Made by a program: the position numbers and the translations under genes. The notes beneath the pieces are model-generated. The model ran no database searches. It worked only from the letters and a program-made list of their open reading frames with translations, and was not told where the DNA came from. Shown in pieces: positions 1-64,000 of a stretch of DNA of 64,000 nt (position 1 is the stretch's first letter; each line of letters opens with the position of its first letter). The DNA is from Thermococcus sp. M39 (lineage in GTDB: Archaea; Methanobacteriota_B; Thermococci; Thermococcales; Thermococcaceae), in the NCBI RefSeq assembly GCF_012027325.1, contig NZ_SNUG01000002.1, positions 389,211 to 453,210 of the forward strand, given 5' to 3'.

Positions 1-182
1 CAACCAGCACTGCTGAACCACTTCAATTTGGAAAGTAAGATAAATGTTCTCAAGAATGGGCTCCATGCTGCATGAGCCAAGGAGAAACAATTGAAGGAGC
101 GCTCAGGAATATTGCTGAAGCTATTTCACTGTATTTTGAAACAGAAAAACAACGAAAAAGAGTGTCATGGAGTCTCTGCTAA
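1..182 (+). pseudogene. HicB-family antitoxin remnant
   Basis: The frame through position 72 (ATG) to the TAA at 180-182 reads MSQGETIEGALRNIAEAISL and then a basic tail. This matches the conserved helix of HicB antitoxins (usually SQGETxEEALxNIxEAIELYLE). The same frame has a stop at 36-38. Only a few residues (APCC, compare LPGC) of the preceding beta-strand core can be recognised, so the N-terminal half of the domain is missing or broken. No HicA toxin partner is visible, but the window edge cuts the region. The 3' end overlaps the convergent DUF257 gene by 18 bp. I read this as a decayed toxin-antitoxin remnant. Confidence 0.55.
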
Positions 183-854
183 GTATTCCTGCAGCTCTTG
201 TGCCTTAACCTTGAGTTCTCTTCCGTATTCATTGAAATCCACTGACCTGCGGATTTTCCATGCTATTTCTCCCTCGCCTAGCTCTATATCGAAAACCCTG
301 CTTACAAGCTCCTCGAACTCCAAGACCGCATTCCTACCTACAATGTCAGTGTTCAAGAAGTATATTGATGTTCTGCTCTTATCCCCCAAGTATGGGCGGA
401 TTGCATATCCGAAGAATGCTTCCAGCCTCGCTGGATTCTCCTCGTACAGCGGGAGTACTTTATCTATACCCACAATTATCCTCAGAGTGTAATCAGAGTG
501 AACCTTCTTCAGCAGTTCATCGTAGTGCTTCTTCCAGACTGGAGTAGTCTCCTCCAAGTCAACTCTGCCAAGAACTTTTCCTGTCGTTATAATGCCTCCG
601 AGTTTTATTACTTGAGCTTCGTCAATCATCCTAGTATCAATTCCAGCCAGCTCGAGATGCGCCTTGAGGACATGGAGTTGATCCACGGCGTCAACTATTA
701 ACACGGGTATATTATTCTGCTTTGCATACTTCAAGAGAATGTAAAATATCAAGTGTATCGGCTCGTTTGAGGTATACTCAACAAGAATATCCTCTCCCTT
801 CTGTATTGCTTTGAGGTAATCAAACATACTCTGCTCAAATTTCCCGCTTATCAT
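165..854 (-). CDS. DUF257 family protein (KaiC/RecA-like fold, Thermococcales-specific)
   Basis: A protein of 229 aa. It resembles the DUF257 family, which to my knowledge is restricted to Thermococcales and is sometimes described as KaiC-like. It has alternating hydrophobic strands and helices, such as the strand IPVLIVDAVDQL near residue 50, followed by helix and strand, and the strand RIIVGIDKVLPL near residue 126. I see no intact Walker A loop, so ATP hydrolysis is doubtful. The ATG at 854 is chosen because GGGAGG lies just upstream; an in-frame GTG at 857 is the alternative. The upstream region carries repeated TGTAAAAAT elements. The function is unknown; a regulatory or sensory role is only a guess. 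Confidence 0.7.
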   Translation of the reverse strand: MISGKFEQSMFDYLKAIQKGEDILVEYTSNEPIHLIFYILLKYAKQNNIPVLIVDAVDQLHVLKAHLELAGIDTRMIDEAQVIKLGGIITTGKVLGRVDLEETTPVWKKHYDELLKKVHSDYTLRIIVGIDKVLPLYEENPARLEAFFGYAIRPYLGDKSRTSIYFLNTDIVGRNAVLEFEELVSRVFDIELGEGEIAWKIRRSVDFNEYGRELKVKAQELQEYLAETP

Positions 855-902
855 CACCCTCCCCCCACGAAAATCAGTCTCTCTGTGTGGTGATTAGTAA
901 CC

Positions 903-1150
903 ACAAGTATAAAAAAGTATCTGTAAAAATCCCAAAAATATTTGTAAAAATCACAAGTACTTGAAATATATACAATTTTGTGCTTAGAGTTTTTACAAAA
1001 AGATAAAAAATATTCAAAGGCATTTGTAAAAATTCCAATTCTCTCGAGCGGAACGAAGGGATTGTGCTCTAGAGTGAAGTGTTTTCTTTGTACATGCTTA
1101 AGTATTCTAGCTAGAATGCCTAACATTGTTCATTATGATATTTTACAAAA
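903..1150. promoter_or_regulatory. AT-rich region with repeated TGTAAAAAT elements
   Basis: TGTAAAAAT occurs directly repeated at 922-930, 943-951 and 1025-1033. An inverted copy, GTTTTTACA, is at 989-997 and a weaker one, ATTTTACA, at 1140-1147. The first two are 21 bp apart, which is two helical turns. They lie just upstream of a minus-strand TATA-like sequence (about 906-917) for the DUF257 gene. This arrangement fits an operator array for an unknown regulator. An open frame on the minus strand at 854-1126 is low-complexity and is not accepted as a gene. Confidence 0.4.
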
Positions 1151-1154
1151 CAGC

Positions 1155-1343
1155 TCAGTTCACCGAACGAAGAATTTTCAGCACTTGCAAAAACTCCTCA
1201 ACCTCCGAGCGCTTTACTACATTATTTTCAATGAGAAAGTCCAGAAAGCTTCTCAGCGCAAGATAAAATAGCTTGGGATTCGAAACCCCACCAGGCACCA
1301 CAACAAACTTTTCTGTGAAAGTTTGATTAACCTCTGGACACAT
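1155..1343 (-). CDS. small hypothetical protein
   Basis: I do not recognise this protein. From the ATG at 1343 it is 62 aa, with an amphipathic C-terminal half (residues about 24-62, FYLALRSFLDFLIEN and LQVLKILRSVN) that should form helices. GTG at 1346 or TTG at 1367 are alternative starts; GGGAG precedes them at good spacing. It is divergent from the 1377 gene, with only about 30 bp between the starts, so the two promoters must overlap. It could be a small regulator or an antitoxin-like partner, but nothing in the sequence proves this. Confidence 0.45.
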   Translation of the reverse strand: MCPEVNQTFTEKFVVVPGGVSNPKLFYLALRSFLDFLIENNVVKRSEVEEFLQVLKILRSVN

Positions 1344-1376
1344 CACATTTTTAAACTCCCTCTCCAACCTTAACCC

Positions 1377-1868
1377 ATGCTTCTAACGAACCACGCAAAA
1401 CAGCGAATTATCAAAAGGCTGTCCAAGAGGAGAAAGCTTGAGCGAGTTTATTCTGCACTTTTAGATTTCCTCAAAAATGCAGAAAGGATTGAGATTAACG
1501 AAAAAATCATCATCTTCACCGATAAAAGGAAATCTCTTGTATGTACCAGACTCGATGCCGAGTTCTTGAGTTTTAATGAAGTTATGGAAAGAGTCAGGGA
1601 TATCGATGAAACCTATGAGTGCGTTTTCTGGGGAAAAGAGAAATTTGCAAAATCCACTATCCCCCGAAAATTCTTGGAGAAAATTCCGGAAGGTAGATAT
1701 TACTTCTATATCAACAAGGAAAAGAAAGCGCTCTACATTGGAAATGAACCTCCGCTGTTGGCAATAACTCTCAGACCAGCAAAGAGAAAAGAGAGAACCC
1801 CAGAAGGCGAAACCAATCATCAAGCTTCCACTGGAACGACATATATATCCCCAAATGGCTCCTCTTGA
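1377..1868 (+). CDS. hypothetical protein with DUF4258-like N-terminus
   Basis: A protein of 163 aa, basic. It begins with a His-x3-Arg-x3-Arg pattern (NHAKQRIIKRL, residues 4-14) like the start of DUF4258/RelE-like toxin folds, then a strand region (KIIIFTDKRKSLVCTR) and YYFYINKEKKALYIGNEPP near residues 108-126. The last 30 residues are polar and disordered-looking and overlap the convergent scpA gene by 49 bp. A TATA-like TTTTTAAA lies about 25 nt before the ATG with no ribosome binding site, so the message is probably leaderless. Function unknown; a toxin-like RNase is one possibility. Confidence 0.55.
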   Translation: MLLTNHAKQRIIKRLSKRRKLERVYSALLDFLKNAERIEINEKIIIFTDKRKSLVCTRLDAEFLSFNEVMERVRDIDETYECVFWGKEKFAKSTIPRKFLEKIPEGRYYFYINKEKKALYIGNEPPLLAITLRPAKRKERTPEGETNHQASTGTTYISPNGSS

Positions 1869-2479
1869 ATAAGCTCAATCTTTCCCATGTTTGCTAAAAA
1901 CAGCAGATAGAGGAAAGTTCTTGCAACTATCTTTGGACTTGGATCAAACACAAGCTCCCAAAAGTTTATCTTTTCCTTCGTCTCCTCATAGAGCTTCTTA
2001 ACAATTGCATACAGTCTATTCACGTGCTTTTCAATGTCAACTCTGAAGTCATCAACAACAAAGATTTCTTCTTCAATCTCTACCTTCTTCTTTGCCTTCG
2101 GTTTCCTCCTCTCGACATCTTCAAGAGCATCCATGAGAGCCTCTATGAGATCATCTAAAGTATAGTAGCGCTCGACTCTTCTAAGGGGAGGAACATAGGG
2201 TTCAACCTCAACCCTTATGCGATCCTCTTCCTTTTCTTTTCCCTCTTCCTTCTCATCTGCATAAAGCAAAGCCTCAGTCTTCATTCTTAAAAGAATTGAA
2301 GCTGCTAAGATTGCTCTCGCCGAAAGCCTCAAGTCAAGCTCTTTCATTTCCCTTAAGCGCTCAATGTATTTCTCTGTTAAATCAACTATGTCAATGTTCC
2401 AAGGGTCCACTTTGCCCATTGTAACGAGCTGTAAAAGAATATCAATGGGAGTTATTTCTTCTTCATATCTGCGCTCCAT
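1820..2479 (-). CDS. scpA: Segregation and condensation protein A (kleisin)
   Basis: A 219-aa kleisin that bridges the SMC heads in the archaeal condensin. The N-terminal helix EITPIDILLQLVTMGKVDPW (residues 7-26) with the downstream DIVDLTEKYIERL is the ScpA signature that contacts the SMC neck. The middle is charged, and the C-terminus is a winged-helix-like segment that binds the SMC head. The ATG at 2479 is preferred over GTG at 2488 because AGGTGA sits 5 nt before it. The gene follows smc by 12 bp on the same strand, so the two subunits are co-transcribed. There is no sign of scpB in the window. Confidence 0.93.
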   Translation of the reverse strand: MERRYEEEITPIDILLQLVTMGKVDPWNIDIVDLTEKYIERLREMKELDLRLSARAILAASILLRMKTEALLYADEKEEGKEKEEDRIRVEVEPYVPPLRRVERYYTLDDLIEALMDALEDVERRKPKAKKKVEIEEEIFVVDDFRVDIEKHVNRLYAIVKKLYEETKEKINFWELVFDPSPKIVARTFLYLLFLANMGKIELIQEEPFGDIYVVPVEA

Positions 2480-2491
2480 TTTGGTCACCTA

Positions 2492-5400
2492 TTAAAGTCC
2501 TAAAGCATTTTTCTGCCTCGCCTTCTCAAGGTACTCCATTGCTTTCTCCAAGCTCAAGCTGACGACCCTTGAAATTCCATCTCTCATCGAAACACCGATT
2601 ATCTTTTCAGCATTTGCCATCATGACATCTCTGAGTGTTATAACTATAAACTGGCTGTGCTGAGATGCCTCTTTTATCAGGTCAGCAACTCTCTTGACGT
2701 TTGCGTCATCAAGGTGTGCATCAATCTCGTCGAAGAGGTAGAACGGAGCTGGCTTATATCTCTGGATTGCAAAGACAAATGCCAAAGCTGTCAAAGCTTT
2801 CTCTCCACCACTCATTGCTTCAATTCTCTTGACTTCCTTTCCAGCGGGCTTTGCCTCAATCTCGAGACCACCACTGAATGGGTCATCTGGATTCTCAAGG
2901 ATTAAGCGAGCACTTCCTCCCGGAGAAAGCTTGGCAAACAGCTCCGAGAAGTTCTTGGCTATTGCATTAAGTGTTGTCATGAAGACATTCTTCTTTTGAG
3001 CTTCAATCTCATCTATGAACTCCAATATGCTTTCCTTCTCTGCCTCAAGTCTTTCCCTCTTTGACTTAAGCTCCATGTATCTCCTTTCGACAATCTCAAA
3101 ATCTTCGATAGCTTTCATGTTAACTGGCTCAAGCTCCTTGATTTCCTCTTCCATCTGCTCAATCTCCTCCCTCAGCTTTTCAAGGTCAAGTGGGATTTCT
3201 TTCACGAGCTTTGTATCATGGTGCTTGAGCTCTCTGTTCTTCTCTTGGAGCTGGGCAGTATATTGGGCAATCTTAATCTTAAGCGTATTTGCCTCAATCC
3301 TAAGCTCCTGCAGTCTGTTATTGAGCTTGTCTTTCTCCTCTCTGAGCTGGATTATCTCTTTCTTCAGCTCCTCTCTCTTATCCCTCAAAGCTTTAAGCTC
3401 TTCTTTGACCCCACTTTCCTGCTCTTCTAACTTCCTCAGCTCCTCTTGGAGCTTTGCTATGTCTTCTTCATTCTTTGCTATGCTCTGCTTGAATGCATTA
3501 ATCCTATTTACAAGACCTTCAATTTCTTCTTCAAGGTCAGCCTTTCTTGGCAGAAGCTCCTCGTTAATTCTCACATCAAGGTTCTCAAGCTTTGATTCAA
3601 CTTTGCTTAGCTCTTCTCTAAGCTTGCTTATTTCATGCTCAACTTCTCTAATCTTTTGGTTGAGTTCTCTCGCCTCTGGATTATCTAAAGCCTTCTTTAA
3701 CTTGTCTTTCTTCTTCTCCAAGCGCTCAATCTTTCCTTTGAGCTTTGCAAGTTCACCTTTTGTATCATAGATTTTCTTTTCAAGGGCTTTAATCAGCTCT
3801 TCACTTTCTTTAATCTCTTCACTCAGGAATTTATCTTCCTTCAACAGCCTATCTATGTCCTTTTGGAGAACATCTAAGTCCTTGCTGACATCACTCTTTT
3901 TCATCCTGAGCTCAAATAGCTCTCTCTCAAGACCTTTGTACTCAACCTTTAATGCATTAATCTCGGCTTCAAGCATTTCTTTTTCCCTTTCAAGGGCTTC
4001 CATCCTCTTTTTCAGCTCTTCAGTGTTCACAGCAAATCTTGCTCTGGGCTTGTAATAACCACCAACTATAGCACCGCTCCTCTCAAGGAGCTCTCCGCTA
4101 AGTGTTACCATTCTAACTTTTCCTATTCCTACAGCTCTTGCTTCGTCCATGTCATTAACTATCAGAGTATCACCAAGGGCAAAAGCAACTGCATTCTGGA
4201 ACTTGGGATCGTAATCTACAACATCCATCGCTGGAATTCCAAGAGGAGATTCCTTAAGGGAGCGAGGCTTTATCTTGTTCAAAGGCAAGAAAGTTAATCT
4301 TCCAAGTCTATTCTCTTTTAGGAACTTGATTGCTTTCTCAGCTACTTTATCATCTTCAACGACAACATTATCTGCATGAGAGCCTAGGGCAACATCAATG
4401 GCAACAAAATAGTTATCATCTTTGATCCTGATTAATTCAGCCAAAGAGCCGTAAACTCCTGGAATATTTGCTCTCTTTAAAGCTTCAATTGCACTATTTC
4501 TGCTGACTTCCTTTTGAGCCTCTGCTTTTATCAGCTCTTGCTTAGCTTTCTCTAGCTCGGGGACAACTTTTTGAAGTTTCTGCTGTTTTTCCTCAAGTTC
4601 TTCCTCAACCTTCCTAAGCCTCGCTTCACTCTTCTGCATTTTGCTCTCTATTTCTCCAAGCTCCGCTTTTTTCTCATCAATCTTTGTCTTAAGCTCTTCT
4701 ATTTTGTTCTTTAGGGTTAATCTTTTTGTGTTATTTTGAGCAATTTTGCTTTTCAGTCTGTCTATTTCCTCCTCAAACTTCTTTATGTCGCTTTCTTTCA
4801 TGTAAAAGTCGCGCTTTGCATTTTCAAGCTCTTCTGTAACTTTATCGAACTCTTGTTTCGCTATGGTGAAGTTCTTGTCAATCTCACCGAGCTTTATAAT
4901 CAGCTCATTTCTTTCCTTCTCTTTCTCTTCTATTTCCTTGAGCAGCTTTTCCTTCCTCTTGCTCCATCTCTGTATTGCAGATTTGCTCTTTTCAATTTCC
5001 TCCGAAATCTTCTTGAGTTCTTCTTTGCTTTTAATGAGCCTTCTCTGGCTTTCTTCAATTTCCTTCTTAGCCAACTCAATGTTCTTCTTTGCCATCTCAA
5101 TCTTTGATTTTACATCGCTTATCTTCCTTGTAAGCTCTAAGATGCCATCTTCACTCTTTTCCTCCAGCTCTCTTTCTATTTTAGCCAACAAGTTCTCTTT
5201 TTCAATTATCTCCTTCACGATTTCCTTCAATCTATTCTCGACTTCTCTAGTCTCTTCTTCTATCCTCTTATCTCTTTCTTCACTTTCTTTAATGAGCTTT
5301 TCAAGTCTCTTAATCTCCCCAACAAGGAGGGTAACCTTGGCTTTTTCTAGCTTCTCCTTCAAATCTAAATAGCGTAACGCATCGTTTCTTTCTTTTTCCA

Positions 5401-6019
5401 GTTTGTCCAGCTGCTTTTTAACCTCGTGAATGAGTAAATCAACCCTTGCAAGATTTTCTTCTGCTTGCTTGAGCTCCTCCAGAGCCTTCTTTTTCTTTGC
5501 ATCGTATTCTGCAATTCCAGATATTTCATCAATTATCATTCTCCTCTCAAGCGGAGACATCTTGATGAACTTTGTAATATCACCTTGGAGAACCAAGTTG
5601 TATCCTTCAGGAGATATCATTGCAGCGCTCAAGATATCGAGAATATCACTTCTACTTGTTCTTTTGCCATTGAGCCAGTACGTACTTCTTCCATCAGGAT
5701 AAACTCTTCTCTTTATTACAACCTCATCTTCATCTATTGGGAATCCTCTATCTTCATTGTTGAAATAAATTGCGACCTCAGCGTACTTCGCTGGAGGTTC
5801 TTTTTTAGTCCCTGCGAAAATTAGGTCGCTTATCCTTGTGGCACGCATTGCTTTAGCAGAGAGCCCACCAAGAACGAAGAGGATGGCATCACCAATATTG
5901 CTTTTTCCGCTCCCATTAGCTCCAACTATTGCTGTAAATCCCTTAGAAAAAGGAACAACGACTTTTTTGTTACCATATGATTTGAATCCTTTCATCTCAA
6001 GCTTCTCAATGTATGGCAT
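2492..6019 (-). CDS. smc: Chromosome segregation protein SMC
   Basis: A full-length SMC of 1175 aa that organises chromosomes as a dimer with ScpA. The Walker A motif GANGSGKS is at residues 33-40. Two long charged coiled coils (about 170-510 and 670-1010) flank a hinge at about 520-665 containing the glycine-rich RSGAIVGGYY. The C-terminal head carries the ABC signature MSGGEKAL and the Walker B motif FYLFDEIDAHLD. The ATG at 6019 is chosen because AGGTG lies 6 nt upstream; the in-frame GTG at 6028 is part of that ribosome binding site. The large serine-rich frames on the opposite strand are shadows of the coiled coil. Confidence 0.97.
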   Translation of the reverse strand: MPYIEKLEMKGFKSYGNKKVVVPFSKGFTAIVGANGSGKSNIGDAILFVLGGLSAKAMRATRISDLIFAGTKKEPPAKYAEVAIYFNNEDRGFPIDEDEVVIKRRVYPDGRSTYWLNGKRTSRSDILDILSAAMISPEGYNLVLQGDITKFIKMSPLERRMIIDEISGIAEYDAKKKKALEELKQAEENLARVDLLIHEVKKQLDKLEKERNDALRYLDLKEKLEKAKVTLLVGEIKRLEKLIKESEERDKRIEEETREVENRLKEIVKEIIEKENLLAKIERELEEKSEDGILELTRKISDVKSKIEMAKKNIELAKKEIEESQRRLIKSKEELKKISEEIEKSKSAIQRWSKRKEKLLKEIEEKEKERNELIIKLGEIDKNFTIAKQEFDKVTEELENAKRDFYMKESDIKKFEEEIDRLKSKIAQNNTKRLTLKNKIEELKTKIDEKKAELGEIESKMQKSEARLRKVEEELEEKQQKLQKVVPELEKAKQELIKAEAQKEVSRNSAIEALKRANIPGVYGSLAELIRIKDDNYFVAIDVALGSHADNVVVEDDKVAEKAIKFLKENRLGRLTFLPLNKIKPRSLKESPLGIPAMDVVDYDPKFQNAVAFALGDTLIVNDMDEARAVGIGKVRMVTLSGELLERSGAIVGGYYKPRARFAVNTEELKKRMEALEREKEMLEAEINALKVEYKGLERELFELRMKKSDVSKDLDVLQKDIDRLLKEDKFLSEEIKESEELIKALEKKIYDTKGELAKLKGKIERLEKKKDKLKKALDNPEARELNQKIREVEHEISKLREELSKVESKLENLDVRINEELLPRKADLEEEIEGLVNRINAFKQSIAKNEEDIAKLQEELRKLEEQESGVKEELKALRDKREELKKEIIQLREEKDKLNNRLQELRIEANTLKIKIAQYTAQLQEKNRELKHHDTKLVKEIPLDLEKLREEIEQMEEEIKELEPVNMKAIEDFEIVERRYMELKSKRERLEAEKESILEFIDEIEAQKKNVFMTTLNAIAKNFSELFAKLSPGGSARLILENPDDPFSGGLEIEAKPAGKEVKRIEAMSGGEKALTALAFVFAIQRYKPAPFYLFDEIDAHLDDANVKRVADLIKEASQHSQFIVITLRDVMMANAEKIIGVSMRDGISRVVSLSLEKAMEYLEKARQKNALGL

Positions 6020-6097
6020 CTCATACACCTAAGGGGAAAAATTGGAATAGAGGTTATATATAGCTTACTGAAAACTGGAAAATTCAAAAGAGTAGTC

Positions 6098-6553
6098 CTA
6101 CCCCTCAACAATTCGCTTGAGAAGGGCGACCACTCTTTCGTCAAGCCCCTCACTAACACTAACAATGAATCCAGAGTTGTTCAGAAGTGCCATATCTCTA
6201 AGCTTTCCTGTAAACTTCAGCGCTGCTTCAAGTCCCTGCTCCATCATCAGATACTCAAATGCGTCGAAGACTATTATTGGTGAATCCCTATTCAGCAGTT
6301 CCCAAACTTTCTGCTCGATTACATATAGATTTGAAGGTGAAACGGCACTAGGATGATCCACTTTGCTTATCCAGATGTGAAGAACAGAGCTGTTCTGTCC
6401 ATTTGGAGGAGTTCTGGTTATAAGGATTTTCTTCCTTCTAGGAACTTTCTCAAGAATTTCTGGCACTTCGGAATAGTGAACCACACGGAAAGTGGGGTAG
6501 TTTTCCTTATGTTCCGAATCGGCAGACCGTATGCTCCTGAGTATCCTGAACAT
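6098..6553 (-). CDS. DUF835 domain protein
   Basis: About 151 aa. The second half matches the DUF835 pattern common in Thermococcales: a strand with DSPIIVFDAFEYLMMEQG, a helix with KFTGKLRDMALLNNSGF, then the strand IVSVSEGLDE. DUF835 proteins are often sensor-like or fused to signalling domains; here the domain stands alone, so the role is unknown. The start at 6553 follows GAGGGG at 6 nt; a GTG at 6577 is less likely. A TATA-like TTTATAAA lies around 6670 on the upstream side. It is downstream of, but separated by about 190 bp from, the methylmalonyl-CoA epimerase gene. Confidence 0.75.
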   Translation of the reverse strand: MFRILRSIRSADSEHKENYPTFRVVHYSEVPEILEKVPRRKKILITRTPPNGQNSSVLHIWISKVDHPSAVSPSNLYVIEQKVWELLNRDSPIIVFDAFEYLMMEQGLEAALKFTGKLRDMALLNNSGFIVSVSEGLDERVVALLKRIVEG

Positions 6554-6744
6554 TTCCAACCCCTCTTTAGTGTTCACTCTGTGCTGATTTTATTCCGAAA
6601 ATAAATCTTAATTGAAACAGTAAGTGATGGAAAATGACATATCATACCAACAATTGGTTGAAATTTAAATTTATAAAGTTTTGCCTTATTGTTTAATGAA
6701 AGCTATGGCCAAAAATATAGAAGAAGGTTAATACATTAATTTAA

Positions 6745-7146
6745 TCATTCCTTCCTTTCACATAATTCTAGCAAAACTCCATTAACACTTTTTGGATGAA
6801 CAAACGCTATCTTAGCCCCACCAGCGCCAATTCTTGGCTTCTCATCAATCAACCTAAATCCTTGCTCTTTAAGCTTCTCCAAGTGTTCTTCGATGTTTTC
6901 AACTCCAAGAGCAATGTGATGAATGCCCTCTCCTCTCTTAGCAATGAACTTCGATATTGGTGAATCCTCGCTTGTCCCTTCTAAAAGTTCAATTCTGCTT
7001 TCACCAACCTTAAACACAGCAACTCTAACCTTCTGCTCTGGAACTTCCTCAATCTCAGCAACTTTCAACCCAAGGCTTTCCCAAAGCTTGATTGCTTCAT
7101 CTAAATTCTTGACGGCAATACCAACGTGGTCAATTTTCTTTATCAT
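6745..7146 (-). CDS. mce: Methylmalonyl-CoA epimerase
   Basis: A 133-aa glyoxalase/VOC-fold enzyme that interconverts (S)- and (R)-methylmalonyl-CoA. The metal ligands sit in the expected places: His7 in [10 protein letters not shown], the mid-protein His in [12 protein letters not shown], and the final Glu in GVLLELCE. The start overlaps the stop of the upstream meaB gene by 4 nt (ATGA), which points to translational coupling. Together with meaB and the cobalamin-binding subunit it makes a propionate/methylmalonyl-CoA module. The large catalytic mutase subunit is not in this window. Confidence 0.93.
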
Positions 7147-8102
7147 ATCTTCACCCCCAGAGTTTCTTCCAAAACAACCTCAGCAGCAGAGTAAGGGTCA
7201 ATTTCCCTTTTCACGATTTTATCAATGAGTTTTGAGAGCTCTCTATCTCTGAGCTTTTCACTAATTTTCTTTGCAACAGAATCAGAAACAATTGTCTTTA
7301 TCTCTTCCTCTGCCCTAAACTTCTTTTTCTTCTCAATTTCCCCACTTTCTTCAAGGAACTTTCTGTGCTTCTTTATTGCTTCCCAGAGCTCTCTTATTCC
7401 TCTCATGGTGACAGCAACTGTCTCAACTATTGGTGGTCTCCATCCTCTTTTCTCCCACTTCTCCTTTTCAAGGTCAAGCATGAGGTTGAGCTCAAAGAAA
7501 GTTGCATCTGCCCCCTCTTTATCAGCTTTGTTTATGACGAATATGTCCGCAATTTCCATTAAACCTGCTTTGATTGCCTGAATGTCATCTCCCAATCCAG
7601 GAACAGTAACTAACACTACAGTATCGGCTGTTTTAACGATATCAACTTCAATCTGCCCAACACCAACAGTCTCGACAAAAATAACATCACATCCATAAGC
7701 ATCAAGGATTTTAATAGCATCATTGGTTGCTTTAGCTAAACCCCCAAGAGAACCTCTCGTTGCCATACTTCTGATGAAAACTCCAGGATCTGTTGAATGC
7801 CTCTGCATTCTAATTCTATCACCAAGCAAAGCTCCACCAGTGAATGGTGAAGTTGGATCAACAGCTATAACACCAACTATAAGTCCTTCACTTCTTGCCT
7901 GCTTTATGAGTTTATCAAGAAGGGTTGACTTCCCAGAGCCTGGTGGGCCGGTAATACCAACGATATAGGCTTTTCCAGTATATTTGTAAATTTTTTTCAC
8001 TATTTCACGGGCCTTTTCTTCATCGTTCTCAACGAGGGTTATCAACCTTGCAGTTGCCTTCTTATCTCCCTTGAGCATCCTCTCAATTAAGTCGTCGATC
8101 AT
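7143..8102 (-). CDS. meaB: MeaB/ArgK-type G3E GTPase, methylmalonyl-CoA mutase chaperone
   Basis: A GTPase of 319 aa that loads and protects the adenosylcobalamin cofactor of methylmalonyl-CoA mutase. It has the P-loop GPPGSGKST (residues 52-60), the switch-region ATRGSLGG, the Walker B-like [10 protein letters not shown] and the NKAD base-recognition motif. The ATG at 8102 fits AAGTGA at 5 nt; GTG at 8111 and ATG at 8108 are alternatives. It is the middle gene of the minus-strand operon, coupled to mce by a 4-nt overlap. Confidence 0.94.
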
Positions 8103-8147
8103 TTGCATCACTTGGCTTAATTATCCAACAAAAAGATATAAAGTTTA

Positions 8148-8579
8148 TCAAGCTCCCCTGAACTTCTTGAGTTTTTGGACATTCTCGTCAATGAATTTAA
8201 TTATCTCATTAATTGGGCTTCCCGGACCGAAAACTTTTGCAACTCCCATCTTTTCGAGCTGTTCTGCATCGTCTGGTGGAATAATACCTCCAGCAATCAC
8301 AAGAATGTCCTCATTTGGCTTAATACCTTTCTCCTCAAGAAGCTTAAGAATCTTTGGAATTAAGACCATGTGAGCACCAGAAAGGATGCTGATTCCCAAA
8401 ACATCAACGTCTTCCTGAATGACGCTCTCAACAATCTGCTCAGGAGTTTGCCTAATCCCAGTATAAATGACTTCAAAACCTGCATCTCTCAAAGCCCTAG
8501 CAATGACTTTAGCGCCTCTATCATGACCATCCAGGCCCGGTTTAGCTATGAGAACCCTAACTTTTGAGCGCTCAACCAT
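8148..8579 (-). CDS. Methylmalonyl-CoA mutase, cobalamin-binding (C-terminal) subunit
   Basis: A 143-aa stand-alone B12-binding domain. The DxHxxG motif DGHDRG (residues 17-22) supplies the lower axial histidine ligand to cobalt. GISILSG and the glycine-rich [11 protein letters not shown] complete the cobalamin fold. In archaea the mutase is often split, and this is the small subunit; the large catalytic subunit must be elsewhere. The ATG at 8579 follows GGTGGTG; GTG at 8588 is part of that leader. It heads the operon with meaB (46-bp gap) and mce. Confidence 0.94.
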
Positions 8580-8841
8580 TTCCACCACCGAGATTTCATT
8601 TGAGTAAAATAGTATTTAAAGATTGTCAAAACTAAAGGTTCAACTTTACATTGGATATTTTGTCCAGAAGTTTGAAAAGTTCAAAATTTACAAAGCTTGC
8701 ACATTTATGTTCATAATATGGCAAAGAACAAAATGTATAGATGGCATTTCTATTCATAATCTCGACAAATATTCACTATGTTTGAGTCTTAAACCAAAAA
8801 ACATTTAATTGACACGGCATCTACAATATGCGGGTTTTAAG

Positions 8842-9492
8842 ATGATGGATTTGCACACTCATACTCAGTATTCTGACGGCATTGGTATGATTGGGGATAA
8901 TGTTGCTGAAGCGGAGAGGAAAGGACTTAAGCTAGTTGGTATAAGCGATCACATTCACTATTTCACTCCCAAAAGATTCAATACGTACATTTCTGAGATT
9001 GAGCAGATAAAGAAAGAGAGTGAAATTACTGTTCTAGCTGGAATTGAAGCTAACATTTTCATAACAGGCGTTGATATAACCAGCGAAATGGCAAAAAAGC
9101 TTGATTATGTTATTGCTTCCGCTCACGTATGGCTTGATCCTGAAGGAATTGATGCATATCTTGATTTAATTAAAATAGCAATTCAAGACGAAAATGTAGA
9201 CATAATCGGACATTTTGGCAACGTTTTTCCCTATATCGGATACCCACGCTATGAGGATTATTTGGAAATTGTTGAGCTTGCTGAAGAGTACGGCAAAGCC
9301 TTTGAAATCAGCTCCCGCTACAGAGTTCCAGAGCTCGATTTCATCAAACTGTGCATCAAAAAGGGTATCAAGCTGACATTTGCAAGCGATGCCCATATCC
9401 CCAGTGATGTTGGGGCTATTAGATGGAGCGAAAAGGTCTTCAAAAAAGCTGGAGGAACAAAGGAAGACTTGCTATTTTCAGAACTGCTTTAA
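8842..9492 (+). CDS. PHP domain phosphoesterase
   Basis: A 216-aa PHP-family metal-dependent phosphoesterase. HTHTQYSDG near the N-terminus, GISDHIHYF, the Glu of GIEANI, DIIGHFGN and the C-terminal SDAH provide the metal ligands of the trinuclear site. It resembles histidinol-phosphatase-like and PolX-PHP proteins, but the substrate is unknown. I place the start at 8842 or 8845, just before the first metal-binding strand; the upstream TTG at 8809 would add residues with no family match. The 3' end overlaps the convergent maf gene by 15 bp. The roughly 250 bp upstream holds no gene that I can see. Confidence 0.85.
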   Translation: MMDLHTHTQYSDGIGMIGDNVAEAERKGLKLVGISDHIHYFTPKRFNTYISEIEQIKKESEITVLAGIEANIFITGVDITSEMAKKLDYVIASAHVWLDPEGIDAYLDLIKIAIQDENVDIIGHFGNVFPYIGYPRYEDYLEIVELAEEYGKAFEISSRYRVPELDFIKLCIKKGIKLTFASDAHIPSDVGAIRWSEKVFKKAGGTKEDLLFSELL

Positions 9493-10038
9493 TGGAAATC
9501 CCAGCTTTTTAAGCTCAAGCACAACTTTAATTGGCAAGCCGACGACGTTGTAAAAGTCTCCATGAACCCACTCTATGAAAATGGCAGCTTTTCCTTGGAT
9601 TGCATAGGCTCCAGCTTTGTCTAAAGGTTCTCCTGTGCTTACATACCACTCAATTTCTTTCTCACTGAGCTCCTTAAACTTAACTTTTGTAACTTCAAAG
9701 CCTGTAATTTCTCTTCCTTCATGAATTATACAATAACCCGTAATAACTTCGTGAATCTTCCCACTTAACAGCTTAAGCATTTTCTTTGCTTCTTCTTCAT
9801 TTTTAGGCTTTCCAAGAGCTTTGTTCTCAAGGACAACTATTGTATCAGCTCCAACAACAGTGCCTCCCGTTCTGTTGTACACTTCCCACGCTTTCCTTCT
9901 TGCGATTTCAATTGCCTTTTCTCGCGGGTTTTCCACAATAACGTTTTCATCAGCGTTACTTGGCACTACCTTAAAGTTCTCAAAGAATCTCTCCAAAATT
10001 TCCCTTCGTCTTGGGCTTTGAGATGCTAATATGAACAT
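9478..10038 (-). CDS. Maf-like nucleoside triphosphate pyrophosphatase
   Basis: 186 aa, the usual length for Maf house-cleaning pyrophosphatases that hydrolyse non-canonical or damaged NTPs to NMP and pyrophosphate. The N-terminal ASQSPRRREIL is the substrate-binding signature; VGADTIV, GKPKNEEEAKKML and the C-terminal YAIQGKAAIFIEWVHGDFYNVVGLP stretch are typical. The start has no ribosome binding site and a T-rich TATA-like element about 30 nt upstream, so the mRNA is probably leaderless. The gene is divergent from the C/D box sRNA at 10075. Confidence 0.93.
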   Translation of the reverse strand: MFILASQSPRRREILERFFENFKVVPSNADENVIVENPREKAIEIARRKAWEVYNRTGGTVVGADTIVVLENKALGKPKNEEEAKKMLKLLSGKIHEVITGYCIIHEGREITGFEVTKVKFKELSEKEIEWYVSTGEPLDKAGAYAIQGKAAIFIEWVHGDFYNVVGLPIKVVLELKKLGFPLKQF

Positions 10039-10074
10039 CGAAAGGGACTTAAGAACTTAGGATAAAAACCTTTC

Positions 10075-10132
10075 GGGCGATGATGACAATTTCGCTAGCT
10101 GAAGATGATGACTACCCTCGCAACTGAGCTTT
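10075..10132 (+). ncRNA. C/D box sRNA guiding 2'-O-methylation
   Basis: All four boxes are present in order: C ATGATGA (10080-10086), a 12-nt guide, D' CTGA (10099-10102), a 2-nt spacer, C' ATGATGA (10105-10111), a 12-nt guide, and D CTGA (10124-10127), followed by a T-rich stretch. This is the compact dual-guide layout of Pyrococcus/Thermococcus sRNAs. The D' guide (10087-10098) is complementary over 10 nt to UAGCGAAAUU, a highly conserved segment of 23S rRNA domain IV. By the N+5 rule it would direct methylation of the C in that segment. The target of the second guide is not identified. A TATA-like ATAAAAA is just upstream. Confidence 0.88.
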
Positions 10133-10133
10133 T

Positions 10134-10322
10134 TCAGCTTCTTTTAATTTCTTTCAATGACTTCTTTATCTCCTCAACATCTCTTTCAATCTTGGAAATT
10201 TGACCAAAGAATTTCTCAATCGCCTTAAGGATTAAATAAATCCACGCTAACCAAAACACTATCTGTCCAACAAAGAAGTTTTCCAAAATAGAGGAAATAT
10301 TAAAATTCAGAGGGAAGCCCAA
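10134..10322 (-). CDS. small membrane protein with cytoplasmic coiled coil
   Basis: About 62 aa. It has one hydrophobic segment (residues 17-35, VGQIVFWLAWIYLILKAIE) followed by a charged helix with heptad-like spacing (ISKIERDVEEIKKSLKEIK). No homologue comes to mind. The start is uncertain: TTG at 10322 overlaps the end of the PIN/KH ATPase gene by 16 bp, and an internal GTG at the start of the membrane segment is possible. The placement suggests translational coupling to that ATPase, so it could be an anchor or accessory subunit; this is inference. Confidence 0.45.
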   Translation of the reverse strand: MGFPLNFNISSILENFFVGQIVFWLAWIYLILKAIEKFFGQISKIERDVEEIKKSLKEIKRS

Positions 10323-12115
10323 ATTTCAATTCCAGCATCAAGCAGGCGTTTAAGCTCCCTTCCAATTGGCGTGTTCTTGTTCACCTTAACTATGCCCTTC
10401 TTTGAGGGCGTTGCTGTGAACACATACTGCTCTCCACCGAAGAACTTCAAAGGCTTCTTTGCATAATCTGATGAAACTCTCAAGACAATCTGCTTCTTCT
10501 TTTCTTCTACCTCAACGGGTATCTTCTCTTTTGGCATCTCCTTCATCTTCTCTTCAAAGCTCCTCACGTCAATGCTTATGCCCAGTCTCTTCTCGATCTC
10601 TGTGATTCTCTTGCCTTTCTTTCCAATTATTACTGGAATGTCAAACTCATCTGCATAGATTACTGCTTTGTGTGGGCTGACAAGCTCGACCTCCGTGTAA
10701 ACGTCTGGCAAGAATTTCTTGATTTCTTGCTTGAGCTTCTTCTCTGCCAATTTCATAGCTGGGGGCTTCTCTTCTTTTTTCACTGGCACAACGTTTATCT
10801 CTTCACCGTAGGTGTAGAGCTCGTATTCTAATTCACCAGTCTCAAAGTCTCTAACCTCGATTACTGGTCTCGCTAAGTCTTCCTCTGTCATTCCGCTTGG
10901 CACCTTGACTTTATACTCAAGCGTCAGAACTTTGTCAACTCTTCCGGCCTTGATGAAAATCACTGTATCAACTATCTGCGGTATCATACCCAATTCAACT
11001 CTTCCAATGAAACGCTGAATTGCATCTATGGGCTTAGTTGCATGAACCACACCGATCATTCCAACTCCAGCTAACCTTAAGTCAGCATAAATCTTGAAGT
11101 CGCTTGTCTTTCTCATCTCATCGAATATTGTGTAATCTGGTCTAACTAAAAGCAGAATATCCCCCGTCTTTTCCATTCTGCCGCCAAGAGCTGTATATTG
11201 GGTTATCTCCTCGCTAACCTGCAAGTCTCTCGGCTTTTCCATTGTCTTCACAATCTTACCCATTGAGGCATAGTACTCAGCCAAAGCCTGAGCAAAGGTT
11301 GTCTTACCCTCTCCAGGCGCACCGGCTATAAGTATTCCCTCTGCTTTATCAGTCAGCCTTTCCAAGAGCTTTTCGCTCAGCTCGTAATCTTCAATGCTGA
11401 GCTTTGTAATTGGCCTTACCGCTGTAATTTCAATTCTGTCAGCAAATGGTGGCCTTGCTATTACAATACGATAGTTTCTGAGCTGAACAACAGTTGCTCC
11501 TGGCTCATCAAGTTCAATGAAAGATTCTGGGTCTCTCTTTGCTCTCTCGACTATGTCATCGGCTATTTCCTCAAGCTCCTCGTCCGTTAGTGGTTCATCT
11601 CTGATCGGAACTAAACGCCATTCACCAGGCTTTCCTCTCTTAGCTAATGGTCTTACACCAGCCTTAAGATGGACACTCATGGTGTGTTCGTCAAAGAAGT
11701 CCTCCAAGCGATGTTTAACCTCTTTTCTGCCTGTTAGATAGACAACCTCAATTCCCTTAGCTATCGCAATATCTCTCTGGACTTGATCTCCTGTAATGAG
11801 AACTGCATTAAGCTCTCTCGCGACTTCTCTGACCATGTGGTCTATTTCTCCGGCTTTTGCTCTCTTGATCTGCCAGAGCTCTGGCCTCTCTCCATAAAAT
11901 TCAAGTAAAATTTTGTTTTCATCTGCCATCTTTCTTAGCTTCTTAAGCTCTTCTAGCCCTACATGACCTATTGCTTTGCCCTCGTTAGCTTGATGCTCAA
12001 TCTCAGCTATGACTGCCTCTGGGATGACTACCTTAACTTTCTCACCCAGACTCTCTAAATATTGAGTCAGCCTTCCATCTACAATCACACTTGTATCTGC
12101 AACGAATACTTTCAT
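10307..12115 (-). CDS. PINc/VapC-type ATPase with PIN, secretion-ATPase-like and KH domains
   Basis: 602 aa in three parts. A PIN nuclease-like domain at residues 1 to about 130 begins VFVADTSVIVDGRL, with the acidic residues of the PIN active site. A PilT/GspE-like ATPase follows in the middle with Walker A GAPGEGKTT and a conserved DEMRKTSD segment. A KH domain lies near the C-terminus with the GxxG loop IIGKKGKRI. The combination is typical of an archaeal family thought to act on RNA, perhaps at the ribosome. The ATG at 12115 follows GAGGTGAG; the longer frame to 12163 adds residues without family match. It is divergent from minD. Confidence 0.93.
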   Translation of the reverse strand: MKVFVADTSVIVDGRLTQYLESLGEKVKVVIPEAVIAEIEHQANEGKAIGHVGLEELKKLRKMADENKILLEFYGERPELWQIKRAKAGEIDHMVREVARELNAVLITGDQVQRDIAIAKGIEVVYLTGRKEVKHRLEDFFDEHTMSVHLKAGVRPLAKRGKPGEWRLVPIRDEPLTDEELEEIADDIVERAKRDPESFIELDEPGATVVQLRNYRIVIARPPFADRIEITAVRPITKLSIEDYELSEKLLERLTDKAEGILIAGAPGEGKTTFAQALAEYYASMGKIVKTMEKPRDLQVSEEITQYTALGGRMEKTGDILLLVRPDYTIFDEMRKTSDFKIYADLRLAGVGMIGVVHATKPIDAIQRFIGRVELGMIPQIVDTVIFIKAGRVDKVLTLEYKVKVPSGMTEEDLARPVIEVRDFETGELEYELYTYGEEINVVPVKKEEKPPAMKLAEKKLKQEIKKFLPDVYTEVELVSPHKAVIYADEFDIPVIIGKKGKRITEIEKRLGISIDVRSFEEKMKEMPKEKIPVEVEEKKKQIVLRVSSDYAKKPLKFFGGEQYVFTATPSKKGIVKVNKNTPIGRELKRLLDAGIEIWASL

Positions 12116-12220
12116 GATCTCACCTCGCAAGCCGTAATTATCTCGACTTATAACCTTTGTCATTCTCTATGGGCTAAAACTTCATAAAGGTTTAGGAACA
12201 TAGGGGATAAAGGTGAGAGA

Positions 12221-12958
12221 ATGGGAAGATTAGTCTCAATTGTTTCAGGTAAAGGGGGAACTGGAAAAACAACCACCACAGCTAATCTTGCGATTGCTCT
12301 TGGTAAGTATGGACAAAAAGTCTGTGCTGTTGATGCTGACTTAACTATGGCAAACTTAAGCTTGGTTATGGGTCTTGACGATGTAAACGTTACCATTCAT
12401 GATGTTTTAGCTGGAGAAGCAGACATTGAAAATGCAATTTATACTACAGAATATGAAAACGTTCATGTCATTCCAGCGGCGGTTGATTGGGAACACGTTA
12501 TAAAAGCAGATCCAAGAAACCTCCCAAACATCATCAAACCTCTGAAAAATAAATTTGATTTTGTTTTAATTGACTGTCCTGCGGGATTACAAATGGATGC
12601 TATGAGTGCCATGTTAAGCGGAGAAGAGGCTGTGATCGTAACAAATCCAGAAATTTCATGTATAACTGACTCAATGAAAGTTGGAATTGTTCTTAAAAAG
12701 GCGGGATTGGCGATTTTAGGCTTTGTACTGAACAGGTATGGAAGAAGTGAGAACGACATACCTCCAGATGCTGCTGAAGAGGTCATGGAAATTCCCCTCT
12801 TAGCTGTAATTCCAGAAGACCCAGCCGTTAGAGAAGCAACACTCGAAGGTGTCCCTGTCGTTGCATACAAGCCCAAATCAGAAGGAGCAAAAGCATTCAT
12901 GGAGCTCGCAGAAAGGATCATGCGCATAGCTGGTTACAAAGCTAGGGTGATGTATTGA
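12221..12958 (+). CDS. minD: MinD/ParA-family P-loop ATPase
   Basis: 245 aa. The deviant Walker A motif KGGTGKTT (residues 11-18) with its signature lysine, DADLTMANLSLV and FVLIDCPAG are diagnostic of MinD/ParA ATPases. No obvious amphipathic membrane-targeting helix stands out at the C-terminus, and Thermococcales carry several MinD-like paralogues, so the exact partner is unknown. GGTGAGA lies just before the ATG. The stop overlaps the ATG of the GPN GTPase gene by one base (TGATG), so the two are translationally coupled. Confidence 0.93.
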   Translation: MGRLVSIVSGKGGTGKTTTTANLAIALGKYGQKVCAVDADLTMANLSLVMGLDDVNVTIHDVLAGEADIENAIYTTEYENVHVIPAAVDWEHVIKADPRNLPNIIKPLKNKFDFVLIDCPAGLQMDAMSAMLSGEEAVIVTNPEISCITDSMKVGIVLKKAGLAILGFVLNRYGRSENDIPPDAAEEVMEIPLLAVIPEDPAVREATLEGVPVVAYKPKSEGAKAFMELAERIMRIAGYKARVMY

Positions 12959-13701
12959 TGCTCTTAGTCTTTGTAGGAACTGCAGGAAGCGGCAAAACGA
13001 CAGTAACTTGGGCATTTGGAGAGTATTTGGAAGAAAAAGGCTACAATGTTGGTTATGTAAACTTGGACACTGGAGTAAGGAGATTACCCTATAAACCGGA
13101 CATAGATGTGAGAAAAACTATAACTGTTGAGGAGATAATGAAAGAAGGCTATGGCCCCAATGGAGCAATTGTGGAGAGCTATGACAGATTAATGCTACAT
13201 ATTGATGAATACATTACTGAAATTTCAAAGCTCGAGCAGAAAAAAGATTATGTCATCATCGATACACCAGGACAAATGGAGACGTTTCTCTTCCACGAAT
13301 TTGGAGTTAAGCTAATGGAAAATCTTCCAGAACCACTTGTCGTCTATTTATTCAGCCCAGAAATTCTGAGAAAGCCACATGACTACTGCTTTGTTCGCTT
13401 TTTTGCTTTAATGATTGATCTGAGGCTTGGAGCAACAACAGTTCCAGCAATGAACAAAATTGATACCATTGAAAACTTAGAGAGATATAGAAAGTACCTT
13501 GAGGATTTGGAGTATTTAACAACTAGACTAAAACTCGACCCCTCAACTCAAGGCTTGCTTGCCCATAAGCTTTGTACAATCTTACCAGAGATTGCTCCTC
13601 CGGTGAGAGTTCTCTACATTTCGGCAAAAACTCAAGAGGGCTTTGATGACTTGGAAACTGTTGCATACGAGCACTACTGTACTTGTGGAGATTTAACCTA
13701 G
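12958..13701 (+). CDS. GPN-loop GTPase (PAB0955-like)
   Basis: 247 aa, close in length and sequence to the structurally known Pyrococcus abyssi GPN GTPase PAB0955. P-loop GTAGSGKTT, VNLDTG, the lineage-defining GPN triplet in EGYGPNGAIVESYD, DTPGQMETF and the NKID base-recognition motif are all present. The C-terminus YEHYCTCGDLT is typical. Eukaryotic GPN proteins assemble RNA polymerase II, and a role in assembly of a nucleic-acid machine is likely here too. The ATG at 12958 is preferred, with GGGTGAT 6 nt upstream and coupling to minD. Confidence 0.95.
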   Translation: MLLVFVGTAGSGKTTVTWAFGEYLEEKGYNVGYVNLDTGVRRLPYKPDIDVRKTITVEEIMKEGYGPNGAIVESYDRLMLHIDEYITEISKLEQKKDYVIIDTPGQMETFLFHEFGVKLMENLPEPLVVYLFSPEILRKPHDYCFVRFFALMIDLRLGATTVPAMNKIDTIENLERYRKYLEDLEYLTTRLKLDPSTQGLLAHKLCTILPEIAPPVRVLYISAKTQEGFDDLETVAYEHYCTCGDLT

Positions 13702-13832
13702 TTCATATTATCTCCAATTTCTCTGTTTGCCTTTTCAAAAACTTTTGAGTTTATTGAAAACGTTTGCAAAGAGAAAGGAAAAAGTCTTTTCTACTTCAAC
13801 CATATATCCTACTATCCCCGGAGGTGAGAGTG

Positions 13833-15275
13833 TTGTGCTTAATAGCGGGAGGAATAGGGGAGGACCTCAAAGAACGGATTGTTAGGATGATCCTAGCAGG
13901 TAAACACAGAGGAGAAGACTCTTTTGGTGTGTGGACAGATGAAGGAGTTTTAAAAAGCAATGACTTTTCTAAGATTTATGAAATTCCAAATGGAAAAATA
14001 GCACTTCTCCAGTGTAGATTGGCTATGACAGGTTCAAAAGGCTTTACTCAGCCGTTTTATAACGAGTTCGTTCTTGTCCACAATGGGGAGATTTACAATC
14101 ACGTCCAAATTAGGGAATATTTGGAGAGACAAGGAGTTTCATTTGAAAGTAACGTTGACAGCGAAGTTATTTTGAGACTTCTGGAGTTTTTAATTCATGG
14201 AAAAAAGATGTCTTACATTAAGGCAATACAGAAAGGCATGGAAATGCTGAACGGCGATTACGCAGTTGCTTTTTCTGATGGAAAAGAAATCTACCTTTTC
14301 AGAGACCCCATTGGAATCAGACCCCTATACTATTCACCAAACGGTTTCTTTGCCTCTGAGAAGAAGGTCTTATGGAGTATTGGTGAAGATGCAATTCCAG
14401 TAAATCCAGGCGAGGTTGTTAGGCTTTCAAAGGGAAAAGTTGAGAGGTTTAAGGTCTTTGATGTCCTTGGGCTGAGAGATAGTTCCTTCCCCTACGAGAG
14501 AGCAAAGCGAGCACTAATTAAAAGCTTGGAATATTCTGTAAAAATAAGGGCAGGAGAAAAAGTTGGGGTGTTGTTTTCTGGAGGATTGGACAGTTCACTT
14601 TTGGCTATGCTCTCCTCAAAGTATGCTGACGTGACATTATACACTGCCGGAGCAGAAGGAAGTCAGGACTTAGAGTGGGCACGCAAAGTGAGTGAAGTTT
14701 TAGGACTAAAGCTGAAAGAATACATTTTTGACATTAATGATGTTGAAGAAGTTATTCCAAAAGTAGTCTTTGCTATTGAAGAGCCAAATCCAATGAACTT
14801 AGCAATTGGAATTCCTCTTTACTTTGCAACAAAACTCGCAAGAGAGGATAACTGCAAACTCTTGCTTAGTGGACAAGGGGCTGATGAACTTTTTGGAGGC
14901 TACTTCAAATATCTTGAAAATCCAAATCTTATGGAAAAGGACCTAATTGAACTTGGAGAAAAAAATTTGGCAAGAGATGACAAGATTGCAATGATTAATG
15001 GCGTTGAAGGTAGATTTCCATTTCTAGACCTGAACGTTGTTAGAACTGCACTAAGAACACCCATTGAGTTCAAAATAAGGAACGGAATTAGAAAAGCAAT
15101 TCTAAGAGAGACCGCTCTTGAGTTGGGCTTGCCCAAAGAGGTGGCATATAGGGAAAAGAAAGCCTGCCAATACGGAACAAACTCACAAAAGCTACTACAA
15201 AAAATTGCAAAAAGAAATGGGATGAAAACTAGAGAATTTGCAGAGAAAGTGTTTAGAGAGATATTTAAACGCTGA
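13833..15275 (+). CDS. Asparagine synthetase (glutamine-hydrolysing) family
   Basis: 480 aa in two domains: an N-terminal Ntn glutaminase and a C-terminal ATP-pyrophosphatase with the SGGLDSS PP-loop. I choose TTG at 13833 because a strong GGAGGTGA lies about 5 nt before it and because it puts the catalytic cysteine at position 2, where removal of Met exposes it as nucleophile. Longer upstream starts would bury that cysteine. HRGEDSFGVW, the HNGEIYN loop and the later RFPFLDLNVV fit the family. The N-terminal CLIAGG differs from bacterial AsnB CGI, so the amide acceptor may differ from aspartate. Confidence 0.88.
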   Translation: MCLIAGGIGEDLKERIVRMILAGKHRGEDSFGVWTDEGVLKSNDFSKIYEIPNGKIALLQCRLAMTGSKGFTQPFYNEFVLVHNGEIYNHVQIREYLERQGVSFESNVDSEVILRLLEFLIHGKKMSYIKAIQKGMEMLNGDYAVAFSDGKEIYLFRDPIGIRPLYYSPNGFFASEKKVLWSIGEDAIPVNPGEVVRLSKGKVERFKVFDVLGLRDSSFPYERAKRALIKSLEYSVKIRAGEKVGVLFSGGLDSSLLAMLSSKYADVTLYTAGAEGSQDLEWARKVSEVLGLKLKEYIFDINDVEEVIPKVVFAIEEPNPMNLAIGIPLYFATKLAREDNCKLLLSGQGADELFGGYFKYLENPNLMEKDLIELGEKNLARDDKIAMINGVEGRFPFLDLNVVRTALRTPIEFKIRNGIRKAILRETALELGLPKEVAYREKKACQYGTNSQKLLQKIAKRNGMKTREFAEKVFREIFKR

Positions 15276-15422
15276 TAAACGTTCTTAAACCCTCTTTAAC
15301 TCTAGTGGATGCAGAAAGCACTAAGCACATGTCCTAATAAACAATTTCAGAGTTAAAGCGATGATTTCATGAAAAAAGCTTAAATATAAGGCTTTCACAG
15401 GAATTAGCGAAGGTGAGAGACG

Positions 15423-16736
15423 ATGATGCATAAAAAAGTTTTGGTATTACCTTTCATAATCATGCTCATACTCTCTCTACTTCCAAAATCACAGGCTGCA
15501 GAAATGAGAATTGTAATTTTCGTGAGTGACAATGAAGCAGACTCAATATTAGCTGAAAGTCTCGCAAATATAATCAGAGCTGATGCGGTCATCAAAGTTC
15601 CGTGGGGCGTCTATAATCCCGAGTATTCTGCTGAAGCATTAAAGTACGCTCCTGACAAGGTTATAATTATCGGAGGACCCACAGCAGTTCCTATTGACTA
15701 CGAGAAAGATTTCGAAGAGATAGAAATTCCATATGAGAGATGGTACGGAAAGAACAGATACGAGACCAACTTAGCTGTTGTCCAAAAGCTTAAAGAAGAA
15801 TTTCCAGAGGAGTTCTCTCAAATAGAAGCAGTTTACATTGTACATGGCAGAGATGTCCTCAGCATGCTCACGCAGAAATGGGTTGACCAATTGTCTTATA
15901 CGGCCAAGTATAGATCAATTTGGGTCTTTACAGGAGATGGGTATGAGGATTTGAGCCTTCAAGTTCTTGATGAGATACTTAAAGCATCACACGGACGTCC
16001 ATGGGTGGAGATAATAGTAACCTCAAGATTTGTTCAGGTGGCTCATAAAGAAATTCCGAAACCTCTGTTTGATGTTAATACGGACGCTATAACCAGTTTT
16101 CTACGAGAAAGAGGATATAAGGTAAGCGTTGGGAACTATACACGTGGAACTAGTTTTAATGTTAAGTACACCGGTCTAGCAAAGCCGTTTGTTCTCGAAA
16201 CGTTGAAATTAGCTGACAACAAAACACAAACAGCAGAAAAGTTCCTTGATGGTCTCGACATACCAAAAGCAAAGAAAAGATTGGACATGGCTAAAGAGCA
16301 GATTGCAAAAGCTTGGAAGCTCTACAGCTTGGGCAACTATCAAGAGGCTTATCTCCTTGCTGTTGCCGCAAATAGAAATGCAGACTTTGTAATAAGCATT
16401 TCAGCTAAGGAGTGGAACAATATAATACAAGGACGGCCAGAAATACGATTGAAAAAAGAATTGCTAAGACTTGAGACCAAAGTAAAAGTTTTGAAAGAAC
16501 TTGGTATAGACGTATCAGATATTGAAGCAGAAATTAATGAACTCAAAACCATTCTTAATAAGCCTGTCATTTCACCGGATGAGTATAGAGATATCCTCTT
16601 CAACAAAATACCCGAAATTAAGAAAGAATTAAGAGAAGTGTTCATTGAGGAAAAAAGGAATATAAAGCATACACCAGTTGAATATGTATCGGAGAGGGAG
16701 GAAAAAGAAAAGCATCCAGGAAGGTCAAGACCATAA
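15423..16736 (+). CDS. secreted protein with cell-wall-binding-repeat-2-like module
   Basis: 437 aa. A signal peptide (residues about 1-24, ending KSQAAE) is followed by a Rossmann-like region. VIIIGGPTAVP with the following RWYGKNRYETNLAVVQKL is the CWB2 signature (GGxxAV and RxxGxxRYETN) seen in surface adhesins. The remainder is helical and charged, with a tail rich in Glu, Lys and Arg that could remain near the envelope. AGGTGA lies 6 nt before the ATG. It probably sits at or outside the S-layer. The ligand is unknown. Confidence 0.75.
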   Translation: MMHKKVLVLPFIIMLILSLLPKSQAAEMRIVIFVSDNEADSILAESLANIIRADAVIKVPWGVYNPEYSAEALKYAPDKVIIIGGPTAVPIDYEKDFEEIEIPYERWYGKNRYETNLAVVQKLKEEFPEEFSQIEAVYIVHGRDVLSMLTQKWVDQLSYTAKYRSIWVFTGDGYEDLSLQVLDEILKASHGRPWVEIIVTSRFVQVAHKEIPKPLFDVNTDAITSFLRERGYKVSVGNYTRGTSFNVKYTGLAKPFVLETLKLADNKTQTAEKFLDGLDIPKAKKRLDMAKEQIAKAWKLYSLGNYQEAYLLAVAANRNADFVISISAKEWNNIIQGRPEIRLKKELLRLETKVKVLKELGIDVSDIEAEINELKTILNKPVISPDEYRDILFNKIPEIKKELREVFIEEKRNIKHTPVEYVSEREEKEKHPGRSRP

Positions 16737-16784
16737 AGATAACTTTTTATCCCTCACTCTCCTATTTTTGCTGAGGATTGAAAT

Positions 16785-17819
16785 ATGAGAATTCTAATGG
16801 TTGGCCATTATCCCCCACATACAGGTGGAATTGCTAATCATCTCGACAATTTAGTTAGGGAACTTAGGAAAAGACATGAAGTTCATATCCTCACTTATGG
16901 ACCAGTAACTCCTAGAGAGTTCGAAAAAGAGTTTGTCCACCAAGTTAAACCCCCCAACTTTTTTGGAATTAGGGGGATAAGTTTTACTCTATTAGCATCT
17001 AAGAAAATTGAGGATCTGTGCAGAGAATACAGGTTTGATTTAATTCATGCTCATTTCATTGGTACAACTAGCTATGCTGGAATATTAGCTAAGAAGAGAG
17101 TTAGGATTCCAGTGGTTGTTACAGCACACGGTAGTGACCTTGATTTCATGTCCAAGCTACCATTGGGCACATATTATGTGAAAAAAAGCCTGAGTGAGGC
17201 AGATAGAGTTATAGCTGTTAGTCATTATCTGGCAAAAAAAGCCCTTTCTCTTGGTGCACGAAGCGTGCATGTTGTTCCAAATGGGGTGAGAGAGTTCAAG
17301 CTCAGGAAGCATAAAAGGGAATTTATAACATTTATTGGAGCGTTAAGACACTACAAAAGCCCAGAAACAGTTCTTAAACTAGCTGAGGTTTTTCCAGATG
17401 AAAAGTTTCTGATTGTTGGGGATGGCCCACTTAGAAATATTTTAGAAGAAAAAGCTCCTCCCAATGTCCAATTTTTAGGCTACCGGGGTGATATAGAAAA
17501 TATTCTTTCGAAAACTAAAATTCTTATCCTACCTTCAAAAAGAGAGGGATTTGGGCTTGTGATAATTGAAGCTAATGCATTAGGGGTTCCAGTGATTGGC
17601 AGAAAAGTTGGAGGAATTCCAGAGCTAATAGTGGAAGGCAAAAATGGAGTCACATTTAAAAACTTTGAAGAATTGATTGAGAAGTTTCAAGAAATGCTGA
17701 ATTTGAAAAAACAACGCAAAATGGGTACCATTGGGAAAAGACTTTCCAAAAAATACACTTGGAAAGAAATAGCAAGGAAAATTGAAGAAATATACGAGGT
17801 TACACTACACTCTCTTTGA
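16785..17819 (+). CDS. Glycosyltransferase family 4
   Basis: 344 aa GT-B enzyme. The N-terminal GHYPPHTGGIANHLDNL loop, the mid-protein THAHGSD-type segment (VVTAHGSDLDF), VVPNGV and the C-terminal nucleotide-sugar motif KREGFGLVIIEANALGVPVI (acidic pair eight residues apart) place it in GT4. It would transfer a sugar to a lipid or glycan at the cytoplasmic face, for example in N-glycan, lipid-glycan or compatible-solute synthesis. The acceptor cannot be told. The 3' end overlaps the convergent small gene by 20 bp. Confidence 0.9.
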   Translation: MRILMVGHYPPHTGGIANHLDNLVRELRKRHEVHILTYGPVTPREFEKEFVHQVKPPNFFGIRGISFTLLASKKIEDLCREYRFDLIHAHFIGTTSYAGILAKKRVRIPVVVTAHGSDLDFMSKLPLGTYYVKKSLSEADRVIAVSHYLAKKALSLGARSVHVVPNGVREFKLRKHKREFITFIGALRHYKSPETVLKLAEVFPDEKFLIVGDGPLRNILEEKAPPNVQFLGYRGDIENILSKTKILILPSKREGFGLVIIEANALGVPVIGRKVGGIPELIVEGKNGVTFKNFEELIEKFQEMLNLKKQRKMGTIGKRLSKKYTWKEIARKIEEIYEVTLHSL

Positions 17820-18111
17820 CCTCTCTAATCCTGTTGATGGCTTTGTAAAGCTCATCAATACTCGTCTTGTAGACTAGTGTTCTCCCCTGATATTTTGTCA
17901 AAAATCGGACACTTCCACTTTCTTCATCAATTGAGTATTCTATTAGGAGTTTCAGCTTGTCACAGACATCAATGAATTCTTCTAGAGACTTCACTTCTAC
18001 TTCATCACCTTCGAGCTCTTGCATCTTCACCTCTAGAAAAGGAGTGTTAGGGAACAATCTTTTTAGCTCTCTCATTGAATACTTAAATGCATAATCAAAC
18101 CTGTTCACCAT
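17800..18111 (-). CDS. hypothetical protein
   Basis: About 103 aa from the ATG at 18111. I do not recognise the family. It reads as a compact alpha/beta protein: helix (FDYAFKYSMRELKRLF), strand (FLEVKMQELEGDEVEV), helix (LEEFIDVCDKLKLLIEY), then two strands (GSVRFLTKYQGRTLVYKT) and a final helix. Codon use matches its neighbours. It is convergent with the glycosyltransferase gene and divergent from the Sua5 gene, with which it shares a promoter region of under 60 bp. Confidence 0.6.
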   Translation of the reverse strand: MVNRFDYAFKYSMRELKRLFPNTPFLEVKMQELEGDEVEVKSLEEFIDVCDKLKLLIEYSIDEESGSVRFLTKYQGRTLVYKTSIDELYKAINRIREVKESVV

Positions 18112-18167
18112 GAGAAACACCAAGAATATTTTAACTTCTTAGCTAAATAAACTTTGGGAGTGAGAAC

Positions 18168-19193
18168 ATGACAGTTGTAATAAACATGAGAGATGGATTT
18201 GATAAGAGAAAAATCAAAATCGCTGCAAAGTTCATTAGAGATGGTAAACTTGTTGCCTTCCCTACTGAAACAGTATATGGACTAGGAGCTGATGCATTAA
18301 ATGAGAAAGCCGTTAGAAGAATTTTTGAGGCAAAAGGAAGACCAGCCGATAATCCTCTAATTGTCCATATAGCTGATTTTGAGCAGTTGTATGAGCTAGC
18401 GAGAGAAGTCCCCAAAGAAGCTGAAGTTTTGGCGGAACATTTTTGGCCTGGGCCTTTAACTATAGTATTGCCAAAAAAGAACAATGTTCCTAAAGTTACA
18501 ACAGGTGGACTGGATACTGTAGCGATAAGAATGCCCGCTCATGAAATTGCTCTTGGCTTAATTAAAGCAAGCAGAAGACCCATAGCCGCCCCTTCAGCGA
18601 ATATAAGTGGCAAGCCTAGCCCTACTTTGGCAGAACACGTAGTAGATGATTTTTATGGGAGAATAGAGTGCATAATCGACGGAGGAGAAGTGAAAATTGG
18701 AGTTGAGTCCACAGTTCTAGATTTAACGACAAAACCACCAACTCTTTTGAGGCCCGGTGGGTTACCCTTAGAAGAAATTGAGAAAGTTATTGGGAAGGTA
18801 AGGATTCATCCTGTAGTAAAAGGCAAGGCTGTAGATGTTGCAAAAGCTCCCGGGATGAAATACAAACATTATGCCCCAAATGCCCAAGTAATTGTAATTG
18901 AAGGAAGCCGAGAAAGAGTCAAAGAGAAAATTAAGGAGCTTTTAATTGAATATAAGAGAAGAGGGACGAAAGTTGGCGTTATGGCAACAGGAGATTTTTA
19001 TGAGGCTGATGCATATATAAACTTAGGAAACAGCGAGGAAGAAATAGCGAGAAATCTCTTCAGAGCTTTGAGGGAACTTGACAAATCTGGAGTTGATGTG
19101 ATCCTTGCAGAGGGTATAGAGGAGAGAGGCCTCGGATTAGCAGTTATGAACCGTCTTAGAAAAGCTGCGGGATATAAAATAGTTAGAGCGTAA
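18168..19193 (+). CDS. L-threonylcarbamoyladenylate synthase (Sua5/YciO/YrdC)
   Basis: 341 aa. It makes threonylcarbamoyl-AMP from Thr, bicarbonate and ATP for the t6A37 tRNA modification. The N-terminal YrdC domain has FPTETVYGLGADA and KGRPADNPL, plus SANISGKPSPT and the LRPG end motif. A C-terminal Sua5 domain (about residues 230-340) follows a linker containing APGMKYKHYAPNA. The full-length two-domain form is Sua5 rather than the short TsaC. GGGAGTGAG lies just before the ATG. Confidence 0.95.
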   Translation: MTVVINMRDGFDKRKIKIAAKFIRDGKLVAFPTETVYGLGADALNEKAVRRIFEAKGRPADNPLIVHIADFEQLYELAREVPKEAEVLAEHFWPGPLTIVLPKKNNVPKVTTGGLDTVAIRMPAHEIALGLIKASRRPIAAPSANISGKPSPTLAEHVVDDFYGRIECIIDGGEVKIGVESTVLDLTTKPPTLLRPGGLPLEEIEKVIGKVRIHPVVKGKAVDVAKAPGMKYKHYAPNAQVIVIEGSRERVKEKIKELLIEYKRRGTKVGVMATGDFYEADAYINLGNSEEEIARNLFRALRELDKSGVDVILAEGIEERGLGLAVMNRLRKAAGYKIVRA

Positions 19194-19286
19194 ATCTTTT
19201 ATCCACCAAGAGTTAATAAGTTAATAATTTAGAGGGCATAAAATCCAAAGGTTTGGAAAGAATCTAATCACGAAGAGGTGGGAAGT

Positions 19287-20474
19287 TTGCCATTTGATCC
19301 ACTCGCTCCCAGCCCTGAAGACTTAGAGCAGATAGGATACAAACGTATCACGGACGGAAAAATAAAAGAAGGGCTTAAATTTCTCATCAAAGCTGCAAAA
19401 GGATATGAAGAAATAGGAAAACTTACTGATGCTGCGAGAATTTATAAATACGTTGGAATTTCTCTCTTAGACAGAACTAAAGATCCCGAAAAAGCGAGGC
19501 CTTTTCTCATTAAGAGTGCTTATATATACCTTCATTTGATTGAAGAGGAAATTGAGATGCCCGAAATTAATCCTGCAAAGCTTGAAGACTTCTGTTTGAG
19601 TGTGTTGGAGATATTTACTCTCCTAAACGATAAGAGGAATCTAGAAAAATATACCAGAGAATTTGCAGTAATGTACGAAGATTTAGGTAGCGCATACCTT
19701 GATAGCGATGATATTGAATTAGCTATTGAAGCTTATGAGACTGCCTACAGATACTATAAGTTCATTGGGGATATTGATGGAGTGAAAATAACTGCAGAAA
19801 GACTTATTGACTTATATGGCAAATTAGCAGAGCAATACCTCGAAAATGAGCAGTATAAGGAAGCTGGAGACACTTTCTTTAGGCTTGGTTATTTTGTTAA
19901 AGACATATTTGATTACGATTCCCACTTTATAGAAATCCTCGATACTGCTGGAAAAAACTATGAAAGGGCCAGTAAGGAAGCTTATGCTGAGGGGGACTTA
20001 GATCAAACAACCGAAAGACTGCTCAAAGCAGAGTATGCATACCTTTTAGCTAGAAACTTCAACAGAGCAAAGCTTATAGGACTAAATGTCAGCAGAATGC
20101 TCTATCAGCTTGTAGGTAGCTACAGACGTAGCGGTAAGTTTGATAAAGTTGGTGAGAAGCTTATCCAGCTGGCTGAGGCTTTGATTGGCATTGGAAAAAT
20201 CGAAGATAGTATTGAGATATACAAATCTGCCCTAGAAGAATCTGAGGGTAAAATTGACTATAAAGTTGAAATAAGGATAGCTTTGCTGAGATACTTAGCA
20301 GCTAAAAAGGAAGACACCAGCATATTAGAGAGAATAGAGCAAATAGAATTTTACTCAAAGCGTGCCGACTACTTAAAGGCCTTAGAAATCGCAGAAAAGG
20401 TAATCAACGAATATCCAGAGTTAAGAGAAATTAAAAACAAACTGTACCGTGCAGAGGGCATAGTCACTGATTAA
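19287..20474 (+). CDS. TPR/alpha-SNAP-like helical-repeat protein
   Basis: About 395 aa, almost wholly helical, with repeated units of the TPR type: AARIYKYVGISLLDRT, AIEAYETAYRYYKFIGD, AGDTFFRLGYFVKD and IYKSALEESEG. This layout is like soluble NSF attachment proteins and is common in Thermococcales. It is probably a scaffold for protein contacts; no catalytic motif is seen. TTG at 19287 is chosen because GAGGTG lies about 6 nt before it; GTG at 19278 overlaps that site. The stop overlaps the end of the broken winged-helix gene on the other strand. Confidence 0.7.
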   Translation: MPFDPLAPSPEDLEQIGYKRITDGKIKEGLKFLIKAAKGYEEIGKLTDAARIYKYVGISLLDRTKDPEKARPFLIKSAYIYLHLIEEEIEMPEINPAKLEDFCLSVLEIFTLLNDKRNLEKYTREFAVMYEDLGSAYLDSDDIELAIEAYETAYRYYKFIGDIDGVKITAERLIDLYGKLAEQYLENEQYKEAGDTFFRLGYFVKDIFDYDSHFIEILDTAGKNYERASKEAYAEGDLDQTTERLLKAEYAYLLARNFNRAKLIGLNVSRMLYQLVGSYRRSGKFDKVGEKLIQLAEALIGIGKIEDSIEIYKSALEESEGKIDYKVEIRIALLRYLAAKKEDTSILERIEQIEFYSKRADYLKALEIAEKVINEYPELREIKNKLYRAEGIVTD

Positions 20475-20689
20475 TTCCCGCCCTTCTGTATCCCCTCCTT
20501 CTTGTGTCTCCTAAAAAGAAAACCTCCTCAACAAGTCCTTTCTGCTTCAGAATTCTCAACGCATAGCGAACGGTTCTTTCCGAAAGAGACGTCAGACGGG
20601 CAATTTCCTTAGAAGAGAGCGGTCTCTCACTTAAGCTCTCAAAAACTCGTATTGCTGAGGTAGGTAAAGCAAACTACATCCCCCCTCAT
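20464..20689 (-). pseudogene. frameshifted winged-helix (MarR/ArsR-like) DNA-binding protein
   Basis: From ATG at 20689 (behind GGTGGTGA) the frame gives MRGDVVC and then runs to a stop. One base out of frame, from about 20668 to the TGA at 20464-20466, a clear winged-helix domain follows: helix LSSKEIARLTSLSERTVRYA, then LRILKQKGLVEEVFF and a basic tail. The total length is one base more than a multiple of three, and removing one T of the TTT in the GCTTTACC region restores a smooth 74-aa protein. No start codon opens the second frame. It is either a real mutation or a sequencing error. Confidence 0.75.
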
Positions 20690-20751
20690 CGTCACCACCA
20701 CTGAAAAGTAGAAAAGAGAAGTTATAAAGTTTCCGATTAAGGCAAAATTCA

Positions 20752-21171
20752 TCATTCCCTCGGCTTAAGTGAAACTCTTGGAAGTGGAATATGGTAAGGT
20801 AGCTTCATGTCCTTGGCAGCAACCATCAAGAGCGGAGTAATTTCGTTTGTTATGAAATTAACAATCTCCGCAAACATTTCTGGCCTAACTTTCTTTTCCT
20901 TTTCCCAAAGATCGAGAACTTCATCAATCTGCTCTTTTTGAGGTGGCAGATAGAACACCATCCCCTTAACTACTGCACTTGCAATCTCGGGGCGATAGTT
21001 TATTCTATACTCAAAAAGCACTTCAATTCCATTTACTTTTCCAGTGGGCATTCGTATTTCTCCCAGCCTAACCTCTTCAATCTGTGGAGAGAGATTAACT
21101 TCAACCCTGCCAACCACTCCACCTTTCTTTTCAATTTCTATTTTTGTAATGTTTATTCCCAACACTGGCAT
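20752..21171 (-). CDS. conserved archaeal protein, possibly SecB-like
   Basis: 139 aa from the ATG at 21171 (GGTGA 5 nt upstream). Long beta-strands (NITKIEIEKKGGVVG, VRLGEIRMPTGKVNGIEV, FEYRINYRPEIASAVVKG) are followed by a long helix with IVNFITNEITPLL and a proline-rich end LPYHIPLPRV. The architecture, four strands then a helix ending in PIPLP, resembles SecB-like chaperones and the archaeal MJ0357-type proteins. That assignment rests on remembered pattern only. It is divergent from the nucleotidyltransferase gene. Confidence 0.6.
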   Translation of the reverse strand: MPVLGINITKIEIEKKGGVVGRVEVNLSPQIEEVRLGEIRMPTGKVNGIEVLFEYRINYRPEIASAVVKGMVFYLPPQKEQIDEVLDLWEKEKKVRPEMFAEIVNFITNEITPLLMVAAKDMKLPYHIPLPRVSLKPRE

Positions 21172-21262
21172 CTTTTTCACCACTTCAACTTCAACCGATG
21201 CTTATAAAACCTTATTGGTTCCGTTAGCTAAAGGTTAAAAGTCTATGTGAGTATTCTAAATC

Positions 21263-21970
21263 ATGCCAAGAGAAAAAGTTGTTCGTGTCTGGGATGAGCG
21301 AGAGATAGTGTATCCTCCGAAAAGATGGCGCTATTTGTGGGAAAAGCGAGAGAAAGCGTTGCAGATTATGGAACGCTTAGCTCAGTTTGACCCTCACGTT
21401 TATGGAAGCGTTGCGAGGGGAGATGTTAGGAAAGATAGCGATATCGATATTGTTATTCCTTACAAAGTGCCAAGCTATCTAATTGAGCTTGCTCTTGAAG
21501 GGATACCAATTCAAGCGAGAAGAATTGTTATGGCAACCCCTTGGCATCTTATAAAGGGCCATATTGAAATTGACGAAGAAACAACTGTAACATTCTTTTT
21601 GACAAATCCAACAGATAAAGAGTTGGAATTCTACAAATGGGGTGGAATGGTTGATATCTGGGGAGTAAAAACCAAGCAGAGGGTTCCAGGAGTTAATAAA
21701 AAGCTGATTTTGATTATTCCGACAGAAAAGGGACATATTGAGAGAGAGGTTGTTGGAAGGGAAAGCGAGGTTGCAAAGATTTTAGGAGTTAGTGTGGAGC
21801 TTGTTAAGGAGAGAGTGCACATCCTAACTAGGAGAGATGCAATTGGAAGGACAGGAATTTACCTCAACGAAGAAGTCCCAGACTGGATGAGCTTTGAGGA
21901 AGCCTTAAAGATGATAGCTGACAGAGACCCGAACATTAGGAGGAAAGTCAGGGAGAGCGGAGGAATTTAA
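21263..21970 (+). CDS. nucleotidyltransferase-domain protein
   Basis: 235 aa. The Pol beta-type signature GSVARGDVRKDSDIDIVI (residues about 51-68) supplies the GS and DxD motifs that bind nucleotide and metal. The rest is archaeal-specific: ETTVTFFLTNPTDKELEFYKWGG, then a helix-turn-helix-like C-terminus (EVAKILGVSVELVKERVHIL). The last feature hints at nucleic acid binding. Substrate unknown. A TATA-like TTAAAAG lies about 25 nt before the ATG without a clear ribosome binding site, so a leaderless message is likely. It overlaps the convergent cyclase gene by 4 bp. Confidence 0.8.
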   Translation: MPREKVVRVWDEREIVYPPKRWRYLWEKREKALQIMERLAQFDPHVYGSVARGDVRKDSDIDIVIPYKVPSYLIELALEGIPIQARRIVMATPWHLIKGHIEIDEETTVTFFLTNPTDKELEFYKWGGMVDIWGVKTKQRVPGVNKKLILIIPTEKGHIEREVVGRESEVAKILGVSVELVKERVHILTRRDAIGRTGIYLNEEVPDWMSFEEALKMIADRDPNIRRKVRESGGI

Positions 21971-22530
21971 AGTAGCGCAATAGCCCTAACTGGACTTCCG
22001 GAGCCGTTTTTAATTTTAAGCGGAAATGCAATGAAAGTAAAGTTTTTCCCAATCAGCTTTTCAAGGTTTGTCAAGTTTTCAAAAATTGGAATCTCAGCAG
22101 AGAGAAGAGTTCTATGGACTTCTTCGTTACCAATGCTCATTCCATCGGTTCCAACAGCTTTAACCCTAGCATTGACTAAAAACTCAGCAAGTTCTACACT
22201 TAGCTCTCTACCTCCAGAATAAAATAGTACAATCTTGCCTTCTAAATCTGTTTTAGGGACTTCTTCAATAGTTATCTCACCTTGACCGTCAGAAGTGTCA
22301 ATAACAACAGCTTTTCCAAAGAACTTCTCCAAAGGCAGCACATCTATTGTTTTCCCACCTTTTATGAAGTGTGCTGGAGCGTCAACATGAGTTCCGCTGT
22401 GCTCTCCAAAACAGAGGAGATTCATGTAATATCCGTCCTTTTCAAGGCTTGCCCATTCTTTAATTTTAATTCCTGGGTCACCGGCATAAACCTCAAGCTC
22501 TTCGCTCAAGGTTTTTGTTAAATCTATCAT
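21967..22530 (-). CDS. cyclase family protein (kynurenine formamidase-like metal hydrolase)
   Basis: 187 aa. The HSGTHVDAPAHF motif (about residues 49-60) provides the metal-binding His and Asp residues of the PF04199 cyclase/formamidase fold. DLTKTLSEELEVYAGDPG at the start and VKAVGTDGMSIG later are also typical. Members include kynurenine formamidase and isatin hydrolase; the substrate here is not determined. The second of two adjacent ATGs (22530) is 5 nt after GGAGG. It is divergent from the adenosylhomocysteinase gene, with under 60 bp between starts. Confidence 0.88.
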   Translation of the reverse strand: MIDLTKTLSEELEVYAGDPGIKIKEWASLEKDGYYMNLLCFGEHSGTHVDAPAHFIKGGKTIDVLPLEKFFGKAVVIDTSDGQGEITIEEVPKTDLEGKIVLFYSGGRELSVELAEFLVNARVKAVGTDGMSIGNEEVHRTLLSAEIPIFENLTNLEKLIGKNFTFIAFPLKIKNGSGSPVRAIALL

Positions 22531-22588
22531 CATGTCCTCCACCAATCAATTTTTAACATCTAAACCTTAAAAGTGAGCGGGTGATGTT

Positions 22589-23854
22589 ATGGACTGCACG
22601 AAAGATTATTGTGTCAAAGACATTAACTTGGCTCCGGAAGGAGAGAAGAAAATTGACTGGGTTTCTCGCTTTATGCCCGTCCTCCAGAGTATAAGAAAGG
22701 ATTTCAAGAAAGAAAAGCCGTTTAAAGGCGTTAAGATTACTGCTTGCTTGCACTTGGAAATGAAGACTGCTTTCCTTCTTCTCACGCTAAAAGCCGGAGG
22801 AGCAGAGGTTTCAGCAACTGCAAGCAATCCTCTAAGTACTCAAGATGATGTTGTCGCGGCTTTAGCTAAGGCTGGTGTTAAAGTTTATGCAATAAGAGGG
22901 GAAGATAGAGAGCAGTATTATGAATTCATGCATAAAGCCCTCGACATAAAGCCAAACATCCTCATAGATGATGGAGCAGACATGATAAGCGTTGTCCACA
23001 GAGAAAGGCAAGAACTCATTGACAATATTTGGGGAGCCAGCGAGGAAACGACAACTGGAGTTATCCGCTTAAGGGCGATGGAAAAAGATGGAGTGCTTAG
23101 ATTCCCAATCATAGCTGTCAATGATTCATATACAAAGTATTTATTCGACAATCGCTATGGAACTGGTCAGTCAACATGGGACGGCATAATAAGAACTACC
23201 AACCTTCTTGTGGCTGGTAAAAACGTCGTTGTCGTCGGCTATGGCTGGTGCGGAAGAGGAATAGCAATGAGGGCAAGAGGGTTTGGAGCGACAGTTATAG
23301 TGGTTGAAGTTGATCCAATTAGGGCATTAGAAGCAAGGATGGATGGCTTTTTAGTCATGCCGATGAAGGAAGCAGCTAAGATTGGAGACATTTTCATCAC
23401 TGCAACCGGTGATATAAACTGCATCCGCAAAGAGCATTTTGAAGTTATGAAGGATGGAGTGATTTTAGCTAATGCTGGGCATTTTGATGTGGAGATTTCA
23501 AAACCTGACCTGGAGTCTTTAGCTATTGAGATCAGCAATCCAAGGCCTAACATAACCGAATACAAGCTCAAAGATGGGAGAAGATTATACCTGCTTGCAG
23601 AAGGGCGTTTGGTAAACTTAGCGGCAGCAGATGGACATCCAGCTGAGATTATGGACATGAGCTTTGCTCTGCAAGCTATGGCTGCTAAATACATTAAAGA
23701 TAACCACGAGAGGCTTGAGCCAAAAGTCTACGTTTTGCCGAGAGAAATTGATGAGATGGTAGCGAGGATTAAGTTAGCAGCTATGGGAATTGAGATTGAA
23801 CAGCTGACAGAAGAACAAAAGAAATACTTGGAAAGCTGGGAGCACGGGACTTAA
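22589..23854 (+). CDS. ahcY: Adenosylhomocysteinase
   Basis: 421 aa, the archaeal length. It reversibly hydrolyses S-adenosylhomocysteine to adenosine and homocysteine, keeping methylation going. [11 protein letters not shown], the [14 protein letters not shown] segment, [20 protein letters not shown] and the NAD-binding [13 protein letters not shown] are all present, as is the NAGHFDVEI segment. GGGTGATGTT precedes the ATG. Its stop overlaps the stop of the convergent membrane-protein gene. Confidence 0.97.
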
Positions 23855-24264
23855 CTTCGCTCCCCATCATTATTTTTAAGTAAACCATCCAGCAGTGCTT
23901 CGATATCTGAGCCGAAGAGAACTACAATTAAAGCGCTAATTCCTGCTAAACTTCCCCAAAACACTGCCATTTTTGAGTAGTATTTGCTGAGTCCTGTTAA
24001 TCCATAGAACACAGCTACAATTACCACTGCCTCTAAAAGTCCCGCAGCTTTTCCTTTTAACTTAAAATATCCATAGAGAGTCATAGCTAAAACAATTGAA
24101 ACGAAAGGTGCTGCTATATATCTTACATATTCTCTAAGGAGCAGAGTTCTCGAAGGCTCTTTTGCAATTAAAAAGAAAACCATAGTCCAATATACAATGC
24201 ACAATATTAAAAGGAGGAAAAGGCGGTGTTTTGTAAGTGTGTCATTTTGATAGCTCTTACTCAT
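23851..24264 (-). CDS. small four-helix membrane protein of the archaeocin-like cluster
   Basis: 137 aa with about four predicted membrane segments (roughly residues 15-35, 45-65, 75-95 and 98-118) and short charged ends. No family recognised. It is the last gene of a same-strand run that starts with the cysteine-rich secreted protein at 26318 and contains three more small membrane proteins. The ribosome binding site is weak. By position it could provide self-immunity or export for the cysteine-rich product, but its sequence does not show this. Confidence 0.7.
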
Positions 24265-24349
24265 TGCTTACTACCCCGAAAGGCGCTCTAGCATCCCTCT
24301 AATCCCAAGCCTCCGGTGAAAGCCTACGTTTGAATACATTTTTCATCCC

Positions 24350-24682
24350 TTAACTATTGGTTTTGGATGGCTGGTTGACGGAATATATTATTAGCGATAT
24401 AGGTATCCAAAAGGCTATACCCATTGCAAAAACTAGTAAATCTCTACCGGTTAGTGTTCCCACAAAATATTTTGCTATCGCCATTAGAAGGTACCAAAGA
24501 ACTATAGCAAATGGTGCTAGTGCTTTAAGCTTAATTGCAAAAGCATAGCAGACTATTCCTATCATAATTACCGCTAAAGTATCCAAAAATGGCTCATTCC
24601 TAAGTAAAGACAAGCCAAAGATAACATACAAAAAGAGCGGAATAAATACTAACCATCTCCCATCTACACCCACTTTCCTCAT
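24350..24682 (-). CDS. small four-helix membrane protein of the archaeocin-like cluster
   Basis: 110 aa with about four hydrophobic segments (roughly 10-27, 34-51, 54-74 and 82-102), linked by very short loops. A GGAGGTCTAAG ribosome binding site precedes the ATG. Only 18 bp separate it from the upstream membrane-protein gene, which suggests co-translation. No catalytic motif and no recognised family. It shares size and layout with the flanking three membrane proteins, which may be diverged paralogues or subunits of one complex. Confidence 0.7.
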   Translation of the reverse strand: MRKVGVDGRWLVFIPLFLYVIFGLSLLRNEPFLDTLAVIMIGIVCYAFAIKLKALAPFAIVLWYLLMAIAKYFVGTLTGRDLLVFAMGIAFWIPISLIIYSVNQPSKTNS

Positions 24683-24700
24683 CTTAGACCTCCTCCGTTT

Positions 24701-25102
24701 CTAATTCTGATTACCTGCTTTATGGCGATAGTAATCGACGACGGTTTCATATATTGCGACGACTCCTAATAATACCACCCACAGGGCCCCCAATATGACA
24801 TCTTGCAAATCAAGTCCGTACAAAAAGTCTATTGCCCCAAGAGTAGCAATGTAACTTATGATGCCCGCAATTAACGTCCTTACTAAATTATGAAGGCTTG
24901 TTTTTCTTTCCAGAATCACGTAAGTGACGATAAACATGCCCAGCAGTACTGCAGAAAGTGGTGCAAAAAATTTCATGAAGCTCACGAATTCTGCAACACT
25001 TCTTCCGTCAATCATAAACATTACGAAAAGACATGCAGTAATAAGGAAAAAGAAAAACAGCATTCTGAGAATCAAAGTCTTTGATGTTATGTTAGCAGAC
25101 AT
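24701..25102 (-). CDS. small four-helix membrane protein of the archaeocin-like cluster
   Basis: 133 aa, about four membrane segments (12-31, 43-63, 72-90 and 102-119), ending in a basic tail. AAGGAGGG lies 7 nt before the ATG, one of the strongest ribosome binding sites in the cluster. It is separated from the upstream membrane gene by 131 bp that contain a possible IS200/IS605-type end. No family recognised. Helix content and order match the other three membrane proteins of the run. Confidence 0.72.
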   Translation of the reverse strand: MSANITSKTLILRMLFFFFLITACLFVMFMIDGRSVAEFVSFMKFFAPLSAVLLGMFIVTYVILERKTSLHNLVRTLIAGIISYIATLGAIDFLYGLDLQDVILGALWVVLLGVVAIYETVVDYYRHKAGNQN

Positions 25103-25168
25103 TCAAATCCCTCCTTACGGGGCTATTGATTGACATCACAGTATGTCCCCTCTTCTTCACAACATCTG

Positions 25169-25201
25169 ACCTCCCCCCGTCCTCAAGGGCGAGACTTTCG
25201 G
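25169..25201. repeat. possible IS200/IS605-like element end (solo scar)
   Basis: The segment contains CGTCC-TCAA-GGGCG (25178-25191), a short hairpin, flanked by CTCCCC on one side and GACTTTCGG on the other. This resembles the conserved right end and omega-RNA scaffold of TnpB-bearing IS200/IS605 elements (CTCCCC, GCCCTCAAGGGCGGGG, CTTTC). On the minus strand, the bases before it can be read as a short TnpB-tail-like peptide. No transposase gene remains nearby. The resemblance is from memory and is not proven. Confidence 0.35.
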
Positions 25202-25233
25202 ATAGGTAGCAGCTTTGAGCCACTCCATTGAAT

Positions 25234-25608
25234 TCAAACCTTTCTATCGTTTTTTGCATGTTCGTAATTAGCTATAATAAGCACTATGGCATAAACTAAC
25301 AATATAGGCAATAATGGAAAAGCCCAAGCTTTATAGCCAAATATAAGGGCTCCAGCGCTAGAGAAAACACCTACTGCCAGGGTTACTGAAATGGCATCCT
25401 TAAGGTGCTCGGGAAGAGATGCCAGCTTACTGTACCTACTGGCAAAGAGGTAAAAGGCAATGGACGCAATAGAAGCGAGAATATAGCATGTTAGCGCGCT
25501 TACTGCATCTTTCATATCTGCTTGTCCTGTGATGAAGAGGACAAAGATAGAAATAATGACAAAAAGTGACACAATGAATCCCCTGACTAACAGGTTCTTT
25601 AACAACAT
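25234..25608 (-). CDS. small four-helix membrane protein of the archaeocin-like cluster
   Basis: 124 aa from the ATG at 25608, with about four hydrophobic segments (8-28, 37-55, 70-90 and 96-114). Longer in-frame starts overlap the end of the upstream gene and add polar residues. A run of seven G two bases before the ATG acts as the only ribosome-binding-like sequence. It begins 12 bp after the cysteine-rich gene ends, so the two are almost surely co-transcribed. That makes it the best candidate for a dedicated partner or immunity protein. Confidence 0.72.
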   Translation of the reverse strand: MLLKNLLVRGFIVSLFVIISIFVLFITGQADMKDAVSALTCYILASIASIAFYLFASRYSKLASLPEHLKDAISVTLAVGVFSSAGALIFGYKAWAFPLLPILLVYAIVLIIANYEHAKNDRKV

Positions 25609-25619
25609 AACCCCCCCAA

Positions 25620-26318
25620 TTATGGTGCTGTATCCATACAAAATGTTCCATATTCGACACAACGATTACAGGCTTCATAGCACCAAGGACATTCACTCAG
25701 AACACATCCAAGGAAATATGCCAGGTTGCCTGTCCATACACATGCGCCACAACATGCTATAGTACAGGGTATGTTATAATCTCTACTACAGCAATAGGAC
25801 ATGCAAAGGAAGGCGCAGTCTGCATCACTGGAACATTCGTGTTTACAGGTGCTTAAGGGTGTTACCTCACCATTTGTAGTCACAGCTTTAGTCGTTATTC
25901 TTTTGTTATCCTCTGAAGTTGTGAATTCTAACAGGTAGCTTCTTGTCTTAACTCCTTGAACTGGTTTTGAGAATTCATAATAAGCTATCACGTGCTTGCC
26001 ATCTTTTAAGGGAATCCCCATGGCAAGCATTGTTATCTTTTCGCCGCTGTAATCTACTGTGTGCTTTACTATTTTGACGTTCTTATAATCAACCTCCCAG
26101 GGCTTTGCTAATCCTCGTATATCCTTACTTAAAACTGCCTTAAAGAACACGTGAATCCTCGACCAGTTTTCTGGTGTTTTCTCTACGGGCTTAACTGCCT
26201 TAAAAGGATTTACACAACCCTTAACTTCTGGAAGCTTTGGATTGTTCAAAGCATACGCTGCATACGCTCCAACCAAAAGCAACACCACAAACATGCCCAA
26301 CAATGCCCTTCTCCTCAT
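25620..26318 (-). CDS. secreted cysteine-rich protein, candidate halocin C8-like archaeocin precursor
   Basis: 232 aa from the ATG at 26318. Residues 1-24 are a signal or anchor segment (RRR, then LLGMFVVLLLVGAYAAYA). Residues about 50-155 form a beta-rich middle domain (IVKHTVDYSGEKITMLAMG, HVIAYYEFSKPV). Residues 158-227 hold 16 cysteines, including CC pairs and spaced CxxxC pairs, and end EACNRC...C. The three-part layout (signal, about 100-aa globular domain, cysteine-rich tail) recalls the halocin C8 precursor, where the N-terminal part is the immunity protein and the tail is the mature peptide. Ten G residues precede the start. Homology is inferred by eye; other disulphide-rich surface proteins remain possible. 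Confidence 0.7.
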   Translation of the reverse strand: MRRRALLGMFVVLLLVGAYAAYALNNPKLPEVKGCVNPFKAVKPVEKTPENWSRIHVFFKAVLSKDIRGLAKPWEVDYKNVKIVKHTVDYSGEKITMLAMGIPLKDGKHVIAYYEFSKPVQGVKTRSYLLEFTTSEDNKRITTKAVTTNGEVTPLSTCKHECSSDADCAFLCMSYCCSRDYNIPCTIACCGACVWTGNLAYFLGCVLSECPWCYEACNRCVEYGTFCMDTAP

Positions 26319-26529
26319 CCGCCCCCCCCCCAACGGACTATCATATAAATTTTGCAACCAAAAATTATAAAAATTTCGTGAACTAAAAGTTTAAAACCTG
26401 ACAAAATTCAGATGAGGTATTAGTATTAATCCTAAAACAACTTAAAGAAGTATCCATATCACAGTGTCTTAGAGAGCACAAAGACAGTAAGAGTAATACT
26501 TAAAACTACCCTTGAAACTACTTTCGGTT

Positions 26530-27282
26530 ATGAACTGGCAATCTGCTTTGGATAAGTTCCTCAAGGATTGGAAAGACAAAGACTTTGTCGAAGCGGCTCT
26601 GCTTACTGGGAGTTATGCTGTTGGATTACAAACCAAGCACTCTGATGTAGATGTTTACATCGTGCTTTCTGATAAAGTTGAGTGGCGTGAGAGAGGGAAC
26701 GTCATTATAGATGGCGTTTTAATTGAATACTTTGCAAACCCAGTAAAACAAATTAGACAATACTTTAAGAAAGAATTCAAGCAGAATAAAAGAAGTACTG
26801 CAAGAATCATCACAATTGGCAAAGTCCTCTTTGATAAGACAGGAATAGCTGAGGAGCTCAAAAGAGAAGCGTTGGAATACATGAAAAAGCCCTTTGAGAA
26901 GCCTGATGAAATTTGGGTAGAGATTGCTAAATACTTCCTCTGGGACATGCTTGACAGCCTAAAGGATGCAGAAGAAAGAAACGACCCAAGCTTTAGCTAT
27001 CTTTATCATCTAACAATTAACAAAGCCCTTGAGATTTATTCAAAGTTTTTATGTGTTGAAATTCCACCAGCAAGCAAAGTTTATCGCCTCTTTACAGATG
27101 GAAAGTTTAGAGAAGCTTACATGTTTGAAGAATTTCCAGACAAAGAATTTGTTAAACTATTCCTGAGTGCTATGAAAAGTTTGGAACTAAGAAACCTTGA
27201 ATTGGTCATAGAGCATGTCTTTGACAAAATGGGTGGCTTCAATATTAATGGCTGGCAACTGAGAACAAAAATCGAAGTATAA
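26530..27282 (+). CDS. nucleotidyltransferase-domain protein with helical C-terminus
   Basis: 250 aa. The nucleotidyltransferase signature LLTGSYAVGLQTKHSDVDVY (about residues 23-42) contains the GS and DxD motifs. The C-terminal half is helical, similar in layout to MNT/HEPN or kanamycin nucleotidyltransferase-like proteins, but no HEPN RxxxxH motif is clear. The ATG at 26530 lies about 27 nt after a TATA box (ACTTAAAAC, 26496-26504) with no ribosome binding site, so it is probably leaderless. The TTG at 26512 is less likely. Function unknown; it lies beside the archaeocin-like cluster but is divergent. Confidence 0.78.
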   Translation: MNWQSALDKFLKDWKDKDFVEAALLTGSYAVGLQTKHSDVDVYIVLSDKVEWRERGNVIIDGVLIEYFANPVKQIRQYFKKEFKQNKRSTARIITIGKVLFDKTGIAEELKREALEYMKKPFEKPDEIWVEIAKYFLWDMLDSLKDAEERNDPSFSYLYHLTINKALEIYSKFLCVEIPPASKVYRLFTDGKFREAYMFEEFPDKEFVKLFLSAMKSLELRNLELVIEHVFDKMGGFNINGWQLRTKIEV

Positions 27283-27283
27283 G

Positions 27284-28666
27284 TCAGCTGACTTCAATTC
27301 TCTCGACGAGTTTTCTTCTAATTTTATAAATCTTGTCTTTGAGGTGCTCTGAGTAGTCCATAAGTCTAGCTATTTCAGACAGCTCGAGTCCTTCTTTGTA
27401 CTCCCTTGCAGCCCTCTCCAAGTTTCCCTCTTTGATACTTTTCTCTGCATTTTGAGTCTTTCTAGTGAGGAACTCCAAGAGAGGTTCCCTAAGATTTACT
27501 GCTGTTAATCTAAGTGCAATATCCAAGAAGAGCCGAGAGCGTAGCTGTGAACTTTTAATAGTTTTTGCTTCCTCTATAGCTTTCTCGAACAGCAGTTGGT
27601 ATCCATCTTCACCTTTGTTAAAGAGCTCCAAGCCGATTAAAGAAAATGCACCTCCCCTATAATAGCTGTCTTGGATGTGTCTAGCAACTTGAATCGCTTT
27701 CTTGAACTCGCCTTTCTCCGCTAACGCTACGCTCATCTCGCTCAGCGCAATGTCTTTATATGCTGAAATCCTAATGCCTTCAACAATTCTTAGAGCCTCT
27801 CCGTAATTGCCAAGCTTTATGAGTGCACCCACACTTAACATCTTAAGCCTAGCCCTTTTCTCCCTGTCCTCAATCAGCCTCATGAGCTTTGAAGCATCTG
27901 ACAGTTTTCCTATCTCTATAAGCTTCAAGAAGGCAGCTTCAACAACTTGAATTCGAGCATCTTTGATTTTCAGCTTTTCTGCAAGCTTTAAACTTTCATT
28001 AACTTTTCCAGCCTCTGCAAGCTTTGAAATTATCTCCCCAAAGGTCATTTCTCTCGTAACTGGGTTCTCTATTTCAGCAGCACTTTTCAGAGCTTGAGAG
28101 AATATTGAGGAATACAATGGAATATTAGCTTCTACAAGAACTTTCCCAATTTCACTAAAAGCTATTGCTCTGTAATAGGGATCAGAAATTTTTTCTGCAA
28201 CTCTAATTGCACCCTCAATATCTTCACTTCTGAGGAGAGTCTTTAAGAAGTGCATCACAGCGGCAGTTCTATCCTCCTTGAGATCTATTTTAAGTATTAA
28301 AGTCAATACTTCCTCAACAAGCTTAATGGCAAGATTCTCATCAAATGTGACTGCTTCAACTGCTATATCCGATAAAGCCATTGCCTTTTGTTTAGGATTA
28401 GCAAGTTTCTCTGCCTCATTTATAGTCATTTGAATAAGTCCTTTGTAGAGCTCAAAGTCTGCATCTTTAACTGCAATGGCTAAGCTTAGGAGGGATTGGA
28501 TTCTCTCCAAACCATCATCTATTGTTTCAACAACATCAAACCCCAAAGATAACAGCTGTTGCTCACCATTAGAAATCTTTAAAAGAGTACTTATTACTCT
28601 CAGTTTCTCATTGTTGTTATCAATATAGGGAAGCAACGCTAGGATTTCATTAATTTTCTCTTCCAT
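27284..28666 (-). CDS. helical-repeat (HEAT/TPR-like) protein
   Basis: 460 aa built of about ten repeats of roughly 35 residues. The units look like KAxALSDIAVEAV, YYRAIAFSEIGKVLVEA, KDIALSEMSVALAEKGEFKKAIQVARHI and YYRGGAFSLIGLELFNKGE. Each pairs a small hydrophobic helix with a second helix and a Gly or Glu turn. This is a protein-interaction solenoid found in several Thermococcales paralogues. No enzyme motif is seen. It is divergent from the caspase-like gene, with a palindrome in the shared intergenic region. Confidence 0.72.
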   Translation of the reverse strand: MEEKINEILALLPYIDNNNEKLRVISTLLKISNGEQQLLSLGFDVVETIDDGLERIQSLLSLAIAVKDADFELYKGLIQMTINEAEKLANPKQKAMALSDIAVEAVTFDENLAIKLVEEVLTLILKIDLKEDRTAAVMHFLKTLLRSEDIEGAIRVAEKISDPYYRAIAFSEIGKVLVEANIPLYSSIFSQALKSAAEIENPVTREMTFGEIISKLAEAGKVNESLKLAEKLKIKDARIQVVEAAFLKLIEIGKLSDASKLMRLIEDREKRARLKMLSVGALIKLGNYGEALRIVEGIRISAYKDIALSEMSVALAEKGEFKKAIQVARHIQDSYYRGGAFSLIGLELFNKGEDGYQLLFEKAIEEAKTIKSSQLRSRLFLDIALRLTAVNLREPLLEFLTRKTQNAEKSIKEGNLERAAREYKEGLELSEIARLMDYSEHLKDKIYKIRRKLVERIEVS

Positions 28667-28753
28667 TCCAGCTCACAAAGTCTATTTCAACTTTAGAGTT
28701 TATAATACTCTCGGCTTGAAATGCGAGGTATCAATCAAAGCGCTAAATTATGG

Positions 28754-28767
28754 TCGAAATGTTTCGA
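28754..28767. promoter_or_regulatory. palindrome TCGAAATGTTTCGA between divergent genes
   Basis: A perfect 6-bp inverted repeat, TCGAAA-TG-TTTCGA, lies in the 190-bp space between the helical-repeat gene and the caspase-like gene. It is about 50 bp upstream of the caspase TATA box (TTATATAC, about 28820-28827). It could bind a dimeric regulator. No known Thermococcales operator that I recall has this sequence. Confidence 0.35.
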
Positions 28768-28856
28768 ACTTTGTAGAAATCTTTAATTATTGATAAATCC
28801 ACAAATATTGGGAAAAATTTATATACATCCATGTATACTTCGTGGCGGTGATATCC

Positions 28857-29789
28857 ATGAAGAGATTTTCAGCAATTTTGTTAATAACCATAGTGTTGCT
28901 TAGCATGCCATTGGCCTTTTCCCAACCAAGACATAAAATAGACTTCTCAAAGCCCCTTTATGCAGAGGATGTGCACATTGGTAAGAAAATAACAGTTGAT
29001 TACATCCCCAGAGCCGCCGCAAGAAGAGGTGGTAAGCCAAGCTCAACTACAAGCCCAGCAGCTACTGGCATTTTAGGTGAACCTGTCGCCGGAGAAAAAT
29101 ACGCAATCGTAATTGGAATTGCAGATTATCCAGGCACTTCAAACGACCTGCAGTACACAGATGATGATGCGTTATTAGTCTATGACACCCTTGTCAACGT
29201 CTATGGATTCAAGCCAGAGAACATAATCCTCTTGATAAACATGAGTGCCAGCTTTGATAACATCTATAATGCGATTATGACGCTCAAATCAAAGGTAACT
29301 GCGGATGATGAAGTGGTCTTCTATTTCAGCGGTCACGGTTCAACTGGTAGAGCAGCCGATGGAGACAACGAAGTAATTGACGAAGCAATCGTAGTTCACG
29401 ATGGAAATCCTGATGGGCAGATATTGCTCATCTGGGACGGACAGCTCAAGGCATGGTTTGAGGACTTCCCAACAAGCAGAGTGATTTTCATCTTTGACAG
29501 CTGCTACTCAGGCGGAATGACTGACCTAGCGGCTGATGGCAGAATAATAGCCATGGCATCTGGAGAAAGAGAGTTCTCACTCGAAAGCGCTGAGTGGGGC
29601 CACGGACAGTTCACATACTACTTCTTCCTTGAAGGCATTAACCTTGGCTATGCAGACGTTTATGACCATGATGGAGATCCAACAACCCCAGACGTTACAG
29701 TTGAGGAAGCATTTGACTATGCCTATGCAAACTGTGAACAGCAGACACCGGTTATAGCGGATTTATTCACGAATGACTTGTTACCTTAA
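28857..29789 (+). CDS. secreted caspase-like (C14) cysteine peptidase
   Basis: 310 aa. A signal peptide (residues 1-22) is followed by a low-complexity linker (residues about 52-78) and a caspase fold. YAIVIGIADYPGTSNDLQYTDDDA starts the core (residues 82-105), with catalytic His160 in YFSGHGS and Cys216 in FDSCYSGG. A later EREFSLESAEWGHGQFTYYF segment fits the p10-like part. So the protein looks active and extracellular. GGTGAT precedes the ATG at 28857; TATA box about 35 bp upstream. The role may be processing or degradation of surface proteins. Confidence 0.88.
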   Translation: MKRFSAILLITIVLLSMPLAFSQPRHKIDFSKPLYAEDVHIGKKITVDYIPRAAARRGGKPSSTTSPAATGILGEPVAGEKYAIVIGIADYPGTSNDLQYTDDDALLVYDTLVNVYGFKPENIILLINMSASFDNIYNAIMTLKSKVTADDEVVFYFSGHGSTGRAADGDNEVIDEAIVVHDGNPDGQILLIWDGQLKAWFEDFPTSRVIFIFDSCYSGGMTDLAADGRIIAMASGEREFSLESAEWGHGQFTYYFFLEGINLGYADVYDHDGDPTTPDVTVEEAFDYAYANCEQQTPVIADLFTNDLLP

Positions 29790-29836
29790 GCAACATTTTT
29801 ATCCCTCTTTTCTTAACTTTTTATTTGGTGTTCTTG

Positions 29837-30607
29837 ATGATATACAAAGCCAAATTTGGAGCTCCCGAAAGAGGATGGGTTGTTCTTGTTCATGGTCTTG
29901 GAGAGCACAGCGGCAGATATGAAAAGCTGATAAACATGCTTGTGAGCGAGGGATTTGCTACCTATACTTTTGACTGGCCCGGACACGGGAAAAGCAAAGG
30001 AAAAAGAGGACATGCAACAATTGAACAGACTATGGAAATAATTGACGAGATTATTGAGGAAATTGGGGAGAAGCCATTTCTCTTTGGACACAGCTTAGGT
30101 GGATTAACGGTCATCAGATATGCACAAACACGACCAGATAGGATTAGAGGAGTTATAGCTTCTTCACCAGCTCTAGCAAGAAGTCCAAAAACGCCTATCT
30201 TTATGGTGGCTTTAGCAAAAATTTTAGGAGCAATTGCACAAAGCTTGACTTTAAGCAATGGAATTGATCCAAATCTATTGTCACGAAACAAAGAGGCTAT
30301 TAGAAAATATATTGAAGATGAACTCGTGCATGACAAAATTTCAGCAGCTTTGGGGAGGAGTCTGTTTGAAAATATGGAAAAAGCACACAAAGAGGCTGAG
30401 AAAATCAAAGTTCCCATACTAATCCTAGTAGGTACTGAAGACATCATAACACCTCCAGAAGGAGCGAGAAAGCTGTTTGAAAAGTTGACAGTTGAGGATA
30501 AAACACTCAAAGAGTTCGAAAGAGCATATCATGAGATTTTCGAAGACCCAGAGTGGGGAGATGAGTTCCACAAAGTTATAATCGAGTGGCTAAAAGAGCG
30601 TGCATAA
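29837..30607 (+). CDS. alpha/beta hydrolase, lysophospholipase/monoacylglycerol lipase-like
   Basis: 256 aa cytoplasmic alpha/beta hydrolase. HGLGEHSGRY (residues 19-28) is the oxyanion loop typical of the monoglyceride lipase group. The nucleophile Ser86 is in GHSLGG, the acid is in VGTEDIITP and the His is in AYHEIFEDP. No signal peptide. GGTG lies 6 nt before the ATG at 29837. It would hydrolyse an ester of a short or medium acyl chain; the natural substrate is not known. It overlaps the next frame but not the chosen start of the following gene. Confidence 0.9.
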   Translation: MIYKAKFGAPERGWVVLVHGLGEHSGRYEKLINMLVSEGFATYTFDWPGHGKSKGKRGHATIEQTMEIIDEIIEEIGEKPFLFGHSLGGLTVIRYAQTRPDRIRGVIASSPALARSPKTPIFMVALAKILGAIAQSLTLSNGIDPNLLSRNKEAIRKYIEDELVHDKISAALGRSLFENMEKAHKEAEKIKVPILILVGTEDIITPPEGARKLFEKLTVEDKTLKEFERAYHEIFEDPEWGDEFHKVIIEWLKERA

Positions 30608-30627
30608 AGATTATGCAGGGGATTCTA

Positions 30628-31422
30628 ATGCTCATTGATACATTTCCGACTTTCCTCAAGCACTGGAATAGCACTGAAGAAAGCTGGTTGAGGTATATTC
30701 AAGAGTACCCAGAGCTCTTTGAGAAGATTAAGTGGGACTATGAGCGGTACAAAATGGACTGGAGGGAATATCTAAAGCTCCTCACCAAGAGAAATACCGA
30801 CGAGCTTAAGCTTGCGTATGAGAGTCTTCTGAAAGTTCTCCCAGAGGTGGAGAGGAAAATTAAGATACTCTTTGACGTCAAAGACTACAACATTGTAATC
30901 TATGTTGGTCTTGAGAACGGAGCCGGATGGGTAACCGAATTCATGGGAAAGCCCTCAATTCTTTTCGGCCTTGAAGCTATTGCAGAGCTTAAATGGTATG
31001 ACAAGCTTGAGGGACTGATTGCTCATGAGTTTGGACACTTAGTCCACTGGCTTTTACGAGGAGAAGACATAGAAAAGCTCGAAGATGAGCAAATAATATG
31101 GCTCTACACGGAAGGATTCGCCCAGCGCATTGAAGATTTAATTACTAGCAGACCTTGGCACTTTGAGGAAGAAGGATGGTTCGAGTGGTGCGAAGAACAT
31201 GAGAAGCTCCTTAAAGAAGAGTTCTTGAGGAGGGTTAAAAAGGGAGAAGCTTTGAATCCATTTTTCGGATCATGGTATCAGCTCTTTGGAAAACAGTTCT
31301 TAGGTTACTATCTTGGTTATAAGTTTATCCTAAAGCTTGAAGAAAAGTTTTCCTTAGAAGAGATCGCGAAGCTAGAAAAAGAGAAAATTAAGGAGGAAAT
31401 ATTAAAGTTCCTGCGAGATTAG
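30628..31422 (+). CDS. HExxH-motif putative zinc metallopeptidase
   Basis: 264 aa. HEFGH at residues 133-137 with the preceding helix LEGLIA is the zinc-binding signature; the downstream EGFAQRIED is a good third ligand region. There is no signal peptide, so it acts in the cytoplasm if active. The family is unknown to me, although DUF2268-like peptidases share the layout. The start at 30628 follows GGGG at about 7 nt. It lies 20 bp after the hydrolase gene, so the two are probably co-transcribed. It is convergent with purA. Confidence 0.72.
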
Positions 31423-32438
31423 ATGTTTTCTCTCAAATCAATTATATGCTCAAGCTCTGGACCTGTTTTTATCAGTGCCACAGGAACGCCGACTTTGTCT
31501 TCAATCTCCTCTATGAACTCCTTTGCCTTCTTCGGCAGTTTGTCGTAATCTGTTACGCCAAAGGCTTCTTTGTCATATTTGTCAAGCATCGTGACCGCAA
31601 GCATTGTAGCGCCGTTAATCTTTGCAGAATATCTTGCAAACTCAAAGTCAAACCAACCAACTCTCCTCCTTCTTCCGGTCACTGTGCCATATTCAACTAA
31701 CCCCATTCTCTCCGCCTCTTCCATTGGTATTTCTGTTGGGAATGGCCCAGCTCCTACTCTCGTTGGAAAGCTCTTGAAGACAACTATAACATCATCAACC
31801 CTTGTCGGCCCAATTCCAACGTCGCTTGCTATTGCTGAAGCTGAAATGTCTTTTGAAGTTACATAAGGATATGTACCAAAATATAAGCTCAGTCCAAAGC
31901 CCTGGGTTCCTTCAACTAAAACAAGCTTTCCTTCATCTAAAGCGTCATTTACTTCCTGAGCAACGTCTGTCAAATAAGGCTCAAGCTCCTTAACGTCTTT
32001 AGCTTGTCTTGCCTTCCTCATTACGCGGTCAGCGTTTGCTGGACCACAACCACTTCCAGTCGTACCTATCTTTCCATGCAAATACCCGTTGGTTCTATCA
32101 AGCTCCTTGTGGTGTGGCTCAATTATTGCACACCTATAATCTATGCCAACCCTCTTGGCAACATCGAACTCTTTGAGATGCTCAAGCTCATGGAAGAAAA
32201 CCTCTGGGTCAACTAAAACTCCAGCTCCGACCAAGAGCCTTGCTTCTCTGTTCATAAAACCCGTGGGCAGCTGTCTAACTGCGTATTTTTTCCCGTGTAT
32301 AAAAACGCTGTGTCCTGCGTTTGTTCCTACTCCTCCGCGTGCAATGACATCTGGTTTATCATGCAGAGCAAGATAGGCAATTACAGAACCTTTTCCCTCA
32401 TCTCCCCATTGTCCACCAACAACAATAACACTTGGCAT
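31419..32438 (-). CDS. purA: Adenylosuccinate synthetase
   Basis: 339 aa, the short archaeal form. It converts IMP, GTP and Asp to adenylosuccinate in AMP synthesis. [13 protein letters not shown] (residues 6-18) is the P-loop signature, followed by [12 protein letters not shown] and the active-site [18 protein letters not shown] stretch. [16 protein letters not shown] and [13 protein letters not shown] fit. The ATG at 32438 is chosen from the family N-terminus; the upstream in-frame extension is hydrophobic and unrelated. There is no strong ribosome binding site. Confidence 0.96.
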
Positions 32439-32518
32439 GGCTCTTACCCATAGATAAGTCAATAACACCCTTAAAACAGTTTCGGAAAAATGAAAAATTA
32501 ACAAGGAAATGTTGAAAT

Positions 32519-34147
32519 TTATTCGACTTGGAAATAAAATCCCTCCTCAAAGAAGCTCCTTCCTTTAATCAGGTAGCTACTGTTGTAGTTAAAATATCGG
32601 AGCATTTTTCTTGTGCAGTACCTATCAACGCCAGCAATCACAATTATGAACTTCTCGTTGTTCCATGGATTTCTTAAGGTTTGAACAACTCCTAAAGGGT
32701 ATTCTTCGGGAACTGGAGCATCTGACTTAACCACTTTAATGCTACCGTTTGAAAAGATGAACGAAATTGGATTTTCAACAGCTGTGAAGTTTCTTACAAT
32801 CTCCCAGTCGCCGTTAAAAGAAAATTTTACAGCGAGCTTTTCAATTAAGCTTCTTGTTAACTCATTTGCTGCAGGCCCTCCAATTACTATTAAATTACTT
32901 CTCAAATTTTCATTTGTGAGTTCTTTATCACTCTTAACTTCAACCAATATTCCCGCACTTCTCAACTTATCAGCAAGCATAAGTGCAGTCTCTTTATCGT
33001 ATTCATTTCCGCTTTTGTCTGGATTCTGCGTTCCGTAAACTATAATGACACTTTTGTCTGTGTAAATTCTATTCGCTGCCCAAAACCCATTTACAGGCAT
33101 TTTTGAATTAAAGTATCTGCTTAGGTTGTTTTTCGTTACCAGCTTTCCCACAACTTCCGGTATCTGACTGAATGAAATGTTTTCTTGAAATGCTTTGGCC
33201 AAATCCCAAACAAGAACATAGCCATGAGTCGCATCTTTTAGGATAGAGTAATCTGCAATGGTAGAGTTGTAGTGTTCTGCAAGATAATAATGGGTAAAAG
33301 CTTCAACCAAGTTTTCGTTTAGATACGCCCCACTTGTGGAAAAATCCAGATTATATGCCGTAAAAGGAAGCTCTTCCAAAACTTTTTGGTAGATAAAGCG
33401 GTACTCTGATGACATGCCAAGCCTATCAGAATCCAAAAATGCATGAGCAAACTCGTGGATGAAAAAGGCCCTAAACATGTAGTCTTTGATTGCTTGAATG
33501 TTTGGCAAGCCAGTGTAACGCAGATTGTCTAAATAACTCCAAGGTACAGAACCAATCATGTATGCCTTAGTCACCGTTTGACGTGAGTGAAGGTGAATGA
33601 AGAGAGAATATGAAAGTTCAACTCGATATTCATTATATTTCTTTCCAGAGCGATTCTCAAGCTTCTCAATAAAGTCCAGCTCTTTAAAAATATCCTCAAT
33701 TGGAGTAAGCGCTTTCTCATATTCCTCTCTGTGGGCATTATAGAACTCTATGAAGTTGCTTTCCTTGGCAAAGTCTGAAAGCTCAGCATAAAAATCTGAT
33801 AAGTTCTCTTTATCTCCAAGATAATCCATAACAGCTAAACTGCTTGCCCAGTTCAAGATGTTTTCATCTTTGACATAGTTGGGCAAATTTTTAGGAAACA
33901 TTTGCCGCATTGATTTTACTGCCATATGATCCTTGTGGGGGGCAAAGTACGTCAAAACATCATCAACATAGCTTTGGGGAGCAATTATAAACTCATCACT
34001 CCCATTAAACGCCAGAATATACACCACAGCAAACAATTCAAGGTTGGGGTTGACTTCCACCACAACTTGAGGCTGCTCTTCAGCTTTGATAAGAGGTGTT
34101 TGAGAGATAAGCAGAAGAAAGCACAAAATTAATGAAGCTTTCTTCAC
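32519..34147 (-). CDS. secreted DUF4932-like protein with HExxH motif
   Basis: 542 aa. Residues 1-22 are a signal peptide. The N-terminal region ([16 protein letters not shown], then [15 protein letters not shown]) fits the DUF4932 pattern, and [10 protein letters not shown] (231-240) is a metal-binding signature. The last 200 residues contain the CWB2/S-layer-like [15 protein letters not shown] and [16 protein letters not shown], which would hold it at the cell surface. It is probably an extracellular zinc peptidase. GTG at 34147 is preferred because GGTGG lies 5 nt upstream; ATG at 34159 is an alternative. Confidence 0.72.
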
Positions 34148-34246
34148 ACTTACCACCATATTAAGTTTAGAAAGTTAAAAATAAAAGTTTTATTGCAAAG
34201 GGTAAAGGATAAAACTTGAAAATACAAATGCTCTTAGGTGTTTAAA

Positions 34247-35173
34247 ATGATAAAAAACAAGCTCATTGTGGTTACTGGTGGGGCTGGTTTCATAGGCTCA
34301 CATATTGCTGAAGAGCTCAGCAAAGACAACGAAGTTGTTGTTATTGACAACCTCTATTCGGGAAAAGTTGAGAATGTGCCAGAAAATGTAAAATTCATCC
34401 AAGCTGATATTCGAGATTATGAAAGCATAGCCGACGTGATAAGCCAAGCGGATTACGTCTTTCATGAGGCAGCACTTGTAAGTGTTGTCGAAAGCGTGGA
34501 GAAGCCAATTTTAACCGAAGAGATTAATGTTTTGGGAACGCTGAATATCCTAAGAGCTTTAAGCGAAGGACATGGCAAACTTATCTTTGCATCCTCTGCC
34601 GCTGTATATGGCGACAATCAAAATCTGCCTCTGAAAGAGGATGAGAAGCCCAAACCCCTATCGCCTTATGGGGTTACAAAGGTCTCTGGAGAGTACTATT
34701 GTAAGATATTTTACGAGCTCTATGGAGTCCCAACAGTAGCTTTGAGATATTTCAACGTCTTTGGTGAAAGACAAGGATACAACCAATATGCTGGAGTTAT
34801 AAGCATCTTCATCAACCGTGCTTTGAAAAATGAGCCGTTGATAATTTTTGGAGACGGAAAACAGACGAGAGATTTCATTTATGTTAAAGATGTTGTTAAA
34901 GCAAATGTCTTAGTTGCGGAGAAGGAGAGAGCAAACGGAGAAGTGTTCAATGTTGCTCGTGGTGAGAGAACGACAATCCTTGAGCTGGCTATGAAGATTA
35001 TTGATGCGACAAATTCCTCGAGCTCAATAATCTTTGATAAACCGAGGCCCGGCGATATAAAACACAGCCAAGCTGATATAAGTAAAATCAAGAAGCTTGG
35101 ATTTAAACCAGATTACTCTCTTGAGGAAGGGCTTTTGAGAACAATTGAGTGGTATAGGAGGCAAAAAGCATGA
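34247..35173 (+). CDS. NAD-dependent sugar epimerase/dehydratase (UDP-glucose 4-epimerase-like)
   Basis: 308 aa extended short-chain dehydrogenase. GGAGFIGSHIAE is the NAD-binding loop; FASSAAVYG supplies the catalytic Ser and SPYGVTKVSGE the Tyr-x3-Lys pair. RYFNVFGERQGYNQYAGV and the DFIYVKDVVKAN stretch are typical of GalE and related epimerases. The exact sugar nucleotide cannot be called. AGGTG lies before the ATG at 34247. Its TGA overlaps the ATG of the next gene, so the two are coupled. Confidence 0.88.
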   Translation: MIKNKLIVVTGGAGFIGSHIAEELSKDNEVVVIDNLYSGKVENVPENVKFIQADIRDYESIADVISQADYVFHEAALVSVVESVEKPILTEEINVLGTLNILRALSEGHGKLIFASSAAVYGDNQNLPLKEDEKPKPLSPYGVTKVSGEYYCKIFYELYGVPTVALRYFNVFGERQGYNQYAGVISIFINRALKNEPLIIFGDGKQTRDFIYVKDVVKANVLVAEKERANGEVFNVARGERTTILELAMKIIDATNSSSSIIFDKPRPGDIKHSQADISKIKKLGFKPDYSLEEGLLRTIEWYRRQKA

Positions 35174-35943
35174 AAGTCCTGAGCATAACCCCAAGCTCCA
35201 AACTCTCCTCATTTCTAAGGAGAGAGCTTGTTAAAGCCGCTGAAGAATTTTCAAGCAAAATTGAGGCTGAAGAAAATCTGATTATTCTGCCAAAGGAAGA
35301 AAAAGCTGAATTTGGAACATTCCTATGCTCAAGCAGCATAATAGCGGGCAAGCATATAGGGAGAACGTACTATGAAGGACTCATGTTCTCCACATCACGG
35401 AAATTTGAAAAGGAAGCAGAGATTACAGCAAAGGAACTGCTCCTTGAACCAAAAGAATATAGGGTGGAGGTTGACGTAAGCGGAGCTGGAACCTTAAAAT
35501 TGCCTGGCTTCAGATTGAAGAACGGCATTCTACTCCTCTACATACTGCCCAAATACATTTTTGAATTCTCACAAGAGAATCTAACACTTGTAACTCAAGA
35601 AGATTATGCCCAGATAACATTTTCTCCGCTAGAATATGGATTTAGAGGAGAAGTCTCTCTGAGTCTGAATAAGGCAAAAGAGGTTAGGATTCTTCTCAAG
35701 GGAAATAAAGCCGAGGAATTTCTGTTCTGGGACAATGAAAGCGGCTCATTCACCTACAACTTTATAGATGAACCTTTGGCGATTATCTCACATGAGAAGC
35801 TCATAACACCAAAAGAATTTGCCAGAAGTCTTGGAAAAGTCTCAATAATTAGCGGACACGGAGAATTTGAGATTGTAGGAGAAATGGTGCTGTCTCTAAA
35901 GAAAGAGGTAAGGGAAAGCATAAAGCTAGCGGTTACTTTTTAG
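35170..35943 (+). CDS. conserved hypothetical protein
   Basis: 257 aa. Not recognised. The first half is alpha/beta ([28 protein letters not shown]) and the second half mostly beta ([37 protein letters not shown]). It starts inside the stop of the epimerase gene (ATGA), suggesting a linked role with sugar metabolism, but nothing in the protein confirms this. The 3' end overlaps the convergent prefoldin gene by 11 bp. Confidence 0.65.
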
Positions 35944-36379
35944 GAACCTTAAACCCCATTGCTTGTTCTTGCTGTATCTTTTGAGCTTTTTGTGCTAAAT
36001 CTTGGAGTTTTTGCTCAATCTGCTGTAATGCCTCTTGAGTCCTCTTTATTGCGTCTTCGTATTCCTTAATTCTCGCATCTAAGTAGGCAATTGCATCGTC
36101 TAAGCTCTTTTCAATTGCATATCCGGCTCCAATACTGACGATTGCGTGCTCTTTGTCAACTATCATGCCCTTGAGAAATGAACCCGCTCCAACTGGAACC
36201 AATATCTCGGGCTTCTCGTCCTCAACCTTTTTAAGCTCTTCAAGGGTTTCCTTTACTGCTCTAAACTCATTCATTCCAAGAGTTAAGAGCTCTAAATTTT
36301 GAGCTAAAAGCTGAGCTTGAGCTTGTAAGAGCTGATATTCATAAGCTAATCTTTCAAGTTGCTCCTGATTCTGCGCCAT
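35933..36379 (-). CDS. pfdA: Prefoldin subunit alpha
   Basis: 148 aa. Prefoldin alpha is the two-hairpin subunit of the hexameric chaperone that hands unfolded proteins to the thermosome. N- and C-terminal coiled coils (residues 5-55 and 100-145) flank the beta-hairpin region [19 protein letters not shown] and [17 protein letters not shown] precedes the ATG. In many archaea it follows rplX directly; here a plus-strand methyltransferase gene lies between. Confidence 0.96.
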
Positions 36380-36613
36380 TTTTTACCACCAAAGAAAAAT
36401 TGGAGAGTTGCCTTTTAAGGGTTTGCATGATAGAGCCAGCTTTAGAAAACTTTTAAATTTCGCATGGAATGTTGCATTGATCAGGTTTGAGGCGGGAAGT
36501 TGAAATTGAATACCTAAATATTAGTAGCTCTTTGATTCCAGCTTATGCTTTTTCATTCAGCGGCTAATTTGGTTGGAATGATTGGCTGGCTGTGGCTGGA
36601 AAGAGTGAGCAAA

Positions 36614-37186
36614 ATGAAGCTTATAGTCAAAACTCCATGGGTTGAAGTGGAACTACCACAGCCCTCTGGTAGGATTCTCGATATAGGTGGCGGAGGGGAA
36701 GGTGTTATTGGAAGGACTGCAAGCGGTGAGATTTACATACTTGACATTTCGGAGAAAGAGCTCGAGGAAGCAAAGAGCAGAGGAGCCAAGGGGAAGTTCA
36801 TTAAAGGTGACGCGAAGAAAATGGGATTCCCAGACGAATACTTTGACACAGTAACCTCATTCTTCTCGCTTATGTACATGAGGAATTTGCGGGAAGCCTT
36901 TAGGGAGTGCTATCGTGTCCTTCGCAAAGGCGGAAAGATGCACATTTGGGATGCAGTAATTCCGAGATGTCTCCTTTACAATATCAATGTGATTGCCCGC
37001 TCAGAAAAAGAGGTTATAAATGCAAGGTATGCCGTTGTTTTCCCAGCTCCGCAAACATGTGAGCAGGTCGAGAGTTTAGCAAAGAGTATTGGGTTCAACG
37101 TTGTTAGAAAAGAAAAGCATGAGCACTGGTTTTACCTTGAGCTTATCAAACCTTCAACCATAACAAAAAAGAGGAACAGAAGTTAA
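36614..37186 (+). CDS. class I SAM-dependent methyltransferase
   Basis: 190 aa. [15 protein letters not shown] is the SAM-binding motif [19 protein letters not shown] is motif post-[14 protein letters not shown] and [14 protein letters not shown] complete the fold. The family resembles methyltransferase domain 11. The substrate is unknown. I place the start at 36614 (GTGAG just before); the upstream extension to 36545 lacks the family pattern. It is convergent with rplX and interrupts the usual rplX-pfdA order. Confidence 0.85.
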
Positions 37187-37419
37187 GCAAGCTCTAGGCT
37201 AAGTCTCCTAACTACGGGATCTTCGGCTTCCTCGGGGTTAATTTCCTCAATGCTCTCAATCAATATTTTTGTTCTCTTTACCCTGTGCTTGCTTCCAATT
37301 TCGGAATAGACGAGCTCAACAACGTCCTCTGGCTTTACAGCTCTGTATTCCTTTGTGAATTTTTGCTTTTTCCCTTCTCTTTCGAAAATGCCCTTAACGC
37401 GATAAACTTTAACCTCCAT
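37183..37419 (-). CDS. rplX: Large ribosomal subunit protein LX (L18Ae/L20e family)
   Basis: 78 aa. The [20 protein letters not shown] start and [21 protein letters not shown] are typical of archaeal LX, the short homologue of eukaryotic L18a. GGGGTGAG precedes the ATG. It lies 6 bp after eif6 and closes the rpl39e-rpl31e-eif6-rplX operon. Confidence 0.96.
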
Positions 37420-37425
37420 CCTGCC

Positions 37426-38112
37426 TCACCCCAAAAAGCCCAGTGCTTCTTCAATCTTAACAATTTCAGGACCGGTTGTGAGATGCCCGACGACAACTCC
37501 GAAGGAATTAGCCAACAGACAGGAACCAACGAATGGAACACCTTGATTTGCAGTGCCAAGATAAATGTCAACTTTGAACAAATCTCTCAGCCATTCGAGT
37601 TCTTCTTCAGTCGTCTCAGGGTGAACTAAGCCACCTTTGTTTGTAACGACGCCGACGCTTCCAACGGCGTGGAAATCAGCTATAACACCGCGCTCTACTT
37701 CTACTCCCAGGATGTCTTCAAGCTGCTTTGCTTCTTCTCTTGTGAACTTTGCGCTCACAAGAGCTGCTTTGTCATTAGCTAAAATCAAGTTGCCTAAAGC
37801 CGTCAGCTTGCTCAAAAAGGGCTCAACCCTAATATCAAGGCCATATTCCCTCAAAGCAGCATTGATTCTCTCAAGTTCAGTATCCCAAATGTAATAGGGG
37901 ACAACAATGGCGTTTGAGTTTCCAGCAGCAAAGATACCAACGATTCTAGACTTCATAATGCTTGTTTCAATAATTGGGACTTTTAGAACTTCCCTCAAAA
38001 CATTGAGCTTCTTTTCTTGAAGGCCCTCTCTAACCAAGAGAACTTTATCCGTAGCGACACCAAACACACCCAGATAGGGGGAATTTTCAAAGTCAAGTCT
38101 TTCTATGTGCAT
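37426..38112 (-). CDS. eif6: Translation initiation factor 6
   Basis: 228 aa. aIF6 binds the 50S subunit and blocks premature joining with 30S. The five-fold pentein repeats are visible, for example NPYLG-like SPYLGVFGVATD at the start and VGSVGVVTNKGGLVHPETTEEE. Length fits the family. GTGGTGGAAA precedes the ATG. It lies between rpl31e and rplX on the minus strand and is probably co-transcribed with ribosomal proteins. Confidence 0.97.
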   Translation of the reverse strand: MHIERLDFENSPYLGVFGVATDKVLLVREGLQEKKLNVLREVLKVPIIETSIMKSRIVGIFAAGNSNAIVVPYYIWDTELERINAALREYGLDIRVEPFLSKLTALGNLILANDKAALVSAKFTREEAKQLEDILGVEVERGVIADFHAVGSVGVVTNKGGLVHPETTEEELEWLRDLFKVDIYLGTANQGVPFVGSCLLANSFGVVVGHLTTGPEIVKIEEALGFLG

Positions 38113-38147
38113 TTTCCACCACTCACGAGAAATAAAAATTTAAGAAA

Positions 38148-38534
38148 TCAGCTCTCAGCCTCTTCTTTTGGCTGCGCTTCGGGTTTCTTTTCTTCTTCTT
38201 TCTTTTCCTCAGTCTTCTTTTCTTCCTTTACTGTCTTCTTTGCCTCTGGTGGAAGCTCAACATAGGCAACTCTGACCTTACCTTTTCCTTCAACCTCTTC
38301 CTCGACTACCTTAACTTTAACCCTGAGCTTGCTTGGAGGCTTCTCAATTCCTCTTTCCCAAATCTTTTCGTTAACTTCTGGAGCTATGATAACCTCTTCG
38401 GCTTTTGCATGTCTTGCAACAAACTCCTTAACGAACTTGACTGCCCTTGGTGCCCTCTTCCATCTTGGAACAATCTTCTTGATTTTCTTTATTGGAACTG
38501 TGAAAATAACCTCATCCCCGACCTTAATCGCCAT
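38148..38534 (-). CDS. rpl31e: Large ribosomal subunit protein L31e
   Basis: 128 aa. The first 90 residues match L31e, a protein near the exit tunnel: [29 protein letters not shown], then [18 protein letters not shown] tail of about 30 residues rich in Glu and Lys ([14 protein letters not shown]) is longer than in many archaeal homologues and likely disordered. AGGAGTGATG precedes the start. The gene lies 6 bp after rpl39e. Confidence 0.96.
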
Positions 38535-38540
38535 TTTTCA

Positions 38541-38696
38541 TCACTCCTTAAGCTTTGTTCTTCTCCAGTATCTCCTCTTCGGGTGAGTTATAACTCTTCT
38601 GTTTGTCTTCACGATAACCCACACAGGAACTCTCCTATTCTGCTTAGCAACCTTCGCCAAGCGAAGCTTCTTTGCAAGAGGCTTGTTCCTTGCCAT
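38541..38696 (-). CDS. rpl39e: Large ribosomal subunit protein L39e
   Basis: 51 aa, the family's exact length. It reads [20 protein letters not shown] followed by [15 protein letters not shown] and ends with [11 protein letters not shown]. It is highly basic and lines the peptide exit tunnel. The ATG is at 38694-38696 with GGGAGGGATAG upstream, and the TGA is at 38541-38543. It heads the rpl39e-rpl31e-eif6-rplX operon. A TATA-like TTTAAATA lies about 60 bp upstream (around 38755-38762). The gene is short and easily missed by length cut-offs. Confidence 0.96.
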
Positions 38697-38798
38697 CTCT
38701 ATCCCTCCCAAAGTTATCGTAATAAGTCCTAACCAAGCTTGAAGCTTAAGCTTATTTAAATCTTCCCATTAATTCAGAGCTAACATTTCAGTTTCCTT

Positions 38799-39404
38799 TT
38801 ATAAATCTTGCTTCTTCCATCCCAGAACTCTCGACTGATAGTGCCTCTTCGGGAATATTGTCAACGGGTCTATTCCCTTAAGCCTCAGAAGGTGTCTCAA
38901 TTCAACTTCATAGTCACTCTTTTCCAGCTTTTCACTTTCTCTAATTTCAACAATGAAGAGTTTTTCTGTAAGCTCTCTTATTGTTTTGTAGCCTAACCCA
39001 AGTAGGGGTCTTATATATTGAACGTTAAACCTATCTTCAAGGCTCCTTGTCTTTCTCAAATCCAAAAAAGGAACTCTATCATCTCTTCTCGTGCCGTCGC
39101 TTATTCTCTCAACCTCCTCACGGCTTGCGATCTCTTCGAGAGCTGTTTCATGGATAAACTGGATTGCGTTGCTTGGATGTCCATCCCTAATGCACATCTC
39201 GGCAGCTTTTTCTAAAACTTTCCTATCCAAAAACACAACCTCATGGTTAAAGCCCAACCTATCGGCAGTTTCCTTTGCATATTTCCAATTATCAAGAAGA
39301 CCAAAGCTTATCGTGATTAATCTTACCTCATAACCTAATTTTTGCAGAATCCAGGCAGCCAATGAGGAATCTTTGCCCCCGCTGTAGAGGTGATAGACTT
39401 CCAT
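38799..39404 (-). CDS. PP-loop ATPase family protein
   Basis: 201 aa. YSGGKDSSLAAWIL (residues 7-20) is the PP-loop that binds ATP pyrophosphate in N-type ATP pyrophosphatases. The protein is short and has DGTRRDDRVPFLDLRKT later, like the archaeal COG1365 group. It probably adenylates a nucleic acid or metabolite, possibly in tRNA modification; the substrate is not known. It precedes the ribosomal operon on the same strand. Confidence 0.8.
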   Translation of the reverse strand: MEVYHLYSGGKDSSLAAWILQKLGYEVRLITISFGLLDNWKYAKETADRLGFNHEVVFLDRKVLEKAAEMCIRDGHPSNAIQFIHETALEEIASREEVERISDGTRRDDRVPFLDLRKTRSLEDRFNVQYIRPLLGLGYKTIRELTEKLFIVEIRESEKLEKSDYEVELRHLLRLKGIDPLTIFPKRHYQSRVLGWKKQDL

Positions 39405-39448
39405 TGTTTATCAAAGAAAAGCAAGCAGATAGAAGTTATTAACTTTTC

Positions 39449-40378
39449 CTATGGGACAATTATTTTGTATGCCTTAATAGTTTCATCTCTGAATTTTATG
39501 TAGACCATTCTACCTTCAATTTTCACGTTTTTGGGAGCTTTATCGAGCTTTTTGCATGCTATCTTAATCAGACGTCCGCTCGTAAAAACACACAGCCCAT
39601 TCTTCCAATCCCCTTCCTCATTCGCAAGAAAGTAAGCGACGGCAACATATTTATCGTTGGCATCAACCCAGAAGCCTGCACCAACGGCACTGCCACCAAT
39701 GCTTGCAACATGGGCTTTTCTAACCTCGCCTTTTTCGACAAGATATAATTTCCCATTGGTTCTAACCCATAAAAAATTAGTTTCGACATATGTTGCTACA
39801 AAATAAAACCTGTCGTCAATAATTTTGACGTTAGATATTCTGAACCCTTTTGGAATGTTAGGACAGAATTTAGTGGTAAAATTCCCAGCAGTTAAGTTCA
39901 TTATGTAGATGCAGGACTTAATGCTGTACTCAAAACTTCCATGCCTGACGAAAAAAAGAGTGCCGTTTTTGTAGTAGCTGGGCAAAATCACACCCACAAA
40001 CTTTCTCTCCCACACTTTGGTAAGGTTGTAGCTCAAAAACACCATTGAGGTGTCTCCAGCAGCATCCCCTGGGTAGTATGCATACAGCAAAATTCCATCC
40101 GGAAGACAGAGATAGGAGCCCTTAACGCCTTTGAGCGTGTAATTGGCCAATACAGTATTGTTTTTAAGAATGTAAAACGTAACATTATCCTCTCCAGACT
40201 TTGACTCAAAAAACCAAGATTTAATCTTAATTGTGAAAAGACAGTGGTTTGAAAGAGATGCACTTTCAGTGAAGCTAACGCTGGTAGGTTTATTTATCTC
40301 GATAATTATACCCTTAGAAAGAAAGTAAAAAGCCAAAAGTAAAAGACCAACAATAAAAATGGCTTTCCGCCTGCTCAT
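39449..40378 (-). CDS. membrane-anchored surface protein, beta-propeller-like
   Basis: 309 aa. An N-terminal hydrophobic anchor (residues 6-26) is followed by extracellular beta-rich sequence. Repeated aromatic strands (GILLYAYYPGDAAGDTSMVF, NGTLFFVRHGS, DRFYFVATYVETNFLWV, NGKLYLVEKGEV) look like propeller blades; several NxT/S sequons are present. Not a recognised family. GAGGGATAACG precedes the ATG. It lies 10 bp after the coiled-coil secreted gene, suggesting one operon, and resembles the anchored protein at 43809. Confidence 0.65.
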   Translation of the reverse strand: MSRRKAIFIVGLLLLAFYFLSKGIIIEINKPTSVSFTESASLSNHCLFTIKIKSWFFESKSGEDNVTFYILKNNTVLANYTLKGVKGSYLCLPDGILLYAYYPGDAAGDTSMVFLSYNLTKVWERKFVGVILPSYYKNGTLFFVRHGSFEYSIKSCIYIMNLTAGNFTTKFCPNIPKGFRISNVKIIDDRFYFVATYVETNFLWVRTNGKLYLVEKGEVRKAHVASIGGSAVGAGFWVDANDKYVAVAYFLANEEGDWKNGLCVFTSGRLIKIACKKLDKAPKNVKIEGRMVYIKFRDETIKAYKIIVP

Positions 40379-40388
40379 TCGTTATCCC

Positions 40389-41813
40389 TCATCCGAATTT
40401 TATTATCCAATCCCACCCATCTCTGACAACTACTGCAAAGTTCTGTGATTTTGACTCATCTGGAGCAAAACATCCATCACAATGCCGATTAGCCCATTTA
40501 CAAGTAAGACTACTGACATCACCACCACTACAGCATTCTAATACTCTTGCATAGATATAAAGCATGTACTCCTGATTTCTGTATGTTACATCTGGAGGTG
40601 AAAGAAGTTTTGGATGGTAGCTTGTGACCCAGCATCCATTCTTGTTGCATTCAAACTGCCAAATTATGTTGCTTTCTTGATATGATCCTTCTTTTGGATT
40701 ATATGCCATTCCATCATAAAATAGTTTAACTTGGATAGAGCCAAAGTCTTCAAACTGTGAACCTGGATGCAACTCAACAGCTTTATCCCAATATTTTTTC
40801 ACATCTGTACTTGTTGATGGGAACTCATAAGTACAGTACTCTCCCCAGTAATAGTCCATGTTTGGAGTTGGGCTTTCATAAATACCCACCCAAACTGCAA
40901 CTGGAGAAAAAACCTGGTAATATACCTTTTCTGGTGGATTTGTTCCTGTTTCGTTTATATCATAAACTCCTGGCAGTGTGTCCTTATATCCATAGCTTAA
41001 GTAGCATGTTATGCTTGAACATGAACTTCCTTCGTTTATTCCTCCGAAGTTGTATGCAAGCGGCTCTATTCCTATTGTTTTCATAATTGTTTGTTGTTTT
41101 CCAAGTTCTTTAAGTCTTTTAAGTGTTTGCAGTTTGTCCCTCTCCTCTAAGTAATCATAAATTCTGTCCCAGATTTCCTTCCTCTGCTGAATAAGCTTTA
41201 ACGCATCCTTAATTGTAGCATTGCCAGATTTTACATCTTTAAGAATCTCCCTAAGCTTCATATCAGTCTCAATATACTCATCAAAAGTCAACTCACCGGC
41301 TTGTCTATAATAGGCAATAAACCAGCCCAAGTCAACATCATTTCTGACAGGATGAACCTTCTCAATGTATTGCTTGACTAACGCATCCTCCCTAGGAAGC
41401 TTGTAATAAAGAACCTGAAGCCCATAAGGAGTCTTACGAGTATACTTTTTAACTAACTCCAAACTAAGCTTTTGACGCTCAAAGGCTTTCAAATCATGTT
41501 TTAGATTCTGGACTTTATCCTCGAGCTTAACAATCTTCTCGAGAGTTTCAACGCTCTTAGTCCTGTTGAGTTCAGCGTAAAGCTTTTGTAATTCTGCCTC
41601 CTTTTGGTTAATCACTTTAGTCAAGTTTTCAATTTTTGCATTCACTTCACTCAAAGCCTTGTCAATGTCAAAATCCTGACAAGAACAGCTTTCACACTTC
41701 TCAGTCTGCACTTGCAAATTCTTGATCTCTTGGAAGCTCTCTCGAGCAAAAACAAAACCAAAACTGCCAAAAACCAACAACACAATAATGCCCAAAACTA
41801 CCCACCTTTGCAT
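40389..41813 (-). CDS. secreted coiled-coil protein with cysteine-rich ends
   Basis: 474 aa from the ATG at 41813. Residues 1-23 are a signal peptide. CESCSC (40-45) precedes a coiled coil (about 50-125) with heptads. A helical segment follows (about 175-245), then a beta-rich C-terminal domain with further cysteines (SSCSSITC, ECNKNGCW, LECCSG, TCKWANRHCDGC). Not recognised. A run of eight G residues precedes CGGA and the ATG; a longer frame would extend into the low-G leader. This probably forms disulphide-linked surface structures. It precedes the anchored gene at 39449 in one operon. Confidence 0.68.
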   Translation of the reverse strand: MQRWVVLGIIVLLVFGSFGFVFARESFQEIKNLQVQTEKCESCSCQDFDIDKALSEVNAKIENLTKVINQKEAELQKLYAELNRTKSVETLEKIVKLEDKVQNLKHDLKAFERQKLSLELVKKYTRKTPYGLQVLYYKLPREDALVKQYIEKVHPVRNDVDLGWFIAYYRQAGELTFDEYIETDMKLREILKDVKSGNATIKDALKLIQQRKEIWDRIYDYLEERDKLQTLKRLKELGKQQTIMKTIGIEPLAYNFGGINEGSSCSSITCYLSYGYKDTLPGVYDINETGTNPPEKVYYQVFSPVAVWVGIYESPTPNMDYYWGEYCTYEFPSTSTDVKKYWDKAVELHPGSQFEDFGSIQVKLFYDGMAYNPKEGSYQESNIIWQFECNKNGCWVTSYHPKLLSPPDVTYRNQEYMLYIYARVLECCSGGDVSSLTCKWANRHCDGCFAPDESKSQNFAVVVRDGWDWIIKFG

Positions 41814-41883
41814 TCCGCCCCCCCCAAACAAGGTGATCATTAGTACCATAAGCAGAAGTACTATAAATACCTTTCCAATTACG

Positions 41884-41946
41884 AAACAAACAAAAAACAA
41901 ATTACAACCACCAACACCCAAACACAAAATTTCACAAAACAAAAAA
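41884..41946. other. G-free, A/C-rich tract upstream of the coiled-coil secreted gene
   Basis: 63 consecutive bases of the plus strand contain no G and few T, so the minus strand is a G/T-rich tract. It lies upstream of the promoter region of the 41813 gene, between that gene and yhbY. The strand asymmetry is unlike the neighbouring genes. It may be a spacer, a nucleosome or chromatin-protein site, or a scar of insertion. No coding function is supported. Confidence 0.4.
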
Positions 41947-42072
41947 GTAAAAACAAATTACCCAATCTCAATAGATATCACCAAAATTGAAAACTCACGG
42001 CAACCTTTAAAAGCCAAACCCTTATAAACTCTTTTGCCTCTTTGCGAGAGGTTGGAATTTGGGGTGAGAGAG

Positions 42073-42489
42073 ATGGAGAAACGCCTACCTGGAAAGGTGA
42101 GGAGAGCTATAAGAGCTAAATATTACGATATTCAGCCCAAAGCGTGGATTGGAAAGAAGGGGTTAGAGGAGAGTGTGATTAACGAAATCAACACTCAGCT
42201 CAAGAAAGACGGTATCCTCAAGGTAGAAATAAGGAAGGGAGCGCTTATTGCAACTGGAATGGACAGAAAGCAGATAGCTGAGAAGGTTGCTGAACTCACA
42301 GACAGCGAGCTGATTGAAGTGAGAGGCAAAAGATTTATATTATTCCGTCCAAGAGAGGGATGGGAAAAGTATTTAAGGAAGCTTAAGCTTAAGGAACTCT
42401 CAAAGGAGAAGCGGGAAGAGAAGCCCGTTAAAAAGGTCAAGCTCGATATTGCTCAATTTAGGAAGAAGTTCAAGAAAGGGAGGGGTTAA
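42073..42489 (+). CDS. YhbY/CRM-domain RNA-binding protein
   Basis: 138 aa. [27 protein letters not shown] with [19 protein letters not shown] covers the CRM fold (compact RNA-binding) seen in YhbY, which binds the large subunit. The basic tail ([19 protein letters not shown]) should add RNA affinity. GGGGTGAGAG precedes the ATG at 42073. Two bases separate it from rps19e, so the genes are co-translated. Confidence 0.92.
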
Positions 42490-42491
42490 AG

Positions 42492-42944
42492 ATGGCGACA
42501 GTTTATGACGTTCCTGGTGATTTGCTCGTTGAGAGGGTTGCTCAAAAGTTGAAGGAGATACCTGAGATCAAGCCACCAGAGTGGGCTCCATTTGTCAAAA
42601 CAGGAAGACACAAGGAGAGGCTTCCAGAGCAGGAAGACTGGTGGTACTACAGAGTTGCTTCAGTTCTCAGAAAGGTTTACATTGATGGACCTGTTGGAAT
42701 CGAAAGACTTAGGACTTGGTATGGAGGAAGAAAGAACAGAGGTCATGCTCCAGAAAAATTCTATAAGGGAAGCGGAAGCATAATCAGAAAGGCTCTTCAG
42801 CAGTTAGAAGCAGCTGGATTCATTGAAAAGGTTCCAGGTAAGGGAAGGATCGTCACACCTAAGGGAAGAAGCTTCCTTGACAAAGCAGCAACAGAGCTTA
42901 AGAAAGAGCTTGAGGAAATTATTCCAGAGCTTAAGAAGTATTGA
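42492..42944 (+). CDS. rps19e: Small ribosomal subunit protein S19e
   Basis: 150 aa. [35 protein letters not shown] and the Arg-rich RRLRTWYGG-type region ([18 protein letters not shown]) are the S19e pattern. The C-terminal [19 protein letters not shown] is winged-helix-like. In most archaea the dsDNA-binding PDCD5 gene comes next; here it is 1.9 kb downstream behind two inserted minus-strand genes. Confidence 0.96.
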
Positions 42945-42963
42945 TTCGCTTTTCTCCTTTTCT

Positions 42964-43722
42964 TCACAGCTTCAGAATTACTCCTATAAGCAAAAGGCTG
43001 ACAATTAACAGTACTATTTTTGGTAAATTGTTCAGCATCTGAGACTGGGTTACCCCAACATAATCAACGATTTTTCCTTCATCATTTAAGATTACAATTC
43101 CTAGAGATCCCCGCCACTTGCGGGCATAATTCTCGTCAAGTTTCTGAGGACCCCACCAATCGAGAACATAGTACTGACCTTTGTATTTAAAAACAAGAAC
43201 GGTATGACCAAAGATGGTGCTGGAAAGTGAAACATGTCCCAAGTATATATCCTTATAACCAAGAGCCTTCATTATCGCATAGTTAAAAACTGCGTAATCT
43301 CTACATACACCTGTTCTCTTCTCAAGGAATTCGTGAGGAAGAAGCGTACCTTCCTCCAGGCTCATGTACTTGTCATAGTCGTATTCGGTGTTATTCATAA
43401 GCCAGTAGTGAAGGTTCCAAGCTGTTTCCATTATGTCCCTACCTTTAACCCTCTCTGCGACGGGCATTATTCTCTGAATTTCATCCGGACCGATGTCGCA
43501 TTTTATTATTCCCGGACCCCACTGCTTCCAGTAAGGGAGAGAGCAGTCAAGGTATTTGCCATAAGTTTTGAGGTAATAATCTTTGTCAATGGTCGTTATA
43601 CCAGTAATTTCAAGATATTCTCCAATTCTCTGAGAAAGGGCACTAGTTTTGTAATCATAAACGAGTCCGAAGATTATTAGCATTATCAAGAATAGCTTAA
43701 CTATCACCTTAGCGATTCCCAT
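42964..43722 (-). CDS. membrane-anchored transglutaminase-like cysteine protein
   Basis: 252 aa. A hydrophobic N-terminus (residues 5-22) and a C-terminal membrane helix (about 232-251) bracket an extracellular domain. Cys140 in RTGVCRDYAVFNYAIMKALG, His173 in FGHTVLVF and Asp188 in YVLDWWGP form the transglutaminase/papain-like triad. So the enzyme is probably active, as a protease or crosslinker at the cell surface. GGGGG precedes the ATG. It is one of two genes inserted between rps19e and the PDCD5 gene. Confidence 0.83.
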   Translation of the reverse strand: MGIAKVIVKLFLIMLIIFGLVYDYKTSALSQRIGEYLEITGITTIDKDYYLKTYGKYLDCSLPYWKQWGPGIIKCDIGPDEIQRIMPVAERVKGRDIMETAWNLHYWLMNNTEYDYDKYMSLEEGTLLPHEFLEKRTGVCRDYAVFNYAIMKALGYKDIYLGHVSLSSTIFGHTVLVFKYKGQYYVLDWWGPQKLDENYARKWRGSLGIVILNDEGKIVDYVGVTQSQMLNNLPKIVLLIVSLLLIGVILKL

Positions 43723-43808
43723 GATTCCCCCGTTTTAGTTTTGTGCTGCTGAATGGATTAAAATCTTTCTCTGTTCTATGTTGTTCAATGCGAACTCTAC
43801 GTTGATTG

Positions 43809-44723
43809 TCAATCTTTCCGTCTGAGCATCCAGATTGCACTAACAACGGTAACTATAGCGGCGCCAATTAACAGTACAGTGTCGTTTTCGTTGGAAGCTC
43901 CAGTCTCACGACCGATTTCTGGTGAAGAGCCATTCCAGTTCATATTTTTAGTCTTAGGGATAGTGCATTTCATGATGTCCATTTTGATTTTAAACGGAAC
44001 CTTAGGTGCTTCGTATGGATGAAGCTTGGGTGTCTCGTTTGTGATCGTGAAGGTTACTCCATTGTAAAGGTAGTAAACCGTGGTGTTGGGCAGTATCAAG
44101 GTAACCTTAGCCCAGAGCCTTCCCTCTTCATCCAGTCCAAGGTTTACCCAAGCATAGGGTATGTTTCCGGCATTTTCCGGTGCTATTCTGTTCCGTGCAT
44201 CCCAGGCAAGACCCCATTTATTTTTAATTTTGAATGTTTTAACATCAAGCTGAAAAACTGAATCACTTGCATAATGAGGCCCTACTCCAGTTGAAGCAAC
44301 AAAGAAAATACTACCGTTGTATGGAACGAAATCCCTGGGGGCTTCAGCATACCAACTGAGGACAGGTTTCAGCTTAATGGGAAGGCTACCGTTGTAGATT
44401 CCCATATGCAAACTGTCATGGAAGTTGGAATATACAATAACCACATTTCCAACAGATACAACACCGAGGCTACCCATGAACTCCGTAAAGTCCTCGGGCC
44501 CTATTAGGGGATCCGTTATGTTTCGGGTCAGATCTATACAGGCACTTTCGTTGTATGCAAAAAGCCCGCCTCTCTTGACTATAAGCTGGTGACAGCTTTC
44601 ACACCATGCTGTTGAGTATGCACTCGCTGATGGCAACGAAAGTATGGAGAGCAGAAATACTATGATAAATCCTTCTAATACTTTCATCTTTTTTTGCAGA
44701 ATTACCATCTCAAACTTCTCCAT
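43809..44723 (-). CDS. anchored surface protein with CxxCH motif and C-terminal membrane helix
   Basis: 304 aa. An N-terminal signal (residues about 15-35) is followed by WCESCH (Cys41, Cys44, His45), which matches a c-type haem-binding motif but could instead bind metal or form a disulphide. The middle is beta-rich with propeller-like units (NGSIFFVASTGVGP, GLDEEGRLWAKVTLILP). A C-terminal helix with RRKD end (about 281-300) anchors it. The start at 44723 follows GGGGGTAAGA; ATG at 44735 is an alternative. A TATA-like TTTAAACA lies upstream. Confidence 0.65.
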   Translation of the reverse strand: MEKFEMVILQKKMKVLEGFIIVFLLSILSLPSASAYSTAWCESCHQLIVKRGGLFAYNESACIDLTRNITDPLIGPEDFTEFMGSLGVVSVGNVVIVYSNFHDSLHMGIYNGSLPIKLKPVLSWYAEAPRDFVPYNGSIFFVASTGVGPHYASDSVFQLDVKTFKIKNKWGLAWDARNRIAPENAGNIPYAWVNLGLDEEGRLWAKVTLILPNTTVYYLYNGVTFTITNETPKLHPYEAPKVPFKIKMDIMKCTIPKTKNMNWNGSSPEIGRETGASNENDTVLLIGAAIVTVVSAIWMLRRKD

Positions 44724-44819
44724 TCTTACCCCCATATGTAGTGTGTCCTCAAGTGTTTAAATCTTTCTGCAATAACTTTTTAACTATCTCACCATAAACC
44801 CTCTTGGCGAGGTGATAAA

Positions 44820-45158
44820 ATGGCTGAGGACATTGAAGAGATTAGAAAAAGAAAGCTCATGGAATTACAAAGAAGGCTTGCTGAGCAGCAAAAAGCCCAA
44901 GAGGAAGCTGCCAGACAGCAAGTAGAAGTTGAAGCACAGATACAGGCAATTCTTAGGAGGATACTAACTCCAGAGGCTAGAGAAAGGCTTGCTAGAGTTA
45001 AGCTTGTTAGACCAGAACTTGCTCAACAAGTTGAGCTTATATTAGTCCAGCTTTACCAAGCAGGACAAATTAGAGAAAAAATTGACGATGCAAAGCTCAA
45101 AAAGATTTTAGCTCAGATTGATGCGAGGACGAGGAGAGAATTTAGGATTAAGTGGTAG
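44820..45158 (+). CDS. DNA-binding protein, PDCD5 family
   Basis: 112 aa. EEIRKRKLMELQRRLAEQQ opens a helix, followed by VEAQIQAILRRILTPEARERLARVKLV and the C-terminal KLKKILAQIDARTRREFRIKW. These are PDCD5/TFAR19 family signatures; archaeal members bind dsDNA. GGCGAGGTGATAAA precedes the ATG. It normally sits right after rps19e. Confidence 0.95.
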   Translation: MAEDIEEIRKRKLMELQRRLAEQQKAQEEAARQQVEVEAQIQAILRRILTPEARERLARVKLVRPELAQQVELILVQLYQAGQIREKIDDAKLKKILAQIDARTRREFRIKW

Positions 45159-45240
45159 CGAGAGCTACATTGATCTACTCTGACATCCTTAAAATTTATA
45201 TACCTTTTGTGTGTAAACAGATAAGGCGAGTGAGAGGAGT

Positions 45241-45513
45241 ATGGAAATCAAGAGAGTCATAAAAGAGCTGGACTTGAAAGGTGAGGTCAGTTTAGAGACT
45301 TGGAAGCCCATCTCTGCCAAGAAAAATGGCGATGGGACAATTGATATCCTTTACCGCAACTTGCTACTGGGGGATAAACGAGATCCCGTGTTCCTCTGGG
45401 TTTATGTTAACGTAGTCGAAGATGAAGAAATTGATGTTAGGATTTTGGAAAGGATGACATTCAAAAAAGAAGACTTGATCTGGATAATGAAGTTCGTCTC
45501 AAAGTTTGGTTAA
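45241..45513 (+). CDS. small conserved hypothetical protein
   Basis: 90 aa. Not recognised. Alpha/beta content: IKRVIKELDLKGEVSLETW, TIDILYRNLLLG, FLWVYVNVVEDEE and a final helix EDLIWIMKFVSKFG. A good TATA element (AATTTATATA, about 45190-45200) and GAGAGGAGT lie upstream, so it is transcribed on its own. It is 51 bp before tfb. Confidence 0.65.
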   Translation: MEIKRVIKELDLKGEVSLETWKPISAKKNGDGTIDILYRNLLLGDKRDPVFLWVYVNVVEDEEIDVRILERMTFKKEDLIWIMKFVSKFG

Positions 45514-45564
45514 TTTTATATAGTATGAGTTTATTAACCGTAACCCGCAGATGGGGGTGTCAAA

Positions 45565-46464
45565 GTGGAAAAGCGTAAAGTCTGCCCAGTTTGTGGCTCA
45601 ACCGAATTCATTTATGATCCCGAGCACGGAGAAATTGTCTGCGCAAAATGTGGATTCGTCATAGAGGAGAATATAGTTGATATGGGGCCGGAATGGAGAG
45701 CGTTCGACGCTTCTCAGAGAGAGAAACGTTCTAGAACTGGTGCACCTGAGAGCATTCTTCTTCATGACAAGGGTCTTTCAACTGACATTGGAAGCGACAG
45801 GAACGTTACTGGTTTGATGAGAGAGAAGATGTATCGTCTGAGAAAGTGGCAGAGCAGATTAAGAGTTAGCGATGCAGCCGAGCGTAACTTGGCTTTCGCC
45901 CTTAGCGAGCTTGATAGAATTGCTTCCCAGCTTAAGCTTCCAAAGCACGTTGAGGAAGAGGCTGCGAGGCTTTACAGAGAGGCCGTGAGAAGAGGGCTTA
46001 TTAGAGGAAGATCAATTGAGAGCGTTATTGCTGCATGTGTTTACGCTGCTTGTAGGCTCTTAAAAATACCGAGAACCCTCGATGAAATCGCTGATATTGC
46101 GAGAGTTGACAAGAAAGAAATCGGTAGGAGCTTTAGATTCATCGCAAGAAATCTTAACTTAACTCCAAAGAAGCTCTTTGTCAAGCCAACTGATTATGTC
46201 AACAAGTTCGCTGACGAGCTCGGCTTGAGCGAAAAAGTCAGAAGGAGGGCAATTGAGCTCCTAGAAGAAGCTTACAACAGAGGACTGACAAGCGGTAAGA
46301 GTCCTGCTGGACTTGTTGCAGCTGCCCTTTACATCGCCTCACTGCTTGAGGGCGAAAAGAGAACTCAAAGAGAGGTAGCTGAGGTTGCGAGGGTTACTGA
46401 AGTGACTGTCAGAAACAGATACAAGGAATTAGTGGAGAAGCTTGGGCTGAAGATAACAATTTGA
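45565..46464 (+). CDS. tfb: Transcription initiation factor IIB
   Basis: 299 aa. It recruits RNA polymerase to TBP-bound TATA/BRE promoters. The zinc ribbon uses Cys7, Cys10, Cys26 and Cys29. The B-reader/linker (RAFDASQREKRSRTGAPES) follows, then two cyclin folds (about 105-190 and 200-295). The C-terminal fold has a helix-turn-helix that reads BRE (TQREVAEVARVTEVTVRNRYKEL). GTG is the start, with GGTG 5 nt upstream. Thermococcales often have two TFBs; which one this is cannot be told. Confidence 0.96.
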   Translation: MEKRKVCPVCGSTEFIYDPEHGEIVCAKCGFVIEENIVDMGPEWRAFDASQREKRSRTGAPESILLHDKGLSTDIGSDRNVTGLMREKMYRLRKWQSRLRVSDAAERNLAFALSELDRIASQLKLPKHVEEEAARLYREAVRRGLIRGRSIESVIAACVYAACRLLKIPRTLDEIADIARVDKKEIGRSFRFIARNLNLTPKKLFVKPTDYVNKFADELGLSEKVRRRAIELLEEAYNRGLTSGKSPAGLVAAALYIASLLEGEKRTQREVAEVARVTEVTVRNRYKELVEKLGLKITI

Positions 46465-46549
46465 CTTTCCTTTACATTTATCAAGCAAATTGGATGCTCA
46501 ATACTAGTGCTGATAATGATATCAGAAAATCAAAACAAAAAGAAGAAAA

Positions 46550-47578
46550 TCACTTCTTCCTCATGAACCAGCTCTCCAAAGTTGACTGCTTTCCAGCCTT
46601 CATTGCTTTCTTCAGCCTTTCTAGGCCATTCTTTACCCTCTCTTCACTGAAGTCGTGCTCATCACAGAGGAACTTTAAAATGCCTTCCTCATCTGGCATC
46701 TTCCAGACAAGCTTGTAATCATCCGTGACAGGTGGATTTAGGAAGAACTCCTTGATTGCATATAAATCAACGTCGCTCATCTTCTGATACTTTTTCAGCG
46801 GATCTTTTGAGTATCTGACTATCTCCAAAGCTTTCTTTGGACCAATTCCTTTGATCCCTCCCGGATTATAATCGGTTCCAACCAGAATAGCCAGTTCTAT
46901 GAGCTTTTCCCTGTCAATCTTCAGTTCTTTTAAAACTTCCTCCAAAACAATTAGCTCTGGCTTCACTTCAACATAAACGTCTTTCCCAGGAAGCTTTCTT
47001 CTGCCTGTTATCGTCAAATTCCTAACAAGCCTTGGTGCTCCAAACAAAAGTGAGTCGTAATCCTGAGAAGCTGAAGCCCAGACTTTACCCTTTGACGCCA
47101 TATAAGCCGCTTGAGCTTCACCTTCACTTGGAGCCTGCACCCATGGAATGCCCATAAGGTCTAACAGCTTTTTGGCATCTTCAATCAGCTGCTCATTCAC
47201 CCTTGAAGCTCTCTGAGCGTATTTCTTTGCCTCCTCCAAATCACCTCTTGCCAAAGCCTCTTGCCACTTTTCCTCAGCTTCTTCCCTCGCTTCTGCTCTT
47301 TTTTCAAGCTCCTTCTTCTTGAATTCTGGTGGCTTTCCATCAAACACATAAGCTGGTTTTATTCCCACTTCCATGAGATTTATCGTTCTGTAGAACAGCC
47401 CAGAGAGGTGTGAAGTTATTCTTCCCTTAGAGTCCATGAGGGGTGTTCCATCTCTTTGTCTGATGATAGAGAGGAACTGGTAAATTGCATTCAGAGCATC
47501 AATAGCTATTTTCCTTCCGTTTAGGTTTTCAATCTCAATTTCCCTCCTTGGAATGAGCTCGCCTATCTGAACTCCCAT
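46550..47578 (-). CDS. fen: Flap endonuclease 1
   Basis: 342 aa. It cuts 5' flaps during Okazaki fragment maturation. Metal-binding acids fit the family: Asp27, Asp80 in VFDGKPP, Glu152 and Glu154 in SEGEAQAA, Asp173 and Asp175 in SQDYDSL, and the later VGTDYNPGG. Residues 331-338, QSTLESWF, form a PCNA-binding PIP box. The ATG at 47578 overlaps the psiE stop by one base, so fen is translated downstream of psiE. GGTGAGGAGTG precedes it. Confidence 0.97.
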
Positions 47579-48003
47579 CACTCCTCACCTATCTTAATGT
47601 ATAAGTAGCCCAACACGAATATAAGACCTGCGATTGCAAAGAGCTTTAGGGCATCCAATTCTTTGAAATCAGAAGCAACAACAAGCTTTTGAATGAGAGC
47701 TACTATTCCAACTTCTAATATGTGGGTCAGGCTAACACGGTGCTGCCTTAAGTAGATTATCAGAATTCTATAAGTCTCTATGAGAATTATCGTAACAAGG
47801 ACATTTGCAATCAATAGTTTAGGCTCAGCAACTTTGTATGTGAGCTTGAAGTTCAAATAAATGGAGTACATTGTGAGATAGAGTATAAAGAACAAGGATA
47901 CCATAACTACCATATCAAAGCATATCTCAAGGGTCTTTCTGAAGGCTTTATGAACCTGCGTATATTGGGCGACTTTCTCTTCTTCCATCTTTGCCATTTT
48001 CAT
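47578..48003 (-). CDS. PsiE-family membrane protein
   Basis: About 141 aa with four membrane segments (28-49, 62-80, 95-110 and 118-136). It fits the phosphate-starvation-inducible PsiE family; the role in archaea is not known. The start may be 48003, 47997 or 47988 (three in-frame ATGs); the first overlaps the D box of a C/D sRNA at 48003-48056, so a later start is more likely. It is coupled to fen by TGATG. Confidence 0.8.
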
Positions 48004-48058
48004 CAGCCTACCGGTGTGCTCATCACCCCTCAGATGAGGGGAAGGGTCATCATCACTT
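48002..48058 (-). ncRNA. C/D box sRNA guiding 2'-O-methylation
   Basis: Read on the minus strand: C ATGATGA (48053-48047), a 13-nt guide, D' CTGA (48033-48030), GGG, C' GTGATGA (48026-48020), a 13-nt guide, and D CTGA (48006-48003). The spacing is that of archaeal dual-guide sRNAs. A TATA-like ATATTTTAAA lies about 25-35 nt upstream (48082-48092). Guide targets are not assigned. The D box overlaps the first possible ATG of psiE, so the RNA and that gene share a region. Confidence 0.85.
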
Positions 48059-48325
48059 TTATTTTTCTGTCTTTGACTTTAAAATATTGTTCCCTTAAGT
48101 GAATATGTGACTTTAAAGCGATTTTGGAAAACTACTGATGGCCTGTAAATGTACATAAATTTTTGATTACTCTTCAAAGTTTTTGATTTTTAATTTTTGT
48201 GTATTTTGAAATTGGAGCCTTTTTAGTGCTTACTTTTTTTCAAAACTAATTTTACTATTGCAAATCAAAAAATTTAAATAATCTAATGGGCATAATAGTT
48301 ATGAAAACTTTCTGTGGTGATGTCA

Positions 48326-49525
48326 ATGAGGTGGAAGTTGCTTGGTGTTTTGTTACTAAGCTTGCTGGTTTTGAGTTCTTTTGGAAGCGCCACAGTGCCA
48401 AGTAATGAAGTCTCTCCAGCACTTGCTGAAAAAGCTGCCAAAACCTACGTGAATTGGATTGCTACTAACATCCCTGACTTTGAAGAGTGGAAGGGTGCAA
48501 CTCTTGGAAAACCCATCACTTACTACTTCCCCAATGGTGAGAAAAGTGCTTATGAATTTGCAGTTTTCAAGAACGGTAAAAATGTTGGATTTATCCTCAT
48601 CTCGGCAAGAAGAGACATGCCCCCAGTTTTGGAGTTCAGCAAGGCAAAACCACCAAGCTGGAATTTAGGAAAAGTTAAAGAACTCGCAGAAAAGAAAGGC
48701 TACACGACAGGAAAACTACTCTATTACGGAGCACTAACCTACAGCGTTGATATTGGAAACGGAAAAGCAATAGGCTTAAAAGACCTCAAAGTTAGGAAAT
48801 ACCCAATGAACGTGAAGCTGAAATTCAACAAAGAAAAAGCAAAAAGAGAATGGGAAGAAATTGCAAATACCATGAGTACCACAGATACAAAGGAAGTAGT
48901 GCTTCTGGCTACGTGGGTGTCGAATGAGATTGAAGGAGTGCCCTTATGGACATCTACTGATGATGGAAATACTAACGTCCAATATCCAAATAATGTAGGT
49001 CCGGACCCTGATCCATGGGATGAATGGGATGGTTGCTCACCAATATCTGCTTCAATGGTCATTGCGTATTATGAACCACAACTACAGGATGATAGGGAGG
49101 CAATAATTGATATTCTACACCATACAATGAGAACGAGTGATAGTGGTGGTACTGTGCCCGACAATATCGTTTCGGGAATAAATGACTTTTTTGTCGAATA
49201 TTACAATTTATACGGTGACCTAATAGTTGATGATCCTTTAGACCATTACTTTAGAGCTGAGATATATTGGCAATTTCCAAACTTCGGCGACTATGAGTTT
49301 ACAATGTACGATATAATTGAAGAGGTTGACAGTAATCATCCATTCTTGTTAGGCATACACACCTCAAGCTCAGAACCGGGACATACTGTAACGGGAGTAG
49401 GATATGCAGGAGGAGCAGGTTATTTTTACATAAAAGTTCATGATCCGAATGGTTTTGTCGACTACATCTTGTATGGCAATTGGGAATACGCTGATTTAGT
49501 TAAGATTAGGGCATATGAGGTGTAA
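48326..49525 (+). CDS. secreted C39-like cysteine peptidase
   Basis: 399 aa. A signal peptide (residues 1-22) is followed by an N-terminal prodomain (about 25-190). The C-terminal domain has Cys237 in EWDGCSPISASMVIAYY, His353 in PGHTVTGVGY and Asp373 in HDPNG, the triad order of peptidase family C39/papain-like folds. Bacterial C39 domains process bacteriocin leaders, but here the enzyme is secreted and free. GGTGATG lies just before the ATG at 48326. It heads a surface-protein island with three or four downstream genes. Confidence 0.82.
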   Translation: MRWKLLGVLLLSLLVLSSFGSATVPSNEVSPALAEKAAKTYVNWIATNIPDFEEWKGATLGKPITYYFPNGEKSAYEFAVFKNGKNVGFILISARRDMPPVLEFSKAKPPSWNLGKVKELAEKKGYTTGKLLYYGALTYSVDIGNGKAIGLKDLKVRKYPMNVKLKFNKEKAKREWEEIANTMSTTDTKEVVLLATWVSNEIEGVPLWTSTDDGNTNVQYPNNVGPDPDPWDEWDGCSPISASMVIAYYEPQLQDDREAIIDILHHTMRTSDSGGTVPDNIVSGINDFFVEYYNLYGDLIVDDPLDHYFRAEIYWQFPNFGDYEFTMYDIIEEVDSNHPFLLGIHTSSSEPGHTVTGVGYAGGAGYFYIKVHDPNGFVDYILYGNWEYADLVKIRAYEV

Positions 49526-49527
49526 AT

Positions 49528-50196
49528 ATGAGTACATCAAAATTTCTAAAAGTGCTCTTCCTGTTTTTACTTTTTCTTGGATTCTTAATGCTCAATTATT
49601 CACACAAATATAGAAGTAGGATAACTGAAACTGAGACGATGGAAAATATCGAAAAACTAAAACAAGTTCCTGAGGGTCCTTCTCCAGTTAAGGTTTTATA
49701 CTATTCCCTTTGTGATAGCAGTCTTTCACAGCCATTACCGTTTAAAGAATCTAACTGGACTTCTGGATATCAATTTGACCTTAAGAATTATCTGTTAAAA
49801 ACCGAAGGCATCGTTGACTCAAAAATTTCGCTTTATAGCAGTGATGCATGCAAGTACATGCCTTTCATTCGAGTGAACATATCAGAATACTTTCCCATTA
49901 ACATAACCCAAGTATATTTAGCAATTTTTGTCTATCCTTCAAACACAACACTCTGCATAAGGGAATTTGAAAACTTAAAGGCAAAAATAACACAATTAGG
50001 TTTCAAAGAATTTCAAGTTCCAAAAGAAATATCATCCAAGGAAACGCCTCATGAACGTATAATAAAGCAGGCATTGTTTACGTGGGGCAATGATACAGTA
50101 TACGTTGAATGTTCTCACTTCCTAAGCTATAACAGAATTATAATCCTCAAAGGAAAAGAAGAGGATGTCGTAAGATTGGCCTCTGTAATGAAATAG
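49528..50196 (+). CDS. membrane-anchored hypothetical protein (island paralogue 1)
   Basis: 222 aa. One N-terminal membrane anchor (residues 6-24), then an extracellular part with NxT/S sequons. The C-terminal half (LAIFVYPSNTTLCIREFENL, KQALFTWGNDTVYVECSHFL, RIIILKGKEEDV) parallels the C-terminus of the next gene's product, so the two are probably distant tandem paralogues. It starts 3 bp after the C39-like peptidase gene. Function unknown. Confidence 0.65.
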   Translation: MSTSKFLKVLFLFLLFLGFLMLNYSHKYRSRITETETMENIEKLKQVPEGPSPVKVLYYSLCDSSLSQPLPFKESNWTSGYQFDLKNYLLKTEGIVDSKISLYSSDACKYMPFIRVNISEYFPINITQVYLAIFVYPSNTTLCIREFENLKAKITQLGFKEFQVPKEISSKETPHERIIKQALFTWGNDTVYVECSHFLSYNRIIILKGKEEDVVRLASVMK

Positions 50197-50246
50197 ATAG
50201 AAATTTCAGCGACAAAGCTTATAGATTGCGATTATAAAATTTGGAG

Positions 50247-50951
50247 ATGATAAAAACGGATAATAAAGACGCTTTTGTCCTTGTGATTCTAGTATGTGGC
50301 ATTGTGCTGTCTCCCATCTTTCAGTATGCATTAATCTCCATCGCAGAGCTTTTTGGCTTAAAATTGTCTTTCTTCACAGCTTTTGTCATCCCCGCATTAG
50401 TCGTCTCATTGCTCCCAGCATTCTACGCAGAAATTTACATCAAAGAGCCTGACACTGCAATAAAAGCATTCATAGCAACATTAATCCTCGCTTTCTTCAT
50501 ACCCTTCATACTATCACTCAGAACAGGTCCAAGCCCTCAAGCGGTAGCTTACCTTACAATACCTCCAAGAGACAGATCCGGCTTTAATTCGCAAAATCAT
50601 GAATGGCTTGAAGAATATTCATTCCTCCCAAGGAACTACAACGGTATATGGGCTGGACAAGTTTCAGATTATTACATAGCAATCTACACTTGGCGTAAGA
50701 ACCTTTTCTTGGGTGAATACTTATGTAGGAGAGCCTTCAACTCTGCAGAAAAAGAATTAAAACCCAAAGGATTCGAAGAATTAAACCTAACAATTCAAAG
50801 GAAAGCCTACAAGAAAGCTATTTTATCAAACAAGACCACATTAATTTACATCGAATGCTATGAAAAACTCGGATATCCAAGATTAATCTTCCTTGTTGGG
50901 AACACCAACAAAACTGAAAAATTCCTCCGATTTATTGAAGACCTTAGATGA
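50247..50951 (+). CDS. membrane protein (island paralogue 2)
   Basis: 234 aa from the ATG at 50247 (a TTG lies two codons upstream). Three N-terminal membrane segments (about 10-30, 38-58 and 70-90) precede an extracellular domain. Its C-terminus (YIAIYTWRKN, KKAILSNKTTLIYIECYEKLGYPRL, IFLVGNTNKTEKFL) is alignable to that of the previous protein. It ends abruptly at the edge of a serine-protease remnant. A TATA-like ATTATAAAA precedes the start. Function unknown. Confidence 0.62.
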   Translation: MIKTDNKDAFVLVILVCGIVLSPIFQYALISIAELFGLKLSFFTAFVIPALVVSLLPAFYAEIYIKEPDTAIKAFIATLILAFFIPFILSLRTGPSPQAVAYLTIPPRDRSGFNSQNHEWLEEYSFLPRNYNGIWAGQVSDYYIAIYTWRKNLFLGEYLCRRAFNSAEKELKPKGFEELNLTIQRKAYKKAILSNKTTLIYIECYEKLGYPRLIFLVGNTNKTEKFLRFIEDLR

Positions 50952-51126
50952 TGGGATTTTAGAGTCAGATAGCGGTGCCCCTGTTTATTACAGAATATAT
51001 CCAACGTATAATGTTGTAATTTATGGAACAATTGTAGGTGAAGGAGAAGGAGGAGAGGTTATATACAGTCCAATTGACGGAATAGAGCAAGATTTTGGGA
51101 TCACTCTTCAGGTGACGTGGTCATAA
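50946..51126 (+). pseudogene. 3' remnant of a trypsin-like serine protease gene
   Basis: In the frame from about 50946, GILESDSGAPVYY is followed by NVVIYGTIVGEG, VIYSPIDGIEQDFGITLQVT and the stop at 51124-51126. This is the C-terminal part of a chymotrypsin-fold protease: the catalytic-serine box (GDSGGPV in most, here SDSGAPV), then the last strands. The upstream catalytic His and Asp regions are absent. The remnant starts right at the end of the preceding gene, consistent with deletion or recombination. It is probably not translated on its own. Confidence 0.7.
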
Positions 51127-51704
51127 ATAGAAACTACAGAATTGTCATTATAGCTTTAATATTTATTTTCATTTTTTACCCTTATATCTCTCATATCTTC
51201 ATTGATTATCCTCAAACGACAATCCGTGACCAGTGTGCAGCAATAAAGGGTTTTTCTATCGGTTACATGCCAACATCTAATCTTAATACGTCGTTTGTCA
51301 TTGGAAACTATATTGTAGTATCAATCCCAAACCAGGGTCCTCTTTCATACCCTTATGTGAAAGAGTGCGTATTCCAAGGAGATAGGATAATAATTGAGGT
51401 ATACATTGATAATTGCTTTGTTCCATCTTCAGAAAAAAGTGAAAGTGTTTGTCCTCTTTATGGGCATGAAGGAAGTTCCTCCGTTCTTATTGTGGGAGCT
51501 AGAAACTTTAATAAGTTCAATAAGATTCGTGTAAATATCTATACAGGATACGAGCTTGAAACAGCAAAAGTAAACAATTTAAAGCTTGAAAAGACCGTTG
51601 AATTTGATATAAGATTTTATAGCACAATGTTTAGAAGCCTAATTGTAGTGATTGCGTTTATTTTTGTCAGAATAATGAAATTGCTGTTTCAGAGATTACC
51701 ATGA
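51117..51704 (+). CDS. membrane protein of the secretome island
   Basis: 195 aa. A hydrophobic N-terminal segment (about 8-28) and a C-terminal membrane segment (about 170-190) flank an extracellular part with cysteines (CAAIKGF, VKECVFQG, DNCFVPSSEKSESVCPLYG). GTG at 51117 is the only plausible start seen; it overlaps the end of the protease remnant by 10 bp, and AGGTGA is just upstream. No recognised family. Confidence 0.6.
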   Translation: MVINRNYRIVIIALIFIFIFYPYISHIFIDYPQTTIRDQCAAIKGFSIGYMPTSNLNTSFVIGNYIVVSIPNQGPLSYPYVKECVFQGDRIIIEVYIDNCFVPSSEKSESVCPLYGHEGSSSVLIVGARNFNKFNKIRVNIYTGYELETAKVNNLKLEKTVEFDIRFYSTMFRSLIVVIAFIFVRIMKLLFQRLP

Positions 51705-51764
51705 GATAATGGTGGAAATCCTCTCACCCAACAATTGTTCAAAACCATTGTTTATTTTAACAAG

Positions 51765-51784
51765 TGCCGATAGGACAATCGGCA
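51765..51784. promoter_or_regulatory. hairpin/inverted repeat upstream of acdA
   Basis: TGCCGAT (51765-51771) and ATCGGCA (51778-51784) form a perfect 7-bp stem around AGGACA. It is about 25 bp before a TATA-like AGTTATAAC and about 90 bp before acdA. It could be an operator, a terminator for the island, or an insertion scar. Confidence 0.4.
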
Positions 51785-51853
51785 AATTGATAAGAGAAAA
51801 GTTATAACTGATTTTTCAGATTAACCTTTGTAAAGTTTATCGAGGTGAAGGAA

Positions 51854-53242
51854 ATGAGTATTGAGGCACTATTCAAGCCAAAGAGCGTTGCCGTCATTGG
51901 AGCTTCTGGAAAGCCAGGAAAGATAGGCTATGCCATCATGAAGAACCTCATTGAGTACGGCTATGAAGGAAAAATATATGCAGTCAATGTCAAAGGCGGA
52001 GAAATTGAGATAGACGGGAGAAAATTCAAGGTTTACAAGAGTATTCTTGATGTTCCTGATGAAGTTGATATGGCTGTTGTTGTTGTCCCAGCCAAGTTTG
52101 TTCCTCAGGTTGTTGAGGAATGTGGAAAGAAAGGAGTTAAAGTATTACCTATCATAAGCTCAGGATTTGGTGAGCTTGGACCAGAAGGCAAAAAGATCGA
52201 AGAGCAGCTGGTAGAGACAGCCCACAAGTATGGAATGAGAATTCTCGGTCCAAACATCTTTGGTGTCGTTTACACCCCAGCAAAGCTCAACGCAACCTTT
52301 GGTCCAACAGATGTTATGCCAGGCAATTTAGCCTTGATCAGCCAGAGCGGTGCTCTCGGTATAGCTCTTATGGGATGGACAATTCTCGAGAAAGTTGGTC
52401 TCTCAGCAGTTGTCAGCGTTGGAAACAAGAGCGACATTGATGATGCCGACCTTTTGGAGTACTTCAAAGACGACGAGAACACAAAGGCAATCCTCATCTA
52501 CATGGAAGGTGTCAAAGACGGTAGGAAGTTCATGGAAGTTGCAAAAGAGGTTAGCATGAAGAAGCCAATCATAGTCATTAAGGCCGGAAGAAGTGAGAGG
52601 GGTGCAAAGGCAGCGGCATCACACACAGGTAGCTTAGCAGGTGCTGATAGCATTTACACCGCAGCATTCAAGCAGAGCGGTGTTTTGAGAGCATTAACAA
52701 TTGGCGAAGCCTTCGACTGGGCAAGAACACTCAGCAACTTACCAGAACCACCAGGAGAAAACGTTGTAATTATCACAAACGGCGGTGGAATTGGAGTTAT
52801 GGCTACTGATGCAGCTGAAGAGGAAGGATTAAAGCTCTATGACAACCTTGAGGAGCTTAAGATCTTTGCAAACCACATGCCACCATTCGGAAGCTACAAG
52901 AACCCGGTTGACTTGACTGGTATGGCAGATGCAAAGGCTTATGAGGGTGCTATTAGAGATGCTTTAGCCCATCCAGAGATGCATGCAGTAGCTGTTCTCT
53001 ACTGTCAGACCGCTGTTTTAGACCCAAGAGACCTTGCAAGGATAGTCATTGATGCGTACGAGGAGAGCGGAAAGAAGAAGCCAATAGTCGTTGCAATCGT
53101 TGGTGGAATTGAGGCAAAGGAGGCAATTGACATTCTCAACGAGAACGGAATTCCAGCATACCCAGAGCCAGAGAGGGCTATCAAGTCACTGGCCGCTCTG
53201 TACAGATGGAGCAAGTGGAAGGCCAGCAAGAGAAAAGAGTGA
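51854..53242 (+). CDS. acdA: Acetate-CoA ligase (ADP-forming), alpha subunit
   Basis: 462 aa, the length of the Pyrococcus furiosus ACD I alpha subunit. It makes acetate and ATP from acetyl-CoA, ADP and phosphate, the main energy-yielding step of peptide and sugar fermentation in Thermococcales. VAVIGASGKPGKIGYA is the CoA-binding start; ALISQSGALG follows; the AASHTGSLAG segment carries the phosphorylated His. The beta subunit is not in this window. GAGGTGAAGG precedes the ATG at 51854. Confidence 0.96.
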   Translation: MSIEALFKPKSVAVIGASGKPGKIGYAIMKNLIEYGYEGKIYAVNVKGGEIEIDGRKFKVYKSILDVPDEVDMAVVVVPAKFVPQVVEECGKKGVKVLPIISSGFGELGPEGKKIEEQLVETAHKYGMRILGPNIFGVVYTPAKLNATFGPTDVMPGNLALISQSGALGIALMGWTILEKVGLSAVVSVGNKSDIDDADLLEYFKDDENTKAILIYMEGVKDGRKFMEVAKEVSMKKPIIVIKAGRSERGAKAAASHTGSLAGADSIYTAAFKQSGVLRALTIGEAFDWARTLSNLPEPPGENVVIITNGGGIGVMATDAAEEEGLKLYDNLEELKIFANHMPPFGSYKNPVDLTGMADAKAYEGAIRDALAHPEMHAVAVLYCQTAVLDPRDLARIVIDAYEESGKKKPIVVAIVGGIEAKEAIDILNENGIPAYPEPERAIKSLAALYRWSKWKASKRKE

Positions 53243-53320
53243 TTACCTTTTTCTCACTCTCTTACTTCTTGTGAAAACACTTAATAACTTCCTATGCCAA
53301 ATTATTCTATAGGGAGAAGT

Positions 53321-54019
53321 ATGTTAATCGGCTTAATCTCCGATATCCACTCTAACTGGGAAGCTCTTCAAGCTGTATGGAGAGAAGTGAAGAAAGCAGA
53401 TGTAATCTTCTGCATGGGTGATTTAGTTGGCTATGGCGCAAATCCCAATGAAGTTGTTGAATTCTTCAAGGAGCAGATGAAAAAGAGAGAAATTCTATGT
53501 GTAAGAGGGAATCACGACAACGCTGTTGCTTTTGGCATAGATTGGGGATTTAATCCCTATGCCAGAGCGGCTGTGAGATGGCATCAGCAAGTTATGAGCA
53601 CTGAGAACCTCGAATTTTTAAGGAGATTGCCTATCAGACAAATCTTTACTGATGATACTGGTAGGAGCTATCTCATAATCCATGGCTCTCCAAGAGCACC
53701 TTTGGATGAGTATTTATTTCCTTGGTTCCCAGACAGCGAGCTTAGAGACATTTTGAGCTATGTAAAGCAAGATGATTTGGTTGTTGGTCATACTCACATG
53801 CCGATGCTTAGGGAAATTGAAGGGAGGAGAGTAATAAATCCCGGCGGAGTTGGGCAGCCGAGAGACGGAGATTGGAGGGCTGCTTATGCCTTCATTGATA
53901 CAGAGACTCAAGAAGTTATTTTTGAAAGGGTTGAGTATGACATTGATAAAGCCGTGAGAAAAATAATTGAAGCTGGGCTACCCAAGTTTTTGGCTTATAG
54001 ACTTTACGAAGGATATTAA
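53321..54019 (+). CDS. metallophosphoesterase (YfcE/MJ0936-like)
   Basis: 232 aa. GLISDIHSNWEAL, MGDLVGYGANPNEV, VRGNHDN, IHGSPR and VVGHTHMPM are the five metal- and phosphate-binding motifs of calcineurin-like phosphoesterases. GGGAGAAGT lies directly before the ATG at 53321. The physiological substrate is not known; small archaeal members hydrolyse phosphodiesters. It is convergent with the PRC-barrel gene. Confidence 0.9.
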   Translation: MLIGLISDIHSNWEALQAVWREVKKADVIFCMGDLVGYGANPNEVVEFFKEQMKKREILCVRGNHDNAVAFGIDWGFNPYARAAVRWHQQVMSTENLEFLRRLPIRQIFTDDTGRSYLIIHGSPRAPLDEYLFPWFPDSELRDILSYVKQDDLVVGHTHMPMLREIEGRRVINPGGVGQPRDGDWRAAYAFIDTETQEVIFERVEYDIDKAVRKIIEAGLPKFLAYRLYEGY

Positions 54020-54031
54020 ACAGAAGGAGGA

Positions 54032-54337
54032 TCAAGGAGACTGGAGCTTTTCTTTCACAGTCCTCAATCTTCTGAGCTTAGACTTAACTGCCAACTTTGA
54101 GGAGTCAATTATTATCACTTCTCCAATGCTTTTGACGGCACTTATTGGGATTAAAAGTAGCCCCTCGTGGTCAGTGACAAATTCACTTGTATCTAAATCT
54201 TCATCTGGTTCAGCTACAATTACAAGCAAATCACCAGTTTCTTCATCAAAGCTCAAATCATAAACCCATCCGAGTCTTATCCCTGTGTCTGTAATGAGCT
54301 CAACATCCCTAAGCTTTGAAGCCTTTATCTTTACCAT
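54032..54337 (-). CDS. PRC-barrel domain protein
   Basis: 101 aa. MVKIKASKLRDVELITDTG starts the barrel, and RLGWVYDLSFDEETGDLLVIV and LLLIPISAVKSIGEVIII complete it. PRC-barrel proteins act in RNA metabolism or cell division in archaea (CdvA has one). The role here is open. AGGTGG precedes the ATG at 54337. Confidence 0.88.
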   Translation of the reverse strand: MVKIKASKLRDVELITDTGIRLGWVYDLSFDEETGDLLVIVAEPDEDLDTSEFVTDHEGLLLIPISAVKSIGEVIIIDSSKLAVKSKLRRLRTVKEKLQSP

Positions 54338-54379
54338 CTTTGCCACCTCAGAATTTTAAACTATAGTATTAGTCGGGGT

Positions 54380-54413
54380 TTTTGTATAAAAATCTTTTCT
54401 GCATGAGCAGAAA
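54380..54413 (-). terminator. hairpin plus T-run downstream of cdc48
   Basis: On the minus strand TTTCTGC-TCAT-GCAGAAA (54413-54396) forms a 7-bp stem with a 4-base loop, followed by GATTTTTA. It lies about 40 bp after the cdc48 stop, so it is a likely transcription terminator for that gene. Confidence 0.5.
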
Positions 54414-54451
54414 CTGAAAAGTGAAATGAAAAATAAAAAGCAAATCCCTAC

Positions 54452-56956
54452 TCAGCCTGTGAAGTAATCCATCTCCTTTCTCTCTTTAGGTGCCTTTCTG
54501 CTCTCTTCAAACTGTTTGTAGTACTCAATCATGTATTTTGTAACACTCGGCCTTATCTTCTTCATAGCTTCTTCAAAGTCCTTCCGCGAGACTTTGAGCT
54601 TTTCAAGGAATTCCTCACTTTGTTCTTCTACAAGCTCCCTTGAGGTTTTTGCAACTGCTCTCCTTAAAGCGTTCATTGCCGCCTCCCTCACAAGTGCTGC
54701 TATATCTGCTCCAGTATATCCCTCAAGCTTCTTGGCAAGCTCTTTTAAGTTCACATCTTCTGCCAAGGGCACTCTCCTTGTGTGGACTTTTAGAATTTCA
54801 TATCTTGCTGTCTCGTCTGGTGCTGGAACCAAAATCAAGCGGTCGAATCTGCCCGGTCTGAGCAGTGCCGGATCTAAAATGTCCGGTCTGTTAGTTGCTG
54901 CAATAACAACAACACCACTGTTCTCCTCAATACCATCCATCTCTGTGAGGAACTGGTTAATTATTCTATCAGTAACCCTGTTGACATCGCCTCCTCTCAT
55001 TGGGGCAATTGAGTCAATTTCGTCAATGAAGATTACCGTTGGTGCAGCCTGTCTTGCTTTCCTGAATATTTCTCTGATTCTCTTTTCGCTCTCTCCTACC
55101 CATTTGCTTAAAACTTCTGGGCCTCTAATCCCAATGAAGTTAGCCTCACTCTCTGTTGCAACAGCTTTAGCGAGCATTGTCTTACCAGTTCCTGGTGGAC
55201 CGTAGAGGAGAATTCCTTTCGGTGGAGTTATTCCCAAACGCTGAAAGGCCTTTGGATACTTGAGCGGCCACTCAACTGCTTCTCTGAGTGCTTGCTTCAC
55301 ATCTTCTAATCCTCCAATGTCCTCCCAGTGAACATTTGGAACTTCAAGCATCACTTCCCTCAAAGCTGATGGCTCAACCATCTTCAAAGCTTCATAGAAG
55401 TCCTCTTTAGTAACTTTAAGCTCTTGGAGAACTTCTGGTGCAATCTTTTCTTCTTCTGGATTAATCTTACCCTCCTGGATTAGCCTCCTCAGAACAACCA
55501 TTGCAGCTTCTCTCGCTAAAGCTGCCAAGTCCGCTCCAACAAATCCGTGTGTCTTTTCTGCTAGCTCATCGAGCATTTTATCAATCAGCTTAGTCTTAAC
55601 TTCGCGGTAAATTTCCCCGTCACTCTTGAGGATTTCTTTTATCTCATCTTCGTCTTTAGCTTTCTCAACTTTCTTAATGATCTCTTCGAGCTTCTCTTTA
55701 TCAAAGCGCTCTTCTTTGAGTAAGCCTTTAAGAACTTTCAAAACTGACGGCTTATCGTAGTCCGGCTCAAGAGGCATTCCTCTGGTGTGGATTTGGAGGA
55801 TTTCTTTTCTACCCTGCTTGTCTGGAACACCAACTTCAATTTCTCTATCAAACCTTCCAGGCCTTCTCAAAGCTGGGTCAATTGCATCAGGTCTGTTTGT
55901 CGCAGCTATGACAATGACCTTCCCCCTCTTCTTCAATCCATCCATCAAGGTCAAGAGCTGACTAACAACCCTCTTCTCGACTTCTCCGGTAACCTCTTCT
56001 CTCTTTGGTGCAATTGCGTCAATCTCATCAATGAAGATTATACTTGGAGCGTTTTCCTCAGCCTCCTTAAAGACCTCTCTCAGACGCTCTTCACTCTCAC
56101 CGTAGAATTTGCTCATAATTTCTGGACCGTTGATGGCTATAAAGTGAGCGTTGGTTTCATTTGCCACAGCTTTTGCAAGTAAAGTCTTACCCGTTCCTGG
56201 TGGACCGTAGAGCAAAACTCCCTTAGGTGGCTCAATTCCGAGACGTTCAAACAGTTCTGGGTGCTTCAAAGGCAACTCAACCATTTCCCTGATCTTCTGA
56301 ATCGCATCCTTGAGACCGCCGATGTCTTCATATGTAACCTCTGGAACCTTCTCTTCCCTAACTTCGACTGCTTGGGGAAGAACTTCAATTTCAGTGTTGT
56401 ATGTTATCTGAACTATCCCTTTGGGATTTGTGTTCACGACAATAAACTTTAATTCACCAAAAGCCAATGGAAGTGCTTCAAAGAAGCCTCTAAAGAACTC
56501 ATCAAAAGGAGAGCCTGTATAGAACTCTTCTCTTCCACTAGCCACTATAATGTCGCCTTTTACAACTGGCCTCCCAAGGAGGTTCTGCTTAATCATCTCT
56601 CCTGGAATCTGGATGAAAACTCCCTTCTGAGCTGGCGCTAGGACAACTTTTTTTGCTTCTTTGACTTCAGCTCTTCTAACAGTTACATAGTCCCCGATGC
56701 TGACCCCAGCATTTCTTCTGATATAGCCATCCATTCTAATTATATCTAACCCCCTGTCATCTGGATGGGCATTTGCAACAATTGCAGCAGTTGTTCTCTC
56801 TCCCTCAAGCTCAACTATGTCTCCAGGTTCAACCCCTAGCTCGCGCTGATATTTTCTGTCAAATCTAACTATCCCTCTTCCTACATCTCTTTTCAGTGCC
56901 TCAGCAACCCTAAGTTTGATTTCATCTTTAATCTCGTCCTTTTTTCCTAAAATCAT
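54452..56956 (-). CDS. CDC48/VAT AAA+ ATPase
   Basis: 834 aa. A p97-like unfoldase, acting with the proteasome. The N-domain is at 1-200, D1 has Walker A GPPGTGKT (251-258), and D2 has GPPGTGKT (586-593). Walker B FIDEIDAI and FIDEIDSI and the Arg-finger regions are complete. Two insertions stand out against classic VAT: a hydrophobic [14 protein letters not shown] stretch near 151-164, and about 65 charged residues within D1 near 399-462. The ATG at 56956 follows GGAGGTG. The start overlaps the next gene's end by 29 bp. Confidence 0.96.
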
Positions 56957-57719
56957 CTTTACACCTCCTTTGGTGAATCTCAATAGCTTCCTCCAACGTT
57001 AAATTACCCTTAGCAACCTCACGTGCAAGCTCAGATGAAATTGTAATCCTACCTCCACTCATAATTCTGCTCCTGCTCTTTATATGCTCAATCTCCTTTT
57101 TAGTTGGCTCGTTTGTGTAAATCAATTCTCCAATTTTAACTTCTCTCCCTTCCCTTAAAGCTATGTTGATTGATGCAACTATATCTTGAACTTGAGATCC
57201 TTCAACACCGCCCACTTTAGGTGTCGTTCCTCTCTCGTTCACGAGGATTACTGGATAATCTTCACCTAAAACCCTTGCAAGAGCTTTGAGCATTAATATA
57301 CGGTGCCTTTTTGCTCCATGCCCAATCTTGATTTTTGCCTTTGGATACTTCTCGAGAAGTTCGAGGATTATATCCACGTCTTTAGGACTTTTTAAATGAT
57401 ACACCTCAACTATCCTATTGTCGCCAACAACTGCAACTCCAGGCCTCTCTCCGGGATCTATTGCAATAAAAACTTTTTTGAATCTCTTCCTTCCCTCAAG
57501 TCTTGCTAAAAGCTCATCTATGAAGTTCTCGTTCTTAACGATTATCTTAACTGGAAAGTTGATTTTATCATAATCCTCTTTACTTGTCAGAACAACCTCA
57601 ACGTCAAAAGGAATTTTCTCATCTAAGCGGAGGCTGTAAAAAGGCATTCTATACTCCTTAAGCACCTTTGAAGCAATATAGTACACGCGAGCATTTCTTG
57701 TTACAATCGCAACTCTCAT
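56928..57719 (-). CDS. conserved archaeal protein with RuvC/RNase H-like fold
   Basis: 263 aa from the ATG at 57719. [15 protein letters not shown] is the first strand of an RNase H-like fold with its catalytic-type Asp, and the second half has [11 protein letters not shown] and [17 protein letters not shown], as in YqgF/RuvC relatives. The role is unknown; Holliday-junction or RNA processing is possible. No ribosome binding site is seen and a T-rich TATA element lies about 30 bp upstream, so it is leaderless. It precedes cdc48 with an overlap, so the two are co-transcribed. Confidence 0.75.
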
Positions 57720-57826
57720 GGTTTGAGATACGCAGTTAGGTGTTAAAAAGGTTGAGGGAACAAGGTAAATCAAAGTGCTTACCTAAAGCTTTTTTATTAA
57801 AAGACTGAGCTTTTTATGGTGATGGT

Positions 57827-59029
57827 ATGGCGTTCCTAAAGGTTGTTCCTCTGGAAGAGGCTTTGAATGTTATCAATTCATTCCCCTTAGAACCTAAAAT
57901 TGAAGAGATAAAGCTCGAAGAAGCTTTGGGAAGAGTGCTGGCTGAAGATATAAAGAGCCAAATTGATGTTCCCCCATTCGATAGGGCAACCGTCGATGGG
58001 TATGCTGTAAAAAGCAAAGATACATGGGGTGCAAGCGAAACTAATCCCGTAAAATTAAAAGTTGTTGGGGAAATAAACGCTGGGGATACTCCAAAGATAG
58101 AGCTGAAAGATGGAGAAAGCGTTTACATTTCAACAGGTGCACCTCTGCCAAAAGGAGCAGATGCAGTTATTCCTTTTGAAGACGTTGATAGGGAAAACGA
58201 GTGGGTAATTATCTACAAGCCAGTGTATCCACAATCTGGTGTCATGAAAGCTGGAGCGGATATACCAAAAGGAAAGCTTCTGCTGAAGAAAGGAACAAGG
58301 CTGGGCTTTAAAGAGACTGCTCTGCTTTCTGCCATCGGTTTTGAAAAAGTCAAGGTTTTTGCAAAGCCCAAAGTTGCTGTGATAAGCACGGGAAATGAGA
58401 TTATTTTACCAGGTAAAGAGCTGAAATATGGCCAGATTTATGACATAAACGGCAGAGCAGTAAGTGACGCTGTGAGAGAGCTCGGGGGGGAAGCATATTT
58501 CCTGGGAATAGCCAGAGACAACAAAGAGAGCTTAAAAGAAAAGATACTTGAGGGGCTGAAGTATGACATTATAATCCTTTCAGGAGGAGCGAGCGGAGGA
58601 ATTAGGGATTTAACAGCATCAATAATTGAAGAACTCGGCGAGATAAAGGTTCACGGCATAGCTATTCAGCCGGGCAAGCCAACAATAATTGGGCTCATAG
58701 ATGGAAAACCCATCTTTGGTCTGCCAGGATATCCAACTTCATGTTTAACCAACTTCACTTTGCTAGTCGCTCCCCTCATTAGAAAGCTCCTCGGTCAGAA
58801 TCAGGAGTACAGAAAAGTCAAGAAAAAGCTCGCCCACAAAGTTTTCTCTGTAAAAGGAAGAAGACAGTTCTTGCCAGTGAGGATTGAAGATGATAAAGCC
58901 GTGCCAATACTAAAGGGAAGCGGCGCTGTTACTAGCTTCATTGATGCAGATGGATTTATAGAAGTGCCTGAGAACGTTGAGATACTCGACGAAGGAGAAG
59001 AAGTTGAGGTGATATTGTTTGGTGTTTGA
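57827..59029 (+). CDS. moeA: Molybdopterin molybdotransferase MoeA
   Basis: 400 aa. It inserts molybdate or tungstate into adenylated molybdopterin. PPFDRATVDGYAVKS is the conserved domain-1 signature; STGAPLPKGADAVIPFEDV, VISTGNEI, LSGGASGG and LPGYPTSCLTNF follow in order. GGTGATGGT precedes the ATG. Tungsten enzymes are central in Thermococcales, so it probably serves tungstopterin synthesis. Confidence 0.95.
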   Translation: MAFLKVVPLEEALNVINSFPLEPKIEEIKLEEALGRVLAEDIKSQIDVPPFDRATVDGYAVKSKDTWGASETNPVKLKVVGEINAGDTPKIELKDGESVYISTGAPLPKGADAVIPFEDVDRENEWVIIYKPVYPQSGVMKAGADIPKGKLLLKKGTRLGFKETALLSAIGFEKVKVFAKPKVAVISTGNEIILPGKELKYGQIYDINGRAVSDAVRELGGEAYFLGIARDNKESLKEKILEGLKYDIIILSGGASGGIRDLTASIIEELGEIKVHGIAIQPGKPTIIGLIDGKPIFGLPGYPTSCLTNFTLLVAPLIRKLLGQNQEYRKVKKKLAHKVFSVKGRRQFLPVRIEDDKAVPILKGSGAVTSFIDADGFIEVPENVEILDEGEEVEVILFGV

Positions 59030-59110
59030 ATTTTGCTTTATCATTTTATCAATCTCACTAACAAATGATTTTTAAACTTCTTCTTCGCTTTAAATTCTTA
59101 GGTGAATGCT

Positions 59111-60478
59111 ATGCTTGACATAAAGCTCATTCGTGAAAACCCCGACATTGTTAGGGGCGATCTCATAAAGCGCGGTGAACTTGAAAAGCTTAAATGGATT
59201 GACGAAATTCTCGAGCTTGACAAGAAGTGGAGGGAGAACCTCAGGAAGATCAATCAGCTGAGAAGGGAGAGAAACAGAATAGCGGTCGAGATAGGCAAAA
59301 GAAAGAAAGCCGGAGAAAGCGTAGATGATTTACTTGCAAAGAGCAAAGAGATAGTCAAGCAGATTGAAGATATTGAGAGGGAAAACGAAGAGATAAGGAA
59401 GAAAATTGACTTTTACCTTTGGAGATTGCCAAACATAACCCATGAAAGCGTTCCAATCGGAAAGGACGATACAGAAAATGTTCCAATAAAGTTCTGGGGC
59501 AAGGCAAGAGTCTGGAAAGGCCACCTCGAGAGCTTCCTTGAGCAGAGCCAAGGAAAGATGGAGTACGAAATTTTAGAGTGGAAGCCAAAGCTTCACGTTG
59601 ACTTACTCGAGATTTTGAGGGGCGCAGATTTTGAAAGAGCTGCAAAGGTCAGCGGTTCAAGGTTTTACTACCTCCTCAATGAGATTGTAATCCTCGACTT
59701 AGCTTTAATTAGATTCGCTCTTGACAAGCTGATTGAGAAGGGCTTTACTCCAGTGATCCCTCCATATATGGTTAGAAGATACGTTGAGGAAGGCGTTACA
59801 ACCTTTGACGACTTTGAAAACGTAATTTACAAGGTTGAAGGCGAGGACTTGTATCTGATCCCAACAGCAGAGCACCCATTAGCCGGAATGCATGCCAACG
59901 AGATAATTGACGGAAAAGATTTGCCACTCCTTTATGTTGGAGTCTCACCGTGCTTCCGTAAAGAGGCAGGAACTGCTGGAAAGGACACAAAGGGAATTTT
60001 CAGGGTTCACCAGTTCCACAAGGTTGAGCAGTTTGTCTATTCAAGACCAGAAGAGAGCTGGGAGTGGCATGAAAAGCTCCTCCAGAATGCTGAAGAGCTG
60101 TTTCAAGAACTTGGAATTCCTTATCGCGTAGTCAACATCTGTACTGGAGATTTAGGCTATGTTGCCGCCAAGAAGTACGACATTGAAGCATGGATGCCTG
60201 GTCAAGGAAAGTTCAGAGAAGTTGTCAGCTGTTCAAACTGTACCGACTGGCAGGCAAGAAGGTTGAACATAAGATTCAGAGACAAGACTCACGAGAAGCC
60301 CAAGTTCGTGCACACTTTAAATTCAACAGCAATAGCAACCTCAAGGACCATTGTTGCCATTTTGGAGAACTTCCAGGAAGAGGATGGAACAGTTAAGATA
60401 CCAAAGGCATTGTGGAAGTACACAGGATTCAAAGAGATTGTGCCAGCAGATAAAAAAGAGAAATGCTGTCAAGGTTGA
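59111..60478 (+). CDS. serS: Seryl-tRNA synthetase
   Basis: 455 aa, class II. An N-terminal coiled-coil tRNA-binding arm (about 30-105) is followed by the catalytic domain. GVSPCFRKEAGTAGKDTKGIFRVHQFHKVE is motif 2, and the SCSNCTDWQARR segment and the motif-3 NSTAIATSRTIVAILE follow. AGGTGAATGC precedes the ATG at 59111. The 3' end overlaps the convergent rnp4 gene. Confidence 0.97.
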   Translation: MLDIKLIRENPDIVRGDLIKRGELEKLKWIDEILELDKKWRENLRKINQLRRERNRIAVEIGKRKKAGESVDDLLAKSKEIVKQIEDIERENEEIRKKIDFYLWRLPNITHESVPIGKDDTENVPIKFWGKARVWKGHLESFLEQSQGKMEYEILEWKPKLHVDLLEILRGADFERAAKVSGSRFYYLLNEIVILDLALIRFALDKLIEKGFTPVIPPYMVRRYVEEGVTTFDDFENVIYKVEGEDLYLIPTAEHPLAGMHANEIIDGKDLPLLYVGVSPCFRKEAGTAGKDTKGIFRVHQFHKVEQFVYSRPEESWEWHEKLLQNAEELFQELGIPYRVVNICTGDLGYVAAKKYDIEAWMPGQGKFREVVSCSNCTDWQARRLNIRFRDKTHEKPKFVHTLNSTAIATSRTIVAILENFQEEDGTVKIPKALWKYTGFKEIVPADKKEKCCQG

Positions 60479-60858
60479 CTTTTATTCTTAACTCTCTCCT
60501 CAAGCCTTCTTTTACGCTTCTCTTTCTGCTCTCTCAAATAAGGATACCTCATGATATGTCCGCATTCAAGGCATTTGATTACGATATGTGGCATTCTCTT
60601 CTGCCTCAGCCTAACTTGAGCGTTAACTCCTGGCACTAAAAATGAATGGCATCTTTTACAATATCGCCGCTTCCACTTTCTCGGCATTCTCACTTTAGCT
60701 TTCTGCTGCACAGCTAGAGCTATTTCAACATATCTATTGGCTAATTCCTTATCATAAGGAAAAACTCTCTCAGCTAATGTGAAGAGAATGTTAATTCTTT
60801 CTAAAGCGATTTTCCTCTTCTCCCTCTGCTCCTTCTTTCTCAAGAACTTCTTTGACAT
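60469..60858 (-). CDS. rnp4: Ribonuclease P protein component 4 (Rpr2/Rpp21)
   Basis: 129 aa, basic. CKRCHSF and CLECGH provide the four zinc cysteines of the ribbon that contacts P RNA with Rnp1. The N-terminal helices (FLRKKEQREKRKIALERINI) and the Lys-rich tail fit. It lies 11 bp after the 62383 gene and is probably co-transcribed with it. Confidence 0.93.
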   Translation of the reverse strand: MSKKFLRKKEQREKRKIALERINILFTLAERVFPYDKELANRYVEIALAVQQKAKVRMPRKWKRRYCKRCHSFLVPGVNAQVRLRQKRMPHIVIKCLECGHIMRYPYLREQKEKRKRRLEERVKNKSQP

Positions 60859-60868
60859 TTCAACCACT

Positions 60869-62383
60869 TCACTCTGGCTTTATCATTTTAAGCTTTCCAA
60901 AGAATGGTTCATAAAGGTGCCCTTCTGCAATTAAGCGGTCTATGATCTCTTTGGCATATGCCTCTTTAAATCCATATTCAAGCAACGCCCTATAGAATTC
61001 CTCTCTAGTGACAGTCCCATCAATAGACGTTGCTTCCAAGTCCATGAAAATACTCAGCGCAGTATTTGCCCTCTTATCCCTGCTAATGTATCTCTCATAA
61101 GTTTCCACAGCCCTCAATATGACTTTCTCTGGCAGTTCATTCATCCACAAATCGAGAATCTCTTGGTTTATAACCAGGACATCATTGATAATGCCTGTAT
61201 CAATTTTCCCTTCAAATCTCCCAATCGAACCCAAAATATGAGCGCTCAGCAAATATCTCGTGTTAGTCTCAAATATCATGCCTTTGAGCCTCAAGGCGTC
61301 AAATTTTTCGCCATATTCATGACGGTTCCTCATTATCCAGTGCTCAAATCTGTCTCTGAATTTCCTCATAACTTCATCCCCAGCACTAAGTGAGGCTATT
61401 TTCTCTCTTTCTTTGAAGATAGTTATGATAACATTTGGAATCAAATCTTCAAGTTCTCTATTCCTTTCATAACCAATAGGTTCGTTGAGAATGAATGGGG
61501 TTTCAGAAGAGTAAGCTAGTGGATCGTCTGGCGATAGTAGGCTGTATTTCTTTGGTGTCAAAAACACGGCATTTTTGTTTTCAAAATGTTCAATAGCCCA
61601 GTTTGGGGCGGGGATTTCTCTTGTGAGGATTTTCTTGTTGTATGGGACATAGTATTTCAGGTCTGTATTGTTGGAATCAAAGAGAACGAAGTCTAAATCG
61701 AGCTCTGGGTCAACAAAAGTTTCTTTGTCATCCTTTCTTAGCTGTAACTCTCTTGGAAGAAGGGATGATATATAGTGCATAGCTTCCCAAACTGATAGAA
61801 TAATTTTTTGCTCATCCTTGAATACTGAAAAAGTAACCCCTTCTCCCCAGTTCTTTTTTGCACCCACAATTATTGGGGAAGCAAAGAGGGAGTAAATTAC
61901 AGCTTTCTCAAGGTCATAGTTGGCATATATAGTTTTCATGAACAAGTCCTCAAGTTCTCTCTTGCTTAAAGCCATTTCCTCATATTCGAGCCAATAATCA
62001 GAGTAATCTGCACTCTCAAGAGATTCAACATGGATCATACGCAAGTTTCCATATGGATAGCTGTCAATAATTCCGCTGACTTTTACGTATTCTCCGCTCC
62101 TAAATCTAGCATTAACTTTGCTGTTTTCAGTGAGTCTGAGGATAAGATATGCTCTCAGCTCAGCTTTTTTAAGTTCGCTTGGAGAGAGAGGCGAAAGGAT
62201 ATAGTAGAGAGCATCCTTTGGAGCATAAGGCGGCTGTTTAAGGATCAAAAAACCTTGAATTTCAACAGGTTCACAATTTTTTAAGCTCTGGATTTTACTC
62301 TGAAAATCTCTAACCCTTTTAGCGGGCGTAAGCTTTTCTCGTCTTCCAACAAGCCTTAGAAGTTTAAACGCATAATCCTCCAT
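60869..62383 (-). CDS. conserved hypothetical protein with OB-like N-terminus and winged-helix C-terminus
   Basis: 504 aa. Residues about 40-115 are OB-fold-like (VEIQGFLILKQPPY, RSGEYVKVSGIIDSYPYGNLRMI), the middle is large and unclassified, and the end (DGTVTREEFYRALLEYGFKEAYAKEIIDRLIAEGHLYEP) is a winged helix as in MCM and other archaeal replication proteins. This suggests DNA binding, perhaps related to archaeal MCM-like proteins, but no AAA motor is present. A TATA element (TTTATAAA) lies about 25 bp before the ATG at 62383, shared with the 5S gene; ATG at 62395 is less consistent. Confidence 0.68.
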   Translation of the reverse strand: MEDYAFKLLRLVGRREKLTPAKRVRDFQSKIQSLKNCEPVEIQGFLILKQPPYAPKDALYYILSPLSPSELKKAELRAYLILRLTENSKVNARFRSGEYVKVSGIIDSYPYGNLRMIHVESLESADYSDYWLEYEEMALSKRELEDLFMKTIYANYDLEKAVIYSLFASPIIVGAKKNWGEGVTFSVFKDEQKIILSVWEAMHYISSLLPRELQLRKDDKETFVDPELDLDFVLFDSNNTDLKYYVPYNKKILTREIPAPNWAIEHFENKNAVFLTPKKYSLLSPDDPLAYSSETPFILNEPIGYERNRELEDLIPNVIITIFKEREKIASLSAGDEVMRKFRDRFEHWIMRNRHEYGEKFDALRLKGMIFETNTRYLLSAHILGSIGRFEGKIDTGIINDVLVINQEILDLWMNELPEKVILRAVETYERYISRDKRANTALSIFMDLEATSIDGTVTREEFYRALLEYGFKEAYAKEIIDRLIAEGHLYEPFFGKLKMIKPE

Positions 62384-62401
62384 CAAACTTAACATTTACC
62401 G

Positions 62402-62422
62402 AAATGTTTATAAATCCTCCTT
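62402..62422. promoter_or_regulatory. near-palindromic TATA shared by 5S rRNA and the divergent 62383 gene
   Basis: The box TTTATAAA (62408-62415) reads as a TATA element in both directions. It sits about 25 bp from the 5S start on one side and about 27 bp from the ATG at 62383 on the other. A single TATA box may drive both. Confidence 0.5.
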
Positions 62423-62435
62423 TGAAGGTATGTAT

Positions 62436-62562
62436 CGGTACGGCGGCCATAGCGGCGGGGCCACACCCGGTCTCGTTTCGACCCCGGAAGTTAAGCCCGC
62501 CAGCGATCCCGGGTGTACTGCCCTCCGAGAGGGGGCGGGAAACCGGGGACGCCGCCGGCCAC
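62436..62562 (+). rRNA. 5S ribosomal RNA
   Basis: The sequence from GGTACGGCGG through GGGGCCACACCCGGTCTC, GGAAGTTAAGCCC, CGATCCCGGGTGTACTG and CCTCCGAGAGG matches the Thermococcales 5S rRNA. The GGCGGC and GCCGCC ends pair to close helix I. The gene is not linked to 16S/23S, as is normal for Thermococcales 5S. A T5 stretch follows at about 62571. End positions are accurate to a few bases. Confidence 0.93.
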
Positions 62563-62723
62563 TCAAACTGTTTTTCTGTTGAGTTTTTAGAGGATTTAAC
62601 GCACTTTAGCGAGTAAGCATTTGATTCTGCGCAAGCAAAGTCTGTTAGGGAAAGGTTTAAAAACTAAATTCTCCTTTGCTATCTTGACAGCTCGATGAAC
62701 GATGAAGTTTGGAGGGATGTGAA

Positions 62724-63095
62724 ATGGCAAAGCCAAGTTATGTGAAGTTTGAGGTTCCAAAGGAGTTGGCTGAGAAGGCCCTTGAGGCTGTTGAGATTGC
62801 AAGAGACACCGGAAGAATAAGGAAGGGTACAAACGAGACAACAAAGGCTGTTGAGAGAGGACAAGCAAAGCTCGTTATCATTGCTGAGGACGTTGACCCA
62901 GAGGAGATTGTTGCACACTTACCACCACTCTGTGAGGAGAAGGAGATTCCATACATTTATGTTCCAAGCAAGAAGGAGCTTGGAGCTGCTGCTGGTATTG
63001 AAGTTGCAGCGGCAAGCGTTGCTATAATCGAGCCTGGTAAGGCTCGTGAGCTTGTTGAGGAAATCGCTATGAAGGTTAGGGAGCTTATGAAGTGA
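62724..63095 (+). CDS. rpl7ae: Large ribosomal subunit protein L7Ae
   Basis: 123 aa. L7Ae binds kink-turns in 23S rRNA and, as part of C/D and H/ACA RNPs and RNase P, serves the sRNAs encoded in this window. [32 protein letters not shown] and the [22 protein letters not shown] segment are diagnostic. GGGATGTGA lies before the ATG at 62724. Confidence 0.97.
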
Positions 63096-63187
63096 GCTCC
63101 CTCCTCCTTCCCTTTACATTCATATTCATCGAAAGATTTAAAGGTCATTGAGTGAGGTTTTTTATAGCTATCATAGAGGTGTGAGGA

Positions 63188-63397
63188 ATGAGCGACGAAG
63201 GATACGCTGCTGAGGTTATTGAAATCGTCGGAAGGACTGGAGTTACGGGTGGCGTTACTCAGGTTAAAGTTAGAGTTTTAGAGGGCAGAGATAAGGGAAG
63301 AGTTATCAGAAGAAACATTAAAGGTCCAGTGAGAGTTGGCGACATTGTCATTCTCAGAGAGACTGAAAGAGAAGCAAGAGAGATTAAGGCAAGGTGA
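63188..63397 (+). CDS. rps28e: Small ribosomal subunit protein S28e
   Basis: 69 aa. [50 protein letters not shown] is the S28e OB fold. GAGGTGTGAGGA precedes the ATG. It follows rpl7ae and precedes rpl24e by 5 bp. Confidence 0.96.
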
Positions 63398-63402
63398 TGT
63401 AA

Positions 63403-63615
63403 ATGGCAAGGTGGAACGTCTGCTCATACTGTGGAAAGGAATTCGAGCCAGGAACAGGAAAGATGTTCGTCAGAAACGATGGCAGAGTTTTCTTCTTCTG
63501 CTCAAGCAAGTGTGAGAAGTACTTCCTCATGGGAAGAAACCCAAGGAAGCTCAAGTGGACAAGGGCATATCAAGAGGCAAAGCTCCAGAGAGCAAAAAGC
63601 AGAAAGGGAGAGTGA
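63403..63615 (+). CDS. rpl24e: Large ribosomal subunit protein L24e
   Basis: 70 aa. A zinc ribbon with CSYCG and, after [16 protein letters not shown] is typical, followed by [30 protein letters not shown] precedes the ATG. It is coupled by short spacing to rps28e. Confidence 0.96.
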
Positions 63616-63724
63616 GCTTTTATTTTTGATTACTTTTTCTGCTTTATCACAAACTTTTCTGAAGCCAACCCCTAATACCAAAAAGCATTTTAACACTTCA
63701 TGCTAAGCTTTTCTGGTGTTGCCA

Positions 63725-64000
63725 ATGGCTGACAATAAGGTTGAGAGGACTCTAGTTATAATAAAACCAGATGCCGTTGTTAGAGGATTAATTGGAGAAA
63801 TCATTTCAAGATTTGAAAAGAAAGGCCTTAAAATCGTTGGAATGAAGATGATTCATATTGATAGAGAGCTGGCAGAGATTCACTACGCTGAACACAAAGG
63901 GAAGCCATTCTTCAATGCTCTCATTGATTACATAACAAAGGCTCCCAGCATTGTCATGGTCGTTGAAGGTCGTTACGCTATCAGCGTTGTGAGAAAGATG
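63725..64000 (+). CDS. ndk: Nucleoside diphosphate kinase (partial)
   Basis: The first 92 codons are in the window; the 3' end is cut. [33 protein letters not shown], and [29 protein letters not shown] are the Ndk pattern. The active-site His segment (usually NxxHGSD) lies beyond the edge. It balances NTP pools with ATP. The cluster L7Ae-S28e-L24e-Ndk is usual in Thermococcales and is typically followed by infB. Confidence 0.95.

Follow-up and report, generated by a model that had tools for sequence, protein, structure and literature searches.

The window, that is, the whole 64,000-nucleotide stretch of Thermococcus sp. M39 DNA that was analysed, carries at positions 48326-51704 a locus that is probably one allele of a polymorphic cassette of the Thermococcaceae, in which a secreted protease is paired with a membrane-bound guard. 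A role in conflict is the best reading of this cassette, with the protease presumed to kill and the partner to confer immunity, and the whole looks like a so far unrecognised weapon-and-shield system.

The head gene and its predicted zymogen

The head ORF (48314-49525, plus strand) starts with the ATG at 48326 and encodes an intact peptidase of 399 aa (48326-49525) featuring one N-terminal hydrophobic segment in the hydropathy profile (Table 1). The best Pfam model is Peptidase_C39_2, matching residues 228-375 with an E-value of 2.8e-7, above its cut-off, while the pro-region gave a sub-threshold match to Inhibitor_I69 (8.9e-4). The active-site residues Cys237, His353 and His372 are invariant in 23/23 full-length family members. 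At the position of the canonical third catalytic acid after His372, some members have D and others T, N or S. A profile search against PDB sequences returned weak papain-type matches (best E 0.009), and Phmmer against PDB sequences gave no match for the window peptidase or the L067 head.

Table 1. Features of the protease locus in window coordinates
Feature	Position	Strand	Basis
Leader DNA, TATA-like TTTAAATA	48273-48280, within 48273..48325	+	direct sequence
Ribosome-binding-like GGTGAT ahead of the start ATG	48316-48321	+	direct sequence
Signal peptide, 22 codons, constant leader	48326..48391	+	leader profile A1, DNA identity
Pro-region, about residues 26-165, constant domain	48401..48820	+	zymogen superposition, constancy tests, sub-threshold Inhibitor_I69
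Papain-like catalytic domain, residues 200-399 and stop codon	48923..49525	+	Pfam, fold search
Catalytic residues Cys237 (codon 49034-49036), His353, His372	inside 48923..49525	+	family alignment
M1 (222 aa), single membrane segment near the N-terminus	49528..50196	+	ORF list, hydropathy
M2, 234-236 aa, about 3 membrane segments and ectodomain	50247..50951 (ORF 50241-50951)	+	hydropathy
Orphan tail from the C-terminus of a secreted S1 (trypsin-like) protease	50962..51126	+	sequence match
M3, 195 aa, membrane-anchored, two membrane segments	51117..51704	+	ORF list, hydropathy

Fold comparison was carried out with a predicted model of the peptidase (pLDDT 83). The full-length structural matches of this model, covering both domains, are pro-streptopain (residues 27-397, Z 17.5, 245 aligned, rmsd 3.2), prointerpain A and prostaphopain B (residues 25-399, Z 15.2, 258 aligned, rmsd 5.0), and staphopain and streptopain also rank among the best fold matches. 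The C39 domains of ABC transporters (PCAT1/ComA) matched only the catalytic domain of the model, with Z of about 13. The predicted architecture is that of a two-domain secreted zymogen. The C39 fold itself is present, but it is common to other papain-like families. The neighbouring ORFs are M1, M2, the S1 tail, M3, a PsiE family gene and an acetate-CoA ligase alpha gene, and no ABC transporter ORF was found among the genes at the locus by ORF list and Pfam. A C39 enzyme processing bacteriocin leaders was rejected on the predicted zymogen fold and the gene context devoid of an ABC transporter. Of the original prediction of a maturation or defence set, defence is retained as the best reading, and the maturation of bacteriocin leaders is not supported.

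Coupling of the protease with membrane proteins

The proposal that a secreted peptidase is followed by membrane proteins was borne out, and the M1 ORF begins 2 nt past the peptidase stop. The M1 ectodomain carries 4 Cys; of the 6 N-x-S/T sites of the protein, 5 lie in this ectodomain. M2, whose first ATG lies at 50247 and whose ORF counted from 50241 comprises 236 aa, is a distant paralogue of M1. A gene 91% identical to M1 follows a relative of the window peptidase in Thermococcus sp. S144_40, and an M2-type gene comes directly after the peptidase in genomes G009 and G022. The cysteines described earlier as scattered do occur in the membrane proteins, but they are not merely scattered, with two of them invariant across 14 relatives of M1 and M2.

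Downstream of M2, the orphan S1 tail keeps the D-S-G-A-P-V active-serine motif, the remainder of the gene being absent, and shares 46% identity with the G011 protease over residues 400-451 of the latter. This fragment (50962-51126) had gone unnoticed in the original prediction. M3 overlaps the tail by 10 nt, and whole S1 genes overlap their partner genes similarly in G011 and G072. M3 is possibly the partner remaining from a displaced trypsin-like cassette; a forced alignment with the G011-type S1 partner gave 18-20% and no recognisable relationship.

A membrane protein lies directly after the peptidase in 22 of the 23 full-length Thermococcaceae copies. By a strict count, requiring a membrane ORF of at least 90 aa within -60 to 100 nt, this held for 20/23 copies versus 50/339 other ORFs of at least 150 aa from these loci (Fisher p 5e-13). 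The recurrence of peptidase and membrane gene as a coupled unit, which had been anticipated as one set, is accordingly well supported at the sequence level. The 23 copies were taken as full-length from 42 genome match rows. Fragments were set aside, as were one frame-shifted copy in G124 (L002/L216), one truncated copy in G047 (L053) and one partial copy in G011 (L055).

Matches to the peptidase family were found in 29/121 genomes searched, and in 39/115 genomes of a phylum-wide search, 38 of these belonging to the family Thermococcaceae; a contig scan of genomes yielded 14 candidate stretches, 2 of which proved to be relatives. The site that the locus occupies in the window is empty in most relatives examined, and filled sites hold differing contents. 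None of the 32 candidate stretches on viral contigs was a relative, and only four distant homologues turned up on haloarchaeal plasmids, with no adjacent same-strand gene among the neighbours listed. Cargo of a mobile element was rejected because of these viral and plasmid results.

The partners are of several unrelated-looking kinds, including 1-TM ectodomain and multi-pass proteins. Partner class A6 is homologous to both A5 (hhalign E 5e-8) and A7 (hhalign E 4e-23). M1 and M2 matched the large 1-TM partner class weakly (hhalign E 0.025 and 0.063) and could not be securely joined to the A5-A7 classes (hhalign E 0.063, 0.025 and 0.66), and one guard family uniting all partners by homology was not borne out.

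Constant leader, exchangeable cassette

The leader DNA ahead of the head gene aligns with the region upstream of trypsin-like and other head genes. Compared with trypsin-like heads (24 pairs), DNA identity is 0.79 over the 66 nt of the signal peptide and falls to 0.24 over the next 64 nt. At 8 loci, pro-region identity was 0.76 within versus 0.75 between partner classes, and catalytic-domain identity was 0.80 within versus 0.44 between them, a partner-class split as extreme being reached in 1/56 relabellings. At 9 further loci, all with an A6-type partner (L057 was omitted because its partner ORF is broken), mean identity was 0.88 for the pro-region and 0.49 for the catalytic domain. The catalytic domain correlated with the partner at r 0.97, with a partial r of 0.96 and a Mantel p of 0.0002, and the partial r between pro-region and partner was -0.03. 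As read from these alignments, the signal peptide and pro-region are constant, and the catalytic domain and membrane partner change together.

The unrelated trypsin-like class appears to follow the same rule. In a descriptive comparison of 6 sequences (4 within and 11 between pairs), identity was 0.73 within and 0.67 between for the pro-region, and 0.65 and 0.35 for the catalytic domain; the active site H277/D319/S403 is kept in 6/6. The same leader DNA also precedes other heads, and the analysis covered 10 such heads out of 52 leader matches. One DUF6345 protein and two proteins of no assigned class on this leader are perhaps further weapons. Leftovers were found as well: L036 retains, beside its own class, a multi-pass guard 84% DNA-identical to that of L042, genes of the 1-TM class persist in L038, L039 and L041, and S1 protease fragments lie in L063 and L064.

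Mechanism, alternatives and relation to known systems

In the proposed mechanism, the promoter, signal peptide and pro-region of the head gene would be constant and its catalytic domain exchangeable, and its product would leave the cell through Sec as an inactive zymogen. Once outside, it would lose the pro-region, and the mature papain-like enzyme may cleave proteins on the surface of related competitors. The downstream membrane protein would display an extracytoplasmic domain that binds and presumably inhibits the cognate catalytic domain, sparing the producer and sister cells of the same allele. New cassettes would arrive by recombination in the constant leader/pro-region, carrying catalytic domain and guard jointly, and replaced cassettes would leave behind old guards and broken protease tails. 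The sequences themselves show the coupling, the constant/variable split, the co-segregation of catalytic domain and partner, the leftovers and the active-site conservation; zymogen activation, target, partner inhibition and competition are inferred. Speaking against the mechanism are the varying residue at the third catalytic position, the diversity of partner kinds, the weak match of M1 and M2 to the large 1-TM class, the lack of a known inhibitor fold among PDB matches of the M2 ectodomain at E 0.001, and the four haloarchaeal plasmid homologues with no adjacent same-strand gene listed. A wider reading, nearly as likely as not, is that Thermococcaceae fight at contact or diffusion range with zymogen proteases of at least two unrelated folds, papain-like and trypsin-like, on one interchangeable Sec leader, each with a co-inherited membrane guard.

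Alternatively, the downstream proteins may be chaperones or anchors for folding, export or surface hold of a protease serving nutrition or surface remodelling, which is unlikely. Adjacency and co-segregation are equally expected of a dedicated folding partner, and co-segregation could also come from a dedicated export factor. The model of the M2 ectodomain had no PDB fold match at E 0.001, known inhibitors included, and its weak matches, with Z at most 8.8 in every row, include SciW, EagT6 and DcrB, which are toxin chaperones and envelope proteins. However, a nutritional enzyme need not swap unrelated protease folds on one leader, partners of foreign classes persist without their protease, and help with folding would already be expected from the constant pro-region itself.

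A locus for surface variation or self-recognition, with the protease folds as surface or signalling ligands rather than enzymes, would fit the lineage and the hypervariable layout of secreted head and variable membrane genes described in the available text on VARTIG modules (PMC8416519); it is very unlikely, given the strict retention of catalytic residues in the papain-like and trypsin-like classes and the lack of an Ig domain in the window head gene by Pfam.

The least probable reading, that the peptidase matures the cysteine-rich precursor encoded at 26318 or another secreted precursor, with the membrane proteins as immunity to the product, draws on the position of that gene in the same window, 22 kb off, and on protease-activated precursors of haloarchaea, antimicrobial ones included (available text of PMC12893001), but is opposed by the predicted zymogen architecture unlike that of ABC-transporter C39 proteins, by full-length relatives, in which no small gene for a precursor separates protease and guard, by the 9-locus test, where it is the catalytic domain that the partner follows, and by the absent co-occurrence of peptidase and 26318 family, which is present in 40/94 family genomes (Fisher p 0.29 when any copy counts and 0.81 when only full-length ones do). 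The originally predicted tie to this gene was rejected on the latter result; cleavage of its product by the peptidase is unsupported rather than refuted.

If the cassette is indeed a weapon-and-shield system, hyperthermophilic archaea own a recognisable one with identified enzymes. As each catalytic domain goes strictly with its partner, ready-made cognate and non-cognate pairs are available, testable in genetically tractable Thermococcus, the common leader is a route to more effectors, and the partners may be heat-stable protease inhibitors of a new class. No paper describing this type of locus came up in our literature search; it may have been mentioned earlier in Makarova 2019 mBio, which reportedly deals with polymorphic toxin systems in archaea.

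The C39 bacteriocin-leader peptidases PCAT1 and ComA share the papain-like catalytic fold, whereas the window enzyme possesses a signal peptide and pro-domain and lacks an ABC transporter. Staphopain-staphostatin (C47), streptopain-Spi and the Bacteroides C10 operons likewise encode a secreted papain-like zymogen with the same two-domain superposition and, in the available texts, a directly adjoining specific inhibitor-like gene, where this locus has the putative guard, the coupled inhibitor of streptopain and staphopain kin protecting the producer (PMC3462683, PMC8443034). In contrast to those inhibitors, the partner here is membrane-anchored, often tandem and not recognisably staphostatin or Spi, and the catalytic domain and partner swap as a cassette, with another protease class possible on the same leader.

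Polymorphic toxin systems, as far as described in the available part of Zhang 2012 (PMC3482391), share the constant N-terminus with an exchangeable C-terminal enzyme domain, which was found here as well; they also have guard genes next to the toxin gene, in the place of the putative guard here, arrays of several guards, and orphan tails. Orphan tails and extra partners occur in the window, L063, L064, L036, L038, L039 and L041. That source lists papain-like domains, one C39-like among them, as polymorphic-toxin domains, and most guard superfamilies are reportedly absent from archaea. Different from these toxins, the heads here are small Sec-secreted zymogens of about 400-460 aa with a pro-region, and no large repeat or injection machinery was seen.

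VARTIG modules resemble the cassette as Thermococcales-specific hypervariable islands with a secreted head and variable membrane genes, the latter being found downstream here too. Their heads are large Ig-domain proteins (arCOG07710), whereas those described here are intact proteases, the window head being a 399-aa peptidase with no Ig match in Pfam. According to the available text (PMC8416519), the VARTIG authors found no toxin domain, and the cassette, if the proposal is true, supplies what they missed for their Thermococcales islands.

The island and its secreted peptidase

On contig 2 of the Thermococcaceae genome G000, the island lies between a psiE-like gene with its companion, which we take to be FEN1, and the acetate-CoA ligase alpha gene. 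All island genes share one strand, and G+C is lower in 48001-52000 (0.369) than in the rest (0.38-0.44).

Features of the window and of loci fetched from related genomes (L numbers)
Feature	Position	Strand
Secreted peptidase, 399 aa	48326-49525	+
M1, membrane protein	49528-50196	+
M2, membrane protein	50247-50951	+
Orphan trypsin-like tail	50962-51126	+
M3, membrane protein	51117-51704	+
Secreted protein, cysteine-rich C-terminal part	25620-26318	-
G run (10 G)	26321-26330	
DUF6345 protein	L218:1734-2489	
Head protein, no confident family match	L067:7937-8965	
Head protein, no confident family match	L160:1501-2355	
~460-aa secreted protein	L063:9294-10715	
~460-aa secreted protein	L062:9728-11177	
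~460-aa secreted protein	L070:8190-9575	

The peptidase is assigned to Pfam Peptidase_C39_2. Active sites are retained, with Cys237 (the window protein has no other cysteine), His353 and His372 identical in 23/23 full-length relatives, among which the residue following His372, often Asp in papain-like enzymes, varies. The top fold matches of its AlphaFold2 model (pLDDT 83, from 21 sequences) were prostaphopain B (E 8.5e-8) and pro-streptopain. Nearly the entire chain was superposed on pro-streptopain (245 residues at Z 17.5 and rmsd 3.2), prointerpain A (229 residues at Z 15.3 and rmsd 3.6) and prostaphopain B (258 residues at Z 15.2 and rmsd 5.0), whereas ABC-transporter C39 domains matched residues 203-399 only (Z about 13), and on this predicted structure the streptopain/staphopain layout of a secreted zymogen describes the protein best.

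Co-inheritance of the catalytic domain and the membrane partner

The original prediction of a secreted cysteine peptidase adjoined by cysteine-bearing membrane proteins was borne out: 2 nt separate the peptidase stop from the M1 start, with GAGGTG within the final peptidase codons ahead of M1, and the next same-strand ORF has a membrane segment in 22/23 loci. Under a strict rule (partner ORF of at least 90 aa, spacing -60 to 100 nt), a membrane partner followed 20/23 peptidases versus 50/339 other ORFs of the same loci (Fisher p 5e-13). The secreted head and its partner form one unit. Partners are often encoded in tandem and come in two kinds: single-segment proteins whose ectodomain bears cysteines, and small multi-pass proteins. 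Frequent N-x-S/T sites (6 in M1, 3 in M2) and a cysteine pair invariant in M1/M2 and relatives suggest that M1 and M2 carry an extracytoplasmic domain. The M2 model (pLDDT 75) features an alpha/beta ectodomain, for which no PDB fold matched at E 0.001 (top Z 8.8). L080, L083 and L085 encode proteins apparently with two M1/M2-like ectodomain copies, away from any detected protease head, which are possible orphan guards.

The catalytic domain is co-inherited with the partner ectodomain. In a set of eight loci, of which three have single-segment partners and five have multi-pass ones, identity within and between partner classes was 0.759 and 0.746 for the pro-region and 0.796 and 0.436 for the catalytic domain; of 56 labellings, none but the true one was as extreme. 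Heads resemble one another in DNA from the upstream flank through the signal peptide to the pro-region, and lose this similarity across most of the catalytic domain. Nine further loci gave mean identities of 0.49 for the catalytic domain and 0.88 for the pro-region; partner-ectodomain similarity followed catalytic-domain similarity (r 0.969, Mantel p 0.0002; partial r 0.96 with the pro-region accounted for), and the pro-region-partner correlation was -0.03 once the catalytic domain was accounted for. Their partners have a constant tail (0.73) and a variable ectodomain (0.31). Besides its own single-segment partner, L036 has a multi-pass gene 84% identical in DNA to that of L042, and L038, L039 and L041 retain single-segment-class genes; these extra genes are leftovers of the other allele.

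Other heads, and cassettes gained, lost and exchanged

Several genomes encode a secreted trypsin-like protease, unrelated in fold class to the window peptidase, with Pfam Trypsin above cut-off in one member (E 4e-5), weak or unmatched in the others, and with His277, Asp319 and Ser403 retained in 6/6. In DNA its signal peptide matches that of the window peptidase, with a mean identity of 0.79 over 66 nt in 24 pairs, dropping to 0.24 over the following 64 nt. Within and between partner types (4 and 11 pairs), identity was 0.73 and 0.67 for the pro-region and 0.65 and 0.35 for the catalytic domain; judged by these sequence identities, the trypsin-like class obeys the same rules as the papain-like class.

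The leader profile matched 37/94 family genomes at E <=0.05, weak rows including likely chance signal peptides. By our count 19 places reached E 1e-8: 12 trypsin-like heads, intact or broken, 4 papain-like ones, two class-unassigned heads (one in G066, one in G041) and one cut by a contig end. A head in G137 had a weaker leader match (E 7e-6) and DUF6345 above cut-off (E 3e-9). A membrane ORF lay within 94 nt downstream of 9/10 other leader-bearing heads examined, the exception being L067, where adjoining reading frames look frame-shifted. The DUF6345 protein of L218, which has a similar leader and overlaps a membrane ORF, is likely a further effector class. The L067 and L160 heads share the leader, and L160 has one sub-threshold LssY_C match. 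The related ~460-aa proteins adjoin or stand near trypsin-like heads, with a weak DUF5711 match in L070 and a split into two frames in L062.

Cassettes have been gained, lost and exchanged, with remains left behind. In 17 family genomes the fetched stretch contained psiE (by a weak match in G050) as well as the ligase gene, and in 13 of these the two are only about 200-310 nt apart. The other four sites are filled: one has the cassette of the window, and the rest are those of G009 (contig matching Thermococcus sp. JdFR-02; peptidase+M2 cassette), G011 (trypsin-like cassette) and G004 (lone, frame-broken M3). In G001 a contig end follows a broken M2 beside psiE. S144_40 (G124), a close relative, nearly equals the window's composite, in the order frame-shifted peptidase, M1, truncated M2, multi-pass gene, trypsin-like tail and S1-type (trypsin-like) partner. 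From these site contents, the window's trypsin-like tail and M3 are best read as putative remnants of a cassette that was displaced, a reading qualified by the lack of clear homology between M3 and known S1 partners.

The family profile was present in 39/115 phylum genomes, 38 in Thermococcaceae and one a weak match outside. No peptidase relatives were confirmed in the viral contigs searched; four distant homologues lie on haloarchaeal plasmids, with no paired same-strand gene beside them in gene listings.

The cysteine-rich gene and the proposed function

The suggested link between the peptidase and the cysteine-rich precursor was not upheld: the genes are 22 kb apart, and presence of the precursor family (40/94 Thermococcaceae genomes) is independent of the peptidase (counts 19/19/21/35, p 0.29) and of its full-length form (9/14/31/40, p 0.81). 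The precursor's layout may resemble that of halocin C8-type pro-proteins. The G run directly ahead of its start codon varies from about 5 to 12 in relatives (L111, L112, L113, L114 and L118), possibly as a length-variable ribosome-binding tract.

For the head-partner unit, the main rival reading is that the partner is a dedicated folding or anchoring protein. In the reading proposed here, the secreted enzyme would attack competitors and the membrane partner would shield the producer. Elsewhere, streptopain and staphopain genes are paired with genes for inhibitors that are believed to safeguard the producing cell (PMC3462683; PMC8443034), and polymorphic systems deploy papain-like domains as toxins (PMC3482391).
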